From NCBI RefSeq assembly GCF_022810765.1, contig NZ_CP094494.1, positions 1,674,001 through 1,738,000 on the forward strand: a DNA stretch of 64,000 bases, read 5' to 3'. The stretch comes from Winogradskyella sp. MH6 (GTDB taxonomy: Bacteria; Bacteroidota; Bacteroidia; Flavobacteriales; Flavobacteriaceae). Each line of letters opens with the position of its first letter. Position 1 is the first letter of the stretch. Of the stretch, positions 1-64,000 are shown piece after piece. The position numbers and the translations under genes were made by a program. The notes under the pieces were generated by a model. The model made no database searches, had not been told where the DNA came from, and saw nothing but the letters and a program-made list of their open reading frames with translations.

Positions 1-109
1 CTATTTCGGTTTTAAGTTCTAAAGTTTCTCCATTAACAGTGTAGGTTTCTTGGCTGTAATTCAATTGAAAAGCCAAACAGAACAGCATTGCGATAAGAAT
101 TTTTTTCAT
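1..109 (-). CDS. N-terminal fragment of a secreted protein
   Basis: The reverse strand reads ATG at 109 and stays open to base 1, so only the first 36 residues are visible and the C-terminus lies outside the window. The start is a typical signal peptide: two lysines, a hydrophobic run (ILIAMLFCLAFQL) and a small-residue region NYSQ, after which cleavage is expected. The mature part begins ETYTVNGETLELKTE. It is probably periplasmic, surface or outer-membrane. Family and function cannot be told from this fragment. Confidence 0.6.
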   Translation of the reverse strand, partial: MKKILIAMLFCLAFQLNYSQETYTVNGETLELKTEI

Positions 110-199
110 TGGTTAGTTTTTTTAGTGATTTGTGGTCAGCTAACTAGCGATTTAGGGTTAGGTTTCAGTAAAGCTATTAAAAAATATCTTAAGTAAAGG

Positions 200-1342
200 T
201 TACTTTTTAAAAGTTCTACCTTTCCATTGATATAATTTAAATAGTGATAAAATAGCAATATACACGCTGAAAAAAGGATAAAAAACACAAGACCAAACGT
301 ATGAAAACAAGACGTTTTCTTGTTTAAAAAAGCGAGAAGTTTTAAATAATAACAGAAAATCAATACTCAATTTTATTACTACTAAAGCAACCGCAATTCT
401 TGGTTTTACATATCCAAAAAATAGAATAGGAAGTATAGCAATACAAGCTAGATTGCCTAAAAAAACAACAAGCCCAACCAATTTTGAAAACCAATTAGGA
501 TTATGACTAGTCTTAGAAGCCCAACGCAATCGTTGTTGTATTAACAATTTTAAGTTAGAAACAGGTTTTGTAGTAACTATAGCTTTGTCAGATTTTAAAT
601 AGAAAACTTTTTTAGAATCAACTTTTTTGAATTTTTCGAGCAAAAAAATATCGTCACCACTAGCGAGTGTGTCATTACCAGTAAAACCATTTGTCGATTG
701 AAAAACAGACTTTCTATAAGCAAAATTAGCACCATTAGACAAAAACGGAAGTCGTAAACCAAAGCTACCAATAGTGGCACCTTGCAAACTCAAAACGTCT
801 AAAATTTGAAAACGTTTTAAAAATGAACTGCCATCATTATACGTTACAGGAGCAACAATGCAGTTGGGTTGGTTGGTTTGTATGCATTCCTCAAAAGTGT
901 CTAACCAATATTTTGGTAGAGTGCAATCTGCATCTGTGGTAATAATCCAATCATATTTTGCTATTTTGATAGCCGTAGTTATGGCATCTTTTTTTGGTGA
1001 ATTTGATGTTCTATTGTTTTTAATAATTTTTATGTCACCTTGAGCGCAGTCGAAAGGTCTTTTTGAAATGATATTATTTATAACTTCGATTGAATCATCC
1101 TCAGAATCATCATCAACCAAAATAACTTCAAACATCAATTTAGGGTAATTCAATTGTAATATTGAATCTAATAACTGTGGTAGATTTTCTGCTTCATTTC
1201 TAAAAGGAACAATAACAGAAAACTTGGTTTTAGGTTTCAGATCTTTTAGTTTAAAGTCTTCAACTCTATCAAAACCATGGATGAGACTTCCTATTAAAAA
1301 TAGATACAAAAGGGTAGCAATAATGAAGATAAAAGCGATCAT
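200..1342 (-). CDS. membrane-anchored family 2 glycosyltransferase
   Basis: 380 residues. An N-terminal membrane helix (about 1-20) is followed by a GT-A domain starting FSVIVPFRNE (41-50). Nucleotide-sugar binding motifs are VDDDS (76-80), TDAD (136-139) and ASGDD (227-231), and QQRLRW (269-274) is the QxxRW-type acceptor motif. Two or three further membrane helices lie after residue 285. It should transfer a sugar at the inner face of the cytoplasmic membrane; donor and acceptor are unknown. The ATG overlaps the stop of the upstream flippase-like gene by 4 bases (ATGA), so the two are co-transcribed and probably work on the same lipid or polysaccharide. Residues 95-103 (RPFDCAQGD) look like an inserted repeat in a loop between two core strands. 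Confidence 0.88.
   Translation of the reverse strand: MIAFIFIIATLLYLFLIGSLIHGFDRVEDFKLKDLKPKTKFSVIVPFRNEAENLPQLLDSILQLNYPKLMFEVILVDDDSEDDSIEVINNIISKRPFDCAQGDIKIIKNNRTSNSPKKDAITTAIKIAKYDWIITTDADCTLPKYWLDTFEECIQTNQPNCIVAPVTYNDGSSFLKRFQILDVLSLQGATIGSFGLRLPFLSNGANFAYRKSVFQSTNGFTGNDTLASGDDIFLLEKFKKVDSKKVFYLKSDKAIVTTKPVSNLKLLIQQRLRWASKTSHNPNWFSKLVGLVVFLGNLACIAILPILFFGYVKPRIAVALVVIKLSIDFLLLFKTSRFFKQENVLFSYVWSCVFYPFFSVYIAILSLFKLYQWKGRTFKK
1034..1060 (-). repeat. in-frame RPFDCAQGD-encoding dispersed repeat
   Basis: The + strand reads GTCACCTTGAGCGCAGTC then GAAAGGTCT. Read on the minus strand it encodes RPFDCAQGD inside the glycosyltransferase. From memory, this sequence is a dispersed element common in Flavobacteriia, found in intergenic DNA and sometimes in frame in genes. 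It interrupts the stretch between the VDDDS strand and the IKIIKNN strand, where other family 2 enzymes have a short loop. I saw only one copy in this window. Confidence 0.6.
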
Positions 1343-2307
1343 TCTTTGGTGTTTGGTAGTTTAAAATTCAGTACAAAATAGCTTCCAAATACACTCGGAA
1401 TTGCAAAGTTCAATAACCACATCAAAGTAATTATAGATAGAACGGTTAACTCGTTAACTTGTACATAACCAAACAAAAACACAGCAACACTTCCTTTTAT
1501 AACTACATCAAAAATAGCAATGCTAGGTATAATTGAGGCTAACAAATACATGCTTGTAATAACCACCATAGCTTTAAAATAGTCAACTTCTACTCCAAAA
1601 ATCGTTAGTAAATAGTAAAACTGAAATGAGAAAATTAGATACCTAACTAATGAATAACTCAGATTTAAGAAATGAATTTTGAATGGTATTTTCTTTATAA
1701 AATCTAGGACTTTATTTATAGAGTACCCTTTGATATTGAATTTGTTTTGTTTTGCTCCAAAAAAAGCAAAAACACCAATGAGTATAATAATTGTTCCAAA
1801 CCTTGCAAGCTTGTAGTAGTCAACCTCAATTTGATACCTATTTATAAAAATGACCAACCCAATAACACCAAAGATGGTGGTTATCGTCATTTGAGATATA
1901 TTTCCTAATAGATTTAATAGTACAATTCGTTTTCTGTGAGATGTATTGTAGTAAATAGCTTTAGCACCATAATCGCCAATTCGATTGGGTGTGATTAACG
2001 AAGCTGTTAATCCGCCTAAACTTTGTTCCAAAGCATCTCTAAAAGAAATGCCTTTAATAGTTTTTACTAAAGTTTTCCATTTTAAAATTTCAAAAAACCA
2101 GTTAAAAACACTCAAAATGATTAAAAAAACGATGTTTTTAGGTGAAAATGTATTATTTTCTTTCAAAAAATATAAAAAATCACTCAATTTAAGTTGCTCG
2201 TTTTCGATGAGTTTTGAATAAATAAAATAAAATGCGCCAACAACGATGCTTAACTTAATCAGCACAAAGAAGAATTGCTTAGTTTTGTAAGGCACGTTGT
2301 AATGCAT
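1339..2307 (-). CDS. flippase-like integral membrane protein (LPG synthase TM-region / UPF0104 family)
   Basis: 322 residues from the chosen ATG at 2307. A GTG nine codons upstream (2334) is also in frame, but it abuts the divergent gene that starts at 2335. The protein has about eight hydrophobic helices. It also has the family pattern of a charged cytoplasmic segment (LEQSLGGLTASLITPNRIGDYGAKA) between helices, characteristic of the UPF0104 / AglD-like / MprF N-terminal transmembrane domain. Such proteins are linked to lipid or glycolipid translocation. It sits upstream of the glycosyltransferase with a 4-base overlap, so a joint role in building a lipid-linked glycan is the natural inference. 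The substrate is unknown. Confidence 0.8.
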   Translation of the reverse strand: MHYNVPYKTKQFFFVLIKLSIVVGAFYFIYSKLIENEQLKLSDFLYFLKENNTFSPKNIVFLIILSVFNWFFEILKWKTLVKTIKGISFRDALEQSLGGLTASLITPNRIGDYGAKAIYYNTSHRKRIVLLNLLGNISQMTITTIFGVIGLVIFINRYQIEVDYYKLARFGTIIILIGVFAFFGAKQNKFNIKGYSINKVLDFIKKIPFKIHFLNLSYSLVRYLIFSFQFYYLLTIFGVEVDYFKAMVVITSMYLLASIIPSIAIFDVVIKGSVAVFLFGYVQVNELTVLSIITLMWLLNFAIPSVFGSYFVLNFKLPNTKE

Positions 2308-2334
2308 ATTGCAAATTAAACCAAAAACTCGCAC

Positions 2335-2976
2335 ATGAAACTTAATTTAAAACAATACCTTTTTATATTTAGTGTGCTATGTATTGGGTTACATAGTAAT
2401 GCACAATTTAGCAAGGCTACTAGTAAATGGAAAGCACTTTTTGCCGTAGGTTTTAACTATCCTACTACAGATGGTTTTGTAGATGGTACTTATGCACAAT
2501 CGGTTAACTTTCCTACAGTGAATATTGGTGTGCAACACATGTTTAAGCGTGCTTATGGTGTAAAGTTAGATTATGGCTTCAATCGTTTTAAAAGTGATGA
2601 TGGTTCGCCAGAATTTAAGATAAACTATTCGCGTATAAATGCACAATTTGTATTCGATCCAACAGAATATCTGGGATTTTTACCACCACGATTAAGAACC
2701 ATTTTGCATGCAGGACCAGGGTTTAGTTTTGCAAAGCCACTGGGAAATTTAGGTGATAATAAACAATCCTATTTAAACCTTTTAGGCGGATTAGAATTGC
2801 ACTATGCTATTAATGAAAAAGTGTCTATATATACAGATGTAGCCTATATATATGGATTAACGTCTTTAGATGAATATGACCCAGCCATAAGTGGTTTAGG
2901 AGCTTTTAATGGTAGTGTGTTTAATGTTACTTTTGGTATCGCTGTATCGCTAAGTGGTTGTCAGTATTGTGATTAA
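2335..2976 (+). CDS. outer-membrane beta-barrel protein
   Basis: 213 residues. A clear signal peptide ends in HSNAQ (24). The mature protein is rich in alternating hydrophobic/polar strands with aromatic ends (FAVGFNYPTTDGF, GVKLDYGFNRF, LHAGPGFSF, LNLLGGLELHYAI, VSIYTDVAYIYGL, GSVFNVTFGIAVSL), as in the OmpA-N / OmpW-sized eight-stranded barrels common in Bacteroidota. No OmpA-type peptidoglycan-binding domain follows. The last residues GCQYCD hold two cysteines. The role is unknown: structural or small porin. The gene ends four bases before ruvC and is probably co-transcribed with it. A TAGTTTTG box (2280-2287) could be its -7 element. Confidence 0.75.
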   Translation: MKLNLKQYLFIFSVLCIGLHSNAQFSKATSKWKALFAVGFNYPTTDGFVDGTYAQSVNFPTVNIGVQHMFKRAYGVKLDYGFNRFKSDDGSPEFKINYSRINAQFVFDPTEYLGFLPPRLRTILHAGPGFSFAKPLGNLGDNKQSYLNLLGGLELHYAINEKVSIYTDVAYIYGLTSLDEYDPAISGLGAFNGSVFNVTFGIAVSLSGCQYCD

Positions 2977-2979
2977 ATA

Positions 2980-3534
2980 ATGAGTAAGGAAAAAATTATA
3001 TTAGGCATAGATCCAGGAACAACCATAATGGGTTTCGGCCTCATAAAAGTGGTTGGTAAACAGATGCATTTTTTGCAACTGAATGAGTTACAATTAAAAA
3101 AGTACGACGATCATTACCTGAAACTTAAGCTTATTTTTGAACGTACCGTAGAACTTATAGATACCTATCATCCAGACGAAATAGCGATTGAAGCACCTTT
3201 CTTTGGGAAAAACGTACAGAGTATGCTAAAACTTGGTCGAGCACAAGGTGTTGCTATGGCTGCAGGATTATCTCGAGAAGTGCCTATCACAGAATATTCT
3301 CCTAAGAAAATTAAAATGGCAATTACTGGTAATGGTAATGCTAGTAAAGAACAAGTAGCTAAGATGTTACAAAGCACATTGAACCTAAAAGAATTGCCAA
3401 AAAATCTCGATTCTACAGATGGTTTGGCAGCAGCAGTTTGTCATTTTTATAACCAAGGTCGTGTTGAGGTTGGTAAAAGTTATACAGGCTGGTCAGCTTT
3501 TGTAAAACAAAATGAGGATAGAGTAAAAAAGTAG
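2980..3534 (+). CDS. ruvC: Holliday junction resolvase RuvC
   Basis: 184 residues, normal for the family. RuvC is the endonuclease that cuts four-way DNA junctions made by RuvAB during recombination repair. The four acidic metal-binding residues fall at family spacing: D11 in IDPGTT, E71 in IAIEAPFFG, and D144 and D147 in NLDSTDGLAAAV. LKLGRAQGVA (84-93) is also typical. It lies between an outer-membrane protein gene and hemW. The stop is one base before the hemW ATG, so the two genes are translationally coupled. The ruvC-hemW neighbourhood, as I recall, is common in Flavobacteriaceae. Confidence 0.95.
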   Translation: MSKEKIILGIDPGTTIMGFGLIKVVGKQMHFLQLNELQLKKYDDHYLKLKLIFERTVELIDTYHPDEIAIEAPFFGKNVQSMLKLGRAQGVAMAAGLSREVPITEYSPKKIKMAITGNGNASKEQVAKMLQSTLNLKELPKNLDSTDGLAAAVCHFYNQGRVEVGKSYTGWSAFVKQNEDRVKK

Positions 3535-3535
3535 A

Positions 3536-4669
3536 ATGGCAGGTATCTACATCCATATTCCCTTTTGCAAACAAGCTTGCCATTACTGCGATTTTCATTT
3601 TTCAACGTCATTAAAAAAGAAAGATGAACTAGTAAACGCATTAGTAAAAGAAATTCAAATACGTAAAGATGAGTTTAGTCAAATTGAAGTGCAAACCATT
3701 TATTTTGGTGGAGGAACACCTAGTTTATTGACGAATGACGAATTGCAATTATTGATTGATACCGTTTACGAGAATTATAAAGTAACTGCAAATCCTGAAA
3801 TTACGCTCGAAGCCAATCCAGATGATTTGTCTAAAATCAGAATTTTAGAATTATCTAAGAGTTCTGTAAACCGCTTATCAATTGGAATTCAATCATTTTT
3901 TGAAAGCGATTTAAAATTGATGAATCGAGCACACAATGCCGAAGAAGCAAGAGAGTGTTTGTCTGTGGCGACTCGCCACTTCGATAATATTTCTATCGAT
4001 TTAATTTACGGTATTCCGGGAGCTTCAAATGAGCAATGGCTTCTGAATATAGAGACTGCTTTAAGCTATAATATACCACATATATCTAGCTATGCTTTAA
4101 CGGTTGAACCCAAAACTGCTTTAGCTTCTTTTGTAAAAAAAGGTATTATTGATGATGTTGATGACGAACAAGCGCATGAGCAATTTCACTTGCTAAAGGA
4201 CAAACTTGAAGCTTCAGGCTTTGTACATTACGAATTGTCTAATTTTGGTAAGGAAAGTTATTTTAGTAGAAACAATACTGCCTATTGGCAAGGCAAACCA
4301 TACATTGGTATTGGGCCTTCTGCTCATTCGTTTAATGGTAAACAGCGTGGCTGGAATGTGAGAAATAATACCAAATATATAAAGGCAATTCAACAAAATA
4401 AGCTGCCAATTGAAGTTGAAACTTTAACCACAACAGACCGTTACAATGAGTATATAATGACAGGTCTAAGAACTATTTGGGGAGTTTCAATAGATAAGGT
4501 TGAAGAGGATTTTGGGAAAATTTATAAAGATTACTTAAAAGAACAATCCGAAACTTTTATAAACCAACAATTATTGTATATTGATGATAAGCATATACGT
4601 GTTACTAAAAAAGGACAGTTTTTAAGTGATGGTATTGCTAGCGAACTTTTTAAAATCAACCTTGAGTGA
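3536..4669 (+). CDS. hemW: radical SAM heme chaperone HemW
   Basis: 377 residues. The radical-SAM cysteine motif CKQACHYC (C11, C15, C18) binds the 4Fe-4S cluster. FGGGTPS, IGIQSF and ISIDLIYGIPG are conserved HemN/HemW core motifs, and the C-terminal HemN domain (YIMTGLRTIWGV) is present. Length and the lack of an N-terminal extension favour HemW, which binds and transfers heme, over coproporphyrinogen dehydrogenase HemN. Many databases still call such proteins oxygen-independent coproporphyrinogen III oxidase. Its TGA overlaps the GTG start of the next gene. Confidence 0.92.
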   Translation: MAGIYIHIPFCKQACHYCDFHFSTSLKKKDELVNALVKEIQIRKDEFSQIEVQTIYFGGGTPSLLTNDELQLLIDTVYENYKVTANPEITLEANPDDLSKIRILELSKSSVNRLSIGIQSFFESDLKLMNRAHNAEEARECLSVATRHFDNISIDLIYGIPGASNEQWLLNIETALSYNIPHISSYALTVEPKTALASFVKKGIIDDVDDEQAHEQFHLLKDKLEASGFVHYELSNFGKESYFSRNNTAYWQGKPYIGIGPSAHSFNGKQRGWNVRNNTKYIKAIQQNKLPIEVETLTTTDRYNEYIMTGLRTIWGVSIDKVEEDFGKIYKDYLKEQSETFINQQLLYIDDKHIRVTKKGQFLSDGIASELFKINLE

Positions 4670-5415
4670 TTACAACTATAGAATATAATTCCAGAAAATT
4701 AAAAATAGATTTAACGCAGCCTTTAGATATTTCAATACCTATAAGTAATGGTGCTTCAAATGTTAACGCATGGTATATTGGTCCGCCAAAAATAGAACCA
4801 GAAGTTTTTGATGAAGATATTATAAGTGTAGAAAATGGTGCTTCGGTAAATTTTAATACGATTACGTTCAATCCACATTCGCACGGAACTCATACAGAAA
4901 CTGTAGGTCATATTGTAAAAGAGAAGTGTTCAATAAATAAATGTCTTAAGACATTTTTCTTTTTGGCTGAAGTAGTTACGGTAGCGCCAGAAAAACGAGG
5001 TGAGGACTATGTAATTTCGGCAAAACAACTTCAATTTGCACTAGGGAATAAAAAAAGGGAAGCCTTGGTTGTAAGAACAATGCCAAATACCAGCGACAAA
5101 AAAACAAGGCAATACTCTAATACCAATTGGACATATTTTGAAGAAGACGCCATTAAGTTGTTGGTGAAAAAAGGTATTAAGCATTTACTTGTTGATTTGC
5201 CAAGTGTAGACAGAGAAGAGGATGGAGGCGAACTAAAAGGACACAATGCCTTTTGGAACACTAAAGGTGTTATAAGAAAAGATGCTACAATAACAGAGTT
5301 TATCTATGTGTCTAATAAGATTGAAGATGGAGCTTATATCCTAAATCTTCAAATTGCGCCATTTGAAAATGATGCAACACCTAGTAAACCTGTGTTGTAT
5401 AAAATTATGGATTAG
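4666..5415 (+). CDS. cyclase family / kynurenine formamidase-like metal hydrolase
   Basis: 249 residues from a GTG start that overlaps the hemW stop by 4 bases; no better ATG exists before the first strand (LKIDLTQPLDISIPI). The hallmark metal-binding motif is HSHGTHTETVGH. The usual family form is HxGTHxDxPxH, so here Glu replaces Asp and Val replaces Pro. A second conserved segment is LLVDLPSVDREEDGGELKGH with candidate metal ligands. The family (PF04199) includes kynurenine formamidase and other amide or lactone hydrolases. With no tryptophan genes nearby the substrate is unknown. It is probably cytoplasmic, since there is no signal peptide. Confidence 0.8.
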   Translation: MITTIEYNSRKLKIDLTQPLDISIPISNGASNVNAWYIGPPKIEPEVFDEDIISVENGASVNFNTITFNPHSHGTHTETVGHIVKEKCSINKCLKTFFFLAEVVTVAPEKRGEDYVISAKQLQFALGNKKREALVVRTMPNTSDKKTRQYSNTNWTYFEEDAIKLLVKKGIKHLLVDLPSVDREEDGGELKGHNAFWNTKGVIRKDATITEFIYVSNKIEDGAYILNLQIAPFENDATPSKPVLYKIMD

Positions 5416-5422
5416 ATAATGA

Positions 5423-5472
5423 AACACCCATTGTTAAGCTTTAATCACACAGCGGAATGTTAATTGGGTGTT
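5423..5472. other. imperfect hairpin in the gap after the cyclase gene
   Basis: AACACCCA (5423-5430) can pair with TGGGTGTT (5465-5472) across a 34-base loop. There is no uridine run right after it, so it is a weak terminator candidate. It may mark the end of the ruvC-hemW-cyclase transcript. The next ATG is 35 bases downstream. Confidence 0.25.
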
Positions 5473-5506
5473 CCATGTGACCTTTAAAAAAAATAAATAT
5501 TAACAC

Positions 5507-5860
5507 ATGAAAACAACATTAAAGCTCGAAGAACTCGGTATGTTTGTTTTAGGTATTTTCCTATTTACTCAATTGAGTTATGCTTGGTGGTGGTTTTTGG
5601 TGCTAATACTTTTGCCAGATATTGGTATGCTTGGGTATCTTATAAATACAAAAGTAGGAGCTTTAACGTACAATATTTTTCATCATAAAGGTCTGGCAGT
5701 TGTTATTTACCTTATCGGCATATATTTTGACATGGAATTATTGAAGCTCATAGGAATAATATTATTTTCTCATGCTTCATTAGATAGAATTTTCGGTTAC
5801 GGATTAAAGTTTAAAGACAATTTTAAAAACACACATCTGGGCGAAATAGGAAATAATTAA
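5507..5860 (+). CDS. DUF4260 family small membrane protein
   Basis: 117 residues with about three hydrophobic helices (LGMFVLGIFLFTQLSYAWWWF, LLPDIGMLGYLINTKVG, GLAVVIYLIGIYF) and the family signature near the C-terminus, HASLDRIFGYGLKF...THLGEIG. The conserved Asp, His and Arg in these segments suggest more than a structural role, but no function is known for the family. It is two bases upstream of the DUF4230 gene and is likely in one operon with it. Confidence 0.8.
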   Translation: MKTTLKLEELGMFVLGIFLFTQLSYAWWWFLVLILLPDIGMLGYLINTKVGALTYNIFHHKGLAVVIYLIGIYFDMELLKLIGIILFSHASLDRIFGYGLKFKDNFKNTHLGEIGNN

Positions 5861-5862
5861 TT

Positions 5863-6471
5863 ATGGAAACATTTTTTATAATTATCATTAGCATACTGGT
5901 TACCTTGGGTTTGGTTACCATTTTTAGGCAATGGAAAATCAAAAAGAAAACAAACGAACAATCCATCGTTTTATTAGATAAAATAAAGCGTGTTTGTAAA
6001 TTTATTACTGTTGAAGGCGATTTTGCTGAGATTTATCATTATGAGGATGTAAAAGAAAAATTCCTAAAACTTATATCTAGTAGAAAGAAAGCCTTGGTTG
6101 TTATTAATGCAAAAGCCCATGTAGGATTCGATCTAAGTAAAGTACAGATGCGTTCAGACTTGAACACTAAGACAGTTGTATTGTCGCATTTTCCTCAACC
6201 CGAAGTTTTATCTATTGAAAGTGATATCAACTACTACGATAAGCAAGATGGCATGTTTAACAAGTTTGAAGCCTCAGATCTTACCGAACTGCATACCAAA
6301 GCCAAAGAGCATATCATGGACAAAATTCCGGAAAGTGGCTTGTATAATGTTGCTAGATTAGAAGCCCTTGAAGCCATACAGCTTATTGAGAATCTTGTGC
6401 AAACTATTGGTTGGACTTTAGATTATTCTGCCCTAAAGGTTGAAGGTGAAGACAAGAAACTTTTAAAATGA
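5863..6471 (+). CDS. DUF4230 family membrane-anchored protein
   Basis: 202 residues with one N-terminal membrane helix (3-22) and a soluble domain that is probably outside the cytoplasm. The DUF4230 signature is visible: ITVEGDFAEIYHY, KKALVVINAKAHVGFDLSKV, VLSHFPQPEVLSIESDINYYD. The family is widespread in Bacteroidota and Firmicutes and has no established function. The end overlaps the next ATG by 4 bases. Confidence 0.8.
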   Translation: METFFIIIISILVTLGLVTIFRQWKIKKKTNEQSIVLLDKIKRVCKFITVEGDFAEIYHYEDVKEKFLKLISSRKKALVVINAKAHVGFDLSKVQMRSDLNTKTVVLSHFPQPEVLSIESDINYYDKQDGMFNKFEASDLTELHTKAKEHIMDKIPESGLYNVARLEALEAIQLIENLVQTIGWTLDYSALKVEGEDKKLLK

Positions 6472-6830
6472 ATATAGAAGACTATAGAAATTATTGCATG
6501 AACAAAAGGGAAGTCACTGAGCATTTTCCTTTTGATGATGATGTACTGGTTTTTAAAGTTTGCAATAAGATGTTTGCCCTTGCTTCACTTTCTAAATGGG
6601 AAAATGGTGAGGGTTTTATAAATCTAAAATGTAATTCAGATTATGCTGAAGAGTTGCGTGCGGAATATAACGGAGTAACACCTGGTTATCACATGCACAA
6701 AAGACTATGGAACAGTGTTAAAGTTCACGATACAGATCTTTCAACAAAGCTTATTCTAGAGTTTATAGATCATTCTTATGACGAGGTGGTGAAAAGCCTC
6801 CCAAAAAAAGATCGCGAAAAACTAAAATAA
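6468..6830 (+). CDS. MmcQ/YjbR family protein
   Basis: 120 residues, close to the usual size. The family fold is recognisable from TEHFPFDDDVLVFKVCNKMFAL near the start, then INLKCNSDYAEELRAEYNGVTPGYHMHKRLWNSV, which carries the conserved GYHMNKxHW-like motif. The proteins have a double-wing DNA-binding-like fold, but no molecular role is established. Translationally coupled to the DUF4230 gene (4-base overlap). Confidence 0.85.
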   Translation: MNIEDYRNYCMNKREVTEHFPFDDDVLVFKVCNKMFALASLSKWENGEGFINLKCNSDYAEELRAEYNGVTPGYHMHKRLWNSVKVHDTDLSTKLILEFIDHSYDEVVKSLPKKDREKLK

Positions 6831-6858
6831 GATTACTTTTGCTTCAAATTATAATCAG

Positions 6859-7422
6859 ATGAGTCTAGAAAGAACACTACAACAACGAAGTAATAATTGC
6901 TGTGAATTATGTGGAAATAATGAAAAACTCTCGGTATATGAGGTGCCAGAGGCTAAAGATTTAGCGATATATGCTTGTGAGACGTGTATTACTCAGATGA
7001 ATGATACAGATACAATTGATGCTAACCACTGGAGGTGTCTAAACGATAGTATGTGGAGCGAGCACGATGCTGTTAAAGTTATGGCTTGGAGAATGCTTCA
7101 TAGAATTGATGCTGATTGGACACAGGATTTACTCAATATGTTTTATATAGAAGATGACCTGCTTGAAATAGCAAAAGCTTCAGGAGATGGTGCTGATGAT
7201 GAAAATAAAATTATCCATCGTGATGTTAATGGAGTTGTTTTAGAGCATGGAGATTCTGTAGTACTTATTAAAGATCTTAAAGTAAAAGGCTCTAGTATGG
7301 TAGCTAAGCAAGGAACTGCAGTGAGAAACATTCGCTTAGATCATGAAAATGCCGAATATATTGAAGGTAAAGTAGATGGTCAGCAAATAGTAATTATTAC
7401 CCAATACGTTAAAAAGATTTAA
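6859..7422 (+). CDS. PhnA domain protein with N-terminal zinc ribbon
   Basis: 187 residues. The N-terminus has a zinc-ribbon pattern (C15-x2-C18 and C40-x2-C43). The C-terminal about 65 residues (DVNGVVLEHGDSVVLIKDLKVKG...) form the SH3-like PhnA domain. E. coli YjdM is about 110 residues; the longer form with a spacer is common in Bacteroidota. Despite its old name, the family has no proven role in phosphonate use, and no phn genes are near. It converges with the small minus-strand gene, the two stops overlapping by a few bases. Confidence 0.82.
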   Translation: MSLERTLQQRSNNCCELCGNNEKLSVYEVPEAKDLAIYACETCITQMNDTDTIDANHWRCLNDSMWSEHDAVKVMAWRMLHRIDADWTQDLLNMFYIEDDLLEIAKASGDGADDENKIIHRDVNGVVLEHGDSVVLIKDLKVKGSSMVAKQGTAVRNIRLDHENAEYIEGKVDGQQIVIITQYVKKI

Positions 7423-7559
7423 TTCGAGTCCTTTTTGTTGAAGAAATCAAAACTCAACGGAATCATAAAGACCAAAAATAAATAACGACCAGTTATTAAT
7501 CCAAAGAGTGTTATTCCGGCAAGAATAACCATCAAAACTACCTTATGTTTATATTTCAT
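7419..7559 (-). CDS. 46-residue membrane peptide, conserved-looking
   Basis: A short reading frame that reads MKYKHKVVLMVILAGITLF then GLITGRYLFLVFMIPLSFDFFN. It has a basic start, two hydrophobic helices separated by a Gly-rich turn (GLITGRY) and a charged tail NKKDSN. The pattern (TGRYLFL..MIPL) resembles small inner-membrane proteins I associate with Flavobacteriaceae, but I cannot run a search. It converges on the PhnA gene and its stop overlaps that gene's last codons. Confidence 0.55.
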   Translation of the reverse strand: MKYKHKVVLMVILAGITLFGLITGRYLFLVFMIPLSFDFFNKKDSN

Positions 7560-7868
7560 GATGTAAAGGTAGATTCTTATTTATCGCATTCAAAACAAAA
7601 AATCAGAATATCTATCTAGGCTTTAGATATACTTAAAAACAAGCCCTAATAGTTTATTTTTCTTACATTCTATGTGTTTGTAAACGTGTTGTTTATCGGA
7701 AAAATAAACAGTCCATTTCAAATTGTCTAGGCAAAAATACCATTTATCGAATTTCTGGGAAATAGAGAATATTTAGTCAGATATTAGTGTCATCCCTCAA
7801 GAATTAATAGCACCAGATTTACAGATTAATAGCCCTAAATTATTATTAATGATTTAACATTATTTATT
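7560..7868. other. 309-base intergenic region
   Basis: No reading frame of note. The segment serves as upstream region of both the small minus-strand peptide and the STAS gene. AT-rich direct words recur (ATTTACAGATTAATAGCCC, then ATGGATTTACAGATC at the gene start). I saw no strong -7 box, hairpin or tRNA-like structure. Confidence 0.5.
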
Positions 7869-8183
7869 ATGGATTTACAGATCACCAACTACAACAACCG
7901 TTTTCAGATTAAAGGGACACTGAATAAGCTAAGCATTAAGACTTTTAATGCACATTTTGCTAATATTTTTGATAGACTTGATAATATATTATTAGATATT
8001 GAGAGTGTAGAAAGTATAGACAGAGCTGGTGTAATGGCTTTGGCTAGGTTACATAATGAATCCATTACAAAATCAAAAAAATTATCTATTGTCGGTTTGG
8101 GTTGTAAAGAACTTTATGACCATTTTAAGTCTGAAGAGCCTGAAACTATCCAAGTTCCTGCTGGCTCAATTGTAGCAGCTTAG
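7869..8183 (+). CDS. stand-alone STAS domain protein
   Basis: 104 residues covering a single STAS domain (anti-sigma-factor antagonist fold). The hallmark segment ILLDIESVESIDRAGVMALARLH holds a Ser (Ser-Ile-Asp) at the position phosphorylated in SpoIIAA-type proteins. The C-terminus ends LGCKELYDHFKSEE then a short tail. Such proteins usually pair with a switch kinase or PP2C phosphatase; none is encoded nearby, so its partner is elsewhere or it acts differently. Confidence 0.75.
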   Translation: MDLQITNYNNRFQIKGTLNKLSIKTFNAHFANIFDRLDNILLDIESVESIDRAGVMALARLHNESITKSKKLSIVGLGCKELYDHFKSEEPETIQVPAGSIVAA

Positions 8184-8212
8184 GCGATAAATCAAAAAAA
8201 TATATATACAGA

Positions 8213-8269
8213 AGTGCTTTCAAGTGCGTTTATGGTGACAGATAAACGATTTGTGAGCACTTTTTATTT
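8213..8269 (+). terminator. weak terminator-like stem between convergent genes
   Basis: AGTGCT (8213-8218) can pair with AGCACT (8256-8261), which is followed by TTTTATTT. The loop is long (37 bases), so this is a weak candidate for ending the STAS transcript. Confidence 0.3.
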
Positions 8270-8708
8270 AGCAAGACATGTCTGCTATAATTTTCCATTC
8301 ACCATTAATCTTTTTAAAGATAATGATGAAAACTCCATCTGCATTGCCAACCTCTCTTTTGAGATGATATTCTCCCATAACCCAATAATTATCATTTTCA
8401 ATTTTGGAGATGTCATTGATTACAAAATTTAAAATGCCACTTTCAGTTTTTGTAGGATAGCCTTTTTTGTAATTGTTTAGTGTATTTTCCCAACCTTTGG
8501 TAAGACCACTGCTACCGTAAAATTTAAGCGAATCACTTTTCCAGTAGCCTTGCATAAACCCTTCCAAATCATGATTGTTCCATGCGTCTTCTTGTAGGTT
8601 TAAAACTTTTAAAATTTCTGCTTTGTCACTTTCAAAAGTGTCTTTTTGTTCCGTATTGTTCTTGCAATTAAATAACAAAAGGGCAAAGACAAAATAGATA
8701 TGTTTCAT
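8268..8708 (-). CDS. DUF4440 / NTF2-like lipoprotein
   Basis: 146 residues. The signal ends in the lipobox LLFNC, so it should be lipid-anchored. The body is an NTF2-like fold of the DUF4440/SnoaL type: KAEILKVLNLQEDAWNNHDLEGFMQGYWKSDSLKFYGSSGLTKGWENTLNNYKKGYP, ending in VFIIIFKKINGEWKIIADMSC. These folds bind small ligands; catalysis is not implied. Monocistronic, on the opposite strand to the STAS gene. Confidence 0.78.
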   Translation of the reverse strand: MKHIYFVFALLLFNCKNNTEQKDTFESDKAEILKVLNLQEDAWNNHDLEGFMQGYWKSDSLKFYGSSGLTKGWENTLNNYKKGYPTKTESGILNFVINDISKIENDNYWVMGEYHLKREVGNADGVFIIIFKKINGEWKIIADMSC

Positions 8709-8727
8709 TACGATTAGTTTTTTCCTA

Positions 8728-8769
8728 AAAGTAAAAAGACCTGTCTGGTTTTCAAAATCTAACAGGTCT
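8728..8769 (-). terminator. rho-independent terminator of the DUF4407 gene
   Basis: On the minus strand AGACCTGT pairs with ACAGGTCT (plus-strand arms 8737-8744 and 8762-8769, perfect 8 bp, 17-base loop), followed by TTTTTACTTTT. It lies just after the DUF4407 stop at 8778 and before the lipoprotein gene start. Confidence 0.85.
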
Positions 8770-8777
8770 ATAGAAGA

Positions 8778-9878
8778 TTACAATACACCTTTCTGTTTCT
8801 TTAAAAACGCATCGGCTTGATGTTGCATCAACTCTCGTGCTTTTTTACGCTTGTAATTCATCACCTCTTCTTCGTCTGCAATTTCTGTGTAAACCTTATT
8901 GTTAATCTCATTGTCGGTTTTAACAAGAAGTTTACGTTCGGCAACTTGTTGGTCTACCCAGGATTTTACAACAGTTTCCTGATCCTCGAGTTTGTAATCA
9001 AACTCACCTTTTGGAGATAAAAGTTTCGCTATTATAGGAGACGTTTCTATGGCAAGGAATAATAAGAAAATAAAGAATGATGGCAACCAAGGCAATGTTC
9101 CCAAAGCAGTAACTCTAGCCATTAACCCATCAAAATTGTCAATTATAGGTTGAGACTCTGTAACGTTGGTTTTATAATCACCTTGCAAAGCAATAATTTC
9201 ATTTTCTAAAGTTGTAATTTTTGTTTTGTTGTCGGTTTTTAGTTGTTGAAGTTCAGCTAAGGCAGCGTCGTGTTTCTCTCTTTTTTCTTTATATACAGGG
9301 CCTTTTCCTAGTTTCATTGATCCAGATGTGCCTTCGGCTTCTGTTATATAAGTATCGTAAAGTGCATTAACTTCTGCTTCTTTAGTATCAATTTCACTTT
9401 GTAAACCTAAAATCTGACTTTCTAGATCAGCAATTTTAGGATTGAATTGTTGCGCAATTTGATTTTGATTGGCAAGTGTTAAATCATTCTTTTGTTCTAA
9501 TAACACCTGATTGATTTCTTTTTCAAAAATTTTAAGCTCTAAAGGTTTTGAAATCACTATAGCAATTATCACAGCTAGAAAAATCCTTGGTGTAGCTTGT
9601 AATAGCTCGTCTATAAAGTTGTTTCTTTTCTTAATAGTTGAAACGATATAACGGTCTAGATTAAATATGAGAAGTCCCCAAATTATTCCAAAGAATATAG
9701 AGGTGTATAAATTGTCAAAAACGGTGTAGAGTGCATAGCTGGCTGCAATAGTTGCCATTAAAGCAGTGAAAAAAACTGTAGCGCCAATACCAGCATATTT
9801 GTTTTGTTCGCCATTAGAGCAGTCTTTTAAGATATCTGTATCTGCTCCTGAGCATAGGATGAAGAATTGTTTTAACAT
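8778..9878 (-). CDS. DUF4407 membrane protein with coiled coil
   Basis: 366 residues. Membrane helices at about 30-55, 58-76 and 98-112, then a long heptad-rich segment (about 118-245) predicted to be a coiled coil outside the membrane, then a last helix (265-285) and a cytoplasmic tail rich in Lys/Glu. The motif FNLDRYIVSTI near helix two is typical of DUF4407. The family is common in Bacteroidota and Actinobacteria and has no known function. It has its own terminator. Start chosen at MLKQFFILCSGAD, the conserved family N-terminus. Confidence 0.85.
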   Translation of the reverse strand: MLKQFFILCSGADTDILKDCSNGEQNKYAGIGATVFFTALMATIAASYALYTVFDNLYTSIFFGIIWGLLIFNLDRYIVSTIKKRNNFIDELLQATPRIFLAVIIAIVISKPLELKIFEKEINQVLLEQKNDLTLANQNQIAQQFNPKIADLESQILGLQSEIDTKEAEVNALYDTYITEAEGTSGSMKLGKGPVYKEKREKHDAALAELQQLKTDNKTKITTLENEIIALQGDYKTNVTESQPIIDNFDGLMARVTALGTLPWLPSFFIFLLFLAIETSPIIAKLLSPKGEFDYKLEDQETVVKSWVDQQVAERKLLVKTDNEINNKVYTEIADEEEVMNYKRKKARELMQHQADAFLKKQKGVL

Positions 9879-9976
9879 AACTGTTTGTTTTTTGATTGAT
9901 TGATGTTAAGGCATGCTTAATGCAAGTCTTATAGGTTATTAGAACGCTAAAACTTTGATTTTGTTACATTTTTGGA

Positions 9977-10003
9977 ACAAAAAAGCCTCGGAATTCGAGG
10001 CTT
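9977..10003 (-). terminator. rho-independent terminator of the blaI-M56 operon
   Basis: AAGCCTCG (9983-9990) pairs perfectly with CGAGGCTT (9996-10003) around a 5-base loop. On the minus strand the stem is followed by TTTTTTG. It lies 34 bases beyond the stop of the M56 gene. Confidence 0.88.
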
Positions 10004-10036
10004 AAATGCGTTTGCTATATTATTTCAATTTTTAAT

Positions 10037-12616
10037 TTATTCTTTTGTTTTGATTACGACAGGCTTTTTTGTGATATAGACCAGTGGTTTTCCTTCTTTT
10101 GATTTTGGATATGCATTAACGCTTAGTTTATCATTTTTCTTTATTAATGCTATGGCTTCATCAGAAGAGATAGGCTTTCCTTCACTAAAGAATTTTGCAT
10201 CTTTTTTAGCCATTTTTATTACAAAGTCTAGAGTAGATTCTTGTGGAGTTTGTTCATTTAGATTAATAGGAATTTTGCCTGTGCTATTACCATCATCGTC
10301 AATAAATTCGTAAGAGGCAGTTGTAGTTTTAACTTTCCATGGACTACTAGACTTATTGATACTATCTATCTTTTTTTCAGTGTCTGCAGAATTACTAAAG
10401 ATTTTCTTTTCCTTGGCTTTGGCTTCTTCTAAAGTTAATCCAGAATAAAGATTAAAAGATTTCTTTGGTAAGTTGGATTTGGCAATACTCTCATTATAAG
10501 ATATACAGCTTGAAAAAACATCTACAGCCATGAGCTTTTTTTGAATAGATTTAGCTAAATCTGCACTTTTATTTTTTTCTATTGTAATTGAAGCCATAAC
10601 ATATTTTTTATGGTCTTCTTTAGTTAGATGTTTGTTGAGCGTGGCAACTTGTGTGTTGATGGCATCTTCTTTAATACGTTTTCCATTTAATTGAATGTTA
10701 TTGTCACTGTCAATATAGATTTCTATAGGTTGAATTTTATTGGTTTGAGAAACTCCACTAGCATTAGGTCCACCTTTAGAAGATTTCTTAGGAAGTTCTG
10801 GAGCAGGTGGAGGTGGTGGTGGAGGTGGAATATTTGGCCATGTTTCGGCATTTGCTCTTTGTTGTTCAGACATTAGGTTTCTGTAGATGTTGTAGTACTT
10901 CTTATATTCCTTTTTCTTGATTATAGGATATGGTCTTTTACTATTTTCTTCAGCTTCCTTTATGGCTGCACTCATTTTTTTTGCCCAAGCATTATAGTCT
11001 TCAATTTGTTGTTTTGTGGCTTTTTGTTGGTCTAGAATATTTTCAACTTTTTGCCAATCACTGTTTTTAGCAGGAACAGGTGGAGGAGGTAAGATATTAT
11101 GTTCTTTTAATTCTTCTTTAGTGAACAAATTATAGATTTTGTCTGCTTGAGCCTTTAAAATTTTTAATTCTGAATTATCCTTTTGATCTCCTTTTAAATA
11201 CGTAGAGATGGCATTAGAATACTTTTTTGTTATGGAATTGTAGTGGTTAACTGCAGATTTTTGGTAATTCTCTCTAAAGCCATCTTTGGTATATAAGCTA
11301 AACTGAAATGGTTGTGGGAATTTTTCACTTCTAGCATTTTCATGAGCTTTTGAGCCTAAAAAATGTACAATATCATTAACTGAATAATTGCTTAATACTG
11401 AATTTGGTACGTGTTCACCATCTATCCAAAGGGCATACTTCTCAGTGTTTTTCCAATCTTCAAATTCTGAAGCTGTTGGAGAATTAGGTTTTACTTTAGA
11501 GAGATTTGTTTCTGGTATTACAGGATATTTTTCAACCGAAGCGCGTTGTTTTTCGGTCATAAGGTCATAGATAGAAACGATACGTTGATACTTAGAATAA
11601 TCGATGTAATGTGTGGTGTTGAATTTTATAATCCAATCGTTGTATTCTTTCATCATGGCCTTTGTGGCGCCATCTATGTATACTACATCAAGCTTATTTG
11701 CTTTATCTAATTCTTGTTGTATCGAATCTAAAAGGTCTTGATCCCTTTCAATATACTCCCGTTCAGCAAAGCTGTAAAAAAGAAGCGCTAAAACAGGTAA
11801 TACCAATAAGGTACTTAACCAAATTCGGGTTTTGGAGGTTTGTGTTTTCATAACTGTAAATCGTTTTTTGAATGATGAATAATTGATAGCACTCGCTAAT
11901 TGATGATTATGAGTGTTTGATGAAAATTGTAATAATATATTTTGATAGTTTTTGGTGGCAACACCTTTTTGCAGTACTGCGTCATCGGCTAAAAACTCGT
12001 GATTGAGTTTTACATGATGTTTTAAAATGTACACCAAAGGATGAAACCAAAAGACAATTTGTAACAATTCCAACAACAAAATATCTAAACTGTGTAATTG
12101 CTTAGCATGCGTTTCTTCGTGCAGTTTAACTTCTTCTGGTATTTGGTTGTTTTCAAATTGACTTTGGTTAACAAAAATGTACTTAAAGAATGAATGCGGT
12201 ATGCGGTATTCTGTTAATAATACATAAATGAAATTACGATCTTTATATGTTGAATTTTTCGAAATACTTCTGTGAAGACGATACAAGTTTATTGCAAACC
12301 GAACAGAAAACAGAAGTACACCTAGTGCGTAAATGGTCCATAATACCGCTTCTAAAGTTATTATAGGAGTTTCATTAATAGGTTGAGGTACAAATTCAGC
12401 TTCAATAGGAATAAAAGCATTAGAAACTTCAAAATTCTGAACAATAGGTTCTATATATTCAATAATAGTAAGCTGTGGAATGACTAACGCAACAACAAAG
12501 GAGCCTAATAAGTAGAATCTTTTAAATCTGTGCATTTGTTGCTTTTCAAGAAGCAATACATACAACAGCCAAAAGACTAAAAGGCATGCGGAAAATTTAA
12601 GCAGATACAGTTCCAT
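10037..12616 (-). CDS. BlaR1-like M56 metallopeptidase with long periplasmic extension
   Basis: 859 residues. N-terminal helices at about 5-22, 35-52 and 88-110, the zinc peptidase motif HEETH (166-170), a downstream NHEFLADD (205-212) whose Glu is the likely third zinc ligand, and a last helix (265-283). This is the M56 topology of BlaR1/MecR1 sensor proteases that inactivate a BlaI partner. Instead of a penicillin-binding sensor domain there is an extension of about 575 residues. It holds three related helical units (about 325-369, 459-513, 540-604) of the type IYxLMTEKQRAxxExxPxIP, the last two ending in polyproline. The gene follows blaI by two bases. The signal sensed is unknown. Confidence 0.85.
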   Translation of the reverse strand: MELYLLKFSACLLVFWLLYVLLLEKQQMHRFKRFYLLGSFVVALVIPQLTIIEYIEPIVQNFEVSNAFIPIEAEFVPQPINETPIITLEAVLWTIYALGVLLFSVRFAINLYRLHRSISKNSTYKDRNFIYVLLTEYRIPHSFFKYIFVNQSQFENNQIPEEVKLHEETHAKQLHSLDILLLELLQIVFWFHPLVYILKHHVKLNHEFLADDAVLQKGVATKNYQNILLQFSSNTHNHQLASAINYSSFKKRFTVMKTQTSKTRIWLSTLLVLPVLALLFYSFAEREYIERDQDLLDSIQQELDKANKLDVVYIDGATKAMMKEYNDWIIKFNTTHYIDYSKYQRIVSIYDLMTEKQRASVEKYPVIPETNLSKVKPNSPTASEFEDWKNTEKYALWIDGEHVPNSVLSNYSVNDIVHFLGSKAHENARSEKFPQPFQFSLYTKDGFRENYQKSAVNHYNSITKKYSNAISTYLKGDQKDNSELKILKAQADKIYNLFTKEELKEHNILPPPPVPAKNSDWQKVENILDQQKATKQQIEDYNAWAKKMSAAIKEAEENSKRPYPIIKKKEYKKYYNIYRNLMSEQQRANAETWPNIPPPPPPPPAPELPKKSSKGGPNASGVSQTNKIQPIEIYIDSDNNIQLNGKRIKEDAINTQVATLNKHLTKEDHKKYVMASITIEKNKSADLAKSIQKKLMAVDVFSSCISYNESIAKSNLPKKSFNLYSGLTLEEAKAKEKKIFSNSADTEKKIDSINKSSSPWKVKTTTASYEFIDDDGNSTGKIPINLNEQTPQESTLDFVIKMAKKDAKFFSEGKPISSDEAIALIKKNDKLSVNAYPKSKEGKPLVYITKKPVVIKTKE

Positions 12617-12618
12617 AA

Positions 12619-12984
12619 TTACTTGTTTTTAATTTCCTTATCTATAATGGCTTTTAACTCTTCTAACTCTTTTTTGCTTAAATCCGTTTTTCTGGTAAAG
12701 AACGATGCAAATTGAGAGGCGCTATCGTTAAAAAATGTTTTAATTAAGCCATTAACATGCTTAGAGAAATAGTCTTCTTTTTTTACAAGCGGATAATACT
12801 CTCTCGATTTACCATAAGTTTTATAAGCTACAAAACCCTTTCCAATCATACGTTTTAGTAATGTAGCAACGGTTGTAGTAGCTGGTTTTGGCTCAGGATA
12901 TACTTCTAAAATATCTTTCATAAAAGCTTTTTCGAGTTTCCAGAGGTATTGCATTAATTGTTCTTCGGTTTTAGAGAGCTCCAT
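12619..12984 (-). CDS. BlaI/MecI-family transcriptional repressor
   Basis: 121 residues, usual length. Winged-helix N-terminus (LSKTEEQLMQYLWKLEKAFMKDIL...TTTVATLLKRMIGKGFVAYKTYGKSREYYPLV) with the C-terminal dimerisation helices typical of BlaI/MecI/CopY. Repressors of this family are cleaved by the adjacent M56 protease when a signal arrives. Two operator-like sites lie within 40 bases upstream of its ATG, so it should repress its own operon. The targets outside this operon are unknown. Confidence 0.88.
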   Translation of the reverse strand: MELSKTEEQLMQYLWKLEKAFMKDILEVYPEPKPATTTVATLLKRMIGKGFVAYKTYGKSREYYPLVKKEDYFSKHVNGLIKTFFNDSASQFASFFTRKTDLSKKELEELKAIIDKEIKNK

Positions 12985-12987
12985 TGT

Positions 12988-13001
12988 TCTACAAAATTAG
13001 A
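12988..13001. promoter_or_regulatory. promoter-proximal BlaI operator (imperfect)
   Basis: TCTACAAAATTAGA matches the perfect upstream site at 11 of 14 positions and keeps the outer TCT and AGA ends. It overlaps the minus-strand TAATTTTG (12992-12999), which is a candidate -7 box seven bases from the blaI ATG. If that box is used, the message would be nearly leaderless. Confidence 0.5.
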
Positions 13002-13007
13002 ATTAAC

Positions 13008-13021
13008 TCTACAAATGTAGA
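13008..13021. promoter_or_regulatory. perfect BlaI/MecI-type operator
   Basis: TCTACAAATGTAGA is a perfect inverted repeat containing TACAnnTGTA, the core known for BlaI/MecI operators. It starts exactly 20 bp from the second, weaker site, about two helical turns, so two repressor dimers could sit on the same face. Confidence 0.75.
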
Positions 13022-13044
13022 ATAAAAAATTTAATTTCAAAATA

Positions 13045-13079
13045 TTTGATTATCAATTTTTTACATTTCACTATCTTTG
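13045..13079 (+). promoter_or_regulatory. flavobacterial promoter of the M28 peptidase gene
   Basis: TTTG (13045-13048), a 23-base spacer, then TATCTTTG (13072-13079), matching the -33 TTTG / -7 TAnnTTTG consensus of Bacteroidota. The -7 box lies beyond any possible upstream start of the peptidase and supports the ATG at 13107. Confidence 0.65.
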
Positions 13080-13106
13080 AGTAGAAGATTTAATGATTTA
13101 TTTTTA

Positions 13107-14495
13107 ATGAAAAAGCCCTTATTATTACTTGGTTTAATTGCTTTAGTAACTTTTAATCTTAAAGCACAATCTGTAGAAGATTTAATGAATCAAGTTAGCA
13201 ATGCTAATTTGCAAACTGTTGTGGCTGAGCTTTCGGGTGAGCAGTCTGCAACTATAAGCGGAAGTACACAAACAATTACTACTCGTGTACAAAGTAATAA
13301 CGACTTGGCAGCAGATTATATAAAGGAACGTTTAGAAGCTTTACCTAATCTAAATGTCGAATTTCAAAATTTTAATACTGCTGGTAAGAACATCATAGCG
13401 ACGCAAGTTGGGCAAACAAATCCTGATGATATTTATATTGTTTGTGCGCATTACGATTCTGTAACAACATATTGCGCAGACGACAATGCTACAGGTGTTG
13501 CTGCGGTTTTGGAAATTGCAAGATTACTTTCTACACAATGTGTAGACAATACAATTGTTTATGCGCTTTGGGACGAAGAGGAAATAGGACTGCTTGGTGC
13601 TAATTATTATGCACAGCAAGCAGCTGACGAAACCAATGGAAATACTAGAGATAATATTTTAGGTGTAATTAATATGGATATGATTGGTTATGATGGTGAT
13701 GCTCCTGGTACTTCTGGAGATAATCAGTTTGACATTGATGTTAGAAATATTGCGAATTCCGTTGCTATAAAAGATGATTTATTGAACCTTCTTAGTACTT
13801 ATACTTTCGATTTACATGAAATTGTTGTTAACCCAGGAACAACAGCTAGTGACCATTCTCGCTTTTGGAACCAAGGCTATTCAGCAGTTTTAGTAGGTGA
13901 ATCTTGGGAAACAAATGACCAGACACCAGATTACCATACATCTAATGACCGAGTAGAGGATATCGATTTTCAGTATATGACAGAGTTAACTAAATTAGTT
14001 TTGGCATACATTGCTACTAAGGCCAATTTAATTGGTGTAGATAACACTGTTACGCAAACAACAACATTCTTAACGTCTAACCAAGCTACAGGTACATACC
14101 AATGGTTTAATTGTGATACTAATACACCAATTTCTGGTGAAACTAGTCAATCTTTTACGCCATTAACCAATGGGAATTATGCCGTTGAAGTCACCAATGG
14201 AAGTTGTACAGAAATGAGTATGTGCATTAATTTTTCTGTTTTATCTTTGGAAGAATTTCAGCCTAATGAAATAAAAATTTACCCAAATCCTGTAGATTCA
14301 TTAATTAAGGTTGATAATTTTACAGAATCTAAAATTGATATTACAATCAATAATATTTCAGGGAAAGTGGTAAGAAAAACAAACTCCCGAAAAGCACATA
14401 TTGAAATTGAATTCGATAGTACTGCCTCAGGAGTTTATTTTGTAAATGTTAAGTCTAAAACTAAAGCTTCGACTTATAAAATCGTTAAAGAATAA
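13107..14495 (+). CDS. secreted M28 zinc aminopeptidase with T9SS domain
   Basis: 462 residues from ATG 13107, which begins the signal peptide (cleavage after NLKAQ). An upstream in-frame start would overlap the -7 box. The M28 core has CAHYDSV (His115, Asp117), YCADDNATG (bridging Asp125/126), DEEEIG (general base Glu158 region) and NMDMIGYD, and ends with a His in DYHTSNDRVEDID. About 290-375 is a linker with Ig-like or PKD-like character. The last 80 residues (IKIYPNPVDSLIKVDN... VYFVNVKSK...YKIVKE) are the type A T9SS sorting domain. The protein should be exported by T9SS and cell-attached or released. Convergent with the M20 gene. Confidence 0.9.
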   Translation: MKKPLLLLGLIALVTFNLKAQSVEDLMNQVSNANLQTVVAELSGEQSATISGSTQTITTRVQSNNDLAADYIKERLEALPNLNVEFQNFNTAGKNIIATQVGQTNPDDIYIVCAHYDSVTTYCADDNATGVAAVLEIARLLSTQCVDNTIVYALWDEEEIGLLGANYYAQQAADETNGNTRDNILGVINMDMIGYDGDAPGTSGDNQFDIDVRNIANSVAIKDDLLNLLSTYTFDLHEIVVNPGTTASDHSRFWNQGYSAVLVGESWETNDQTPDYHTSNDRVEDIDFQYMTELTKLVLAYIATKANLIGVDNTVTQTTTFLTSNQATGTYQWFNCDTNTPISGETSQSFTPLTNGNYAVEVTNGSCTEMSMCINFSVLSLEEFQPNEIKIYPNPVDSLIKVDNFTESKIDITINNISGKVVRKTNSRKAHIEIEFDSTASGVYFVNVKSKTKASTYKIVKE

Positions 14496-14497
14496 AA

Positions 14498-15892
14498 CTA
14501 TTCAGCCGATTTTAACTCTGTAAAATACTTATAGAACCAAGGAATAGTCTCAATGCCTTTTAAGTAATTCCAAACACCAAAATGCTCATTTGGCGAATGT
14601 ATAGCATCACTATCTAAGCCAAAGCCCATAAGAATGGTTTTACTTTTTAGTTCTTTTTCAAAAAGCGATACAATAGGAATACTTCCACCACTGCGTTGCG
14701 GAATTGGAGTTTTTCCAAAAGTCTGCTCATAAGCTTTAGAGGCCGCCTGATATCCTATACTGTCAATTGGAGTGACGTAACCTTGACCACCATGATGCGG
14801 AGTCACTTTTACTTTTACAGCATCTGGAGCTATACTTTCAAAATGTGTTTTAAATAATTGTGTAATCTCTTCCCAATCTTGGTTTGGTACTAAACGCATC
14901 GAGATCTTAGCATAAGCTTTACTCGCAATAACGGTTTTGGCTCCTTCACCAATGTAACCTCCCCAAATTCCATTAACATCTAATGTTGGTCTTATAGAAT
15001 TACGTTCGTTAGTAGTGTAACCTTCTTCTCCATAAACAGCATCAATATCTAAAGCCTTTTTGTAATTTTCTAACGAAAATGGTGCTTTAGCCATTTCTGC
15101 TCGTTCGTCGTCTGAAAGATTTTCAACCTTATCGTAAAATCCAGGAATTGTTATATGGTTGTTTTCATCATGTAATGAAGCAATCATTTTAGTTAACACA
15201 TTTATTGGATTTGCTACAGCACCACCATAAAGTCCTGAGTGTAAATCTCTATTTGGTCCTGTAACTTCAACTTCAACATAACTAAGACCACGAAGTCCGG
15301 TTGTAATAGAAGGCACATCTTTAGCAATCATGCCAGTATCAGAAATTAGAATAACATCATTTACTAATTTTTCACGATTGGCAGCAACGAATTTTCCAAG
15401 GTTAGCACTACCAACTTCTTCTTCACCTTCTATCATAAACTTTACGTTACAAGGTAGCTCATTATTAGAAGTCATATATTCTAAAGCCTTAACGTGCATA
15501 TACATTTGGCCTTTGTCATCACAAGCACCTCTAGCAAAAATGGCACCTTCTGGGTGTTTTTCTGTATTTTGAATAACGGGTTCAAAAGGAGGTGAGTTCC
15601 ATAAATCTAATGGGTCTGGTGGCTGTACATCATAATGACCGTAAACCAGAACCGTTGGTAAGTTTTTATCAATTATCTTTTCTCCATAAACAATTGGGTA
15701 ACCTTCTGTTTCACAAATTTCAACTTGGTCGCAACCCGCTTTTAAGAGACTTTCTTTTACAGCATCAGCGGTGTTTAACACATCTTGTTTATATGCTGAA
15801 TCTGCACTTATTGAAGGGATTTTTAGTAAATCAATTAGCTCGTCGATGAAACGTTTTTTGTGCTCATCGATGTAAGAATTTATGTTTTGCAT
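14498..15892 (-). CDS. M20 family dipeptidase
   Basis: 464 residues. Metal site motifs: VYGHYDVQPPD (His86, Asp88), RGACDDKGQ (Asp125 or Asp126), GEEEVGS (Glu157/158) and the dimerisation lid HSGLYGG. The size and the VQPPD segment match the carnosinase-like (CNDP/PepV) subgroup of M20 dipeptidases. No signal peptide, so it is cytoplasmic and hydrolyses dipeptides. A TACTTTTG box on the minus strand (15913-15920) could be its -7 element. It ends two bases from the M28 stop. Confidence 0.9.
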   Translation of the reverse strand: MQNINSYIDEHKKRFIDELIDLLKIPSISADSAYKQDVLNTADAVKESLLKAGCDQVEICETEGYPIVYGEKIIDKNLPTVLVYGHYDVQPPDPLDLWNSPPFEPVIQNTEKHPEGAIFARGACDDKGQMYMHVKALEYMTSNNELPCNVKFMIEGEEEVGSANLGKFVAANREKLVNDVILISDTGMIAKDVPSITTGLRGLSYVEVEVTGPNRDLHSGLYGGAVANPINVLTKMIASLHDENNHITIPGFYDKVENLSDDERAEMAKAPFSLENYKKALDIDAVYGEEGYTTNERNSIRPTLDVNGIWGGYIGEGAKTVIASKAYAKISMRLVPNQDWEEITQLFKTHFESIAPDAVKVKVTPHHGGQGYVTPIDSIGYQAASKAYEQTFGKTPIPQRSGGSIPIVSLFEKELKSKTILMGFGLDSDAIHSPNEHFGVWNYLKGIETIPWFYKYFTELKSAE

Positions 15893-15957
15893 AATAGTTA
15901 TTTGATATCTAACAAAAGTAAGAATAATGAAAGGAATATTTTCTTAAATAAAACCTA

Positions 15958-15987
15958 TTTGAATATTGAAACTATTGTTTATATTTG
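15958..15987 (+). promoter_or_regulatory. tRNA-Leu promoter
   Basis: TTTG (15958-15961), an 18-base spacer and TATATTTG (15980-15987), ten bases before the tRNA 5' end. This is the clearest match in the window to the Bacteroidota -33/-7 consensus and serves as an internal reference for the others. Confidence 0.85.
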
Positions 15988-15997
15988 CAGTCCTTTT

Positions 15998-16079
15998 GCA
16001 GGCGTGGTGGAATTGGTAGACACGCTAGACTTAGGATCTAGTGCCGCGAGGTGTGCGAGTTCGAGTCTCGCCGCCTGTA
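15998..16079 (+). tRNA. tRNA-Leu (anticodon UAG)
   Basis: 82 bases. Acceptor stem GCAGGCG pairs with CGCCTGT (first pair G-U), discriminator A. The anticodon stem CTAGA/TCTAG holds loop CTTAGGA with anticodon TAG. A long variable arm (class II, as for Leu) follows. The T arm GCGAG-TTCGAGT-CTCGC is regular. CCA is not encoded. Confidence 0.95.
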
Positions 16080-16086
16080 CAGAGAA

Positions 16087-16117
16087 AAAGCCGAAACGAA
16101 AGTTTCGGCTTTTTTTA
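16087..16117 (+). terminator. terminator after tRNA-Leu
   Basis: AAAGCCGAAAC (16087-16097) pairs with GTTTCGGCTTT (16102-16112) around GAAA, followed by TTTT. An 11-bp perfect stem with a GNRA-type loop, eight bases beyond the tRNA. Confidence 0.9.
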
Positions 16118-16167
16118 TGGCTTGATATTTCTTTTTGTAATAAAACTTTTTAAACGCTTAAAACTGG

Positions 16168-16204
16168 GTAAAAAAGTATCAATTGGGTAAAATATACCCA
16201 ATTG
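16168..16204. promoter_or_regulatory. candidate activator site upstream of the sensor-kinase operon
   Basis: Holds GTAAAAAAGTATCA (16168-16181), the same 14 bases as in the palindrome after the response-regulator gene. It then has an inverted repeat with arms CAATTGGGTA (16180-16189) and TACCCAATTG (16195-16204). The shared half-site looks like CAATTGsGTAAA. About 65 bases further down, TGGAAGAATCTTTGT (16268-16282) is a poor sigma-54 -24/-12 match (GT instead of GC at -12). Confidence 0.55.
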
Positions 16205-16314
16205 GATGTCTAAGTGAAATACTTTAAGATCAACAAAATCAGTTATATATGGTGTTTTGTTAAAGATTGGAAGAATCTTTGTGCCTTTATAATGTTATTT
16301 GAAAATGAAACACT

Positions 16315-16926
16315 ATGTCTGCAAAAACTTCACCTTCCAACCGTATTGATATTGGTCTTGCACTTTTTGTTGTTTTTTTATTAGTCTTTGCTACCAATAG
16401 ACTGGATAAACGGCATTTTAATACAGTTCAGGATTCATTAACTACCGTTTATAATGATAGAGTTGTAGCGCAAGATTACGTCTACAAAATGAGCAATGTA
16501 ATGTCAAAAAAGCATCTTAAAATCCTAGACGCATCTTTATCATATAGTCAATCGAACTTAAATGAAGAGTTTATTGATTTAATGGACAAGTTCTCTACTA
16601 CTAAATTTACTAGCAAAGAATCACTCACTTTTGAAGATTTAAAGAAAAAATTCAACGCTCTTATGCAACTAGAAAGCAAATCAACAGCTCTTATTGATAA
16701 AGACCGGCAAGTTCAGTTCATAGATGCTATAAAAACAGATTTAAATAACCTATCTTTAATACAGGTCTCAGAAAGTAAATATAAAGTTGGTTTAGCACAA
16801 CGTAGTTTAGACACTAAAGACCTTATGTCTACCTTAGAAATTGTATTTTTAGTAATAATAGGGTTTACAGTGCAGTTTGCTTTGTTTTATAGGGTGAAAA
16901 AATCTATGACAAGAGAAAATAATTAA
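16315..16926 (+). CDS. membrane four-helix-bundle sensor-like protein
   Basis: 203 residues. One helix near the N-terminus (14-27), a helical extracytoplasmic domain of about 150 residues, and a second helix (174-195) followed by a short basic tail. The layout matches MCP-type four-helix-bundle sensory domains, but there is no HAMP, kinase or methyl-accepting part. It is 21 bases upstream of a soluble histidine kinase, so it may be that kinase's membrane sensor on a separate chain. No clear Shine-Dalgarno sequence, as usual in this phylum. Confidence 0.65.
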   Translation: MSAKTSPSNRIDIGLALFVVFLLVFATNRLDKRHFNTVQDSLTTVYNDRVVAQDYVYKMSNVMSKKHLKILDASLSYSQSNLNEEFIDLMDKFSTTKFTSKESLTFEDLKKKFNALMQLESKSTALIDKDRQVQFIDAIKTDLNNLSLIQVSESKYKVGLAQRSLDTKDLMSTLEIVFLVIIGFTVQFALFYRVKKSMTRENN

Positions 16927-16947
16927 TAGATAGAAGACATTATTTAA

Positions 16948-18039
16948 ATGAACAGCACAGAGTCTGCATTAAAAGAACGTATTAAGGAGTTGACATGCTT
17001 GCATGAAGTCTCTTCTATCATAGCTAATACTGATTTTGATTTAATTGAAGACACAATAAAAGCCATAACATTTAGTTTGAAAAAGGCGTTTCAGTATCCT
17101 AAAAAGACCGAAGTTCTAATTCGGGTTGAAGAAATGTCTATAGGTACAAAAGAATTTGAAAAAGATAATTTCACATTAAGTTCCGATATAGAAATATTTA
17201 ATGCACCTAAAGGAGAAATTTTGGTGCGTTTACATGTGTCGGAAAAAGAAACGTTAAGCTTTTTAAAGGAAGAGAAACTACTGTTAGATAATATAGCCTT
17301 AAAAATTGGGGCACTGTTTGAGCGTATTGAAATACAAAAAAATGAAGCCTCGCTTAAACGACAGATGGAACATGCAGATCGTTTAAGTATTTTGGGAGAG
17401 ATAACAGCAGGTATTGCTCATGAATTAAATACACCTTTAGCAAACATTTTAGGCTTTGGTGAGCTTTTGAAAGAAGATTTAAAAACAAACAAAAAGGCCA
17501 TTTCAGATTTAGATAAAATTATTCAAAATGCCATATTCTCTAGAGAGGTGGTTAAAAAATTGATGTTTTTTGCTTGCGAAATGCCACAAGAAAAAGAGCT
17601 TGTCAATCTTATTCCTAATATAAAGAATGCCATTAAACTCTTAGATGCTTCATTTAAAAAAGAACATGTTAAGTACCAGTTAAATATTAAAGAAGACGAG
17701 TTGTGGTTAAGAGCAGATCCAATACAGCTTACACAAATTATATTTAACCTTCTCATTAATGCTATATATTTTTCTCCAAAAAACAGTGTGGTAAGTATTG
17801 AAGCGTCTAGCACCAAAAAAGATGTTGTTTTAAAAATATCAGATGAAGGAGTTGGCTTTAAAATAGAGAATCTCGATAAGGTGTTTCAGCCCTTTTTTAC
17901 CACTAAGCCACAAGGAGATGGCTCTGGTCTTGGGTTAAGTGTTGTTCATGGTATAGTGGCATCGCATAGAGGAACAATTGAAGCAAAAAATAATACCAAA
18001 AAAGGTGCTACCTTTATTGTGAGGCTGCCAAAAGATTAA
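16948..18039 (+). CDS. soluble sensor histidine kinase (NtrB-like)
   Basis: 363 residues without membrane segments. The N-terminal 130 residues look GAF-like. The dimerisation domain has H158 in ITAGIAHELNTPLANILG. The ATPase domain has an N box (QIIFNLLINAIYFSP), G1 (ISDEGVGF), F box (FQPFFTTKPQGDGSGLGL) and G2. It phosphorylates the response regulator encoded 6 bases downstream. Sensing probably depends on the membrane protein encoded upstream and/or a GAF ligand; the signal is unknown. Confidence 0.88.
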   Translation: MNSTESALKERIKELTCLHEVSSIIANTDFDLIEDTIKAITFSLKKAFQYPKKTEVLIRVEEMSIGTKEFEKDNFTLSSDIEIFNAPKGEILVRLHVSEKETLSFLKEEKLLLDNIALKIGALFERIEIQKNEASLKRQMEHADRLSILGEITAGIAHELNTPLANILGFGELLKEDLKTNKKAISDLDKIIQNAIFSREVVKKLMFFACEMPQEKELVNLIPNIKNAIKLLDASFKKEHVKYQLNIKEDELWLRADPIQLTQIIFNLLINAIYFSPKNSVVSIEASSTKKDVVLKISDEGVGFKIENLDKVFQPFFTTKPQGDGSGLGLSVVHGIVASHRGTIEAKNNTKKGATFIVRLPKD

Positions 18040-18044
18040 AAAAT

Positions 18045-19373
18045 ATGCAATTACGACAAGAAAATATATTGGTTGTAGATGACGATATACATATTATAGA
18101 GTTACTACAACGTCATTTACAATCGTGGAAATTTCATGTGTACAAGGCTATTTCTGTAAAGGAAGCCGTAACAATCTTAAAAGACACAAGAATAGATTTA
18201 TTGATTACAGATTTAAAGATGCCAGAGGTTGATGGCTTTGAGCTTATCAAGTTTGTATCAGAGCACTACCCTAAATTACCAAAACTAACGATTACAGGCT
18301 ATCCTTCTGTACAAGATTCTTTAGCAGCTATAAAATCTGGAGTTACAGACTATCTTACAAAACCATTTACAAAAGACGAATTAAAAAAAGCTATAGATAA
18401 GGCGTTACATAAAGGTAATTCGCATGCACAAACAAAAAAAACTGAACTAGAAAAGACTAATAATGCCTATGGTGAAATTATAGGTAATTCTGAACAGATT
18501 AATGATGTTATTCAGATTATTGAGCGTGTAAAAAATAATAAAGCCACAGTTTTTATTAAAGGTGAAAGTGGTACCGGAAAAGAGTTGGTAGCAAGGGCGA
18601 TTCATTATCAAGGTAAATTTTCTAGAGCACCTTTTATTGCCGTAAATTGTGGTGCTATACCCGAAAATTTGCTTGAAGCCGAATTGTTTGGTTACGTTAA
18701 AGGTGCCTTTACAGGTGCAGAAACTAATAGAGATGGTTTTTTTCAGGCGGCAAACGGCGGAACTATTTTTTTAGACGAAATTGGTAATGCTTCATTAGCA
18801 GTGCAATCACGATTATTGCGTGTGCTTCAAGAAAAAGAAGTTGTAAAAGTGGGTGCTACAAAAGCCGAACAGATCGATGTTAGAATCGTTGCTGCAACCA
18901 ATAGTGACCTCAGAGAAATGATTAAAAAACAAACTTTTAGAGAAGATTTGTTTTACCGACTCACTGTGGTAGAAATAGAAATAGCACCTTTAAGAGACCG
19001 AAAAGATGATATACCGCTTTTGGTAGATAAGTTTTTGTTTAAATATGGTATAGAATATAAAGACCGTTTTATAAAAATTGCACCAGAAGCATTAAACATT
19101 TTAATGAGATACGATTGGCCAGGAAACATAAGGGAGCTTGAAAATATAGTACAGCGTGCTGTTATAATGAGCGATAAAGTAATTGAGGCAGAGTCGCTAC
19201 CAAGTCATTTAAAGTATGTTATAGATATGCCTTCGGATGCGTTAGTACCTCTAAAAGAAATTGAGCGTAGATATATAGAAAAAGTTTTAAGAGCAACAGG
19301 AAACAACAAAACTAAAGCTGCAGAAATACTTCAAATAGATCGAAAAACCATACGTCAAAAACTAGCCGATTAA
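18045..19373 (+). CDS. NtrC-family sigma-54-dependent response regulator
   Basis: 442 residues in the classic three-part order. Receiver domain with acidic DDD at 12-14, phospho-acceptor Asp56 (LLITDLKMP) and Lys106. AAA+ domain with Walker A GESGTGKE (173-180), the sigma-54 contact loop GAFTGA (220-225) and Walker B TIFLDEIG (240-247). Fis-type helix-turn-helix at the very end (NNKTKAAEILQIDRKTIRQKL). Once phosphorylated it should hydrolyse ATP to open sigma-54 promoters. A 40-bp palindrome starts 12 bases after its stop and a sigma-54 promoter lies further on, which makes the downstream glutamate dehydrogenase operon the obvious target. Confidence 0.93.
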   Translation: MQLRQENILVVDDDIHIIELLQRHLQSWKFHVYKAISVKEAVTILKDTRIDLLITDLKMPEVDGFELIKFVSEHYPKLPKLTITGYPSVQDSLAAIKSGVTDYLTKPFTKDELKKAIDKALHKGNSHAQTKKTELEKTNNAYGEIIGNSEQINDVIQIIERVKNNKATVFIKGESGTGKELVARAIHYQGKFSRAPFIAVNCGAIPENLLEAELFGYVKGAFTGAETNRDGFFQAANGGTIFLDEIGNASLAVQSRLLRVLQEKEVVKVGATKAEQIDVRIVAATNSDLREMIKKQTFREDLFYRLTVVEIEIAPLRDRKDDIPLLVDKFLFKYGIEYKDRFIKIAPEALNILMRYDWPGNIRELENIVQRAVIMSDKVIEAESLPSHLKYVIDMPSDALVPLKEIERRYIEKVLRATGNNKTKAAEILQIDRKTIRQKLAD

Positions 19374-19385
19374 AAGCTTAAATAC

Positions 19386-19425
19386 ACTGATACTTTTTTA
19401 CGCAATTGCGTAAAAAAGTATCAGT
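19386..19425. promoter_or_regulatory. 40-bp perfect palindrome, likely NtrC-type enhancer site
   Basis: A 40-base inverted repeat with no spacer and no mismatch, centred between 19405 and 19406. The core is TTACGCAATTGCGTAA, flanked by A/T runs and GTATCAGT/ACTGATAC ends. It repeats the 14 bases found at 16168-16181. Its centre is about 130 bp upstream of the start expected for the sigma-54 promoter at 19515. The RNA could also form an 18-bp hairpin, so a terminator role is possible. However, a separate good terminator follows at 19451. Confidence 0.7.
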
Positions 19426-19450
19426 ACTATTTTTAATTAAATTATTATTG

Positions 19451-19495
19451 AAACTCTCAAAGTCCTTTTGAATAAAGGGTTTTGAGAGTTTTTTT
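19451..19495 (+). terminator. terminator of the sensor-kinase/regulator operon
   Basis: AAACTCTCAAA (19451-19461) pairs with TTTGAGAGTTT (19481-19491), followed by more Ts. An 11-bp stem with a 19-base loop. It separates the regulator gene from the sigma-54 promoter 20 bases downstream. Confidence 0.85.
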
Positions 19496-19514
19496 GTTGT
19501 TGGTTAATTTGTTT

Positions 19515-19529
19515 TGGCATATGCATTGC
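19515..19529 (+). promoter_or_regulatory. sigma-54 (-24/-12) promoter
   Basis: TGGCATATGCATTGC fits TGGCAC-N5-TTGC with the key GG and GC pairs at exact spacing. Transcription should start near 19541, 20 bases before the first small gene. It lies directly downstream of a gene for a sigma-54 activator and its likely binding palindrome. Confidence 0.75.
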
Positions 19530-19560
19530 CTTATACAATACAATAAAAATAGCTTTTTAA

Positions 19561-19737
19561 ATGAACCACATAAATATTTGCCCAAGTTGTGTACATCTTA
19601 AAAATTGTGTGCTAACTGCCCAAAAAGACAAAGTATGGTCTTGCAGTGAGTACGAAGAGGAAGATTTGGATTCTAAAGTAATAATGAAAGTAAAAACACC
19701 TCAAAATAAAAAAAGACAAGAATTAGAACTGGTTTAA
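19561..19737 (+). CDS. 58-residue four-cysteine small protein
   Basis: Begins MNHINICPSCVHLKNC and continues to SCSEYEEED, giving C7-x2-C10-x5-C16-x11-C28, a likely zinc (or iron) knuckle, then a basic tail. The ATG sits about 20 bases downstream of the predicted sigma-54 transcription start, which supports it as a real gene. I recall similar short proteins in Flavobacteriaceae, but I give no function. It is the first gene of the glutamate dehydrogenase operon. Confidence 0.7.
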   Translation: MNHINICPSCVHLKNCVLTAQKDKVWSCSEYEEEDLDSKVIMKVKTPQNKKRQELELV

Positions 19738-19756
19738 ATTTTAAAATAGTAGCGTT

Positions 19757-19885
19757 ATGATTTTTAATGCCCTAGTTGCAATATTGAATACTAAAAATTC
19801 GGTAAAGAAAAATAAGTCTTTAAGAAGTAAGTACTTAAACGAAAAGTATCAGGAAAGATCTATCTCTAACAGATACTTTAAGTAG
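19757..19885 (+). CDS. 42-residue basic small protein
   Basis: Begins MIFNALVAILNTKNSVKKN and ends with SISNRYFK. A short hydrophobic start is followed by a strongly basic, helical part. It lies 19 bases after the four-cysteine protein and 49 bases before glutamate dehydrogenase, in the same direction. Position and composition make it a plausible gene; no family recognised. Confidence 0.5.
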   Translation: MIFNALVAILNTKNSVKKNKSLRSKYLNEKYQERSISNRYFK

Positions 19886-19934
19886 TTGTATTTACTCACA
19901 GTAATAAAAAAACAGTTAATATTAATTATAAAGA

Positions 19935-21239
19935 ATGTCAACATTAACAGCAGAGCTTAAAGAAAAAGCTAAAAAGACACCTCAAAGAGGTATGATGGAT
20001 AATGTAATGGAGCAGTTTGAGAATGCTGCAACCCAAATCAATTTACATCCAAATATTAAAAAAATATTAAGCATAACCAACAATGAAATCATTGTAAACT
20101 TTCCTGTAAAAATGGATAATGGTGATGTAGAAATATTTACAGGTTATAGAGTGCAACACAACAATGCATTAGGGCCATATAAAGGTGGCTTACGTTATCA
20201 CCCAACAGTAGATATAGATGCAGCTAGAGCATTAGCTATGTGGATGACCTGGAAAACCTCCTTAGCAGGTTTGCCTTATGGAGGTGGAAAAGGAGGTATA
20301 AAAATAGATCCATCTAAATACTCTAAAACCGAGTTAGAGCGTATAACAAGACGTTTTACGTTTGCTTTAGCAGATAATATTGGGCCAGAGCACGATATAC
20401 CTGCGCCAGATGTTAATACCAATAGTCAAACTATGGCATGGATGGCAGATACTTACATGAGTACAAGACCACCAGCAGAGCGTACAGCAAATCAGCATGT
20501 CGTTACTGGGAAGCCAGCCGGAAGTGGAGGACTCGAAGGTCGTGATAGAGCTACTGGTTATGGTGTGTATTTGTCTATAAAGTTTTGGGCAGAAAAGAAT
20601 AACGAAAGTTTAAAAGGCAAAAAATACATCGTACAAGGTTTTGGTAACGTTGGCTATTGGGCAGCACATTTCTTAGAAAAAGATGGAGCCATTTTAGTAG
20701 GTGTACAAGATGCCTTTGGAAGTGTTCAAAATCAAGAAGGTATCAATGTTGAAGATTTGTTTAACTACATGCAAATTAACGACGGTAGCATTGCAGATTT
20801 TCCAAAAGCTAATGCGGTAGATAAAGATACGTTCTTTGCGCTAGAATGTGATATCTGTATTCCTGCAGCTCTAGGAAATCAAATCACAAAAGAAAATGCA
20901 CCAAGCATTAAGGCAAAATTAATTGCAGAAGGTGCAAACGGACCAACAAATGTTGAAGGAGAAAAAATCTTAATAGAGAGCGGAGTAACCATCATACCAG
21001 ATATTCTGTGTAACTCTGGTGGAGTTGTGGGTAGCTATTTTGAATGGTTGCAAAATCGTAACGGAGAGCTATGGCAGTTAGACGAGGTTATGGCAAAGCT
21101 AGATAAAAAGCTAAAAGAATCTTTCGATAAAGTTTACGATTATGCAACTGTAGAAGGGGTAGATATGAGAACTGCTGCATTTAGTATTGCTATTAAACGT
21201 ATAGAAAAAGCATATATAGAAAGAGGTATTTTTCCTTAA
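19935..21239 (+). CDS. gdhA: glutamate dehydrogenase
   Basis: 434 residues. Glu/Leu/Phe/Val dehydrogenase with the substrate domain motif LPYGGGKGGIKIDP (catalytic Lys119), upstream GPYKGGLRYHP, PAPDVNT and the Rossmann motif VQGFGNVGYWAAHFL. It interconverts glutamate and 2-oxoglutarate plus ammonia. Length and the short N-terminus match the hexameric enzyme used mainly in glutamate breakdown. NAD versus NADP preference cannot be read reliably by eye. It lies in the operon driven by the sigma-54 promoter, which fits control by nitrogen or stationary phase. Confidence 0.92.
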   Translation: MSTLTAELKEKAKKTPQRGMMDNVMEQFENAATQINLHPNIKKILSITNNEIIVNFPVKMDNGDVEIFTGYRVQHNNALGPYKGGLRYHPTVDIDAARALAMWMTWKTSLAGLPYGGGKGGIKIDPSKYSKTELERITRRFTFALADNIGPEHDIPAPDVNTNSQTMAWMADTYMSTRPPAERTANQHVVTGKPAGSGGLEGRDRATGYGVYLSIKFWAEKNNESLKGKKYIVQGFGNVGYWAAHFLEKDGAILVGVQDAFGSVQNQEGINVEDLFNYMQINDGSIADFPKANAVDKDTFFALECDICIPAALGNQITKENAPSIKAKLIAEGANGPTNVEGEKILIESGVTIIPDILCNSGGVVGSYFEWLQNRNGELWQLDEVMAKLDKKLKESFDKVYDYATVEGVDMRTAAFSIAIKRIEKAYIERGIFP

Positions 21240-21257
21240 TAAATAAAGTCTAGGTAA

Positions 21258-21677
21258 ATGAAATACGGAAGTTTAATATTAGAGAAGAAAGAGTATGTGT
21301 ATTTAAAGCGCATACTCAATATCTCTGGTTATGCTGAAGATCATGAAAGGCAAGAGTGTTTGATGAAGCTTTTTGAAGAGTTAAAATCTGCACATATTGT
21401 AGACGATGACCAAATGCCAGAGGATGTTGTAAGATTTAATAGTACGGTTACGGTAGCATACGAAAACGGTGTTAAAAAGACGGTGCAGGTTGTAATACCT
21501 TCTGAGAGGGACTTTAGAAATAACAAAATATCAGTTTTAACTCCTTTAGGATCTGCTTTAATTGGCTATTCTAAAGACGATAGTGTTATATGGAGTTTTC
21601 CACAGGGAAATGAAGAGATTCTTATTTCTGAAGTTAAACAAGAAAGAGAACTAGATAAGACTAACTTTTCTATTTAA
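21258..21677 (+). CDS. GreA/GreB C-terminal (Rnk-like) factor
   Basis: 139 residues. An N-terminal helical part that is too short for a full GreA coiled coil, then the GreA/GreB C-terminal FKBP-like domain (VRFNSTVTVAYENGVKKTVQVVIPSERDFRNNKISVLTPLGSALIGYSKDDSVIWSFPQG). The signature TPLGSALIG-W-FP is family typical. Rnk-type proteins bind RNA polymerase without cleaving RNA. It follows glutamate dehydrogenase by 18 bases. Confidence 0.82.
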   Translation: MKYGSLILEKKEYVYLKRILNISGYAEDHERQECLMKLFEELKSAHIVDDDQMPEDVVRFNSTVTVAYENGVKKTVQVVIPSERDFRNNKISVLTPLGSALIGYSKDDSVIWSFPQGNEEILISEVKQERELDKTNFSI

Positions 21678-21685
21678 ATATTATT

Positions 21686-22105
21686 ATGAATTCAATAGAA
21701 GATAAAATATACAATCATGATACTGATCTAGATATCACTCATAAGATTAATTCTATGGAGTTAAACAATTGGATAAACCATCTTCAGTACATAAAGAAGG
21801 AGCTTAGCAATTTTATAAGTATTTGTACGAAGGAGCTAAACAGTAAGTTAGAAAGTCCTGTTGTAATCCAAAGATTTAAGAAAAAGCAAAAAGAAAACGA
21901 TACATTACTTAATGCGCTTTTGCAATACAATGGTGCAAGAGCTAAGATTATAGAGTGTGAAGATACCGAGTGCGACATGGTGTACATATCAGAACACGAG
22001 AGTTATAGAAGAAGCTATATCTATCATTTAGATAAATATAGAAGACTTAAAGATGAGTTTTTTAACAGTATAAAAGGAAAATTTACACTATTAAAAATAA
22101 GCTAA
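21686..22105 (+). CDS. helical protein of unknown function, copy 1
   Basis: 139 residues, nearly all helix-forming, charged, no signal peptide. ELNNWINHLQYIKKELSNFI near the start and YIYHLDKYRRLKDEFFNSI at the end align with equivalent segments of the next gene (EIELWLYNLEIINEDLNHFK, YIDYMQSYTKFKNEVYRVL). The two genes are therefore diverged tandem duplicates. No known family recognised. Position after the Rnk-like gene suggests a part in the same response. Confidence 0.7.
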   Translation: MNSIEDKIYNHDTDLDITHKINSMELNNWINHLQYIKKELSNFISICTKELNSKLESPVVIQRFKKKQKENDTLLNALLQYNGARAKIIECEDTECDMVYISEHESYRRSYIYHLDKYRRLKDEFFNSIKGKFTLLKIS

Positions 22106-22134
22106 TACTAGCCGCTGTTTAATAAGTGTACTAA

Positions 22135-22506
22135 ATGTATAAAGTAGATGAGCATAGAAGATTGTGCCTGTATAAAGATCTAAAAGAGATCGAATTATGG
22201 TTATACAATCTAGAAATTATAAACGAAGACTTAAATCATTTCAAAACCCTAGAAAAACAGTTGATTAAAAGCGATTCGTTAGCCTATAAAATAAAAGCAA
22301 ACCAGAGGACAAATGTACTGTTGATGGCAGGCTTATGTAAGTACGAAAACGAATTAAAAACCGAATTGGAATACAGTAAAACCAAGTATGATAACGTTAG
22401 AGTTAAGCACCATATGCAAAAACGTAAAAGTTATATAGACTACATGCAGAGTTATACCAAATTTAAAAATGAGGTATATCGGGTTTTATTAATGTTTAAG
22501 CGATAG
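22135..22506 (+). CDS. helical protein of unknown function, copy 2
   Basis: 123 residues, paralogue of the preceding gene. Shared features are ELxLWLxxLxxIxxDL, then an xNVLLMAxLxKYxxE stretch, then a basic helix with YxDYMQxYxKFKxEVY. Predicted coiled-coil or helical bundle, cytoplasmic. It is the last gene of the operon; a strong hairpin follows 112 bases later. Confidence 0.68.
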   Translation: MYKVDEHRRLCLYKDLKEIELWLYNLEIINEDLNHFKTLEKQLIKSDSLAYKIKANQRTNVLLMAGLCKYENELKTELEYSKTKYDNVRVKHHMQKRKSYIDYMQSYTKFKNEVYRVLLMFKR

Positions 22507-22617
22507 AAAAAATAAAGCCTAAAATAACTTAATCTTTATATAGAATCACAAAGCCGAGTTTGGTTGATTATAATTTGATTGATTGCAAAAGCTAGATTTA
22601 TCTTAGGTTTTGTGTGC

Positions 22618-22651
22618 AAACCGCAAAGTTAGTTGTCTTTGCGGTTTCTTT
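22618..22651 (+). terminator. terminator of the glutamate dehydrogenase operon
   Basis: AAACCGCAAAG (22618-22628) pairs with CTTTGCGGTTT (22637-22647), 11 bp perfect with an 8-base loop, followed by CTTT. The stem is strong but the T run is short. Confidence 0.75.
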
Positions 22652-22860
22652 AAAGAATAGGTAGCAATGTTAATATGTTTTTTGGCGTATTTAAACAGCT
22701 GCAGTTAAGTTTAATGTTAATAATACATCAGTAATGTGAAAATATAAACAGTACTTATATTAGATCTAGATTTTAATATTTGTTAGTTAGCCGAAATGTG
22801 GAAATCTTATGCTTTAATTGTTAAGAAGTTTTAATTTATACGATGATACATTTCAATTAC

Positions 22861-22895
22861 AACCGCAAGAGTCTTAATATTCTTGCGGTTATTTG
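22861..22895 (+). terminator. second stem-loop, possible sRNA terminator
   Basis: AACCGCAAGA (22861-22870) pairs with TCTTGCGGTT (22881-22890) with a 10-base loop, followed by ATTTGTT. Its sequence is close to the stem at 22618 although the flanks differ. Confidence 0.6.
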
Positions 22896-23095
22896 TTAGG
22901 CGACTTAACAAACTAAAAGAGTTAGATTTTTAGGTGCTTAAAAGAGTATCCTAAATATTCAATCTCTACCTAAAAACTTTTAATGCAACTATGTGAATTG
23001 ACAAAAACTCACATATTTTTTATTAATTTACCAACCAAACCAATGCTATTTTAACAAATTCATAATCCGAAAATAGCAATTATCATATTTATTTA

Positions 23096-23117
23096 TATAT
23101 TTGTGTAATCGATTACA
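23096..23117 (+). promoter_or_regulatory. promoter -7 box and LacI-type operator of the kdu-uxa operon
   Basis: TATATTTG (23096-23103) is followed at once by the perfect palindrome TGTAATCGATTACA (23104-23117), 14 bases before the kduI ATG. A repressor here would cover the transcription start. I see no clear -33 TTTG. Confidence 0.85.
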
Positions 23118-23131
23118 ATTAAAAATTTATT

Positions 23132-23971
23132 ATGTCAAAATACGATACAAGATACGCATCTAGTCCACAAGCTGTAAAAAAGTACGATACCCAAGAATTA
23201 AGAGAAGAATTCTTAATTGAAAATGTTATGAAAACTGATGAATTAAGATGGGTTTATACGCATTACGACAGGTTTATGGTTGCAGGACTTGTGCCAGTTA
23301 ATAAAAAGATAAAACTAGAAACGATAGATCCGCTTAAAGCATCTTTTTTTCTAGAAAGAAGAGAATTAGGAATTATCAATGTAGGAGGTTCAGGAATTAT
23401 AACTGTAGATGGTGATACTTATGAATTAGATCATAAAGAAGCCTTATATCTTGGTCAAGGAAATAAAGATGTTGAGTTTTCTAGCAAAGATGCTAGTGAG
23501 CCAGCTAAATTCTATTTAAACTCTACACCTGCACACAAAAAATTTCCAAACAAAAAAATAGGAACTAATGATGTTGAGGTTATAGAGTTAGGTTCTGCAG
23601 AAACTGCAAATGCAAGAACATTGAGAAAATACATCGTAAACAGTGTTGTAGATGTATGCCAGTTACAAATGGGAATGACAACCATAAAAACTGGAAGTAG
23701 TTGGAATACTATGCCTGCTCACGTGCACGACAGAAGAATGGAGGTTTATTTCTATTTTGAAGTTCCAGAAGATCAAGCTGTTTGTCATTTTATGGGTCAA
23801 CCACAAGAAACCAGACACATTTGGATGGGTAATGAAGAGGCAGTGATTTCTCCGCCTTGGTCTATTCACTCTGGTTCAGGTACAGCTAGTTATTCTTTTA
23901 TTTGGGGAATGGCAGGTGAAAATCTAGACTACGGAGATATGGATGTTTGTAAGATTAATGAGTTAAGATAA
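23132..23971 (+). CDS. kduI: 5-dehydro-4-deoxy-D-glucuronate isomerase KduI
   Basis: 279 residues, full length. KduI converts 4-deoxy-L-threo-5-hexosulose uronate, made from unsaturated galacturonate, to 2,5-diketo-3-deoxygluconate. The zinc site is visible: His197 and His199 in PAHVHDRRMEVYFYF, Glu204, and His246 in PPWSIHSGSG. The N-terminal segment RYASSPQAVKKYDTQELREEFL is typical of the family. Cytoplasmic. First gene of a nine-gene operon under a LacI-type operator; its product is the substrate of KduD encoded next. Confidence 0.96.
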   Translation: MSKYDTRYASSPQAVKKYDTQELREEFLIENVMKTDELRWVYTHYDRFMVAGLVPVNKKIKLETIDPLKASFFLERRELGIINVGGSGIITVDGDTYELDHKEALYLGQGNKDVEFSSKDASEPAKFYLNSTPAHKKFPNKKIGTNDVEVIELGSAETANARTLRKYIVNSVVDVCQLQMGMTTIKTGSSWNTMPAHVHDRRMEVYFYFEVPEDQAVCHFMGQPQETRHIWMGNEEAVISPPWSIHSGSGTASYSFIWGMAGENLDYGDMDVCKINELR

Positions 23972-23982
23972 TCCTTGATATT

Positions 23983-24738
23983 ATGTTTGATTTAACAGGG
24001 AAAACAGCGCTTGTTACTGGCTGTAAAAGAGGTATAGGCTTTGCAATGGCAGAAGCTTTAGCAGAAGCAGGTGCAGATATTATTGGTGTTTCGGCTTCAT
24101 TAGAAAAAGAAGGTTCTGCAATAGGTAAAAGAGTTGCTGAAATCGGCAAAACATTCACAGCATACCAATGTGACTTTTCTAACCGAGAGTCACTTTACAA
24201 TTTTATAAAGGCTGTAAAAGCTAGTCACCCTAAAATAGATATTCTAGTAAATAACGCAGGTACAATTTTAAGAAAACCAGCAGCAGAACATCCTGATGAA
24301 TACTGGGATAAAGTTGTTGAGGTCAACCTAAATGCGCAGTTTATTCTAAGCAGAGAAATAGGTAAGGATATGGTTGCTAATGGTTCTGGTAAAATCATTT
24401 TCACCGCATCGTTGCTTACCTTTCAGGGAGGAATTACAGTACCTGGCTATGCTGCTTCAAAAGGTGCGATTGGTCAGTTAACAATGGCGCTTTCTAACGA
24501 ATGGGCTTCAAAAAATGTACAGGTTAACGCTATAGCTCCAGGTTACATCGCTACAGATAATACGGAAGCTTTACGTAATGATGAGGATAGAAGTCAATCC
24601 ATCTTAGCTAGAATTCCAGCAGGTAGATGGGGAAAACCAGAAGATTTTAAAGGTCCTATTGTATTCCTTGCTTCGAAAGCAAGTGATTATATGTCAGGTT
24701 CAATTTTAACCGTTGATGGCGGTTGGATGGGTAGATAA
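23983..24738 (+). CDS. kduD: 2-deoxy-D-gluconate 3-dehydrogenase KduD
   Basis: 251 residues, a classic short-chain dehydrogenase. Cofactor motif TGCKRGIG (12-19), NNAG (90-93), catalytic Ser143, Tyr156 and Lys160 (YAASK). It reduces 2,5-diketo-3-deoxygluconate to 2-keto-3-deoxygluconate with NAD(P)H. Assignment within the broad SDR family rests on the neighbour kduI and the KduD-like N-terminus (FDLTGKTALVTGCKRGIG). Confidence 0.93.
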   Translation: MFDLTGKTALVTGCKRGIGFAMAEALAEAGADIIGVSASLEKEGSAIGKRVAEIGKTFTAYQCDFSNRESLYNFIKAVKASHPKIDILVNNAGTILRKPAAEHPDEYWDKVVEVNLNAQFILSREIGKDMVANGSGKIIFTASLLTFQGGITVPGYAASKGAIGQLTMALSNEWASKNVQVNAIAPGYIATDNTEALRNDEDRSQSILARIPAGRWGKPEDFKGPIVFLASKASDYMSGSILTVDGGWMGR

Positions 24739-24750
24739 ATTTTAAAAGAA

Positions 24751-26151
24751 ATGAAACAGTTTATACACGATAATTTTTTGCTTGAAAATAAATATGCCGA
24801 AGAGCTATATCACAATTATGCAAAAAATCAGCCAATAATAGATTATCACAATCACTTACCTCCTCAAGAAATTTTAGAGGATAAAGTTTATAATAACCTT
24901 ACTAAGGTGTGGATTAATGGTGACCATTACAAATGGAGAGCTATGCGTACTTTGGGTATTAACGAAAAATATATCACAGGCGACGCTTCAGATAAAGATA
25001 AGTTTCTAAACTGGGCTAAAACCGTACCATACACCATGCGTAACCCTTTGTATCATTGGACGCATTTAGAATTGACACGTTATTTTGGTGTTACGGATTT
25101 GTTGAATGAAAAATCAGCAGAGCGTATTTTCGAATCGACTTCAGAACAATTAAGTTCAGCAGATTATAGCTGTAGAAACTTGTTACGCAAAGTTAATGCT
25201 GAGTTGGTTTGTACTACTGAAGATCCTATCGACACCTTAGAACATCACCAAGCATTAGCTAAAAGTGATTTTGAAATAAAAGTAAGTACAGCGTTTAGAC
25301 CAGATAAAGCTATTTTAATAGCTAATGACAGTTATAACGATTATATAAATGGTTTAGGCAAAGCTGCAGATATTGAAATTTCTACGTATCAAGATCTAAA
25401 AGATGCTTTAAGAAGCAGAATAAACTATTTCAATGATAATGGTTGCAGATTATGTGATCATGGGTTGAATCAAATTTCATTTGTTGAATACACAGACAAT
25501 GAAGTTGAAGCTATTTTCAAAAAGAAATTAAATGGTGAAACTTTAGAAAAAGAAGACGTTCTTAAGTTTGAAACAGCTATACTTCTATACTTGTCTGAAA
25601 CCTATCACGAATTTGGTTGGGTACAGCAATTTCACCTTGGTGCACTAAGAAATAATAATGCACGTATGCATAGTATTCTTGGTCCAGATACGGGTTGGGA
25701 TTCTATTGGTGATTATCCACAAGCCGAAAAACTATCAGCGTTCTTAAACACATTAGACGGAAAAGATAAATTAACAAAAACTATAATTTATAATTTAAAT
25801 CCGGCTGACAATGAAGTTATGGCGACCATGATTGGTAACTTTAATGATGGTAGTGTAAAAGGTAAAGTGCAGTTCGGTTCTGGTTGGTGGTTTTTAGATC
25901 AAAAAGACGGCATGACTAAACAGATGAATGCCTTATCTAATATGGGACTTATCAGTTGCTTTATTGGTATGTTAACTGATTCTAGAAGTTTCCTTTCTTT
26001 TCCAAGACACGAATATTTCAGAAGATTGTTGTGTAATTTACTTGGTGATGAAATACAAAGAGGTGAACTGCCAAAAGAAGAGCTAGAATGGATTGGTAAA
26101 ATCGTTTCAGATATCAGCTATTTCAATGCTAAGGAATATTTCAACTTTTAA
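24751..26151 (+). CDS. uxaC: uronate isomerase UxaC
   Basis: 466 residues, normal length. UxaC converts D-galacturonate to D-tagaturonate (and glucuronate to fructuronate). The family N-terminus with the metal motif is seen: IIDYHNHLPPQEI; also WKWRAMR-like YKWRAMRTLGI, RPDKA, HLGALRNNN and GSGWWFLDQKDGM near the C-terminus. Cytoplasmic amidohydrolase fold. This is the entry for saturated galacturonate, while KduI/KduD handle the unsaturated product. Confidence 0.96.
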   Translation: MKQFIHDNFLLENKYAEELYHNYAKNQPIIDYHNHLPPQEILEDKVYNNLTKVWINGDHYKWRAMRTLGINEKYITGDASDKDKFLNWAKTVPYTMRNPLYHWTHLELTRYFGVTDLLNEKSAERIFESTSEQLSSADYSCRNLLRKVNAELVCTTEDPIDTLEHHQALAKSDFEIKVSTAFRPDKAILIANDSYNDYINGLGKAADIEISTYQDLKDALRSRINYFNDNGCRLCDHGLNQISFVEYTDNEVEAIFKKKLNGETLEKEDVLKFETAILLYLSETYHEFGWVQQFHLGALRNNNARMHSILGPDTGWDSIGDYPQAEKLSAFLNTLDGKDKLTKTIIYNLNPADNEVMATMIGNFNDGSVKGKVQFGSGWWFLDQKDGMTKQMNALSNMGLISCFIGMLTDSRSFLSFPRHEYFRRLLCNLLGDEIQRGELPKEELEWIGKIVSDISYFNAKEYFNF

Positions 26152-26161
26152 GCAGTAGAAT

Positions 26162-26509
26162 ATGTCTAAGGCAGATGTTTTTTTTGAGCAAGATAAGATG
26201 GAATGGGAAATTCTAGAGGATAAAATTAGTCGTCAAATCGTTGGTTACGATGATACAATGATGATGGTTAATGTGAAATTTAAGAAAGATGGAGTAGGGC
26301 AAATGCACAATCATATCCATACACAGTCTACACATATATCTAGTGGTAAATTTGAAGTCACTATCGGAGATGAGAAAAAAATATTAAAACAAGGAGATTC
26401 TTTTTTTGTGCCGTCAAATATAATGCATGGAGTAGTTTGTTTAGAAGAAGGAATGCTGATAGATATTTTTAATCCTGTTAGAAAAGATTTTTTAGAGAAT
26501 AAAATTTAA
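26162..26509 (+). CDS. kdgF: KdgF-like cupin (unsaturated uronate linearisation)
   Basis: 115 residues, single cupin domain, no signal peptide. Likely metal ligands His49 and His51 (MHNHIHTQ), Gln55 and His89 (SNIMHGV). KdgF of pectin and alginate degraders opens 4,5-unsaturated galacturonate to the linear keto form that KduI uses. Size, the Gln at the ligand position and the place between uxaC and a transporter, three genes after kduI, all support KdgF. A generic cupin remains possible. Confidence 0.78.
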   Translation: MSKADVFFEQDKMEWEILEDKISRQIVGYDDTMMMVNVKFKKDGVGQMHNHIHTQSTHISSGKFEVTIGDEKKILKQGDSFFVPSNIMHGVVCLEEGMLIDIFNPVRKDFLENKI

Positions 26510-26518
26510 AGAGAAATT

Positions 26519-27499
26519 ATGAAGAAAACATCCCGATATTTTATTCTTTTTCTAGCAACTATGCTGTCAGTTTTTAGTTGTGGTGAAATGAGTGATGTAG
26601 AAACCATAAAGTTGGCGCATAGTCTTGATGTTAATCATTCTGTGCACAAAGCTATGGTTAAAATGGGTGAAGATTTGGCTGAGATTTCAGGTGGAAAAAT
26701 GCAGTTGGAAATTTACCCAAGTCAACAATTAGGAACCGAGCGTGAGTGTATAGAACTACTTCAAATCGGAAGTTTGGATATGACCAAAGTTTCAGTAGGA
26801 GTTATGGAAAATTTCGCTCCTCGTATGAAGGTTTTTGGATTGCCATATTTGTTCAAGGATAGAGAACATGCTTTTGAGATTCTAGATGGTCCAATTGGTC
26901 AAGAACTCTTAGACGAAGGTACTAAATACTGGATAAAAGGTATGTGCTATTACGATGCAGGAAGTAGAAGTTTTTACACCAAAGATAAACCAATTAACAC
27001 CCCTGAAGATTTAAAAGGTCTTAAGGTTAGAGTTATGGAAAGTGTAACTGCTATGGACATGGTAAAAAGCTTAGGTGGCTCACCAACTCCAATATCTTGG
27101 GGAGAATTATACACGTCTTTGCAACAAGGCGTTGTAGATGGAGCAGAAAATAATCCTCCAAGTTTTTATTTATCTAGACATTACGAGGTATGTAAATACT
27201 ACTCATTAGACGAGCATACAGTATTACCAGATGTACTAATCATAGGAACACATATTTGGGATAGATTATCTGAGCAGCAAAGGGCTTGGTTAAAAGAAGC
27301 TGTAGATAAGTCTGTTGGTTACCAACGTAAACTTTGGGCTGAAGCAGAACAAGAAGCTTTAGAAGAGGTGCAGAAAGCAGGAGTAACTGTGGTAAGGCCA
27401 GATAAAACAGCTTTTGAAGAAGATGTGAAAGATGTTTATGAAACCTACAGTAAGGATGAGGATATGAAAGACCTAATCAATCGTATTAAGAATAATTAG
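26519..27499 (+). CDS. TRAP transporter solute-binding lipoprotein (DctP type)
   Basis: 326 residues. The signal peptide ends in a lipobox (LSVFSC, Cys21), so the binding protein is membrane-tethered and not freely periplasmic. DctP fold motifs: LAHSLDVNHSVHKAM, GPIGQELLDEG, and the carboxylate-binding Arg171 in LKGLKVRVMES. Also GELYTSLQQGVVDGAENNPPSFY. TRAP binding proteins of this type recognise organic acids including uronates. With uxaC, kduI and kdgF as neighbours, galacturonate or unsaturated uronate is the expected ligand. Confidence 0.9.
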   Translation: MKKTSRYFILFLATMLSVFSCGEMSDVETIKLAHSLDVNHSVHKAMVKMGEDLAEISGGKMQLEIYPSQQLGTERECIELLQIGSLDMTKVSVGVMENFAPRMKVFGLPYLFKDREHAFEILDGPIGQELLDEGTKYWIKGMCYYDAGSRSFYTKDKPINTPEDLKGLKVRVMESVTAMDMVKSLGGSPTPISWGELYTSLQQGVVDGAENNPPSFYLSRHYEVCKYYSLDEHTVLPDVLIIGTHIWDRLSEQQRAWLKEAVDKSVGYQRKLWAEAEQEALEEVQKAGVTVVRPDKTAFEEDVKDVYETYSKDEDMKDLINRIKNN

Positions 27500-27503
27500 A
27501 TCG

Positions 27504-27959
27504 ATGAGAAAAAAGATAGATAAGATTTTAGGAAACCTTCTCATTGTTATAATGGGTGTCATGGTTATCAATGTTATTTGGCAAGTATTTACAAGGTTTG
27601 TTGTGGGTACACCAAGTTCATTTACAGATGAATTGGCAAGATACCTTATGGTTTGGTTGGGTATTTTAGGTGCGGCTTATGTTTCAGGTAGAAATATGCA
27701 CGTGGCTATTGATGTTTTACCTCAAAAAGCATCAAATAAAACACAAAAGAAATTAAAGATAGTAGTATATGTACTTATAATTCTATTTGCACTTTTTGCC
27801 ATGGTAATAGGCGGAAGCAGACTTGTATATATTACCTATGTTTTAGATCAACAATCACCAGCATTACAAATCCCATTGGCTATTGTCTATTTAGCAATTC
27901 CTGTAAGCGGTTTGTTGATTATTTATTATAAAGTTTCAGACATTATAAATATTAAGTAG
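27504..27959 (+). CDS. TRAP transporter small permease (DctQ type)
   Basis: 151 residues with four membrane helices (about 12-32, 47-64, 85-106, 121-145). The conserved FTDELARYLMVWLGILGAAYVSGRNMHVAIDVL matches the DctQ family. It forms the transport complex with the large permease encoded 2 bases downstream. Four bases after the binding-protein gene. Confidence 0.93.
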   Translation: MRKKIDKILGNLLIVIMGVMVINVIWQVFTRFVVGTPSSFTDELARYLMVWLGILGAAYVSGRNMHVAIDVLPQKASNKTQKKLKIVVYVLIILFALFAMVIGGSRLVYITYVLDQQSPALQIPLAIVYLAIPVSGLLIIYYKVSDIINIK

Positions 27960-27961
27960 TT

Positions 27962-29257
27962 ATGGATTATATCCCAATTTTAGTATTAGTTATAAGTTTT
28001 GTGGGTTTATTGTCCATTGGTACACCTGTAGCTTGGAGTATTTCCATTTCTTCAGTACTTACAATGTTAGTAAGCATTCCTGCGATGCCAGCATTCACTA
28101 CGGTTTCGCAACGTATGGGAACAGGTTTAGATAGCTTTGCATTATTGGCCATACCATTCTTTGTTTTATCTGGTCAATTGATGAATAAAGGAGGTATAGC
28201 CCATAGGCTCATTGCTTTTGCAAAGACTTTGGTGGGTTCTCTTCCAGGTGGATTAGCACTGATAAATGTAATTGGTGCGATGCTCATGGGAGCAATCGCA
28301 GGTTCTGCAATGGCTTCGGCTTCTGCAATGGGAAGTATTCTTGGACCAGAAATGGAGAAAGAAGGGTATTCTAAAGAATTTGGTGCAGCAGTTAATATTA
28401 CTTCTGCAACCACGGGTTTAATTATTCCACCTAGTAATGTTCTTATTGTATACTCACTTGCGAGTGGAGGTGTGTCTATTGCAGCATTGTTTTTAGCAGG
28501 CTATATTCCTGGGATTCTTACTGGTTTATTCCTTATGATGGTTGCAATGTTTTGGGCTAAAAAGAAAAAATATAAATTAGGAAAGCGTAGTTCTTTAAAG
28601 GAAGTTTTTAAAACATTTATTGATGCCGTACCAAGCCTTTTCTTATTGGTAATTGTTATCGGTGGAATTGTTACAGGTATTTTTACTGCGACAGAAGCCT
28701 CAGCAATAGCAGTTTTATACACATTAATTCTTGGTTTTGCTTACAAAGAAATCAATTTCAAAACTTTACCACAGATTTTATTAGATTCTTCTTCTACAAC
28801 AGCAGTAGTTATGCTATTGATTGGAGCGTCAATGAGTATGTCTTGGGTAATGTCTTTTGAAAACATACCTCAAAGTATCAGTACATCTTTGTTGGCTGTT
28901 AGTGATAACCCTATTATTATACTTTTAATCATCAATCTAATCTTATTGTTTGTGGGCATATTTATGGATATGACACCAGCAGTATTAATATTTACTCCAA
29001 TTTTCTTACCAGTAGTGGTAGATCTTGGAATGGATCCAATTCAATTTGGTATTATCATGGTTCTTAACTTATGTATTGGGCTGTGTACACCTCCCGTCGG
29101 GTCCGTCCTCTTTGTTGGAGTTGGTGTAGCCGAAACAACCATTCAGAAGGTAATGAAACCATTATTACCGTTGTTTTTAGCTATGGTAGTAGCTTTATTT
29201 TTAGTAACGTATTTCCCGCAATTAACACTTTGGTTGCCAAGTGTATTTAACCTTTAA
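27962..29257 (+). CDS. TRAP transporter large permease (DctM type)
   Basis: 431 residues, about 12 hydrophobic helices. DctM signature segments: GLDSFALLAIPFFVLSGQLMNKGGIAHRL, GSAMASASAMGSILGPEMEKEGYSKEFGAAVN, TTGLIIPPSN, FVGIFMDMTPAVLIFTPIFLP, and NLCIGLCTPPVGSVLFV. It drives sodium-coupled uptake of the sugar acid delivered by the DctP lipoprotein. Confidence 0.95.
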   Translation: MDYIPILVLVISFVGLLSIGTPVAWSISISSVLTMLVSIPAMPAFTTVSQRMGTGLDSFALLAIPFFVLSGQLMNKGGIAHRLIAFAKTLVGSLPGGLALINVIGAMLMGAIAGSAMASASAMGSILGPEMEKEGYSKEFGAAVNITSATTGLIIPPSNVLIVYSLASGGVSIAALFLAGYIPGILTGLFLMMVAMFWAKKKKYKLGKRSSLKEVFKTFIDAVPSLFLLVIVIGGIVTGIFTATEASAIAVLYTLILGFAYKEINFKTLPQILLDSSSTTAVVMLLIGASMSMSWVMSFENIPQSISTSLLAVSDNPIIILLIINLILLFVGIFMDMTPAVLIFTPIFLPVVVDLGMDPIQFGIIMVLNLCIGLCTPPVGSVLFVGVGVAETTIQKVMKPLLPLFLAMVVALFLVTYFPQLTLWLPSVFNL

Positions 29258-29268
29258 AATAGATTAGA

Positions 29269-30729
29269 ATGTCAGTAACGATAGACAATAAATTAAATAG
29301 ATCAAACTTAGGATTAGAAGAAAGATTACCTATAAAAGTTATACAGTTTGGTGAAGGTAATTTCCTTAGAGCATTTGTAGATTATGCTATTCAGCAATTA
29401 AACAAGTCAGCAGATTTCAATGCAGGCGTAGCTGTTGTGCAGCCGATTGATAGAGGTATGGTTGATATGTTGAATGATCAAGACGGACTGTATACCTTGT
29501 TTTTGAAGGGTATTCAAAAAGGGGAAGAAATTCAGACTAAAGAACTTATTACCAATATTGTTAAAGGTATCAATCCTTATGCGGATTTTCAGCAGTATTT
29601 AGATTTAGCAAAAGAAGAAGAATTACAATTTATTATATCTAATACAACTGAAGCAGGTATAGCTTATGTAGAAAGTGATACTATGGAAATGCAGCCACCA
29701 AGCTCGTTTCCTGCTAAGCTGACAATGTTATTACATAAGCGTTTTCAGCATTTTAATGGTGCTTCAGATAAAGCATTGACAATTATTCCTTGCGAGTTGA
29801 TTAATTACAACTCAGATACTTTAAAAGAAATTATTTTAAAATATTGTGCAGATTGGAATCTTGAAGAAGGCTTTAAAACATGGTTAACTGAACACTGTTC
29901 GTTCCACAATACATTGGTAGATCGTATTGTTCCTGGCTACCCAAAAGATCAAATTGAAGAATACAACGCGCAGTTAGATTATAAAGACAATTTAATCGTT
30001 TCAGCGGAAACCTTTTTACTTTGGGTTATTGAAGGAGGTGATGACTTAAAAGCAAAACTACCTTTTGATAAGACTGATCTAGATGTAAAAATCGTTAAGG
30101 ATATGCAGCCTTATCGTACCAGAAAAGTACGTATTTTAAATGGTGCGCATACTTCTATGGTACCATTTTCATTGCTTTATGGGAATGAAACAGTAAAAGA
30201 AACTGTTGATAATGAATTTACAGGAGCTTTTGTAAACAGTGCAATTTTTGATGAAATCAATCACGTGTTACCAATGGATAAAGCAGAATTAGATAGTTTT
30301 GCTGAAGAAATTCTAGACCGTTTTAGAAATCCATTCATCAAGCATAAATTAGCTGATATCGCTTTAAATTCTATTTCAAAATTTAAGGTAAGAGTACTAC
30401 CAAGTTTGTTAGAGTATAACGAGAAATTTCAAAAGTTACCAGCGCATTTAACATTTGCTTTCGCGTGTTTAATTCGATTCTATAAAGGAGAATGGCATGG
30501 TAAAGCATTGCCTATAAAAGATAGTGAAGACATTGTAAATGCATTCAAAACAATTTGGGCTAGTAATGACTATAAAAGTGTTGCAAGCGCTACACTTGAA
30601 AAGACTGATTTTTGGGGTGAAGACCTTACAAAAGTCAATAACCTTGTTGAAACTATAGAAGTAGCTCTAGAAGAAATTGATGCTAATGGAGTTGAGCAAG
30701 GTTTGAAAAACTTTAAGGATAAAATTTAA
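29269..30729 (+). CDS. uxaB: tagaturonate reductase UxaB
   Basis: 486 residues, close to E. coli UxaB. NAD-binding N-terminus IQFGEGNFLRAFVDYAIQQLN, then family motifs FIISNTTEAGIAY, IIPCELINYNSDTL, DRIVPGYPKDQ, and YRTRKVRILNGAHTSMVPFSLL. It reduces D-tagaturonate to D-altronate with NADH. UxaB rather than UxuB is supported by the RTRKVRILNGAHT segment and by uxaA following. Confidence 0.93.
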   Translation: MSVTIDNKLNRSNLGLEERLPIKVIQFGEGNFLRAFVDYAIQQLNKSADFNAGVAVVQPIDRGMVDMLNDQDGLYTLFLKGIQKGEEIQTKELITNIVKGINPYADFQQYLDLAKEEELQFIISNTTEAGIAYVESDTMEMQPPSSFPAKLTMLLHKRFQHFNGASDKALTIIPCELINYNSDTLKEIILKYCADWNLEEGFKTWLTEHCSFHNTLVDRIVPGYPKDQIEEYNAQLDYKDNLIVSAETFLLWVIEGGDDLKAKLPFDKTDLDVKIVKDMQPYRTRKVRILNGAHTSMVPFSLLYGNETVKETVDNEFTGAFVNSAIFDEINHVLPMDKAELDSFAEEILDRFRNPFIKHKLADIALNSISKFKVRVLPSLLEYNEKFQKLPAHLTFAFACLIRFYKGEWHGKALPIKDSEDIVNAFKTIWASNDYKSVASATLEKTDFWGEDLTKVNNLVETIEVALEEIDANGVEQGLKNFKDKI

Positions 30730-30746
30730 GATTAATAAACCGAAAG

Positions 30747-32363
30747 GTGATGCAAAAGAAATTAATAAAAGTACATCCAAGTGATAATGTTGCAGTTGCT
30801 TTAGAAAACCTAAAAGCAGGTGAAGTTGTAACATTCGAAGGACAAGATATAAAGGTTGTTTCAGATGTTAAGGCAAAGCATAAGATAGCCCTTACTGATT
30901 TGCAATCTGGAGACAAAATCATTATGTACGGTGTTTTGGTTGGTAAAGCTAATACACCTATTATGCTCGGTGATGTTTTAACCATAAACAATGTAAAACA
31001 CGAAAGTGCCAAAGTCACTCAGAAAACAGATACTACAGGTTGGTCAGCACCAAATGTAGACAAGTGGAAAGACAAAACATTCATGGGTTATCACAGAGAA
31101 GATGGACAAGTTGGTACTGCCAATACGTGGTTATTCTTTCCTTTGGTTTTTTGTGAAAACAGAAACATTGAGTTATTAAAAGATATTTTTGAAAAAGAAC
31201 TATTGACTCAAAAGTCTAATAGCCACAGAATGTTATTACGTTCGTTGGTTAATGAAGGAGATGGAAATACTGCGGTTGAACCAGAACAAACCACAAATGT
31301 TTTTGATAATATTGAAGTGAAATTCATTACGCATCCTGGAGGCTGTGGTGGTATTCGTCAAGATTCTGAAAGTTTAGCACGTTTGTTAGCTGGTTATGTG
31401 AAAAATCCTAATGTAGCAGGTGCAACAGTATTGAGTTTGGGGTGTCAAAATCTTCAGATTGATATCTTCAATAAAGCATTAGAGGCAATTAGCCCAAACA
31501 ACAAAAAACCAGTGTTGATGTACGAACAGCAACAAATGGGTACTGTTGATGAAATGCTAACGGCTATCATTAAAAATTCTTTTGAAGCCATCAAAGAGGC
31601 TAATAAAATAGAAAGACAACCAGCTCCATTGTCTAAACTTAAAATAGGTTTAGAATGTGGTGGTTCAGATGGCTTTTCAGGTATTTCAGCAAATCCAACC
31701 TTGGGTTATACTTCAGATATGTTAGTAGCACTTGGTGGAACGGCAATTTTAGCTGAATTTCCAGAGCTTTGTGGTGTAGAGCAGGAGTTGGTAAACAGAT
31801 GTGTAGAAGAGGACAAAGCGAACAAGTTTTTAGGCTTAATGCAAGCCTTTGAAAAATCTGTTGTAGATGCTGGTTCTGGTTTTGATATGAACCCTTCTCC
31901 AGGAAACATCAAAGACGGATTAATTACAGACGCTATGAAATCTGCTGGTGCAGCTAAAAAAGGTGGAACATCACCAGTTGTAGATGTTTTGGATTATGGC
32001 GAATATGTGACTAGTCCTGGACTTAACTTATTGTGCACACCAGGAAATGATGTGGAAAGTACTACAGCTATGGTAGGTTCTGGAGCAAACATTGTGTTGT
32101 TTACAACAGGTTTGGGAACACCAACAGGAAATCCAATTACACCAGTAATAAAAGTATCATCAAACTCTGAATTAGCAGCAAAAATGAGTGATATCATTGA
32201 TGTTGATACTGGCGATGTAATCAAAGGTGAAAAGACAATAGAGGAAATGGCAGAAACGATGCTTCAATATATTATTGATGTGGCTAGTGGCACCATAAAA
32301 TCTAAAGCAAGTATTTTAAATCAAGACGATTTTATTCCTTGGAAACGTGGTGTGTCTTTATAA
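30747..32363 (+). CDS. uxaA: altronate dehydratase UxaA
   Basis: 538 residues, full length. N-terminal SAF-like domain (about 1-90), then the C-terminal dehydratase domain with THPGGCGGIRQDSESLARLLAGY, LSLGCQN, LECGGSDGFSGISANP and ending GTPTGNPITPVIKVSSNS. It dehydrates D-altronate to 2-keto-3-deoxygluconate, completing the saturated branch. It converges with the LacI-type regulator gene (19-base gap). Confidence 0.95.
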   Translation: MMQKKLIKVHPSDNVAVALENLKAGEVVTFEGQDIKVVSDVKAKHKIALTDLQSGDKIIMYGVLVGKANTPIMLGDVLTINNVKHESAKVTQKTDTTGWSAPNVDKWKDKTFMGYHREDGQVGTANTWLFFPLVFCENRNIELLKDIFEKELLTQKSNSHRMLLRSLVNEGDGNTAVEPEQTTNVFDNIEVKFITHPGGCGGIRQDSESLARLLAGYVKNPNVAGATVLSLGCQNLQIDIFNKALEAISPNNKKPVLMYEQQQMGTVDEMLTAIIKNSFEAIKEANKIERQPAPLSKLKIGLECGGSDGFSGISANPTLGYTSDMLVALGGTAILAEFPELCGVEQELVNRCVEEDKANKFLGLMQAFEKSVVDAGSGFDMNPSPGNIKDGLITDAMKSAGAAKKGGTSPVVDVLDYGEYVTSPGLNLLCTPGNDVESTTAMVGSGANIVLFTTGLGTPTGNPITPVIKVSSNSELAAKMSDIIDVDTGDVIKGEKTIEEMAETMLQYIIDVASGTIKSKASILNQDDFIPWKRGVSL

Positions 32364-32382
32364 ATAAGGTTTTCAGCTAGAA

Positions 32383-33420
32383 TTACGCAGAAGCTTCACT
32401 TTTTATTTTAAGCGAAGAGTCTCTAATAACGAGTTCTGGCTGAAGTACTATTTTCTCACTTTCTTTTTTTGGTTCTTTGTTGTCAACTTCTTTAAGAAAT
32501 ACTTTAGCGGCAATTCTACCCATTTCTATTGGAGACTGATCAACTGAGGTAATAGAGAGTTCCATAAATTTTGTAAAAGGCTCGTTACTGAATCCTACAA
32601 CGCTTATGTCTTCAGGTATCCTTAAACCTTGCTCTTTTATTTCTTGGATGGCACCAAGCGCACTAAAATCTGATGAAGAAAATATAGCATCAGGTGGGTT
32701 AGCCATTTTCAACAACTTCTTTGTGGTTTTTCTACCCTCAATGACCTTACTGAAGGTTTCTATAACTAGACTTTCATCAAATTCTAAACCATGATCTAAT
32801 ATGGCTTGTTTATAACCAAGATAACGATTTTTAAAGATTTCTAAAGAACGATTGTTAGATAGGTGAGCAATACGCTTACAACCTTGTTCAATAAGGTGTT
32901 TTGTGGCTTGATATGCGCCATTAAAGTCATCAATAGTAACAGAGCTTACACCTGGGATTTCTTTTTTTCTATCAAAGAAAATTAGCGGCACTTTTTTATG
33001 AGCAATGTTGTCAAAAATTTTATTTTTTGTTTTGGCATTGGAAATGGACATTAAAATACCGTCAACTTGCGCATTCAATAAGGAGTTTATATTACCTGCT
33101 TCTTGATTTTCTTGGTCATGTGTTTGGCAAACAATAACGTGATAGCCTTTAGGATATAATTCTTCCTCTATGCCTCTGATTACTGAAGCAAAGAAGTTAC
33201 TGTCCATACGAGGTACAATAACACCGACGTTATAACTTTTTCCGCTCTTTAACGCTCTAGCAAGTGTATTTTGCTCATAGTTCATTTTTTGAGCAGTTTC
33301 TTGAACTAACTTTCGTGTCTTCTCACTAATTTTTGGGTTGTTATTTAGAGCTCTAGATACAGTTGCAGCGGTAAGTCCAACCTCTTTGGCTATATCGTAA
33401 ATAGTAGTCTTTTTCTTCAT
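32383..33420 (-). CDS. LacI-family regulator of the pectin locus
   Basis: 345 residues from ATG 33420, which places the helix-turn-helix (TTIYDIAKEVGLTAATVSRALN) at the usual N-terminal position; a GTG eight codons upstream is less likely. The hinge LARALKSGKS carries the Leu that inserts at a central CpG. The rest is a periplasmic-binding-protein-like sensor (YNVGVIVPRMDSNFFASVIRGIEEEL to SVDQSPIEMGRIAAK). It probably binds the GTAATCGATTAC palindromes with a central CG found seven times around pectin genes and releases on a uronate intermediate. The ligand is inferred. Confidence 0.9.
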   Translation of the reverse strand: MKKKTTIYDIAKEVGLTAATVSRALNNNPKISEKTRKLVQETAQKMNYEQNTLARALKSGKSYNVGVIVPRMDSNFFASVIRGIEEELYPKGYHVIVCQTHDQENQEAGNINSLLNAQVDGILMSISNAKTKNKIFDNIAHKKVPLIFFDRKKEIPGVSSVTIDDFNGAYQATKHLIEQGCKRIAHLSNNRSLEIFKNRYLGYKQAILDHGLEFDESLVIETFSKVIEGRKTTKKLLKMANPPDAIFSSSDFSALGAIQEIKEQGLRIPEDISVVGFSNEPFTKFMELSITSVDQSPIEMGRIAAKVFLKEVDNKEPKKESEKIVLQPELVIRDSSLKIKSEASA

Positions 33421-33474
33421 TAAATTCAAGTGCTGAATAAACACGTAAATCTAAGCATTTTATTTTAAGTAAGT

Positions 33475-33519
33475 TTTGTTTGAAATTAGAAATTCATTAT
33501 TATTGTGTAATCGATTACG
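33475..33519 (+). promoter_or_regulatory. promoter and LacI-type operator of the PL9 gene
   Basis: TTTG (33475-33478), a 19-base spacer, TATTATTG (33498-33505, one mismatch to TAnnTTTG), then GTAATCGATTAC (33507-33518; the outer base pair is T/G, not T/A). It lies 15 bases before the PL9 ATG and 86 bases from the regulator's ATG, so it could also affect lacI. Confidence 0.8.
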
Positions 33520-33533
33520 CAATTCTTTTTAAG

Positions 33534-35021
33534 ATGAAAAAATTTAACATTACCATATGGCAATTTTTAATGATTATTGCTTTATTATCAACTTACAGTT
33601 GCAGCAGTGATAGTTCATCAAATGAACCTTCATCATTTGTTGAGGTAGAATCTATATCTATATTAGGAAATACAATTACAGATGGTGGTACAAGTCAACT
33701 ATCTGTAACGGTTACACCCAGTAATGCAACTGACACTTCGGTAACATGGTCCGTTTCTAATAGTAGTGTAGCTACAATTTCCAATTCAGGATTATTAACG
33801 GCAATTTCCAATGGTTCGGTAACCGTTAGAGCAACAGCACAAGATGGTTCTGGTATTTTTGGGGAGCAGATTTTTGAGATTTCTGGAGTTGGCAATCCGG
33901 TTAACGGAACAGTTGTAGAAACGTCGCAACAAATTTTAGCAGCAATAGCCTCTGCCAATCCTGGAGAAAATATCTATGTTAGAGGTGGTGATTATATTTT
34001 CAATTCTACGATACATATTTCAAGTGATGGTTCTAATGCGAATTTAATTTCACTTTTAGCATATCCATCCGATACCGAAAGACCTCGATTTAACTTCTCT
34101 TCTATGTCTGAAAACTCATCTAACAGAGGGATTGAGCTTTCAGGTGATTATTGGCATATTAAAGGCATTGATGTCTATGCAGCAGGAGATAATGGTTTAC
34201 ACATATCAGGAAGCAATAACACTATAGAGTTTTGCACGTTTAGCGAAAATAAAGACTCCGGATTACAGATTGATGGAGGAGGAAGTAACAATATTGTTCT
34301 GAATTGTGATTCTTATTATAATGCCGATTCTTCTTTGGAAAATGCCGATGGTTTTGCCTGTAAGTTAAATGCAGGTTCTAATAATAAATTTATAGGTTGT
34401 AGAGCTTGGCAAAACCTTGATGATGGTTGGGATGGTTATTTAAGAGATACCGACAATATTACGACTACTTACGAAAACTGTTGGGCTTTTAAAAATGGCT
34501 ATTTAATGAATGGTAGTGTAGGAGCAGGTGATGGTAATGGCTTTAAAACAGGTGGAAGTGATGATAAAACATTAAAACATAATGCTGTTTATACCAATTG
34601 TATTGCTGCTGGTAATGTTTATGACGGGTTTGACCATAATAGTAATCGTGGTGAAATAGAAATCTATAACTGTTCCGCTTACAGCAATGGCAGAAATATT
34701 AGTTTTAGTTCTACCAATATTGCTCAATTTTTATTGATAAAGAACACATTTTCGTTTGATGGTAACAATAATGATGGATTTTCTGCAACGACCACAGACA
34801 TTACAAGCAATGGCTGGCAAAATGGAATTACAACCAATGCGTCAGATTTTATAGCTGTAGATATCGATTTGCTAGCCTCTCCAAGAAACGAAGATGGAAG
34901 CTTACCTGATATTAATTTCTTAAAGCTCGTATCAGGAAGTGATTTGATTGATGCAGGCGAAGATGTAGGTCTTCCTTTTAATGGGTCGGCTCCAGATATA
35001 GGTGCTTTTGAGTTTGAATAA
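33534..35021 (+). CDS. PL9-type pectate lyase lipoprotein with BIG2 domain
   Basis: 495 residues from ATG 33534; an earlier start would overlap the operator and -7 box. Lipobox STYSC (Cys23). A bacterial Ig-like group 2 domain (about 36-118, SVTVTPSNATDTSVTWSVSN...) precedes a right-handed parallel beta-helix. The PL9 calcium site is readable: ADGF (Asp272) and DDGWD (Asp296, Asp297, Asp300), and the catalytic Lys338 in NGFKTGG. It cleaves polygalacturonate by beta-elimination on the cell surface. A lipoprotein with no T9SS domain. Next to the regulator and controlled by its own operator. Confidence 0.88.
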   Translation: MKKFNITIWQFLMIIALLSTYSCSSDSSSNEPSSFVEVESISILGNTITDGGTSQLSVTVTPSNATDTSVTWSVSNSSVATISNSGLLTAISNGSVTVRATAQDGSGIFGEQIFEISGVGNPVNGTVVETSQQILAAIASANPGENIYVRGGDYIFNSTIHISSDGSNANLISLLAYPSDTERPRFNFSSMSENSSNRGIELSGDYWHIKGIDVYAAGDNGLHISGSNNTIEFCTFSENKDSGLQIDGGGSNNIVLNCDSYYNADSSLENADGFACKLNAGSNNKFIGCRAWQNLDDGWDGYLRDTDNITTTYENCWAFKNGYLMNGSVGAGDGNGFKTGGSDDKTLKHNAVYTNCIAAGNVYDGFDHNSNRGEIEIYNCSAYSNGRNISFSSTNIAQFLLIKNTFSFDGNNNDGFSATTTDITSNGWQNGITTNASDFIAVDIDLLASPRNEDGSLPDINFLKLVSGSDLIDAGEDVGLPFNGSAPDIGAFEFE

Positions 35022-35025
35022 TTAA

Positions 35026-35061
35026 ATGTTAGTAGATGTATTACATTTCATCTACTAACAT
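35026..35061. terminator. perfect stem between convergent PL9 and PL1 genes
   Basis: ATGTTAGTAGATG (35026-35038) pairs with CATCTACTAACAT (35049-35061), 13 bp without mismatch and a 10-base loop. It lies five bases after the PL9 stop. The second arm also codes the last residues of the convergent PL1 gene (MLVDEM). No T run follows on either side, so it may act as a bidirectional 3'-end or stability element. Confidence 0.55.
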
Positions 35062-36354
35062 ATTAGCATAAACTTCAATATTAGAATAGTTCTCATTCAA
35101 GGTGTTTAAATGAGCGTCCTCTTTGTTTTTATTTAATTTAAGCTTTCGCTCCCATTTGTCTGGTATACCATCTCCATCAGAATCTTTTAAAGCTTCCTTA
35201 GACTTTATTTTTGGCCAACTACCAACATTATTTTGGGAGTCTATGATACCATCTTTATAACTTACTTTTCCTTTCTTTACATTTTTTACAAGTCGTTTGT
35301 CAACCTTATCTCTAGAATAACTAGCTCCAGAACTTTTAAGTACTTTGTTGAAAGCAGTTTCAGCATTGGAAGTAGAAATGTTGTTGCTTATATCTATTGA
35401 AGTTTCTAGTTTAGCAAGTTCAGGGTTATTACATTGTACACCACCATCCCAATTATTCTCAGTGATATCTTCATAATTATAAACATAATTTCCATCAACA
35501 TAGAATTTTCCGTAAGGTTCAGAAGGGCTTACGATTCTGTCTAATTTAGAAGAAGTCGTGGCAGGACCTGATTTAAAATAGTTGTTTACAATATTGTATG
35601 TTCCTTTTTCACCACCATAAATGTTATTTTCACCCCAATTATAAATTACATTATTTCTGAAATCTACAAATTCATTTTCTGAATTTTCTGTGGTTTTAGA
35701 GCCGCTAAATCTTGGGTTTCTACTATTGTTATTAGCGATAAGATTATGATGAAACGAAGTGTTCACTCCACCCCAAATTCCGCCATAACCATGAGCTCCC
35801 TTTTTGTGTACAGATCTGTTAAGAGCTTCGGAAACAATATTCCATTGAAACGTAAAATTTTTGTTGTTGTAGAAGGAAGCATTTTCATCGGTTCCCCAAC
35901 TAATAGAGCAGTGGTCTATGATTACATTTTCGGTGTCTCTGCAACCAAGAGCATCACCTTCAATAGCGTTAATATCTCCCATTCTAAATCTTAGATATCT
36001 TATGATAACATTATTGGATTTTATAGTCACTGGGTAGCCTTTTAGTGTAATTCCTCCACAAGGTGCAGTTTGCCCTAATATAGTTAAATCGCCTTTGTTA
36101 ATGTCTAATTTAGATTGAAGTTCAATAGTGCCAGAAACATCAAAAACAATAATTCTAGCCCCTTTCTTTAAGATGCCTTTTCTAAGGCTACCTTCTCCGC
36201 TATCATTAAGATTTGTAACTTTATAAATAAAACCACCTCTTCCGCCAGTTGCATGTTGCCCAAAACCTTCAGCAGTAGGAAACGCTATTTGCTGAGCTGA
36301 AATCCCTAAAAAGGATAAAAGGTTAAATAGTAATATTAAGGCTTTATTTTTCAT
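35041..36354 (-). CDS. secreted PL1 pectate lyase
   Basis: 437 residues. The signal peptide ends GISAQ. Parallel beta-helix lyase beginning AFPTAEGFGQHATGGRGGFIYKVTNLNDSGEGSLRKGI, with VIIDHCSISWGTDENAS (Ca-binding region) and FHHNLIANNNSRNPRFSG (substrate/catalytic Arg region), as in Bacteroidota PL1. Near the end SDGDGIPDKWERKLKLN is a Ca-binding thrombospondin-3/dockerin-like repeat. No T9SS domain, so it is probably periplasmic or surface. Last gene of the susC operon; an intercistronic stem upstream may lower its expression. Confidence 0.86.
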   Translation of the reverse strand: MKNKALILLFNLLSFLGISAQQIAFPTAEGFGQHATGGRGGFIYKVTNLNDSGEGSLRKGILKKGARIIVFDVSGTIELQSKLDINKGDLTILGQTAPCGGITLKGYPVTIKSNNVIIRYLRFRMGDINAIEGDALGCRDTENVIIDHCSISWGTDENASFYNNKNFTFQWNIVSEALNRSVHKKGAHGYGGIWGGVNTSFHHNLIANNNSRNPRFSGSKTTENSENEFVDFRNNVIYNWGENNIYGGEKGTYNIVNNYFKSGPATTSSKLDRIVSPSEPYGKFYVDGNYVYNYEDITENNWDGGVQCNNPELAKLETSIDISNNISTSNAETAFNKVLKSSGASYSRDKVDKRLVKNVKKGKVSYKDGIIDSQNNVGSWPKIKSKEALKDSDGDGIPDKWERKLKLNKNKEDAHLNTLNENYSNIEVYANMLVDEM

Positions 36355-36375
36355 GTTTAATCTTCAAATTAAATT

Positions 36376-36416
36376 TAATAAAAAAGGAGAAATGTTATTT
36401 GAACAAATCTCCTTTT
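36376..36416 (-). terminator. intercistronic terminator-like stem
   Basis: AAAAGGAGA and TCTCCTTTT (plus-strand arms 36382-36390 and 36408-36416) form a perfect 9-bp stem with a 17-base loop, followed on the minus strand by TTTATT. It lies between the DUF4957-type gene and the PL1 gene and could be a partial terminator. Confidence 0.6.
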
Positions 36417-36444
36417 AAAAGACTAACTTATCTAAATATCAATA

Positions 36445-37998
36445 TTATTGTCTCCAACGTGGATCACCAACTTGATTATCAATTAATGATTGAGTTGTAA
36501 TTGTAAAATCACCATTAAGAGGATCAACAAAACCAGGATCTGTGGTTGTGTAACTCGATGATGTATCGTATCTAAGTACTGTAGGGTCATAGAACGTAGG
36601 TGCATTAAAGTAGTTATTATTACTAAATGTAATGAACTCATCTGTTCTTGTTTGGTCTGAGTAGCCTTCAGATGCCGTATCTGTAATTAAAGTATTGTTT
36701 ACCGTAATATCATTGTCTTGGAATCTTACATATAGAATTCTTCTACTTGAAGAGTTAGAGCAGGCGTATAATGTACAACTGTCTATTGTTAGATTACAAG
36801 TAAAACCTGATTGGGTAGAAGTTCCAGCATCATCAATTCTAAAGAAATCTCTTCCTGGCGCACAATTGTTGAATGTACTGTTGCTAAAATTAACATTTAG
36901 TACATCAGAGTTTCTGAAGTCAAAGAAATCACCACCACTTGTTAAGACATTTGTGACAACACAGTTTTCAACTGTTATTGATTGTACAATAGCATCGGTA
37001 ACATTTCCTGCTATAAACGATCTGTTATAATCATGAACATTACAACCACTTACCAATAATGAGTTGTAGTTGCCAGTAGCAGTATATCTTAGCATATCTG
37101 TTAAATCTGTAGCGACATCACCAGTAAGGTCTAAGTCTATAAGCTCAACATCAGTAGCGCCATCTACTACAGAAAAACTTACTTTCAGTAAAGGTTTGTC
37201 AAAACTGTAAAGACCTCTAATAGTTAAAGATTTGTCTAAAGTAATTGTACCAACTTGTGCAGTATAGTCACCAGCATCTAATACTAAAACATCACCAGGA
37301 TTAGCATCAGCTACCATTTGAAATATATCATCAGAAGGCGTCACTAAAATACCATCTCCAATATCAATACCTGTAGTAAATGTTAAAACACCTCTAATGG
37401 TAGTGCCATTAAGTATTTGTACTGTATAATCTGTTTCACCTGTAAGCCCTGTTACTGTAGCAACACCTTCTGCAATTTCTTGTGCAGATAAAGTGTAAGT
37501 AATGTTACCAGGTACCAAAAACAATTCAGTAACGGTAGTATTAGGCAACCATCTAAAAGTTGCTTCGGTAGCTAAAATATCCTCAGGTACAATAGGGTAA
37601 AAAATCTGCTCAGTTAATGTCTCTGCCGTTGTGGTAGCATAAGTAGAATTTTCCAATCCTCTAGAGCTTATGGCTTGCACTCTTATGTAATAAAATGTTT
37701 CTTGTTGCATTTCTACTTGAACAGGAACCTGATCTGAAGTAACGTTAACAGTTTCTACGATGGTAGAAAAAGACGGATCTTCACTAAATTCTACAACATA
37801 GTTCTCAACATAAGGGTCAGAATCCCATTGAAGCTCTACAACGACTTGATTTCTAATAAATGCTTGTAATCCAACAGGTGCAAACTCACGACTTACGTTT
37901 AGCTCTTCAATAACTTCATCTGGACTGTCACATCCCGAAAATGTAAACAGTAGAGAAAATAGCACTATTGAACACTTTAAAATATATCTTGCTTTCAT
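36445..37998 (-). CDS. DUF4957/DUF5123-type surface lipoprotein
   Basis: 517 residues. Lipobox FTFSGC (Cys23). A fibronectin type III-like domain (about 38-125, PVGLQAFIRNQVVVELQWD...), a second Ig-like stretch to about 210, then a parallel beta-helix (DUF4957/DUF5123, ILVTPSDDIFQMVADANPGDVLVLDAGDY to DPRWRQ). This domain order is typical of the third gene after SusC/SusD in pectin loci. It looks like a glycan-binding protein that has kept the lyase-like helix, since no Ca/Arg/Lys lyase set is evident. It probably holds pectin at the cell surface next to SusCD. Confidence 0.82.
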   Translation of the reverse strand: MKARYILKCSIVLFSLLFTFSGCDSPDEVIEELNVSREFAPVGLQAFIRNQVVVELQWDSDPYVENYVVEFSEDPSFSTIVETVNVTSDQVPVQVEMQQETFYYIRVQAISSRGLENSTYATTTAETLTEQIFYPIVPEDILATEATFRWLPNTTVTELFLVPGNITYTLSAQEIAEGVATVTGLTGETDYTVQILNGTTIRGVLTFTTGIDIGDGILVTPSDDIFQMVADANPGDVLVLDAGDYTAQVGTITLDKSLTIRGLYSFDKPLLKVSFSVVDGATDVELIDLDLTGDVATDLTDMLRYTATGNYNSLLVSGCNVHDYNRSFIAGNVTDAIVQSITVENCVVTNVLTSGGDFFDFRNSDVLNVNFSNSTFNNCAPGRDFFRIDDAGTSTQSGFTCNLTIDSCTLYACSNSSSRRILYVRFQDNDITVNNTLITDTASEGYSDQTRTDEFITFSNNNYFNAPTFYDPTVLRYDTSSSYTTTDPGFVDPLNGDFTITTQSLIDNQVGDPRWRQ

Positions 37999-38027
37999 CT
38001 TGTTTTAAGTTTCTTAATTAATAGTTA

Positions 38028-39821
38028 TTAATAGCCGTAATCGTTAACTAATTGACCGTTACTTGCATCTAAAAAGACTTGCCATATAGGCCAAAATTGT
38101 CTGTCATCAGGATTTACGCCTAGCTTATATATAGAGTTAATCATGTCGTCTTCTAAAGCAGTCCAATCTTGCTCAGCGTAATCAGGTCCTGGGTTTGTAG
38201 TTTCATTTCTGTTTAAACCATAGATATCTAGCGTTTCTCCATCCTCTTCATATTTGTAATAAAGAGTAGTTGGTACGTCTGCGTATTCACCCATTCTATT
38301 TTTAAGGTTAAACATTTTTACTTTAGCTTCATCTAAATTAGCACCAAGTAAGTTCCAACGAATTAAGTTCATTTTACGTTCCATTTCGCCAGTAAACTCG
38401 TATTTGTGTTCATTTACTATAGCTTCAAACATATCTGCAGAGCTTGATAAACCATCAACGTATGCATCTACTTTTTCTGCATGTAATTCAGAAGGGAATG
38501 CACGTCTTCTCAATTCTTTTAAATATGGTGCAGCAGCACCAGGTCCTTGTAATTCATTAGCAGTTTCAGCTGCAATCAATAATACTTCTGCATAGCGCAT
38601 GTAAATTTTGTTTACACCATCATCATTAGTAGACGTCACATAGCGATTCATCCACTCATATCTGTATTTTCCAAAATACCAAGTATCTAGTCCTACTAAT
38701 TCTTGTTGTGCAAAACCGTCAGTTGGATTTCCCCATTGATAAGGTACACAAGTAACATCTCTACGAGTATCATCTTCATCAAAATCGTAAAATACGGTTG
38801 GTAATGGTCCTGCGATTCCACCTCTAGCTTGGCCTGTATATTGGTCTACTCCTCGGTGTCTAACAGCAAAAGAAAATAGTACTCTACCACGACCAGCTGC
38901 GAAAGGAATCTCCCAAAGCGATTCATTACCTGCTATCACAGATTCTTCATTGTAATTTCTCCATAATGTTTCAAAAGAAGGTTCTAAATTCGCCTTACCG
39001 CTTCCAATAACATCTGTAGCTTCATTAAAAGCTAATGTGTACATATTTTGCACAGAAAGATCAGGATCATTACTTCTTCTTATGCCATCAGGATATTGTT
39101 GAAAACCTGAAGCAGCTAGAGCTAATCTTGCTCTGAAAGCTTTAACAAATGCTTTGTTTGCTCTCTCTACTGTACTTGTTGTAGAGTTTTCATTTGGCCA
39201 TCCTACTAAGTCTTCAGCCTCACCTAAATCAGCAATAATTTGTTTATAGATAACATCTCTGCTTGTTTTAGGTAAGTATAATGTTTCTGCAGAAATAGGT
39301 TCAAAACGAGCAGGAACATCTCCCCAAGTTTTTAATAAATCTGCATAATATATTGCTCTGTAAGTTAATGCCTCGCCTAGTAATTGACCAAGAGCTGTAC
39401 CTGGCTCTGGGTTTCCATACGTTCTTAGACCTCTGATACATAAGTTTGCACGTTCTATACCTGCGTACATCATTGCCCAAACGTTATTGTCTCTGTTCAT
39501 TTGAGTATTTGTAGGAGTCGCATCGTATATCATTAATTCTCCTTGAGAGCTACCTACTTCATCAGAACTGTAATTCCATTCTGTATCTGTATTAAAACCA
39601 TAAAAAGGAATATAACGACCTCTGTAGGAATTAGTTTGTCCCATACGTTCTAGTATGCCATCTACAGCACCTCTTGCTAAATCTGGTGTAGAGAAGATAA
39701 CCGATTCATCTCCAGATGATGGTGCAGGTGCATCTAAAAAGTCTTTGTCAAATTCTTGACAGGAATTAAATATTCCCGCTAGAATGAGTAATGTTAGAAA
39801 TATTGTTTTTTTCATTTTCAA
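38028..39821 (-). CDS. SusD/RagB-family glycan-binding lipoprotein
   Basis: 597 residues. Lipobox GIFNSC (Cys21). SusD motifs: YAGIERANLCIRGLRTYG, GQLLGEALTYRAIYYADLLKTWGDVP, tetratricopeptide-like repeats, and RYAEVLLIAAETANELQGPGAAAPYLKELRRRA, NEHKYEFTGEMERKMNLIRW near the end. It caps the SusC barrel on the outside and captures pectin oligosaccharides. Six bases after susC. Confidence 0.95.
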   Translation of the reverse strand: MKMKKTIFLTLLILAGIFNSCQEFDKDFLDAPAPSSGDESVIFSTPDLARGAVDGILERMGQTNSYRGRYIPFYGFNTDTEWNYSSDEVGSSQGELMIYDATPTNTQMNRDNNVWAMMYAGIERANLCIRGLRTYGNPEPGTALGQLLGEALTYRAIYYADLLKTWGDVPARFEPISAETLYLPKTSRDVIYKQIIADLGEAEDLVGWPNENSTTSTVERANKAFVKAFRARLALAASGFQQYPDGIRRSNDPDLSVQNMYTLAFNEATDVIGSGKANLEPSFETLWRNYNEESVIAGNESLWEIPFAAGRGRVLFSFAVRHRGVDQYTGQARGGIAGPLPTVFYDFDEDDTRRDVTCVPYQWGNPTDGFAQQELVGLDTWYFGKYRYEWMNRYVTSTNDDGVNKIYMRYAEVLLIAAETANELQGPGAAAPYLKELRRRAFPSELHAEKVDAYVDGLSSSADMFEAIVNEHKYEFTGEMERKMNLIRWNLLGANLDEAKVKMFNLKNRMGEYADVPTTLYYKYEEDGETLDIYGLNRNETTNPGPDYAEQDWTALEDDMINSIYKLGVNPDDRQFWPIWQVFLDASNGQLVNDYGY

Positions 39822-39827
39822 AGTTTT

Positions 39828-42800
39828 TTAAAAGTTAAGGTTTAAACCAAAAGCAACTTGCCTACTTCTAGGATATGCTGAGTAATCTACACGAGGTGTA
39901 AATGTTGTTTTTCTTCTTGTTGACACTTCTGGATCTAAGCCAGAGTAATTAGTCCATACAAAAACGTTGTTAGCAGTAACGTAAAGTCTTAGTTTAGTAA
40001 TTCCAAAATCAGACACCGCAGATTCTGGTAATGTATAACCTAAAGTTATTGTATTTAATCTTAAGTAAGAACCATCCTCAACAGCCCAGTCACTAAATAC
40101 ATACCTTTGCATGTAAGGAGACCACATAGTTGTATTAGCATTTAATGCTTCTAATTGCGATGGGTCTGTTACGAGTTGACCTGTAGAAGGATCTAAATTT
40201 GTCCATCTAACGCCATCAGCAAAAGTGGTAGTTAAGTTCCCAAAGTCATTGCTTTCTCTTGGTGTGTTTGAATGAATTTTGTTAGCATTATATACATCAA
40301 AACCAACACTAAAATTAAATGCAGCACTAAAGTCAAATCCGTAAGCACGTGCGCTTAAAGTCATACCTCCAGTAAAATCTGGGTTAGCATCTCCAATTAC
40401 TGTATTGTCATCATTATCTACAACTCCGTCTCCATTAATATCTTTAAGCTTTAGAGCACCAGGTCTAACAAATCCATCTCCAATTACAGCGCTGTTGTCT
40501 ACAACACCATCTCTTAATGTATATTCTCCGGTAGTTGAGTCATAATCAAAATCAGAAACTTCATAACGACCGTCACTTTGGTAGCCATACATAATGCCTA
40601 AAGGAGAACCTACTTGTACAAGATAATCATTTCCTATTTGACTAGAAGCCCACTCCGATGTCCAACCGAAATCTTCTAATTCACCTAATGAGTTGATGCG
40701 ATTGGTGTTAGCACTAACATTAAATGATAAATCCAATCCGTAGTTCTCTTTGCTTATCACAGAATAATTCACCAAGGCTTCAAAACCTGTGTTTTGTATT
40801 TCACCTATATTTCTAAATTGGTATTCGTAACCAGATCCTGGTGTACGGAAAGCCAACAATAAATCTTTAGTAACGTTTTTGTATAATTCAAACGATCCAC
40901 TTAAACGACCATCAAAAAGAGAATAATCTAAACCAAGGTTTTGAGTAACAGTTGTTTCCCATTTCAAATCTGGATTAGCTAGTACATTTGAAGCAGCCCA
41001 ATAGTTATCTATACCATTTATGTAAGAAGTATTGTAAGATTGAAACGTTTGGATGGTTTGTCCCGTAGGAATGTTATTGTTACCAGCTTCACCATAACTT
41101 AAACGTAACTTTAATGAATTTAACCAATCTGCATTTTTAAGAAATTCTTCTTCAGAAACCTTCCATGCAACAGCAGCAGAAGGGAAGTATCCCCAACGAT
41201 TATCACCTAAGAACTTACTTGAGCCATCAATACGATAAGTTGCAGTAAGTAAGTACTTGTTTTTATAGCCATAATTAGCACGACCAAAGAACGATAATAA
41301 TTTATCTTCAGGACTGTAAAAATTATTTACAGAAAAGGGAGTTCCTTGAGTTGTTAAATTTACACTTGTATTAAAGTCAAAAGCTGATGGGAAACCATGA
41401 AGCTCGCTAGTAACTTGATTGTTTTTAGCAATAATCATTTCCTCACCTACCAATAATTGAAGACTATGATCTGCTCCAAGATGATTTTTAAAATCATAGT
41501 TAATGGTATTAGCGTTTCTAAAATCTTCACGTTTTCTATCTCTAATAACTAAACTAGGTAGACCTTGATTTTCAACAGCAGGTCTGTTACTAGAAAAGTA
41601 TGTTGATTTACCGTAAAAGCGATAGTCTAAATCATTTCTGTTGTTAAGTGTAACACTCGTTTTGAGTTTAAGATTATCTATAACTTCCCATTCAAAACTA
41701 CCAGATAAGTTTAAGTTTTTTCTCAATTGTCTTCTTTGGTTGTCGTCTACAGCTACGAATGGGTTAACCAAATCGCTAAAGAAAGTTTCTTCTGTATTAG
41801 TTGGGTCAAAACTAGTTAATGGTATAGGGGAATATCTTATTGAGTGCTTTAGTCTAGAATCTGCAGAAGATATTTCATTTTGTTCATTAGCTCCACCACC
41901 ATTAATTTCTGTGTCAGAATAACGAGCGTTGAAGGTTAAATTAACTCTGTCGCTAGCTTTGCTCTTTAATGCTAAGGATAAATTGTTTCTTTTGAAGTTA
42001 GAACCAACCATAATTGCCTTTTCATCATAAAGCGCATAGTTGAAATTGAAATTGATTTTTTCAGATCCACCTCTAATTGACAAGTCTCTACTTTCTACTT
42101 CTCCAGTACGACCATAGATTAATTCTTGCCAATTGTTTCCTTTCATGCCAACATATTGGTCATAATCCTGATATAGACCATAGTTTTCTTCATAGGTCTC
42201 TAATTCATCATTTAACAACCAATATTCGTATTGCCATTTTACAAAATCTTCTGGACTTAATACATCTATTGTGTTTGCAATCTTTTTTACACCATAAAAT
42301 GTATTAAAGTTAACCGCAATTTTACCTTCTCTACCACTTTTAGTTGTTATAATAACAACACCATTTGCACCTCTAGAACCATAAATAGCTGTTGAAGATG
42401 CATCCTTTAAAACACTAATATTGGCAATATCTGAAGGTGAAATATCACTTAAATTATTGATAGGAAATCCATCAACAATAATTAAAGGAGAACTGTCTTG
42501 TGTTATAGATCCTGTACCTCTTACCTTTATTTGAACTTCGGCATCTGGAGACCCTTCGGTTGATAAAACTTGAACACCTGCAAGACGACCTGTTAAGGTT
42601 TCGGCAACATTAGATATGTTCTGCTCTTTTAAGTCATTACCACTAACAGTAACAACTGAGCCTGTTAAATCGGATTTTCGTGCAGTACCATAACCAATTA
42701 CAACAACTTCGTCTAGTGCTTCTTGGCTTGGCTTTAATTCAACATTAACTGTTGATTTGTCTCCAACTTTTATTTCTTGTGTAGCGTATCCTAAATAAGA

Positions 42801-43091
42801 AAACACCAATATAGCATTTGGTCCATCAACAGTAAGAGAATAATTACCGTCAAAATCTGTAGATGTACCGTTTGTAGTTCCTTTAACTAATACAGATGCA
42901 CCAGGAACTGGTCCGCCCATATCTTCTGCCGTCACAGTACCTGTTATAGTTTTGCTTTGGGCAAATAAGCATGAACCGCTCAAAAGGAATAATACGATTA
43001 AGGATTTCGAAATAGTTTTTTTCGAAATAATACTGTTAGTACCAGTTTCTTTCCGAAAAAAAAGCAAATGTTCAAATAGAGAGTTAAACAT
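39828..43091 (-). CDS. SusC/RagA TonB-linked outer-membrane transporter
   Basis: 1087 residues. Signal region ends GSCLFAQ, preceded by an unusually long N-terminal stretch of about 26 residues (MFNSLFEHLLFF...); no later ATG fits, so this start is kept. Carboxypeptidase-D-like domain (KTITGTVTAEDMGGPVPGASVLVKG), TonB-box region DEVVVIGYGTARKSDLTGSV, plug domain with SuscC signature VQIKVRGTGSI and ANISVLKDASSTAIYGSRGANGVVIITTKSG, then the 22-strand barrel to the C-terminal Phe. It imports pectin oligosaccharides using TonB energy. First gene of a four-gene operon with SusD. Confidence 0.95.
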   Translation of the reverse strand: MFNSLFEHLLFFRKETGTNSIISKKTISKSLIVLFLLSGSCLFAQSKTITGTVTAEDMGGPVPGASVLVKGTTNGTSTDFDGNYSLTVDGPNAILVFSYLGYATQEIKVGDKSTVNVELKPSQEALDEVVVIGYGTARKSDLTGSVVTVSGNDLKEQNISNVAETLTGRLAGVQVLSTEGSPDAEVQIKVRGTGSITQDSSPLIIVDGFPINNLSDISPSDIANISVLKDASSTAIYGSRGANGVVIITTKSGREGKIAVNFNTFYGVKKIANTIDVLSPEDFVKWQYEYWLLNDELETYEENYGLYQDYDQYVGMKGNNWQELIYGRTGEVESRDLSIRGGSEKINFNFNYALYDEKAIMVGSNFKRNNLSLALKSKASDRVNLTFNARYSDTEINGGGANEQNEISSADSRLKHSIRYSPIPLTSFDPTNTEETFFSDLVNPFVAVDDNQRRQLRKNLNLSGSFEWEVIDNLKLKTSVTLNNRNDLDYRFYGKSTYFSSNRPAVENQGLPSLVIRDRKREDFRNANTINYDFKNHLGADHSLQLLVGEEMIIAKNNQVTSELHGFPSAFDFNTSVNLTTQGTPFSVNNFYSPEDKLLSFFGRANYGYKNKYLLTATYRIDGSSKFLGDNRWGYFPSAAVAWKVSEEEFLKNADWLNSLKLRLSYGEAGNNNIPTGQTIQTFQSYNTSYINGIDNYWAASNVLANPDLKWETTVTQNLGLDYSLFDGRLSGSFELYKNVTKDLLLAFRTPGSGYEYQFRNIGEIQNTGFEALVNYSVISKENYGLDLSFNVSANTNRINSLGELEDFGWTSEWASSQIGNDYLVQVGSPLGIMYGYQSDGRYEVSDFDYDSTTGEYTLRDGVVDNSAVIGDGFVRPGALKLKDINGDGVVDNDDNTVIGDANPDFTGGMTLSARAYGFDFSAAFNFSVGFDVYNANKIHSNTPRESNDFGNLTTTFADGVRWTNLDPSTGQLVTDPSQLEALNANTTMWSPYMQRYVFSDWAVEDGSYLRLNTITLGYTLPESAVSDFGITKLRLYVTANNVFVWTNYSGLDPEVSTRRKTTFTPRVDYSAYPRSRQVAFGLNLNF

Positions 43092-43126
43092 GAGATTTTG
43101 AGTTAGTTTATAAATTAGTTTAAATA

Positions 43127-43171
43127 TGTAATCGATTGCACAAATTTATCGTTAATTTTGAAATACACAAA
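43127..43171 (-). promoter_or_regulatory. promoter and LacI-type operator of the susCD operon
   Basis: On the minus strand TTTG (43171-43168), a 19-base spacer, TAAATTTG (43148-43141), then TGCAATCGATTACA (43140-43127), one base off the perfect palindrome. The susC ATG is 36 bases further on. Confidence 0.82.
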
Positions 43172-43299
43172 TTTTTGTTAAGATTTTTTTCGATATGTTA
43201 ATTTTTTTGTACAAATATTGTTTAGTCCATAATACCATTGAAAACCAGAAAAAAAATAAAATTTTTAATGATGCTGAAATTGAAGAAATTATATAATTT

Positions 43300-43313
43300 A
43301 GTAATCGATTACA
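43300..43313 (+). promoter_or_regulatory. LacI-type operator of the T9SS PL1 gene
   Basis: AGTAATCGATTACA contains the perfect 12-bp core GTAATCGATTAC (43301-43312). The preceding TAATTTAG is a weak -7 box. The site is 173 bp from the susC operator in the same divergent region. Confidence 0.78.
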
Positions 43314-43343
43314 TTAATACTGAATTTATACTATTAAGTACTT

Positions 43344-44657
43344 ATGAATAGAATTAAAATTTTAATATGTCTTTTGTTTGGCTCTTTCATTATCCAAGCT
43401 CAAAATTATTACATGTCCAATCCTGAAGGTTTTGGTGAAAATACAACAGGTGGTGGAAGCTCTTCTCCTGTTATTGTGGATAATTACAATGCTTTTAAAA
43501 GTATGCTTTTGTTGTCATCACCACAAGTCATCCTTGTTTCGGGTACAATAGTTTTATATTCAGGTCAAAATATCAGTGAAGTTGTTACTAATAAAACTAT
43601 CATAGGTTTGCCTGGTGCTAGGCTAGTCAATAATACCCAAACACAATCTGGTTCTGGCATTTTGAATTTAAAAAATGGATCCAATAATGTTATCATAAGA
43701 AACTTAATTTTTGAAGGGCCTGGTGCTTATGACATTGATGGAAGAGATAATTTATCTGTTGAGGGCTGTACAAATTTATGGGTGGATCACTGTGAATTTC
43801 AAGATGGCTTGGATGGTAACTTTGACATTAAAAATAATTCAGACAATATTACGGTGTCTTGGTGTAAGTTTACTTATCTCAAACCTGCTATTCCAGGTGG
43901 TTCTGGTGGATCAAATGATCATAGGTTTTCTAACCTTATAGGTTCTAGTGATTCAAATGCTCCTAATGACGGTCATTTTAGTATAACCTTTCAAAATTGT
44001 TACTGGGCTGAAGGTTGCAAGGAACGCATGCCAAGAGCGAGAAATGCAGAGCTTCATATTTTGAATTGTTATTACAATACAGATGTATCTAATTCAAGAG
44101 CATTAGGTTTTAGTGGAGGTGTTAATAGCTTGTCATGCTATGTTGAAAATTCAGATTTTGCTAATGTTGGTACAGTTTATCAAAGCTATGGTGGTACAGT
44201 AGCTTTAGAGTTTGATAATTGTATAAATTCTGTCTCTAATATAGGTTCTGTTAATGCACCATCATATAGTTATAGTGTTATTCCTGTGGAAGATGTTGCA
44301 ACTTATATTCCAAACACAAGTTGCGGAGCAGGTGCAACTTTACAAGTTACTAATTCTGGTGTTATATCATCGAGTTGTGATAATTTGAGTATTGAAGAAT
44401 CGTCTTTAAGTTCATTTTATATATATCCAAGTATCGTAAAGGATAAACTTTACCTCAAGAATTTTTCTCCTATTATAGAACAAGGAGTAGTTTCTGTAAT
44501 TGATGTTAATGGGAAAATTATTAAGACTGATAATTTAGATTTTAATCATAATCAAGATGTAGAACTAGATTTTTCTTCAATAGTAAATGGATTATATTTT
44601 GTTAAGGTTGATTGCAATAATATATCACGTACCTACAAAATTGTTAAATCAAAGTAG
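43344..44657 (+). CDS. PL1 pectate lyase secreted by T9SS
   Basis: 437 residues. The signal peptide ends FIIQAQ. PL1 beta-helix with WVDHCEFQDGLDGNFDIKNNSDNITVSWCKF (calcium-binding Asp residues) and GCKERMPRARNAELHILNCYY (catalytic Arg region). The last 80 residues (FYIYPSIVKDKLYLKNFSP to VNGLYFVKVDCNNISRTYKIVKSK) are a T9SS type A domain, so it is exported beyond the outer membrane. Different subfamily from the PL1 at 35041, judging by the sequences around the active site. Preceded by a LacI-type operator. Confidence 0.9.
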   Translation: MNRIKILICLLFGSFIIQAQNYYMSNPEGFGENTTGGGSSSPVIVDNYNAFKSMLLLSSPQVILVSGTIVLYSGQNISEVVTNKTIIGLPGARLVNNTQTQSGSGILNLKNGSNNVIIRNLIFEGPGAYDIDGRDNLSVEGCTNLWVDHCEFQDGLDGNFDIKNNSDNITVSWCKFTYLKPAIPGGSGGSNDHRFSNLIGSSDSNAPNDGHFSITFQNCYWAEGCKERMPRARNAELHILNCYYNTDVSNSRALGFSGGVNSLSCYVENSDFANVGTVYQSYGGTVALEFDNCINSVSNIGSVNAPSYSYSVIPVEDVATYIPNTSCGAGATLQVTNSGVISSSCDNLSIEESSLSSFYIYPSIVKDKLYLKNFSPIIEQGVVSVIDVNGKIIKTDNLDFNHNQDVELDFSSIVNGLYFVKVDCNNISRTYKIVKSK

Positions 44658-44751
44658 CTAGTTAAGGGAATAGTTGGAAATTACAATAGATTATTAATCT
44701 AGTTAGAATCCAACTTAAAATTTATTAATACTAAAAAATAATAACACTTTT

Positions 44752-44795
44752 TTTGTCAAATTCATTTTTTTGATATATTTGTGTAATCGATTACA
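44752..44795 (+). promoter_or_regulatory. promoter and LacI-type operator of the CE8 gene
   Basis: TTTG (44752-44755), an 18-base spacer, TATATTTG (44774-44781), then TGTAATCGATTACA (44782-44795), perfect. This is the cleanest promoter-operator of the regulon. A leader of about 150 bases follows before the ATG at 44946. Confidence 0.88.
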
Positions 44796-44825
44796 TAAAT
44801 GTTGTTGGATTTTCACTTTTATAGA

Positions 44826-44943
44826 TTGTTGAATAGGTGTCTTCGATTTTTCAAAAGAACTCTGCACAAATTCTTTTGATTGTTTCAGCTAGAGAAACTA
44901 AACTAAATATAAACTATAAGTAATTTTCTAATCAATTCAACAA
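44826..44943 (+). promoter_or_regulatory. structured mRNA leader of the CE8 gene
   Basis: TTGTTGAAT (44826-44834) can pair with ATTCAACAA (44935-44943), which ends two bases before the ATG. Inside lie TCAAAAGAA/TTCTTTTGA (44851-44859, 44871-44879) and GTTTC/GAAAC (44882-44886, 44894-44898). Together they make a three-way junction that would place the start region in a stem. In AT-rich DNA each helix alone could be chance. Confidence 0.35.
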
Positions 44944-44945
44944 CT

Positions 44946-47900
44946 ATGAAAAAAATCTACTTTTTCGTATTGGTAGTTGCGTTATTTTCTGGAAATTATG
45001 GAGTTGCTCAATCGGTAAACTCTTATAATTTGGGTGATAACTCAACATTTACCAACACAGGAACACAATGGGATCCTGTAACTTCAACAACAAGTCCAGA
45101 TGGCAAACTAAGAACTCAGGCCGCTACAAGTTTATGGCATAGTGCTGGCTATGGTGTGGCTTTCCAAAATGGAAATTCTTTAGAAGTCGATGTCGAGGGC
45201 ATTGCAACAATTCGCTTTTACGGTTCAGTGTATAGTTCAGGTACAATGGATGCTGGTACAACTATTGGCGGAAATGATTTAGGCACAATGGATGTAGATA
45301 TGGATGCTTATCCAGATATGTCTGATCAAACGGGTTACTATGAATTTTCTTACACGGGAGGTTCTGCAACATTGTATTTTACATTTACAGGGTCTAATGC
45401 ATATACTCCTTCAATAGAGGTAATTTCTCCTACAACTTCATATAATTTAGGTGATGGTTCAACATTTACCAATACAGGAATACAATGGGATCCTGTAACA
45501 TCGACAACAAGTCCAGATGGCAAACTAAGAACTCAAGCCGCTACAAGTTTATGGCATAGTACAGGCTATGGTGTAGCTTTTCAAAATGGAAATTCTTTAG
45601 AGGTTGATGTGGCTGAGGGTAGTAGTACTGTAAGGTTTTACGGTTCTGTTTATAGTTCAGGTACAATGGATGGAGGTACAACAATAGGTGGTAACGATTT
45701 GGGAACTATAGATTCAGATATAGATGCACATCCAGGTATGGCTGATCAAACAGGCTATTACGAATTCACTTATACAGGAGGTGCAACAACACTATATTTT
45801 ACTTTTAGTGGTCCTAATGCTTACACACCAGCTATTGATGTTACAACTTTAGAATCAACAATTATTAAGACAGATGTCTGGGATTTCGCAGCGGAACAAC
45901 TCGATGAAGTTTTATATAACAATATGCTAACGGAATCTACAATTAATTCATGGTACGATGGTTCAATTGCTGTAGGTTCATCAGGAAATGTTTTTCCTTC
46001 GGCTTTTAGTGCAGGCGCATTATCATGGGTTGGTGGTACTAATGACAGATTGAGAACTGTAAATACAAACCTTACACGTTATGATGAAAATATTAGTAGC
46101 GTTTCCGGTTATTCAGGTAGAGTGTATGTTAATGCAGGTGGTGCAACAGGTAGATATATGAGCTTAATGTTAGATGAAGATGATGAAGTCACTGTTATGA
46201 TGCTCACGCAATCAGGAACAGGAAGTGTTCATTTTGAATATGCAACCGATCCTGCAATACAGGACGATGTTGTGGCTGTAGGTGGAGATTTACAGGAAGT
46301 TAATTTTGTAGCAAAAGAAGCTGGAGAATATCATATCTATGATGCGGTCGATAAACCAAGTTATTATAGAATAATGAGGAAAGATGCTGAATATGTTACT
46401 TTAACAGGTAATGTAGATGAAACTTTTGCGGCTGGTATTCCTGATGGGTATTCAATAATATTTACTAATGAAGCAGGTAAAGAATATGCTGCTGTAGTTT
46501 CAAGTGGTACTTATACCATTGATTTACCAATAGAGTATACTTACAACTTAAGTTTAGGTGGAGCTAATGGTTATATCATAACTAATGGACTTACGTTTAA
46601 TGCTACTGAGGAAACAACGATTTATGATATTGTTGTGGCTCAGGTAGATATTTATAATGTTAGTGGAAATATTACAGGTTTAACTGATTTAACAGGTGTG
46701 ACTTTAGCATATACTCCAGATTCTGGAGCAAGTACGGTTTACACTCCAATAGTTACTATAGATGAAGTAGCTTTTACATACAGTGTAGATCTAGAAGCTG
46801 GAATTGAATATACCATTTCTGCTGAAGGTGTTAATGATTATGAAATACTAACAAATACTATTACAATAGGATCTGCTGATGAAACTGCAGATGTAGATTT
46901 TACACCAAAGCCATTATACAACGTAGCTATCAATGCTATTGGTTTAGATGCAACCCAAGAAAGTGAATTGAGTTTAACATTTACGAACTTAAATGAAGAA
47001 GGATATTCATATGATTTTACAGATATTAATGCAGTGTCTTTAAGAGATGGTGTTTATACTGTTTCTTATAATGGTATTGATGCTTATCCATTAAGATTAG
47101 CGCTTACATCTAATCTTACTGTTGCTGGATCTGATACTTCAAAAGACTTAACGTTCAATCCAATCTCATTATGGACCTTTAACGATAGAGTAATTAATGC
47201 AGCAACTGCCTATGAAGGTCTTATGTTCACAGGAAGCGTGAATGTTAGAGGTAATAATGGAGATTTAAATGCAGGATCAGGTTCAACCATTGCTATTCCT
47301 GTTCAGGTAGGTGATAAAGTTATTATTACGGATTATTATTCATCTAATTATTCGGTAGAAGGAGAACCAGCTGTTACAAATACTTCAAATAGTACTAGTA
47401 CAAATGTGGTGTCAGAATATGTTTATCCAGGTGCAACTGATGGTACAGTGACAATAACTGTTAATGCTACATCGTATTTTGTGTCTTTTGAAGTTGTTGC
47501 TATAGAGCCTTACAGCCCAATTATTACAGTTGGTGTTGATAAGGATTTTCAAACAATAAATGAAGCTTTGGATGCTATTTCTAGAATGGATCGTCCTAAT
47601 GACGAACCTGTGACAGTAATGATTGATCCAGGAAATTACGAAGAAATGATAGTGATTAGTATCAACAATGTTACTTTAAAAAATGCATCTTCTAATCCTA
47701 GCATAGCACTTTTAAATTCAGGTGTAGATATCGATGCTAACGCGGTGAGAATTACATCATACTATGGACAAAAATATAATTTCTTTAGTCAAGGTACAGA
47801 TAATAAATGGAGTGCTGAGGCTCTAGCTGTAAATACTGAAAATGGTTATACGGAGTACATTAACCAAGAAGGAACAGGAGGAGGTTCTTCATACTGGAAT

Positions 47901-48977
47901 GCAACTGTTGTAATTACAGCACAAGATGTGACTATCGAAGATATAATTCTTGAAAATTCTTTTAATCAATATATTTCGTTAAAAGAATCACAGGATGTTG
48001 TACAGGCGAAGGCACCAAGTGAGCCAACAAGACCAACAGATTATGGTAATACTTCGGTTCAAGATAGATCTGCAGGATATGTAACACAGGCAGCGGCAAT
48101 AGGTATTGCGGCAAGTGCAGATAGAGTGGTTTTAGATGAGTGTAGAGTTATCGGACGTCAAGATTCTTTCTATGGTGCTCAAGGAGCTAGAGTCGCTATA
48201 TACAAAGGTGCTATGATGGGTGCTGTGGATTATCTTTTCGGTGGAATGACAGCGGTATTCTACCAAACGGATTTAGTTCTTAATACAAGTGATTATAGTA
48301 GTGATGCAGCATACATTACTGCTGCTCAGCAAACTTCAGGTAGAGGTTACTTAATGTACGAATGTCATGTGAAATCTACAATTCCAGGTGTTGAAACAGC
48401 TTCTACTTATGGCTCTAAGCCTGGTTATTATGGTCGTCCATGGGCGCCGAATACAAGTGAAGTAGTATTTTATAATACAACTATTGATGAATCTACTTAC
48501 CCTGGTTCTGAAGGGCTTTCGTTGATATCTCCTGAAGGATGGACAAGCTCTTTAGGTGGTGTATCTTCTATGATGTATGAATATGGAACGATAGAAAATG
48601 CTTCTGGAGTTGATAATTCTGGGACAAGAGCGCCTTGGTCAACAGTATTATCATCACCAACGCTAACAGACGGTACGGCAATAACAACATTTAATTTTAC
48701 TAAAGGAACAGATGATTGGGATCCCTTTCCGGAATTACTCTCGGTAGGTGATTTTAAGAATGCTCAATCTTCAGCATTTGTAAAAACATATAATCAGAAA
48801 CTACATATTTCTAATGTGACTTCTGAAAATAGAGTTTTGGTCTATGCGATAACAGGTGCTTTGGTCAAAGATTTTGAAACTTCGGTTGAAACTTCAGTTG
48901 ATATAGAAGACGGTATTTGGATTGTTAAATTGATAGATGGTAATGGGAGTAAGGTTTTTAAACTGATATCTCATTAA
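44946..48977 (+). CDS. giant modular CE8 pectin methylesterase, T9SS-secreted
   Basis: 1343 residues. The signal peptide ends YGVAQ. Two tandem beta-rich modules of about 134 residues (26-158 and 165-299), a third module starting VWDFAAEQLDEVLYNN (about 305-480), three Ig/CNA-B-like repeats (about 480-760, e.g. VTLTGNVDETFAAGIPDGYSI), another short beta-module, then the CE8 domain from about 858. CE8 motifs: GRQDSFY (about 1069), VDYLFG (about 1094) and GRPW (about 1162), with Asp residues as catalytic pair. The end (VYAITGALVKDFETSVETSVDIEDGIWIVKLIDGNGSKVFKLISH) is a T9SS domain. It removes methyl esters from pectin outside the cell so the lyases can act. Confidence 0.88.
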   Translation: MKKIYFFVLVVALFSGNYGVAQSVNSYNLGDNSTFTNTGTQWDPVTSTTSPDGKLRTQAATSLWHSAGYGVAFQNGNSLEVDVEGIATIRFYGSVYSSGTMDAGTTIGGNDLGTMDVDMDAYPDMSDQTGYYEFSYTGGSATLYFTFTGSNAYTPSIEVISPTTSYNLGDGSTFTNTGIQWDPVTSTTSPDGKLRTQAATSLWHSTGYGVAFQNGNSLEVDVAEGSSTVRFYGSVYSSGTMDGGTTIGGNDLGTIDSDIDAHPGMADQTGYYEFTYTGGATTLYFTFSGPNAYTPAIDVTTLESTIIKTDVWDFAAEQLDEVLYNNMLTESTINSWYDGSIAVGSSGNVFPSAFSAGALSWVGGTNDRLRTVNTNLTRYDENISSVSGYSGRVYVNAGGATGRYMSLMLDEDDEVTVMMLTQSGTGSVHFEYATDPAIQDDVVAVGGDLQEVNFVAKEAGEYHIYDAVDKPSYYRIMRKDAEYVTLTGNVDETFAAGIPDGYSIIFTNEAGKEYAAVVSSGTYTIDLPIEYTYNLSLGGANGYIITNGLTFNATEETTIYDIVVAQVDIYNVSGNITGLTDLTGVTLAYTPDSGASTVYTPIVTIDEVAFTYSVDLEAGIEYTISAEGVNDYEILTNTITIGSADETADVDFTPKPLYNVAINAIGLDATQESELSLTFTNLNEEGYSYDFTDINAVSLRDGVYTVSYNGIDAYPLRLALTSNLTVAGSDTSKDLTFNPISLWTFNDRVINAATAYEGLMFTGSVNVRGNNGDLNAGSGSTIAIPVQVGDKVIITDYYSSNYSVEGEPAVTNTSNSTSTNVVSEYVYPGATDGTVTITVNATSYFVSFEVVAIEPYSPIITVGVDKDFQTINEALDAISRMDRPNDEPVTVMIDPGNYEEMIVISINNVTLKNASSNPSIALLNSGVDIDANAVRITSYYGQKYNFFSQGTDNKWSAEALAVNTENGYTEYINQEGTGGGSSYWNATVVITAQDVTIEDIILENSFNQYISLKESQDVVQAKAPSEPTRPTDYGNTSVQDRSAGYVTQAAAIGIAASADRVVLDECRVIGRQDSFYGAQGARVAIYKGAMMGAVDYLFGGMTAVFYQTDLVLNTSDYSSDAAYITAAQQTSGRGYLMYECHVKSTIPGVETASTYGSKPGYYGRPWAPNTSEVVFYNTTIDESTYPGSEGLSLISPEGWTSSLGGVSSMMYEYGTIENASGVDNSGTRAPWSTVLSSPTLTDGTAITTFNFTKGTDDWDPFPELLSVGDFKNAQSSAFVKTYNQKLHISNVTSENRVLVYAITGALVKDFETSVETSVDIEDGIWIVKLIDGNGSKVFKLISH
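45021..45419 (+). repeat. tandem module copy 1 in the CE8 gene
   Basis: Encodes SYNLGDNSTFTNTGTQWDPV and onward. The same reading recurs 417 bases downstream with long stretches of identical DNA (such as AAACTAAGAACTCA and GCCGCTACAAGTTTATGGCA), so this is a recent in-frame duplication. Confidence 0.88.
45438..45839 (+). repeat. tandem module copy 2 in the CE8 gene
   Basis: Encodes SYNLGDGSTFTNTGIQWDPV and onward. Differences from copy 1 cluster around VEGIATIRF/VAEGSSTVRF and the AYPDMS/AHPGMA segment. A possible non-catalytic pectin-binding module. Confidence 0.88.
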
Positions 48978-49001
48978 TATTCTGTAAATAAAATAATTAA
49001 T

Positions 49002-49033
49002 AAAGGTCATTTTTTATAAATGGCCTTTTTTTT
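49002..49033 (+). terminator. terminator after the CE8 gene
   Basis: AAAGGTCAT (49002-49010) pairs with ATGGCCTTT (49020-49028, one G-U pair) and is followed by five more Ts. Twenty-five bases beyond the stop. Confidence 0.82.
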
Positions 49034-49075
49034 ATGATCAATGTGTTTAGAAAATTCCACTAAAATTATTAAATT

Positions 49076-49089
49076 GGTAATCGATTACA
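49076..49089 (+). promoter_or_regulatory. LacI-type operator of the small T9SS protein gene
   Basis: GGTAATCGATTACA with the perfect core GTAATCGATTAC (49077-49088). The preceding TAAATTGG (49070-49077) is a degenerate -7 box. The ATG is 37 bases downstream. Confidence 0.78.
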
Positions 49090-49125
49090 ATTTTGTAATT
49101 AACTAATATAAAAAACAATTACAAT

Positions 49126-49896
49126 ATGAGAAAAAAATTACTTTTTTTGAGTTTACCATTTCTGCTTTTTACTGCTTTTGTACAAGCGCAAGATCATGTA
49201 TGGGATTTTGGTAATGATGAAACTAACTTTCCTGTGGGACCAGCATTTTCGGATACGCAGGTAATTGACGGGCTAACATTGGTTGCTGGTGGTTCTAGTT
49301 TTGGTACAGTTGAACCAAATTCAGGTACTTGGTCAGATGGTTACAGTTCTACTAATCGTTTTAAATCAGAAGGAAACAGTTCTGTTGACGCATCAGGTTT
49401 ACCCACAAGAAGGTATATGGAGTTTTCTGTTACAGGTCCAGTATCTGTAAAATTGTGGTTTAGATTTAGTGGTTCTAGCACTCCAAGAGCTGTTGTTATC
49501 GCAGATAATACAGGAGCTGAAATTGTTCGCTTTGATTCTGTTGGAGATACTGATAGAAGATATATTGAAGCTGATTATACAGGAAGCGCAAGCTCTATTT
49601 TAGTTTTTTCTGAAGGTAATGCTGTTAATTATTACAAATTAGAAGTTAGTAGTACCTTATTAAGTGTAGATGATGTCGATTTAATTTCAGAAATAGATGT
49701 AAGGTCTGTTAAGAATCAAGTGTTTGTTTCTAATGTAACTTCAGATGTTGAAATTAATGTTTACAATATTACGGGAGTTTTAGTTAAAACAATAAAAACA
49801 AATGAGGATTTAAACTTTCAATTAGAACCTGGTATTTATATTGCTCATGCAATATCCTCAGGAAAGAGTCAAACCTTTAAGTTGCTTTCTTATTAG
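49126..49896 (+). CDS. small T9SS-secreted beta-module protein of unknown function
   Basis: 256 residues. The signal peptide ends FVQAQ. One beta-rich module (about 21-175) starts DHVWDFGNDETNFPVGPAFSDTQVIDGLTL and ends YYKLEV. It resembles in layout the third module of the CE8 protein (VWDFAAEQ... RLRT... GRYM... YYRIM). A T9SS domain follows (VDDVDLISEIDVRSVKNQVFVSNVTSDVEINVYNITGVLVKTI to QTFKLLSY). No catalytic domain is recognised. It has its own operator and terminator, so it is a dedicated member of the pectin regulon, perhaps a free pectin-binding protein. Confidence 0.78.
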   Translation: MRKKLLFLSLPFLLFTAFVQAQDHVWDFGNDETNFPVGPAFSDTQVIDGLTLVAGGSSFGTVEPNSGTWSDGYSSTNRFKSEGNSSVDASGLPTRRYMEFSVTGPVSVKLWFRFSGSSTPRAVVIADNTGAEIVRFDSVGDTDRRYIEADYTGSASSILVFSEGNAVNYYKLEVSSTLLSVDDVDLISEIDVRSVKNQVFVSNVTSDVEINVYNITGVLVKTIKTNEDLNFQLEPGIYIAHAISSGKSQTFKLLSY

Positions 49897-49923
49897 TTGC
49901 ATTGTTATTTTTTAAAATATGAA

Positions 49924-49950
49924 AGGACGCTTCTTAAGCGTTCTTTTTTT
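49924..49950 (+). terminator. terminator after the small T9SS protein gene
   Basis: AGGACGCTT (49924-49932) pairs with AAGCGTTCT (49936-49944, one G-U pair) around a 3-base loop, followed by six Ts. Confidence 0.85.
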
Positions 49951-49981
49951 GTCTATTTTAGGTTTATAAATATTAAAATTC

Positions 49982-50025
49982 TTGGATAATAAATCTAAAT
50001 TTTATAGGTTTGGTAATCGATTACA
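49982..50025 (+). promoter_or_regulatory. promoter and LacI-type operator of the GH28 gene
   Basis: TTG (49982-49984), a 20-base spacer, TAGGTTTG (50005-50012), then the core GTAATCGATTAC (50013-50024). The ATG is 22 bases downstream. This operator probably serves the long run of genes up to 62820 as well, since no other operator is seen there. Confidence 0.82.
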
Positions 50026-50046
50026 TTAAAAGATTAATAATTCAAT

Positions 50047-51525
50047 ATGAATTCAAGAAAAGCATTTAATAAAATTAAAAAAAACAGTAGGTTTTTTTTA
50101 AGAATTTCTCAAATATCGGCTGTTTTGCTAATTATGGTTGGTACTTCTTGTAATGAGAATAAAACTCAACAAAAAAAAGGACCGTGGTCAGATATGGAGG
50201 AAGTTGTAAATAGTGTGAAAACACCTGAATTTCCAGATAAGACTTATAATGTTTTAGATTTTGGTGCAAAAGCAGACGGAGTTACTAAAAACACCAATGC
50301 TTTTAAAGACGCTATAAAAGCTTGTACAGATAATGGTGGTGGAAAAGTAATAGTTCCTGAGGGTAAATATTTAACGGGAGCTATTCATTTAGATAATAAT
50401 GTAAACCTTCATTTAGAAGAAGGTGCAGAGATTTTATTTAGTACAGAACCGCAAGATTACTATCCTTTGGTCGCAACAAGTTATGAAGGTGTGGAGTTAA
50501 TGAACTATTCTCCACTTTTATATGCTTACAAGAAAAAGAATGTAGCCGTTACAGGTAAAGGTACTTTAAATGGTCAGGCTAGTAATGATAACTGGTGGAA
50601 ATGGTGTGGTAAGGATGAGTACGGTTGGGAAGAGGGAATGCCACAACAAAAGGATAGTCTTAATCTTCCAAGGCTAATGGAAATGGGACAAAATGGAACA
50701 CCTTTAACTGAGCGTGTTTTTGGTGATGGTCATTATTTAAGACCTACTTTTTTAGAGCCTTACGAGTGTGAAAATGTTTTAATAAAAGGTGTTAAAATTA
50801 TTGACGCGCCATTTTGGATTATTCATCCATTCAAATCCAATAATGTAATTGTAGATGGAGTAACGGTTGAAAGTCATGGGCCTAACAATGATGGTTGTGA
50901 TCCAGAGTATTCTAAAAACGTCATTATAAGAAATTGTACATTTAATACAGGTGATGATTGCATCGCCATAAAAGCAGGAAGAGATGCAGAAGGTAGAAGA
51001 ATTGGTATTAAAACGGAGAACGTTGTGGTACAAAACTGCAAAATGATTGATGGTCATGGTGGTGTAGTTATTGGTAGTGAAATGTCAGCAGGAGTATCGA
51101 ATGTTTATGTAGAAAATTGTGAAATGAATAGTCCAAATCTAGACAGAGCTATTAGGCTGAAAACAAATTCTAGAAGAGGAGGAACTATAGATGGTATATA
51201 TGTTAGAAACCTTGATGTCGGCCAAGTAAAAGAGGCTGTATTAAAGTTGAATATGTTTTACGCAACATACACGAATCAAACAGGAGAACATATCCCAGAA
51301 ATTAAGAATGTAGTGTTAGAAAATGTAAAGGTAAAGAATGGAGGTTACTATGGTATTTTAGCTAAAGGCTATGAAGAATCACCTATTACAAACGTTACTC
51401 TAAAGAATGTAATTATTGAAAAAGTAGACGAAGCATTTTCGTTAGAAAATGTAGCTAACTTAAAACTTATAGATACGTATATCAACGGTTCGTTAATGCA
51501 GAGTCCACCTCAGACTAAAGATTAA
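50047..51525 (+). CDS. GH28 polygalacturonase-family lipoprotein
   Basis: 492 residues. Lipobox LIMVGTSC (Cys35). GH28 beta-helix; the active-site set is intact: NDGCD (Asp282, Asp285), TGDDC (Asp303, Asp304), GHGG (His337) and IRLKTN (Arg/Lys). It hydrolyses alpha-1,4-galacturonosyl (or rhamnogalacturonan) bonds, probably acting on oligosaccharides in the periplasm or at the surface. First gene after a strong LacI-type promoter-operator. Confidence 0.92.
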   Translation: MNSRKAFNKIKKNSRFFLRISQISAVLLIMVGTSCNENKTQQKKGPWSDMEEVVNSVKTPEFPDKTYNVLDFGAKADGVTKNTNAFKDAIKACTDNGGGKVIVPEGKYLTGAIHLDNNVNLHLEEGAEILFSTEPQDYYPLVATSYEGVELMNYSPLLYAYKKKNVAVTGKGTLNGQASNDNWWKWCGKDEYGWEEGMPQQKDSLNLPRLMEMGQNGTPLTERVFGDGHYLRPTFLEPYECENVLIKGVKIIDAPFWIIHPFKSNNVIVDGVTVESHGPNNDGCDPEYSKNVIIRNCTFNTGDDCIAIKAGRDAEGRRIGIKTENVVVQNCKMIDGHGGVVIGSEMSAGVSNVYVENCEMNSPNLDRAIRLKTNSRRGGTIDGIYVRNLDVGQVKEAVLKLNMFYATYTNQTGEHIPEIKNVVLENVKVKNGGYYGILAKGYEESPITNVTLKNVIIEKVDEAFSLENVANLKLIDTYINGSLMQSPPQTKD

Positions 51526-51575
51526 TTTGTTATAAATCAATTCCCCTAACAATTGAGATTAATAGCGTTAATTCG

Positions 51576-51608
51576 AATAAGCCTGACCCAAAATCAGGCT
51601 TATTTTTT
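51576..51608 (+). terminator. strong terminator-like hairpin just before the next start codon
   Basis: AATAAGCCTGA (51576-51586) pairs with TCAGGCTTATT (51594-51604), 11 bp perfect with a 7-base loop, followed by TTTT. It ends only about 13 bases before the GTG of the esterase gene, leaving no room for another promoter of the usual form. Confidence 0.85.
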
Positions 51609-51620
51609 AAAAATCACAGT

Positions 51621-52580
51621 GTGCAAAAAGTCATAACATACAGTTTGTTTTTCTTGATGTTTTCATCAAGTGTTTCTGCATTTCAAAAAGTTCAAAAAGT
51701 TCAAAAAGACACCTCTTACACTGTAAATAGTTCTTTTAAAAAGTATAAAAAGAACTTTCCAAACATAGAAATTCCGAAGCCTCAACATTATGAAAATGTA
51801 AAAGAAATCAATGATGAGGTTTATAAGCAAGTAGGTGAACGAAAACTTCATTTAGATGCTTTTGTCAATACAGATTCATTGTTGAAACCTGCTGTAATTA
51901 TGGTCCATGGAGGCGGTTGGAAATCTGGCGATAAATCACATATGAAACCAATGGCGCAATGTATCGCTTCAAAAGGTTATGCTTGCTTTGCTTTAGAATA
52001 TAGATTATCTGATGAAGCCCAATATCCTGATGGTATTTATGATATTAAAGAAGCCATTCAATACATAAAATCTAATGCAAAAGGATTTCGTATTGATACT
52101 ACAAAAGTTGCCATTTTAGGAACGTCTTCAGGTGCTCAAATGGCAACACTAGTTGGCACAACAAATAACAATTCTAACTTTGAAGAAAATACAGGTTATA
52201 ACACATCAACTTCTGTTCAAGCTATTGTAAACTTAGATGGCGTCATAGCTTTCGTTCACCCAAAATCTACTGAAGGTAAAATGGCTGCTTGGTGGTTGGG
52301 AGGAACTTCAAAAGAAAAACCTAAAGTCTGGAAAGAGGCATCTGCATTAACACATGTTGATGAGAATACACCTCCAACGTTGTTTATCAGTAGTCAGTAT
52401 GAACGTTTTCAAGCAGGAAGAGAAGAAATGATTGAAATCATGGACAAGCATAACATTTATTCTCAGGTTGAGAATTTCCCAGATAGTCCTCATACGTTTT
52501 GGTTATTTAATCCGTGGTTTACAGAAACCGTAAATTATATCACTTTATTTTTAGATAAAACATTCAAAAAAGAATCATAA
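51621..52580 (+). CDS. secreted alpha/beta hydrolase, BD-FAE-like carbohydrate esterase
   Basis: 319 residues from a GTG start; later ATGs would cut the signal peptide (MQKVITYSLFFLMFSSSVSAF). Esterase motifs: oxyanion loop VMVHGGGWKSGDK, nucleophile Ser in ILGTSSGAQMATL, late Asp/His in QVENFPDSPHTFW. BD-FAE/CE esterases remove acetyl or feruloyl groups; on a pectin locus acetyl removal is likely. The mature N-terminus carries three copies of VQK from a 9-bp tandem repeat. Confidence 0.82.
   Translation: MQKVITYSLFFLMFSSSVSAFQKVQKVQKDTSYTVNSSFKKYKKNFPNIEIPKPQHYENVKEINDEVYKQVGERKLHLDAFVNTDSLLKPAVIMVHGGGWKSGDKSHMKPMAQCIASKGYACFALEYRLSDEAQYPDGIYDIKEAIQYIKSNAKGFRIDTTKVAILGTSSGAQMATLVGTTNNNSNFEENTGYNTSTSVQAIVNLDGVIAFVHPKSTEGKMAAWWLGGTSKEKPKVWKEASALTHVDENTPPTLFISSQYERFQAGREEMIEIMDKHNIYSQVENFPDSPHTFWLFNPWFTETVNYITLFLDKTFKKES
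51682..51708 (+). repeat. three 9-bp tandem repeats at the esterase N-terminus
   Basis: TTCAAAAAG repeated three times without change, in frame (QKV QKV QKD), right after the predicted signal peptide. A number change by slippage would keep the reading frame. Confidence 0.85.
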
Positions 52581-53597
52581 ATGAAAAGATCAAAATTAAT
52601 AGCAGCTTTATTATGTGCGAGTACCATTGTGGCTTGTAAATCCGAAAAGAAAGAGGATGCAAAACCAGAGGTTAAGCAAGAAGAAAAAGCCCAAGAAACT
52701 CAAAAGACATATGCTGAAATTTCAGTAGCTCAAGGAGGTGAGTGGAAAGATGGTCCAAGAGGTCATATGGAATATAGTGGTGGTACTTCATTTAAAAACG
52801 TTTCTTCTGTAAAAGTGCCAGAAAATCATACAGATCATACTTGGTTTATCCGTTACGAAGGTCCAGGTTGGGAGAGCAATAAAGTAGGCTATAGGCTCTA
52901 TTTAGATTGGAGAAATGCTATTGATATTTTTGGTAAAAAGACAGATACTATGGTATTAGGACAAGTTGGTCAAGATGGTTTTGATTCTTACCACGAACCG
53001 CAACCATGGGGACAAGATATTCTAAAAGTAGGTAAAGGCCTTGGTGTTGGGTCATTAGGGCGCTTGGTTAATGACGAAGTGCTTCATTTTAAAAATGTAG
53101 ATTCAACGTTTGCATCTGTTGAAAATTCAGCCAATGTATCTTCTGTGGTAGTAGATTATTACGGTTGGAAAACAGGCGAAGACACTATCGATTTGCAATC
53201 AACACTCAGTATTCAACCAGATAAAAGATATACAAAACACACCATTCAACCTTCAAAAGCAGTAAATGGTATTGTAACTGGAATTATAGATCACAAAGTG
53301 TCTTATTTTACCAAAGAAAGTGAAAATAAAAAATGGGCTTACATAGCAACCTATGGTGAGCAAACATTAGTGCCAGACGACTTAGGTATGGCGGTCTTTT
53401 ACGAAGTAGATACAACCGTTGAAGCTAAAAAAGGCGAGTTTGATTACTTAGTAGAATTCAAACCAACTACTAAGCCAGTTTCTTTTTACTTTTTAGCAGC
53501 TTGGGAACAAGAAAAAGATGGTATTAAAAACGAAAAAGAATTCTTGGACTACCTTGAAGGATTGTTGATTGAATTGAACTCTAACAACACGTTATAA
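52581..53597 (+). CDS. DUF4861 family lipoprotein
   Basis: 338 residues. Lipobox STIVAC (Cys19), then a charged linker. DUF4861 body: AQGGEWKDGPRGHMEYSGGTSFKNV, HTWFIRYEGPGWESNKVGYRLYLDWRNAIDIFGKKT, SYHEPQPWGQDILKVGKGLGVGSLG. DUF4861 genes recur in pectin and rhamnogalacturonan loci of Bacteroidota, but I know of no proven activity. The segment around YRLYLDWRNA with Asp/Arg and several Trp would fit a glycan-active or glycan-binding role. Its start follows the esterase stop directly, and its stop overlaps the cupin start by one base. Confidence 0.8.
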   Translation: MKRSKLIAALLCASTIVACKSEKKEDAKPEVKQEEKAQETQKTYAEISVAQGGEWKDGPRGHMEYSGGTSFKNVSSVKVPENHTDHTWFIRYEGPGWESNKVGYRLYLDWRNAIDIFGKKTDTMVLGQVGQDGFDSYHEPQPWGQDILKVGKGLGVGSLGRLVNDEVLHFKNVDSTFASVENSANVSSVVVDYYGWKTGEDTIDLQSTLSIQPDKRYTKHTIQPSKAVNGIVTGIIDHKVSYFTKESENKKWAYIATYGEQTLVPDDLGMAVFYEVDTTVEAKKGEFDYLVEFKPTTKPVSFYFLAAWEQEKDGIKNEKEFLDYLEGLLIELNSNNTL

Positions 53598-54016
53598 TGA
53601 AAACTGGTATCAATTTGTTCACAATGCTTCTGTTTTGCGTTGCATTACAAATCACAACTGCTCAAGAAAAGACGTATACCATAGAAGAATGTGTCAATAC
53701 CTTTTCTGAAGAAAAAACGGTGCCTACAAAAGTTGGCTATCAGTATTGGTTTGCCGATAAAGATTTCCTAGATGGTAGAACGATAAAAATGAGTGTTGTA
53801 GCACCAGGTAAATCTACACATGCACCTCATAAGCATAAAGAAGATGAATTCTTTTACGTTCTAGAAGGTAAGGCAAAATTTTATTTAGACGGAAAAGAAG
53901 TTGTTGTCGAAGCAAACACAAGCTTGTATTGTCCATCTTGGAGTATGCATGGTATCAGCAATGTTGGTGATACCGAATTAAAATATTTAGTGATTAAAAA
54001 ATACGAAAAAGAGTAA
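53597..54016 (+). CDS. secreted cupin, periplasmic
   Basis: 139 residues. A signal peptide ends in ITTAQ, which makes this a periplasmic cupin, unlike the cytoplasmic KdgF-like one at 26162. Cupin motif 1 is THAPHKHKEDEFFYVLEGKAKFYLDGK (His, His, Glu) and motif 2 is SLYCPSWSMHGISN (His). Directly before the GH105 gene that releases unsaturated uronates. It may open these in the periplasm or bind a uronate, but neither is shown. Confidence 0.72.
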   Translation: MKTGINLFTMLLFCVALQITTAQEKTYTIEECVNTFSEEKTVPTKVGYQYWFADKDFLDGRTIKMSVVAPGKSTHAPHKHKEDEFFYVLEGKAKFYLDGKEVVVEANTSLYCPSWSMHGISNVGDTELKYLVIKKYEKE

Positions 54017-54018
54017 AG

Positions 54019-55245
54019 ATGAAAAACATAGCACTTGTAGCAATATTAGCATTGAGTTTTTTTACCAGTTGTAAAGAAGAGAAAAAGCAACAGGAAGAAA
54101 CACCTGTGGCTAAAAAAGAAATTTCAGAGGATTTAAAGTGGTCAGAGCGTATGGCGCTTTCTGAAATTAAACGTTTTCCAGATCCTACACTTTTAGATTT
54201 TAGAGATAAGCCAAAATGGAGTTATACCAATGGATTGGTTTTGCAAGCAATGTCTAAAGTTTACGAAGAAATCAATAATCAAAAATTATACGATTATATC
54301 TACGATTATGCCAACAGAATGATCGAAGAAGATGGAGCTATAAAAACCTATAAAATGTCTAATTACAACTTAGACATGATAAAGTCTGGCGATGCTATTT
54401 ACTATGTTTATAACAAAACTAAAGAACCGCGTTTTAAAAATGTAATGGACACCTTACACAAACAATTAGAAAGTCAGCCAACAACATCTGAAGGTGGTTA
54501 TTGGCACAAAAAAGTGTATCCATATCAAATGTGGCTAGATGGTGTGTATATGGCAGAACCGTTTCATACAAAATATGCCAAATCGTATATGGATGATGAA
54601 GAAGCTAAAAAGGTTTATGATAAGATTATGTTACAATTCGACCTAATCGAAAAATACAGTAGAGATCCAGAAACGGGCTTATATTATCACGGTTGGGACG
54701 AAAGTAAAGAACAAAAATGGGCAAATAAAGACACCGGATTGTCTCAAAATTTTTGGTCTCGTGGCATGGGCTGGTACGGCATGGCATTGGTTGATGTTTT
54801 GGATTATTTACCGGAGAATTACGAAGGGAGAGAACGACTAATTAAGTATCTCAACCAATATGCCGAAGCTATTGTAAAGTATCAAGATGAAAAAACAAGC
54901 ACGTGGTATCAAGTACTAAATCTACCTGAAAGAGAGGGTAATTATCTAGAGGCAACAGGTACAAGTATGTTTACATATACTTTAGCAAAAGGCGTTAATA
55001 AAGGCTATTTACCGAAACAATATTTAGATAATGCCAACAAAGCATTTGAAGGCATATTAGATACATTCATCACTGTTGAAGATAACGGAGTTGTCAGTCT
55101 TAATAAATGTTGTGGAGTAGCAGGTTTGGGTGGAAATCCATACAGAGACGGAACTTTTGAATATTATATTGGAGAGATCATCAGGTCTAACGATCCAAAA
55201 GGAACAGGACCATTTATCATGGCTGCTTTAGAACTTAACAAGTAA
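54019..55245 (+). CDS. GH105 unsaturated rhamnogalacturonyl/glucuronyl hydrolase
   Basis: 408 residues. Lipobox SFFTSC (Cys18). The (alpha/alpha)6 barrel of GH105/GH88: NLDMIKSGD (Asp119), PYQMWLDGVYMAEPF (Asp174, the position of the key Asp in YteR-type enzymes), QNFWSRGMGWYGMAL and CCGVAGLGG...GTFEYYIGE. It removes the unsaturated uronate left by lyases from the non-reducing end of oligogalacturonides or rhamnogalacturonan. Anchored in the periplasm; its product feeds the TRAP transporter and KdgF/KduI. Confidence 0.9.
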   Translation: MKNIALVAILALSFFTSCKEEKKQQEETPVAKKEISEDLKWSERMALSEIKRFPDPTLLDFRDKPKWSYTNGLVLQAMSKVYEEINNQKLYDYIYDYANRMIEEDGAIKTYKMSNYNLDMIKSGDAIYYVYNKTKEPRFKNVMDTLHKQLESQPTTSEGGYWHKKVYPYQMWLDGVYMAEPFHTKYAKSYMDDEEAKKVYDKIMLQFDLIEKYSRDPETGLYYHGWDESKEQKWANKDTGLSQNFWSRGMGWYGMALVDVLDYLPENYEGRERLIKYLNQYAEAIVKYQDEKTSTWYQVLNLPEREGNYLEATGTSMFTYTLAKGVNKGYLPKQYLDNANKAFEGILDTFITVEDNGVVSLNKCCGVAGLGGNPYRDGTFEYYIGEIIRSNDPKGTGPFIMAALELNK

Positions 55246-55251
55246 ACGGCT

Positions 55252-56295
55252 ATGGCAACCATCAACACAGCACTTTGTTCGTATGGAATGAGTGGACATG
55301 TTTTTCACGCACCTTTCATAGATGTTCATCCAGATTTTAATCTTTATGGTGTTTTTGAGCGAACAAAAAACTTAGCCGAAAAGAAGTATCCTAATATCAA
55401 GACGTTTCGCTCTTTAGAAAAGATGCTGAAAGATAAAGCTATTGATTTAATAGTTGTCAATACTCCTAATACCACACATTACGATTATACAAAAAAAGCA
55501 CTCGAAGCAGGTAAGCATGTTGTGGTAGAAAAACCTTTTACGGTCAATTCAAAAGAAGCAGAAGAACTCATAGCATTAGCTGAAAAGCAAAACCTAAAAT
55601 TGTCAGTATATCATAACAGACGTTGGGATAGCGATTTTAAAACCGTAAAGAAAGTTGTTCAAAAAGGTGTACTCGGAGATATTGTTGAAGCTGAATTACA
55701 TTATGATAGATTCGACCCAGAACTGAGTTATAAAACACACAAGGAAACACCAACCGAAGGAGTCGGGAGTTTATACGATTTAGGTTCGCATCTCATAGAC
55801 CAAGCATTGCAATTGTTTGGTATGCCAAATAGTGTTTTTGCAACCTTAGATTCTTTCAGAAAAGATTCTAAAGTAGGAGATTATTTTGATGTGAAACTTT
55901 ACTATGATTCGCATTTTGTAACTCTAAAATCCAGTTATTTTGTAAGAGAACCATTGCCTGCCTATAGCATTCACGGCACAAAAGGTTCGTTTATTAAATC
56001 TAAAGCAGATATTCAGGAAACCGAACTTCAAAAAGAAATAAAACCTAATACAGCCAATTGGGGAATTGAGTCTGAAACAGAAAAAGGATTGCTTCATATC
56101 ATTGAAAATGGTACTTCAAAAAAAGAACACATTGTAACAGAGCAAGGTAATTATATGGCCTATTATAATGGGATTGCTGAGGCTATTATAAACAACAAAC
56201 CACTTCCTGTTATTGCAGAAGAAGCAACCGAAGTTATAAAAATTATTGAGGCTGCTTTTTTAAGTAACAAAGAAAGAAAAGTCATTAAATTATGA
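55252..56295 (+). CDS. Gfo/Idh/MocA-family oxidoreductase
   Basis: 347 residues, no signal peptide. N-terminal Rossmann part (INTALCSYGMSGHVFHAPFIDVHPDF), EKPF motif in HVVVEKPFTVN, and the C-terminal alpha/beta domain (LYDLGSHLIDQALQLFGMP). It is an NAD(P)-dependent sugar or inositol-type dehydrogenase of unknown substrate. It is the only evidently cytoplasmic enzyme in a run of exported ones, coupled by a 4-base overlap (ATGA) to the GH43 gene. Confidence 0.85.
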   Translation: MATINTALCSYGMSGHVFHAPFIDVHPDFNLYGVFERTKNLAEKKYPNIKTFRSLEKMLKDKAIDLIVVNTPNTTHYDYTKKALEAGKHVVVEKPFTVNSKEAEELIALAEKQNLKLSVYHNRRWDSDFKTVKKVVQKGVLGDIVEAELHYDRFDPELSYKTHKETPTEGVGSLYDLGSHLIDQALQLFGMPNSVFATLDSFRKDSKVGDYFDVKLYYDSHFVTLKSSYFVREPLPAYSIHGTKGSFIKSKADIQETELQKEIKPNTANWGIESETEKGLLHIIENGTSKKEHIVTEQGNYMAYYNGIAEAIINNKPLPVIAEEATEVIKIIEAAFLSNKERKVIKL

Positions 56296-57902
56296 AAAAA
56301 ATAACCTTACTAGTATCATTTTGTATGGTCTTAAATGGCATAGCACAAGAAAAATTTGTGTCCGATGTTTGGGTGTCAGACAATGGAGATGGTACTTATA
56401 CCAATCCAGTTTTGCATTCTGATTTTTCAGATCCAGATGTTGTAAGAGCTGGTGAGGATTACTATATGACGGCATCATCCTTTACCTGTTTACCAGGCTT
56501 ACCAATTTTACATTCTAAAGACTTGGTGAATTGGGAATTGGTAAATTATGCTTTGCCAAAACAGATTCCGTTAGATGTTTTTGATAAACCACAACACGGT
56601 AAAGGGGTTTGGGCACCTTGTATTCGTTTTCATAAAGGGGAATTTTACATCTACTATCCAGATCCAGATTTTGGTATTTATATGACAAAAACCAAAGATC
56701 CAAAAGGTATTTGGTCAGAACCTGTTTTAGTTAAAGGAGGAAAAGGACTAATTGACCCAACACCACTGTGGGATGATGATGGTAAAGTGTATCTCGCTTA
56801 TGCTTTTGCAGGAAGTCGCGCAGGAATAAAAAGTTTACTTGTTGTCTGCAGTATGAATGCTGAAGGTACTAAAACTAATGATGATGAGGTAAAAATCATT
56901 GATGGTCACGAAGGTGAAGATACCATTGAAGGTCCTAAGTTTTACAAACGAAATGGTTACTACTACATTTTTGCACCAGCTGGTGGAGTACCAACAGGTT
57001 GGCAGACTATTTTAAGGTCTAAATCAGTGTTTGGACCTTACGAAAAAAAGAAAGTATTGCATCAAGGTAATACCGAAATCAACGGGCCACACCAAGGAGC
57101 TTGGGTAGATACCGTTACTGGCGAAGATTGGTTTCTTCATTTTCAAGATAAAGATGCGTATGGTCGTATAGTTCATATGCAACCAATGTCTTGGAAAAAT
57201 GATTGGCCAGTTATGGGTATAGACCAAAATAATGATGGTATTGGCGAACCTGTAACCACACATAAAAAACCGAATGTAGGTACGACATATCCTATAGCTA
57301 CACCACCAGATACTGATGAGTTTAACGAACCAAAAAGAGGTTTGCAATGGCAATGGCACGCCAATCCGCAAGTGTATTATGGTTTTCCAACGAGTATGGG
57401 ACATTATACAATGTATTGTAGACCAAGACCAGAAGGTTCTAGTAATCTGCATGATGTACCAAATTTGTTATTGCAAAAATTTCCAGCTGAATCATTTATA
57501 GCAACAACCAAATTGACGTTTAATGCCAGACACGATAACGAGCAAGTTGGTTTTTTAGTTATGGGATTGAGCTATAGTTATATCAAATTCTCACAAGAAG
57601 ATGGACAGTTGTACTTATCACAAGTAACTTGTAAAGATGCACATAAAGAAGGCAAAGAAAATGAAAGTGAAAAAATCAAAGTAGATAGCAAAACGATTTA
57701 TCTTCAAATTAAAGTAGATAAAGGTGGAGTGTGTAATTTTTATTACAGCACAAATAACAAAAGATTCAAGCCTATTGGTGATACATTCAAAGCGAGAGAA
57801 GGTAGATGGATTGGTGCAAAAATAGGCTACTTAGCATTAAGAGAAAGAGTTATTAATGATGCTGGAAGTTTAGATATCGACTGGATTAGATTTAAGAAAT
57901 AA
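56292..57902 (+). CDS. GH43 glycosidase (arabinosidase/xylosidase type)
   Basis: 536 residues. The signal peptide ends NGIAQ. Five-bladed propeller with the GH43 acidic set: Asp47 or Asp49 (DFSDPDV), Asp155 (GLIDPTPLWDDDGK) and Glu213 (DTIEGPKFYKRNGYYYIFAP). A C-terminal beta-sandwich (about 330-536, GH43 C2 type) is present. It probably trims arabinose or xylose side chains of pectin in the periplasm. Overlaps the next start by one base. Confidence 0.88.
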   Translation: MKKITLLVSFCMVLNGIAQEKFVSDVWVSDNGDGTYTNPVLHSDFSDPDVVRAGEDYYMTASSFTCLPGLPILHSKDLVNWELVNYALPKQIPLDVFDKPQHGKGVWAPCIRFHKGEFYIYYPDPDFGIYMTKTKDPKGIWSEPVLVKGGKGLIDPTPLWDDDGKVYLAYAFAGSRAGIKSLLVVCSMNAEGTKTNDDEVKIIDGHEGEDTIEGPKFYKRNGYYYIFAPAGGVPTGWQTILRSKSVFGPYEKKKVLHQGNTEINGPHQGAWVDTVTGEDWFLHFQDKDAYGRIVHMQPMSWKNDWPVMGIDQNNDGIGEPVTTHKKPNVGTTYPIATPPDTDEFNEPKRGLQWQWHANPQVYYGFPTSMGHYTMYCRPRPEGSSNLHDVPNLLLQKFPAESFIATTKLTFNARHDNEQVGFLVMGLSYSYIKFSQEDGQLYLSQVTCKDAHKEGKENESEKIKVDSKTIYLQIKVDKGGVCNFYYSTNNKRFKPIGDTFKAREGRWIGAKIGYLALRERVINDAGSLDIDWIRFKK

Positions 57903-59092
57903 TGAATACTATCAAGTCAGTAAAATACCATCTATCGTTATTATTTTTAGGGCTGATGTTCTTTCAAAGTTGTTCAGAAGAGAACAAAAGAAAACTTCCC
58001 TTTGATGTTAAAAAAGACTTATTCGACACGCTACAGCCTAATGATTTAGGTTTAAAAGTTCCAAAAGGTATTGAAACATATACCATTTTTAAACCCACAG
58101 ATAGTACAGATCATTTTAGTAATGGAGCAGTAATGACAGCCTTTAAAGGAGTATTGTATTGCCAGTGGCAAAGCTCTGCCGAAGGCGAAGATTCTGATGA
58201 TACTTGGCTGGCTTACAGCAGTAGCAAAGATGGAAAAACTTGGAGTAAACCGATGACTTTAGCAGCATCAATTGAGGATGGTTATTGTACTTCAGGAGGT
58301 TGGTGGACCTACAAAGATTCATTAATTGCCTATATCAATGTTTGGCCATCAAAAGTATCGCCAGAAGGCGGCTATACGTATTATAAAACAAGTGCAGATG
58401 GTGTTAACTGGTCAGAAAAGAAACCTGTTTTAATGGCAGATAATACTCCTATAAATGCGGTATTTGAACAAGATCCACATCAACTAGCTAATGGTCGTAT
58501 CATTAATGCAGCACATTTTCAACCTGGCTTAATGGTATCTCCAGTTTATACAGATGATCCGAAAGGAGTCATTAGTTGGACGAGAGCAAGTTTCACAAAT
58601 AATTCTGCTAAAAATAATGTCTCCCAAGAAATTGAACCAAGTAGTTTTGTGAAAAGAGATAGTAGCTTGGTTATGGTGTTTAGGGATCAGTATAGCTCGT
58701 TTCAAACTTTAGCTTCAACAAGTAAAGATAACGGTGAAAGTTGGACAACACCTGTTGAGACCACAATGCCAGACTCTAGATCTAAACAAAGTGCAGGTAA
58801 TTTTCCAAACGGAACAGCATACATTATCAACAATCCTGTACAGACCAAATCACGAATGCCATTGGCTGTAACGCTTAGCAACGATGGTAATTTGTTTACT
58901 GATGCTTATGTGCTTCGTAAAGGCGATGAGCTTCAACCCTTAAAATATGAAGGGAAATATAAGCGCTTGGGCTACCATTACCCTAAATCTTTCATTTTCA
59001 ATAATAGTTTGTATGTGTCTTATACAACTAGCAAGGAAAACGTAGAGTATACTAAAGTTCCGTTGAGTAGCCTAAAAACCACTAACCCTTAA
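57902..59092 (+). CDS. sialidase-fold (BNR) lipoprotein
   Basis: 396 residues. Lipobox MFFQSC (Cys24). Six-bladed propeller with Asp-box repeats: SSKDGKTWSKP, SADGVNWSEKK, TSKDNGESWTTP. Candidate active-site Arg and Asp lie in VFRDQYSSFQ and YTDDPKGVISW. The family covers exo-sialidases, but sialic acid is not expected in plant or algal pectin. The true substrate may be another acidic sugar, such as KDO or a rhamnogalacturonan component. No GH family is assigned with confidence. Confidence 0.78.
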   Translation: MNTIKSVKYHLSLLFLGLMFFQSCSEENKRKLPFDVKKDLFDTLQPNDLGLKVPKGIETYTIFKPTDSTDHFSNGAVMTAFKGVLYCQWQSSAEGEDSDDTWLAYSSSKDGKTWSKPMTLAASIEDGYCTSGGWWTYKDSLIAYINVWPSKVSPEGGYTYYKTSADGVNWSEKKPVLMADNTPINAVFEQDPHQLANGRIINAAHFQPGLMVSPVYTDDPKGVISWTRASFTNNSAKNNVSQEIEPSSFVKRDSSLVMVFRDQYSSFQTLASTSKDNGESWTTPVETTMPDSRSKQSAGNFPNGTAYIINNPVQTKSRMPLAVTLSNDGNLFTDAYVLRKGDELQPLKYEGKYKRLGYHYPKSFIFNNSLYVSYTTSKENVEYTKVPLSSLKTTNP

Positions 59093-59103
59093 AATGATTA
59101 ATT

Positions 59104-61122
59104 ATGAAATTTCCCCCTAATTATAAATTCATATTTTTTTTAATCGGGCTTTGTTTTTTTACAGGAATATCAGCTCAGGTTCACGATAAATCTTGGCGAA
59201 ATATTATACATACAAAAGATGATGTTTGGTATCAATCTGATGAAGCTAAGCAAATTGCAGAAAACGTATTGTTGTACCAACGCAATATTGGTGGATGGCC
59301 AAAAAATGTACAAATGCACTTGCCATTGTCTCAAGATGAAAAAGAAGAATTGTTGAAGCAAAAACAAACCAATGAAGAGACAACGACAGATAATGGAGCT
59401 ACGATTCAAGAAATGCTATTTCTTTCAAAAATATATGCTCAAACAAAAGATGAAAGGTATAGAAACGCCTTTTTAAAAGGTTTGGATTATATATTGGACG
59501 CGCAATACGATAATGGAGGCTGGCCACAATTTTACCCATTAAAAAAAGGCTATTACTCGCATATTACCTATAATGACAATTCGATGGTGAACATTATGAA
59601 CATGCTTCATCAATTCAAAAAGAATACCGATTATTATTCTATAAAGCTTCCAAAAGAACAGTTAGAACGTGTAAATGACGCTTTTAGAATAGGAGTAGAC
59701 TGTATCTTAAAAACTCAATACAAACAAAACGGTGTTTTAACAGCCTGGTGTGCGCAACACGATGCGAAGACATTAGAGCCAGCAAAGGCAAGAGCCTATG
59801 AGTTACCATCCTTGAGTGGTGCAGAATCGGCTCATATTGTAATGTTGTTGATGTCTATAGAAAACCCTTCGAAAGAAATCATCAATGCCGTAAATAGTGC
59901 TGTGGCTTGGTTTGAAAAAACAAAAATTACCAATCTTAAAAAGGAATTGATTTACGATAAAGACGGAAATCGAACGGACTTGAAAATGATTCCTGCTGAA
60001 AATGAACCTGCTATTTGGGCGCGTTTTATGGAACTTGAAGATAATATACCTTTCTTTTGCGATAGAGATGGTGTTAAAAAAGCCACTTTAGCAGAAATTG
60101 GAGACGAACGAAGAAATGGCTACGCTTGGTACAGCAACCATCCTCAAATGGTGTTGGATGCCTATCCAGAATGGAAAAAGAAATACGATTTGTCCCAAAA
60201 GAATTCGCCATCAAATCCGTTCAAAATTGTTGTGGCACAAGATGGTAGTGGCGATTATATCTCTATTGTTGAAGCGATAAAAAACACCAAGGCTTTTCCA
60301 TATGATAGAATCACCATTTTTATAAAAAATGGAATCTACAAAGAGAAAGTGAAAATCCACGAGTGGAACCAAAATTTATCTTTGGTTGGCGAGAGCAAAG
60401 AGAATACTATTATAACCTACGATGACTATTTTAACAAACTAGGATTGGGTAGAAATAGTACATTTTACACCTACACATTATTGGTTGAAGCTAATAATGT
60501 GGTGCTAAAAAATCTCACTATTGAGAATTCTTCAGGTGAAGTTGGACAAGCCGTTGCTCTGTCTGTGTTTTCAGATGAAGTCGCTGTGGTTAATTGTAAT
60601 TTATTAGGCAATCAAGATACTTTGTATGCTTCAGGAAAAGGGAAGCAATATTACAAAGATTGTTATATTGAAGGTACAACCGATTTTATTTTCGGAAGCG
60701 CCACAGCCTTTTTTGAAAATTGTCAAATCCATAGTAAAAAGAACTCTTACATCACAGCAGCATCAACACCAAAAGATTCGTTATTTGGTTATGTTTTTAA
60801 AGACTGTAAAATTACCGCAGATGATGATGTAGATGAAGTCTATTTAGGAAGGCCTTGGCGCGTGTATGCGCAAACTGTTTTTATAAATTGTGATTTAGGA
60901 AATCATATCTTGCCAATAGGATGGCATAATTGGTCTAAGCCAGAAGCTGAAAAAACTGCGTTTTATGCTGAATATAAAAATTATGGAGAAGGCTATAAAC
61001 CATCAGAACGTGTAGGATGGTCGCATCAATTAAAAAAACGACAAGCAAAAAAATATACATTGAAAAATGTATTAGGTGAACACAAAAAGAAATCAAAAAA
61101 AGAATGGTATGAAGCATTATAA
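59104..61122 (+). CDS. PL10 pectate lyase - CE8 pectin methylesterase fusion
   Basis: 672 residues. The signal peptide ends GISAQ. PL10 domain (about 25-355): VLLYQRNIGGWPKNVQMH, DNGATIQEMLFLSKIY, DAQYDNGGWPQFYPLKKGYYSHITYNDNSMVNIMNML, AKARAYELPSLSGAESAHI. CE8 domain from about 374: VVAQDGSGDYISI, GNQDTLY (about 503), TTDFIFG (about 525) and GRPWR (about 583). A single chain thus demethylates and cleaves galacturonan. No lipobox and no T9SS domain, so it is periplasmic. Its last 14 bases overlap the start of the esterase gene. Confidence 0.93.
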   Translation: MKFPPNYKFIFFLIGLCFFTGISAQVHDKSWRNIIHTKDDVWYQSDEAKQIAENVLLYQRNIGGWPKNVQMHLPLSQDEKEELLKQKQTNEETTTDNGATIQEMLFLSKIYAQTKDERYRNAFLKGLDYILDAQYDNGGWPQFYPLKKGYYSHITYNDNSMVNIMNMLHQFKKNTDYYSIKLPKEQLERVNDAFRIGVDCILKTQYKQNGVLTAWCAQHDAKTLEPAKARAYELPSLSGAESAHIVMLLMSIENPSKEIINAVNSAVAWFEKTKITNLKKELIYDKDGNRTDLKMIPAENEPAIWARFMELEDNIPFFCDRDGVKKATLAEIGDERRNGYAWYSNHPQMVLDAYPEWKKKYDLSQKNSPSNPFKIVVAQDGSGDYISIVEAIKNTKAFPYDRITIFIKNGIYKEKVKIHEWNQNLSLVGESKENTIITYDDYFNKLGLGRNSTFYTYTLLVEANNVVLKNLTIENSSGEVGQAVALSVFSDEVAVVNCNLLGNQDTLYASGKGKQYYKDCYIEGTTDFIFGSATAFFENCQIHSKKNSYITAASTPKDSLFGYVFKDCKITADDDVDEVYLGRPWRVYAQTVFINCDLGNHILPIGWHNWSKPEAEKTAFYAEYKNYGEGYKPSERVGWSHQLKKRQAKKYTLKNVLGEHKKKSKKEWYEAL

Positions 61123-61894
61123 AATAATCCTGATTTTAGTAATTGTTCTGTTTCAATCTTGCGATAAAAAAGTAGAACAGAAACAAGAGGAAGAGACTGT
61201 AAAAACCATTGAAAGCGTTTCAATTTATACCATAGGAGATTCAACAATGGCAGACAAGCCAAATCCTGACGAAAACCCAGAACGTGGTTGGTGCCAATTA
61301 TTACCAACGCTTCTTAACGATATAGCAACCGTAAAAAATCACGCTGTAAATGGTAGAAGCACAAGAAGTTTTATCACTGAAGGGCGTTGGGATTCTGTGC
61401 AAAAACAACTTAAAAAAGGAGATTATGTATTCATTCAATTTGGGCATAACGACCAAAAAATAACGAATCCGCAACGTTTTACCAATCCACATACAGCATA
61501 CAGACACAACTTGATAAAGTTTGTAAAAGAAGCAAGAGCAAAAAAAGCTATTCCTGTACTTTTTTCGTCGATTGTAAGACGAAATTTTAATGCAGATTCC
61601 ACATTAGTAGACACTCACGGAGTATATCCTTTAGAAACCCGATTGATAGCTCAAGAGTACGATGTTCCGTTTGTAGATTTGCAATATCTTACAGAAACAC
61701 TAGAGGAATCTTATGGTGTTGAAGGTTCTAAGAAATTGCATTTGCATTTTGAGCCAGGCGAAATTTCTTATTTTCCAGATGGAAAGGAAGATAATACCCA
61801 TTTATCAGTTTTAGGAGCAACAGAAGTGGCTAAGTTAGCAGTGAACGAGTTAAGAGAAAAGGTAGAAGATTTTAATAGTTACATTAAAAAATGA
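61109..61894 (+). CDS. CE12-type rhamnogalacturonan acetylesterase lipoprotein
   Basis: 261 residues from ATG 61109. An earlier in-frame start at 61076 would spoil the signal peptide (MKHYKIILILVIVLFQSC, lipobox Cys18). SGNH hydrolase: nucleophile Ser45 in IGDSTMADKP, Gly/Asn in NHAVNGRSTRSF, FGHNDQK (Asn114) and Asp/His in EDNTHLSVLGA. It removes O-acetyl groups from rhamnogalacturonan. The gene starts inside the preceding coding region and overlaps the next gene by 4 bases, so translation is coupled along the chain. Confidence 0.88.
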   Translation: MKHYKIILILVIVLFQSCDKKVEQKQEEETVKTIESVSIYTIGDSTMADKPNPDENPERGWCQLLPTLLNDIATVKNHAVNGRSTRSFITEGRWDSVQKQLKKGDYVFIQFGHNDQKITNPQRFTNPHTAYRHNLIKFVKEARAKKAIPVLFSSIVRRNFNADSTLVDTHGVYPLETRLIAQEYDVPFVDLQYLTETLEESYGVEGSKKLHLHFEPGEISYFPDGKEDNTHLSVLGATEVAKLAVNELREKVEDFNSYIKK

Positions 61895-62820
61895 TGAGAA
61901 TAGAAAGTAGATTACAGCAGTATTCACTTTTGCTATGTAGCTTTCTTTTTGTGGCTTGCTTTGCACAAGAGGAAAAAGTTATTCAGCTTTGGCAAGATTC
62001 AATTCCAAATGCTATTGAAAATCCGGATTATGAAGAGGTTCAAACCTTTAAAGATTCAATGCTCTGGAGTACAGAAAAAGTTAAAGAACCCACATTAACC
62101 ATTTTTTCACCCGAACAACCAAATGGAACAGCAGTAGTTATTTGTCCAGGTGGAGGCTATCATCATTTAGCTATAAATAAAGAAGGTTATAAAATTGCTG
62201 AATGGTTAAATACGCGTGGAATCACAGCCTTTGTGTTAAAATACAGAATGCCTAATGATAGCATATCGACGAATAAAACCATTGCACCACTTCAAGATGC
62301 GCAACGTGCTATGCGATATGTGAGGCAAAATGCCAAACACTGGAATTTAAATGAAAATAAAATCGGAGTTCTTGGGTTTTCGGCAGGTGGACATTTAGCG
62401 TCAACCCTATCAACGCATTATAATGATGCTGTTTACAAAGCGGAATATGAAGTTAGTGCAAGACCAGATTTTTCAATATTGGTGTATCCTGTAATTTCGA
62501 TGAAAGACGGCGTAACACATCAAGGTTCTAAAACGAATTTGTTGGGCGAAACACCATCAAACGAAACTGTGGAATTCTATTCTAATGAAACTCAAATCAC
62601 TTCAGAAACACCAAAAACCATTTTAATTCACGCTACAGATGACAAGTCAGTTCCTGTAGAAAATAGTCTTCAATATTATTTAGCTTTAAAAGAAAACAAG
62701 GTGCCAGCCGAACTTCATATTTATGAAAAAGGCGGACACGGTTTTGGTTTAGGACGAGGTTTTACAAGTGACGATTGGCCAAAAGCTTGCGAGACTTGGT
62801 TAAAGAAAAATGATTTATAA
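61891..62820 (+). CDS. secreted alpha/beta hydrolase, acetyl-xylan-esterase-like
   Basis: 309 residues. A hydrophobic signal ends near VACFAQ; the Cys at 23 could be a lipobox, or the cut may follow FAQ. Esterase motifs: VVICPGGGYHHLAINKEGY (oxyanion hole), nucleophile Ser in VLGFSAGGHLAST, Asp in HATDDKSVPVEN, His in KGGHGFGLG. Likely removes acyl groups from oligosaccharides. Last gene of the long plus-strand run; it faces uxuA on the other strand 12 bases on. Confidence 0.85.
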   Translation: MMRIESRLQQYSLLLCSFLFVACFAQEEKVIQLWQDSIPNAIENPDYEEVQTFKDSMLWSTEKVKEPTLTIFSPEQPNGTAVVICPGGGYHHLAINKEGYKIAEWLNTRGITAFVLKYRMPNDSISTNKTIAPLQDAQRAMRYVRQNAKHWNLNENKIGVLGFSAGGHLASTLSTHYNDAVYKAEYEVSARPDFSILVYPVISMKDGVTHQGSKTNLLGETPSNETVEFYSNETQITSETPKTILIHATDDKSVPVENSLQYYLALKENKVPAELHIYEKGGHGFGLGRGFTSDDWPKACETWLKKNDL

Positions 62821-62832
62821 AAGTTGTTTGTT

Positions 62833-63999
62833 TTAAATAATACCACTTTTTGAAATCCCAAGACTAAGTCCTCTAAGTTCTGCAAGACCTTTTAAGCGGC
62901 CAATAGCAGTATAACCAGCATACGAATTATTATGTTTTAAATCATCAAGCATTTGGTGGCCGTGGTCTGGTCGCATAGGTAGTGAAATGTTGCGTTCCTT
63001 TTCAATTTTTAAAACTGCTTTTACAATCTCAAACATATCTGAAGAACCCTCAAGATGATGGTCTTCGTAAAAACTACCATCGTCTTCTCGCTTCACATTT
63101 CTAAGATGAAGAAAATGAATTCTATTTTTGAATTTTTCAATCATCTTTGGCAAGTCATTGTTGTCATTCGCACCCAAAGAACCAGTACAAAATGTAATAC
63201 CGTTTGAAGGACTATCAATAAAACCAACCAAATCATCCAAGTCACGTTCTGAAGTGATGATGCGAGGCAATCCCATAATATCAAAAGGAGGGTCGTCTGG
63301 ATGAATCGCCATCTTCACACCTAATTCTTCCGCAAGCGGAATAATTTCATTCAAAAAATAGGACAAATTAGATTTTAAATCGGAATGCGATAGGTCTTTA
63401 TACTGCGCTATCATCTTCTTGAATGTCGGAATATCAAGGTCGTCAACTGTGCCAGGCAACCCTTTTAAAATACCATCTTTTAAACGTTGTATTTCGGTTT
63501 TAGACATAGCTTCATAGCGCTGTTTAGCCTTAGCTAAAATAGCTTCGTCGTAATCCTTTTCAACATCATTGCGTTTCATTATGAAGGCTTCAAAAACAGC
63601 CATTTCAACCTTATCGAACCGTAATGCTGTGCTACCATCTTCGAGTTCCCAAAAAAGATGTGTGCGCGTCCAATCTAAAACAGGCATAAAGTTGTAGCAC
63701 ACATTTTTTACACCACATTTAGCGACATTAAAGAGGCTTTGTTTGTAGTTTTCTATACGTTTTGCATAGTCGCCTTGACGCAGTTTTATGTTTTCGTGAA
63801 TAGGAATACTTTCAATAAAAGACCATTCTAATTTTGCATTTAGAATTTCATTTTTTGTAGCTTGAATGTCTTCGATAGGCCAAATTTCGCCATTTGGAAT
63901 ATGATGCAGTGCAGTAACTACACCAGTTGCACCAGATTGTCTAATATCCGAAAGGGTTACAGCATCAGATTTGCCAAACCATCTAAAATTTTCTGTCAT
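62833..63999 (-). CDS. uxuA: mannonate dehydratase UxuA
   Basis: 388 residues, full length up to the window edge. UxuA motifs: MTENFRWFGKSDAVTLSDIRQSGATGVVTALHHIPNGEIWP at the start (TIM-barrel), MAIHPDDPPFDIMGLPRII, FCTGSLGANDNNDLP, IHFLHLRN and LPMRPDHGHQMLDD. It dehydrates D-mannonate to 2-keto-3-deoxygluconate, the glucuronate branch; its partner reductase (uxuB) may lie just outside the window. No LacI-type operator is visible for it here; its promoter is beyond the window. Confidence 0.95.
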   Translation of the reverse strand: MTENFRWFGKSDAVTLSDIRQSGATGVVTALHHIPNGEIWPIEDIQATKNEILNAKLEWSFIESIPIHENIKLRQGDYAKRIENYKQSLFNVAKCGVKNVCYNFMPVLDWTRTHLFWELEDGSTALRFDKVEMAVFEAFIMKRNDVEKDYDEAILAKAKQRYEAMSKTEIQRLKDGILKGLPGTVDDLDIPTFKKMIAQYKDLSHSDLKSNLSYFLNEIIPLAEELGVKMAIHPDDPPFDIMGLPRIITSERDLDDLVGFIDSPSNGITFCTGSLGANDNNDLPKMIEKFKNRIHFLHLRNVKREDDGSFYEDHHLEGSSDMFEIVKAVLKIEKERNISLPMRPDHGHQMLDDLKHNNSYAGYTAIGRLKGLAELRGLSLGISKSGII

Positions 64000-64000
64000 T

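What the first reader, a model, noticed from the sequence alone, without database searches (positions are those of the whole stretch)
16168..19529. NtrC-type operon with a 40-bp palindrome and sigma-54 promoter before glutamate dehydrogenase
A perfect 40-bp palindrome (19386-19425) lies right after an NtrC-family gene, about 130 bp upstream of TGGCATATGCATTGC (19515-19529). A 14-base piece of it (GTAAAAAAGTATCA) and related CAATTGsGTA arms occur again before the operon (16168-16204). This is the classic layout of enhancer plus -24/-12 promoter and predicts autoregulation plus control of two tiny proteins, glutamate dehydrogenase, an Rnk-like factor and two unknown proteins.
Basis: partly seen in the sequence, partly recalled or inferred. 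Interest (0 to 1): 0.75.

Follow-up and report, generated by a model that had tools for sequence, protein, structure and literature searches.

The report
Sigma-54 switch before glutamate dehydrogenase operon
A marine bacterium carries, right behind a sensor-regulator gene pair, two side-by-side regulator landing sites and a sigma-54 promoter that very probably switch on a glutamate dehydrogenase operon, and the same layout, with the distance apparently kept in whole turns of the DNA helix, recurs in dozens of related genera.

Summary
The 40-bp palindrome (19386-19425) is exact, but what is conserved is a tandem pair of 17-bp palindromes (TGRKWM-N5-KWMYCA) starting 19 bp apart: 19388-19404 and 19407-19423. 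A second pair lies before the sensor operon (16165-16200). TGGCATATGCATTGC begins 91 nt after the first pair; rpoN is present. In 69 loci, nearly all Flavobacteriaceae, the order kinase-regulator-[pair]-[-24/-12]-Cys protein-GDH-Gre is largely kept. Of 80 pairs, 66 are followed by a sigma-54 match of at least 10 bits, all at 65, 76-78, 86-92 or 99-100 nt, about a helical turn apart. Among 41 congeners, full-length pairs were found in the 9 with the regulator and in none of the 32 without; 7 of those 32 have the same GDH with neither pair nor promoter beside it. The regulator is an AtoC/ZraR/NtrC-like enhancer-binding protein, not NtrC proper. A nitrogen role is untested; other apparent targets (ferritin-like Dps, NhaA, MscS, transhydrogenase) favour an energy or stress response. 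Autoregulation is plausible, but the window's own upstream promoter is weak. No binding or expression was measured.

The parts
16165..16181 (+). upstream pair, site 1: TGGGTAAAAAAGTATCA
   Evidence: 17-bp matrix 15.5 bits, built without window rows
16184..16200 (+). upstream pair, site 2: TGGGTAAAATATACCCA
   Evidence: 18.4 bits, best score in the 64-kb window; starts 19 bp after site 1
16268..16283 (+). candidate weak -24/-12 promoter of the sensor operon (TGGAAGAATCTTTGTG)
   Evidence: 67 nt after the pair, 4.0 bits only; similar sequence at the like place in L076, by eye
16315..16926 (+). 203-aa membrane protein, 4HB_MCP-type sensory bundle
   Evidence: Pfam PF12729 27.2 bits, cut-off 27
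16948..18039 (+). histidine kinase, 363 aa
   Evidence: HisKA and HATPase_c; best NCBIfam match AtoS, below cut-off
18045..19373 (+). enhancer-binding response regulator, 442 aa (receiver, AAA+ with GAFTGA, Fis-type HTH)
   Evidence: PF00072, PF00158, PF02954; relatives of it in the 68 other loci analysed
19386..19425 (.). perfect 40-bp palindrome
19388..19404 (+). enhancer site A: TGATACTTTTTTACGCA
19407..19423 (+). enhancer site B: TGCGTAAAAAAGTATCA
19450..19492 (+). rho-independent-type terminator of the sensor operon
   Evidence: a simple script sees a terminator-like hairpin in 28 of 61 spacers
19515..19529 (+). -24/-12 promoter TGGCATATGCATTGC
19561..19737 (+). 58-aa protein with four invariant Cys (C-x2-C-x5-C-x2-T ... 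SCS)
   Evidence: alignment of 31 rows
19757..19885 (+). 42-aa protein
   Evidence: tblastn matches in other loci
19935..21239 (+). glutamate dehydrogenase, RocG/GudB/archaeal-like class
   Evidence: PF00208, PF02812; best-scoring solved structures are those of 1b3b, 1b26, 1gtm and kin
21258..21677 (+). Rnk-like GreA/GreB C-terminal-domain protein
   Evidence: PF01272; NCBIfam nucleoside diphosphate kinase regulator 89.5 bits, cut-off 109
21686..22105 (+). 139-aa three-helix protein, unknown
   Evidence: AlphaFold2 mean pLDDT 85.7
22135..22506 (+). 123-aa protein, distant paralogue of the 139-aa one
   Evidence: hhalign probability 98.3, E 2.1e-14

Best explanation
The region is a self-contained sigma-54 circuit. 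A membrane 4HB protein senses something and, through a histidine kinase that by eye has no membrane span of its own, leads to phosphorylation of the response regulator at 18045-19373 (inferred). Two regulator dimers sit side by side on the two 17-bp palindromes that make up the 40-bp palindrome (inferred from sequence; not measured), which seeds an AAA+ hexamer. That hexamer touches RNA polymerase-sigma54 waiting at 19515-19529, over a loop whose length is held to whole helical turns, and opens the promoter of the Cys58-p42-GDH-Gre-u139-u123 operon. A terminator inside the loop separates the sensor operon from the effector operon. A second pair before the sensor operon probably feeds back on it through a weaker promoter. 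Physiology is the least certain step: I favour a starvation, energy or redox response in which a catabolic-type glutamate dehydrogenase and an RNA-polymerase-binding Rnk-like factor are made.
For: Element found within 300 nt of the regulator stop in 62 of 69 loci; the weakest of the 62 scores 12.8 bits, the best of the other 7 is -3.4. Pair within 2200 nt downstream of the regulator with a promoter of at least 8 bits in 58 of 65 loci, four having been left out. Of 67 site pairs within 60 bp over 916 kb (both sites at least 9 bits), 60 start exactly 19 bp apart; one shuffle of each locus gave no pair (38 elements had trained the matrix). Of 80 pairs, 66 have a best promoter of at least 10 bits 20-260 nt on, all at 65, 76-78, 86-92 or 99-100 nt; shuffled spacers reach 10 bits in 34 of 1600. 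Shifts between distance classes need at least 7 changes on the regulator tree, at least 5 forced by supported branches. Full-length pairs in 9 of 9 regulator-bearing and 0 of 32 regulator-free congeners. In 7 regulator-free congeners the same GDH has no pair, promoter or partner genes beside it. Genes that are not orthologues of this operon (ferritin-like Dps, MscS, AlaDh/PNT transhydrogenase-like, a 120-126-aa secreted-looking protein) have the same pair and distance. rpoN present.
Against: No binding, transcript or phenotype data. The sigma-54 matrix is handmade from a recalled consensus, and the distance windows were set after seeing the data. TGGYAY-N5-TTGC is not clearly enriched in this genome: 39 hits against 19 for the reversed pattern, and 35 against 21 with a wrong spacing. 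Four of 80 pairs have no promoter of 6 bits, and one of these is the window's own upstream pair; one of the 76 at 6 bits (L076, upstream pair, 56 nt) is out of phase. The upstream pair is not found as a whole by either model (best partial E 0.098; 0.34). Downstream of the regulator no pair passed the threshold in L040, L078, L079, L087, L094, L096 and L099, and in L077 only far off at +4680. Presence of the pair in most regulator-bearing congeners is partly by construction, since several were training rows; only absence elsewhere, plus G060 and the window, is independent. Five of the 32 regulator-free genomes are under 90% complete, the search scored 150 candidates per genome with stricter filters, and two of the 32 (G012, G025) gave short partial matches. 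One of the distance shifts rests on L037, a very long branch.
Confidence: 0.87

Rival explanations
1. The palindrome is a transcription terminator or RNA hairpin of the regulator gene, and its likeness to an enhancer is incidental.
For: The scan scores it as terminator-like: 18 pairs counted and a T-rich tail. As a hairpin, 72.3% of cells pair over 37 relatives, above shuffled and slid controls.
Against: A second terminator-like hairpin follows at 19450-19492. In relatives three inner columns of each site do not pair in 20, 21 and 25 of 37 rows while G3/C36 never vary; dyad DNA sites pair symmetrically without any RNA. The same pair occurs before the sensor operon and before ferritin-like, MscS and transhydrogenase-like genes, at a fixed distance from sigma-54 promoters; the upstream pair as a whole is not a palindrome.
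Confidence: 0.04
2. Another DNA-binding protein, for instance a paralogous enhancer-binding protein or a repressor, uses the pair.
For: The genome has two more matches to the regulator at E 1e-60. Proximity of regulator gene and site is circumstantial.
Against: Of the 32 regulator-free congeners 31 have such paralogues at E 1e-60 or better, in the rows shown mostly 34-48% identical, but none gave a full-length pair. Pair-to-promoter phasing is what an enhancer-binding protein needs.
Confidence: 0.08
3. It is the nitrogen-regulation (NtrB/NtrC) system of this bacterium, acting.
For: A GDH is the main enzyme controlled; sigma-54 is linked to nitrogen metabolism in Pseudomonadota (start of the abstract of PMC12316311).
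Against: Regulator and kinase score best, below cut-off, with AtoC/AtoS, not NtrC. The GDH is of the RocG/GudB/archaeal class and a second GDH, 35% identical, lies elsewhere in the genome. GDH was not found in 6 of 68 such loci. Other apparent targets are ferritin-like Dps, NhaA, MscS and transhydrogenase-like genes.
Confidence: 0.12
4. Chance: the promoter match is not used and the operon is read from a housekeeping Bacteroidota promoter.
For: The bare -24/-12 pattern is about as common as expected.
Against: Position and phase relative to the pair over dozens of loci; its absence at seven regulator-free GDH genes.
Confidence: 0.03

Closest known systems
Bacillus subtilis RocR/SigL control of rocG
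   Same: A sigma-54 activator turns on a catabolic glutamate dehydrogenase (passages of PMC4348106); NAD-specific entries 3k92/3k8z, which I recall as the B. subtilis enzymes, are among the solved relatives.
   Different: RocR responds to arginine metabolites and, as I recall, has no partner kinase; the enhancer lies downstream of the gene (title in the reference list of PMC4348106). Here a kinase-response-regulator pair uses an upstream tandem enhancer and the operon carries Gre-like and unknown genes.
AtoSC and ZraSR of E. coli
   Same: AtoC is the nearest named family to the regulator and AtoS to the kinase; ZraR and ZraS are each third; same receiver-AAA+-Fis layout.
   Different: Scores below the curated cut-offs; a separate 4HB membrane protein is encoded; I saw no acetoacetate or zinc genes among those identified at the locus.
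CbrB of Pseudomonas putida
   Same: Several subsites placed on one face of the helix upstream of sigma-54 promoters (passages of PMC6296734).
   Different: [quoted passage not shown] here two palindromes at 19 bp and a quantised promoter distance.
NtrC at glnAp2
   Same: Two dimer sites form an enhancer that meets sigma-54 polymerase by looping (recalled).
   Different: Different site sequence, different regulator subfamily, different genes.

Membership tests
Sigma-54 enhancer-binding response regulator | Receiver + AAA+ sigma-54 domain + Fis-type HTH | tested here: met
   PF00072, PF00158, PF02954 over cut-off
Sigma-54 enhancer-binding response regulator | GAFTGA loop and Walker motifs | tested here: met
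   GESGTGKE, GAFTGA and DEIG in the translation, by eye
Sigma-54 enhancer-binding response regulator | rpoN in the genome | tested here: met
   PF04552 at 178 bits
Sigma-54 enhancer-binding response regulator | Palindromic enhancer upstream of -24/-12 | tested here: met
   (sequence only)
Sigma-54 enhancer-binding response regulator | Binding, ATPase and promoter opening | not testable with these tools
   needs biochemistry
NtrC (NR(I)) proper | Score above the curated NtrC cut-off | tested here: not met
   403.9 of 558.6 bits
AtoC proper | Score above the curated AtoC cut-off | tested here: not met
   413.6 of 714 bits
Rnk | Score above the curated cut-off of nucleoside diphosphate kinase regulator | tested here: not met
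   89.5 of 109 bits; GreA/GreB C-domain met
Intrinsic terminator (for the palindrome) | Hairpin kept by compensatory change while sequence drifts | tested here: inconclusive
   72.3% cells paired, above controls, but inner columns often unpaired and one outer pair invariant

The most novel reading that the evidence does not exclude
The enhancer of this circuit is phase-locked: across Flavobacteriaceae the distance from the tandem site to the -24/-12 element changes only by whole helical turns (about 65, 77, 89 or 100 nt), at orthologous and non-orthologous promoters alike. That would mean a short, stiff loop in which the activator hexamer must meet the polymerase in one fixed orientation, unlike the loose-distance picture of bacterial enhancers, and it gives a rule by which targets can be read from sequence.
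Probability: 0.6. Interest if true: 0.6.

Novelty: new member of a known kind. Interest (0 to 1): 0.5.

Why it matters
As far as I recall, few enhancer-binding circuits of Bacteroidota have been worked out at the bench; my seven searches of open papers listed none on this site or operon. The site rule found here gives a testable target map for a regulator present in about 35 named genera (titles), links a catabolic-type GDH and an Rnk-like factor to one signal, and offers natural variants in which whole-turn spacing can be tested. The signal, the 139/123-aa paralogues and the four-Cys protein are open questions with clear handles.

Tried and rejected
A pattern with the wrong -24/-12 spacing was sent first and kept only as a control. 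Four other places in the genome with partial matches to model R1 (C1:940225, 2069306, 2498037, 1382212) were fetched and held no pair with a combined score of 13 bits. Window 5560-5581, a partial match, is not part of a pair that reaches 17 bits. Structure of the 58-aa protein: no confident model, mean pLDDT 52.6. Fold search with the 139-aa model: no match at E 0.001 or better; helical proteins of many kinds at E 0.3 and above. Rfam at gathering thresholds over 15900-23000: only a tRNA. The 276-aa protein behind several operons starts like a universal stress protein (recalled), but the one tested has no Pfam match at 1e-4, so I do not rest on it. Rows dropped before counts: L101 and L102 (regulator cut by contig end), L104 and L106-L119 (proteobacterial, 38-43%), L038 and L039 (37-38%), L033 (same genome as L063); in the tree also L105, L072, L078, L087.
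Full report
WHAT IS THERE. The window lies in a 3.5-Mb single-contig genome (C1:1674001-1738000); its closest named relative by this locus is Winogradskyella marincola (regulator 93% identical, L076). Three co-directional genes, a 4HB_MCP-type membrane protein (16315-16926), a histidine kinase (16948-18039) and a sigma-54 response regulator (18045-19373), are followed by the 40-bp palindrome (19386-19425), a terminator hairpin (19450-19492), TGGCATATGCATTGC (19515-19529) and the genes for a 58-aa four-Cys protein, a 42-aa protein, GDH, a Rnk-like protein and two unknown proteins. rpoN is present. The promoter pattern by itself is hardly more than chance would give; the case rests on comparison.

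COMPARISON SET. The regulator was sought in 60 genomes, the window's own included, and in one genome per species of GTDB release 220 (409 places encode a relative, the best 80 kept). I analysed 69 loci: the window, five and 63 of the 80; the others were cut off, proteobacterial or duplicates. Of the 68 other than the window, tblastn found the kinase in 67, GDH in 62, the Gre-like protein in 61 and the four-Cys protein in 59, within the 6.7-13.5 kb held for each. The 4HB protein was found by blastp in 15 and is thus the variable part.

THE ENHANCER. Iterative motif fitting in the 300 nt after the regulator stop found one 39-bp element in 62 of 69 loci. It resolves into two 17-bp palindromes, consensus TGRKWM-N5-KWMYCA, with 2 bp between them. 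In the window they are TGATACTTTTTTACGCA and TGCGTAAAAAAGTATCA; because each is the reverse complement of the other, the whole is a perfect palindrome, which it is not in W. marincola (row L076). A matrix built from 38 elements without the window gave its two best scores in the 64-kb window to 16165-16181 and 16184-16200, the pair before the sensor operon. Of 67 site pairs within 60 bp in 916 kb (both sites at least 9 bits), 60 start 19 bp apart; one shuffle of each locus had none. A model of 37 elements without the window finds 19387-19425 as the best place in the genome, E 1.4e-6, the next being 0.06; a second model of 49 elements in both orientations, again without the window, puts it first too, E 2.9e-4.

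THE PROMOTER AND THE PHASE. With a handmade sigma-54 matrix (consensus recalled), the best -24/-12 sequence 20-260 nt after each of 80 pairs was taken, on the regulator's strand. 66 reach 10 bits, and all 66 begin at 65, 76-78, 86-92 or 99-100 nt after the pair; at 8 bits 73 of 73, and at 6 bits 75 of 76, fall in the windows 64-67, 75-79, 86-92 and 98-101. The exception is the upstream pair of L076 (56 nt, 6.3 bits). Four pairs have nothing of 6 bits: the window's upstream pair (4.0), and pairs upstream of the kinase in L032, L034 and L035. Shuffled spacers reach 10 bits in 34 of 1600. In a wider scan of 400 nt to either side, same strand, 70 matches of at least 10 bits lay at +65 to +100 and none elsewhere. 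Most of these promoters are orthologous, so I counted changes on a regulator tree of 58 loci: 49 in the 86-92 class, 6 in 98-101, 3 in 74-80; at least 7 changes between classes, at least 5 forced by supported branches; one of them rests on L037, a very long branch. Promoters of other genes obey the same distances: MscS (L048, 86), ferritin-like Dps (L088, 88; a gene like it in L155, 87), AlaDh/PNT transhydrogenase-like (L095, 86), a small secreted-looking protein (L034/L035, 87; L070, 88; L077, 86). The distance windows were set after seeing the data.

LINK TO THE REGULATOR. In 41 genomes of the genus, 9 hold the regulator at 78% identity or more. Full-length pairs (model R2, trained without the window, E 0.05) were found in those 9 and in 0 of the other 32; two of the 32 (G012, G025) gave partial matches of 28 and 23 bp that look like coding sequence by eye. 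Several of the 9 had given training rows, so absence in the 32 is the informative half; 5 of the 32 are under 90% complete, and only 150 candidates per genome were scored. Seven of the 32 keep the same GDH, 78-82% identical and uninterrupted; from about 3 kb before to 1.5-2.6 kb behind it, on its strand, there is no pair of 15 bits, no sigma-54 match of 13 bits and none of the partner genes. In 23 genomes reached through loci and searched whole, 19 gave matches at E 0.03; every listed place but one lies in the locus already held, and most of those were training rows. The odd one, in G068 about 19 kb from the locus's own pair, precedes a gene like the Dps-like one of L088. Weaker targets may be missed.

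UPSTREAM PAIR. Pairs before the 4HB(-NhaA)-HK-RR operon occur in the window and in 11 of the 15 other loci with 4HB: L034, L035, L040, L070, L076-L079, L087, L088 and L099. Their promoters are weaker (window 4.0 bits, L034 3.6, L040 10.2, L070 13.4). TGGAAGA.T.TTTGTG is shared by the window and L076. Feedback is therefore likely but less sure than effector control.

PROTEINS. Regulator: AtoC/ZraR/NtrC-like, below the curated cut-off of each of the 25 families shown; nearest solved relatives are entries named NtrC family, such as 4l4u and 1ny5. GDH: the best-scoring solved relatives (1b3b, 1b26, 1gtm) are, as I recall, Thermotoga and archaeal enzymes; NAD-specific 3k92 follows, and entries named NADP-specific score 164-192 bits against 392 for the best. 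A second GDH, 35% identical, lies at C1:1034026. The 139- and 123-aa proteins are distant paralogues; the first is a confident three-helix bundle without a telling structural match. The 58-aa protein has four invariant cysteines and SCS in all 31 rows aligned, suggesting a metal site (inference).

HOW IT WORKS. Shown by sequence: paired sites, promoter, phase, co-occurrence. Inferred: phosphorylation, dimer occupancy of each 17-mer, hexamer formation, looping, activation. Suggested only: that the signal is starvation, energy or redox stress. The nitrogen reading is not excluded.

LITERATURE. Seen as search listings or passages only: PMC12316311 (passages; it names GDH among sigma-54 targets in Bacillota, and the passages seen do not mention this operon), PMC6296734 (passages), PMC7057263 (passages), PMC4348106 (passages). 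Seven searches listed no paper on this site or operon; the library holds open papers only.

Noticed in passing
window 21686-22105 and 22135-22506: The two unknown proteins are distant paralogues of each other; the first is predicted as a three-helix bundle of unknown role.
   Followed up: yes
window 19757-19885: A conserved 42-aa ORF between the four-Cys protein and GDH; likely a real small gene.
   Followed up: partly
L141-L147: The same GDH without regulator, enhancer or sigma-54 promoter in seven congeners: a natural before/after comparison.
   Followed up: yes
G031:C7:91835-93114: The corresponding GDH gene is seen as two matches, each with a stop inside.
   Followed up: no
L095 1699-1736, L048 2676-2713, L088 1767-1804, L155 1501: Same tandem sites before transhydrogenase-like, MscS-type channel and ferritin-like Dps genes in other genera: perhaps a wider stress-type regulon.
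   Followed up: partly
regulator tree: The window and W. marincola regulators branch apart from those of other Winogradskyella, and 32 of 41 congeners lack the gene: loss or transfer.
   Followed up: no
window 15998-16079: tRNA gene (Rfam tRNA) just upstream of the sensor operon.
   Followed up: no
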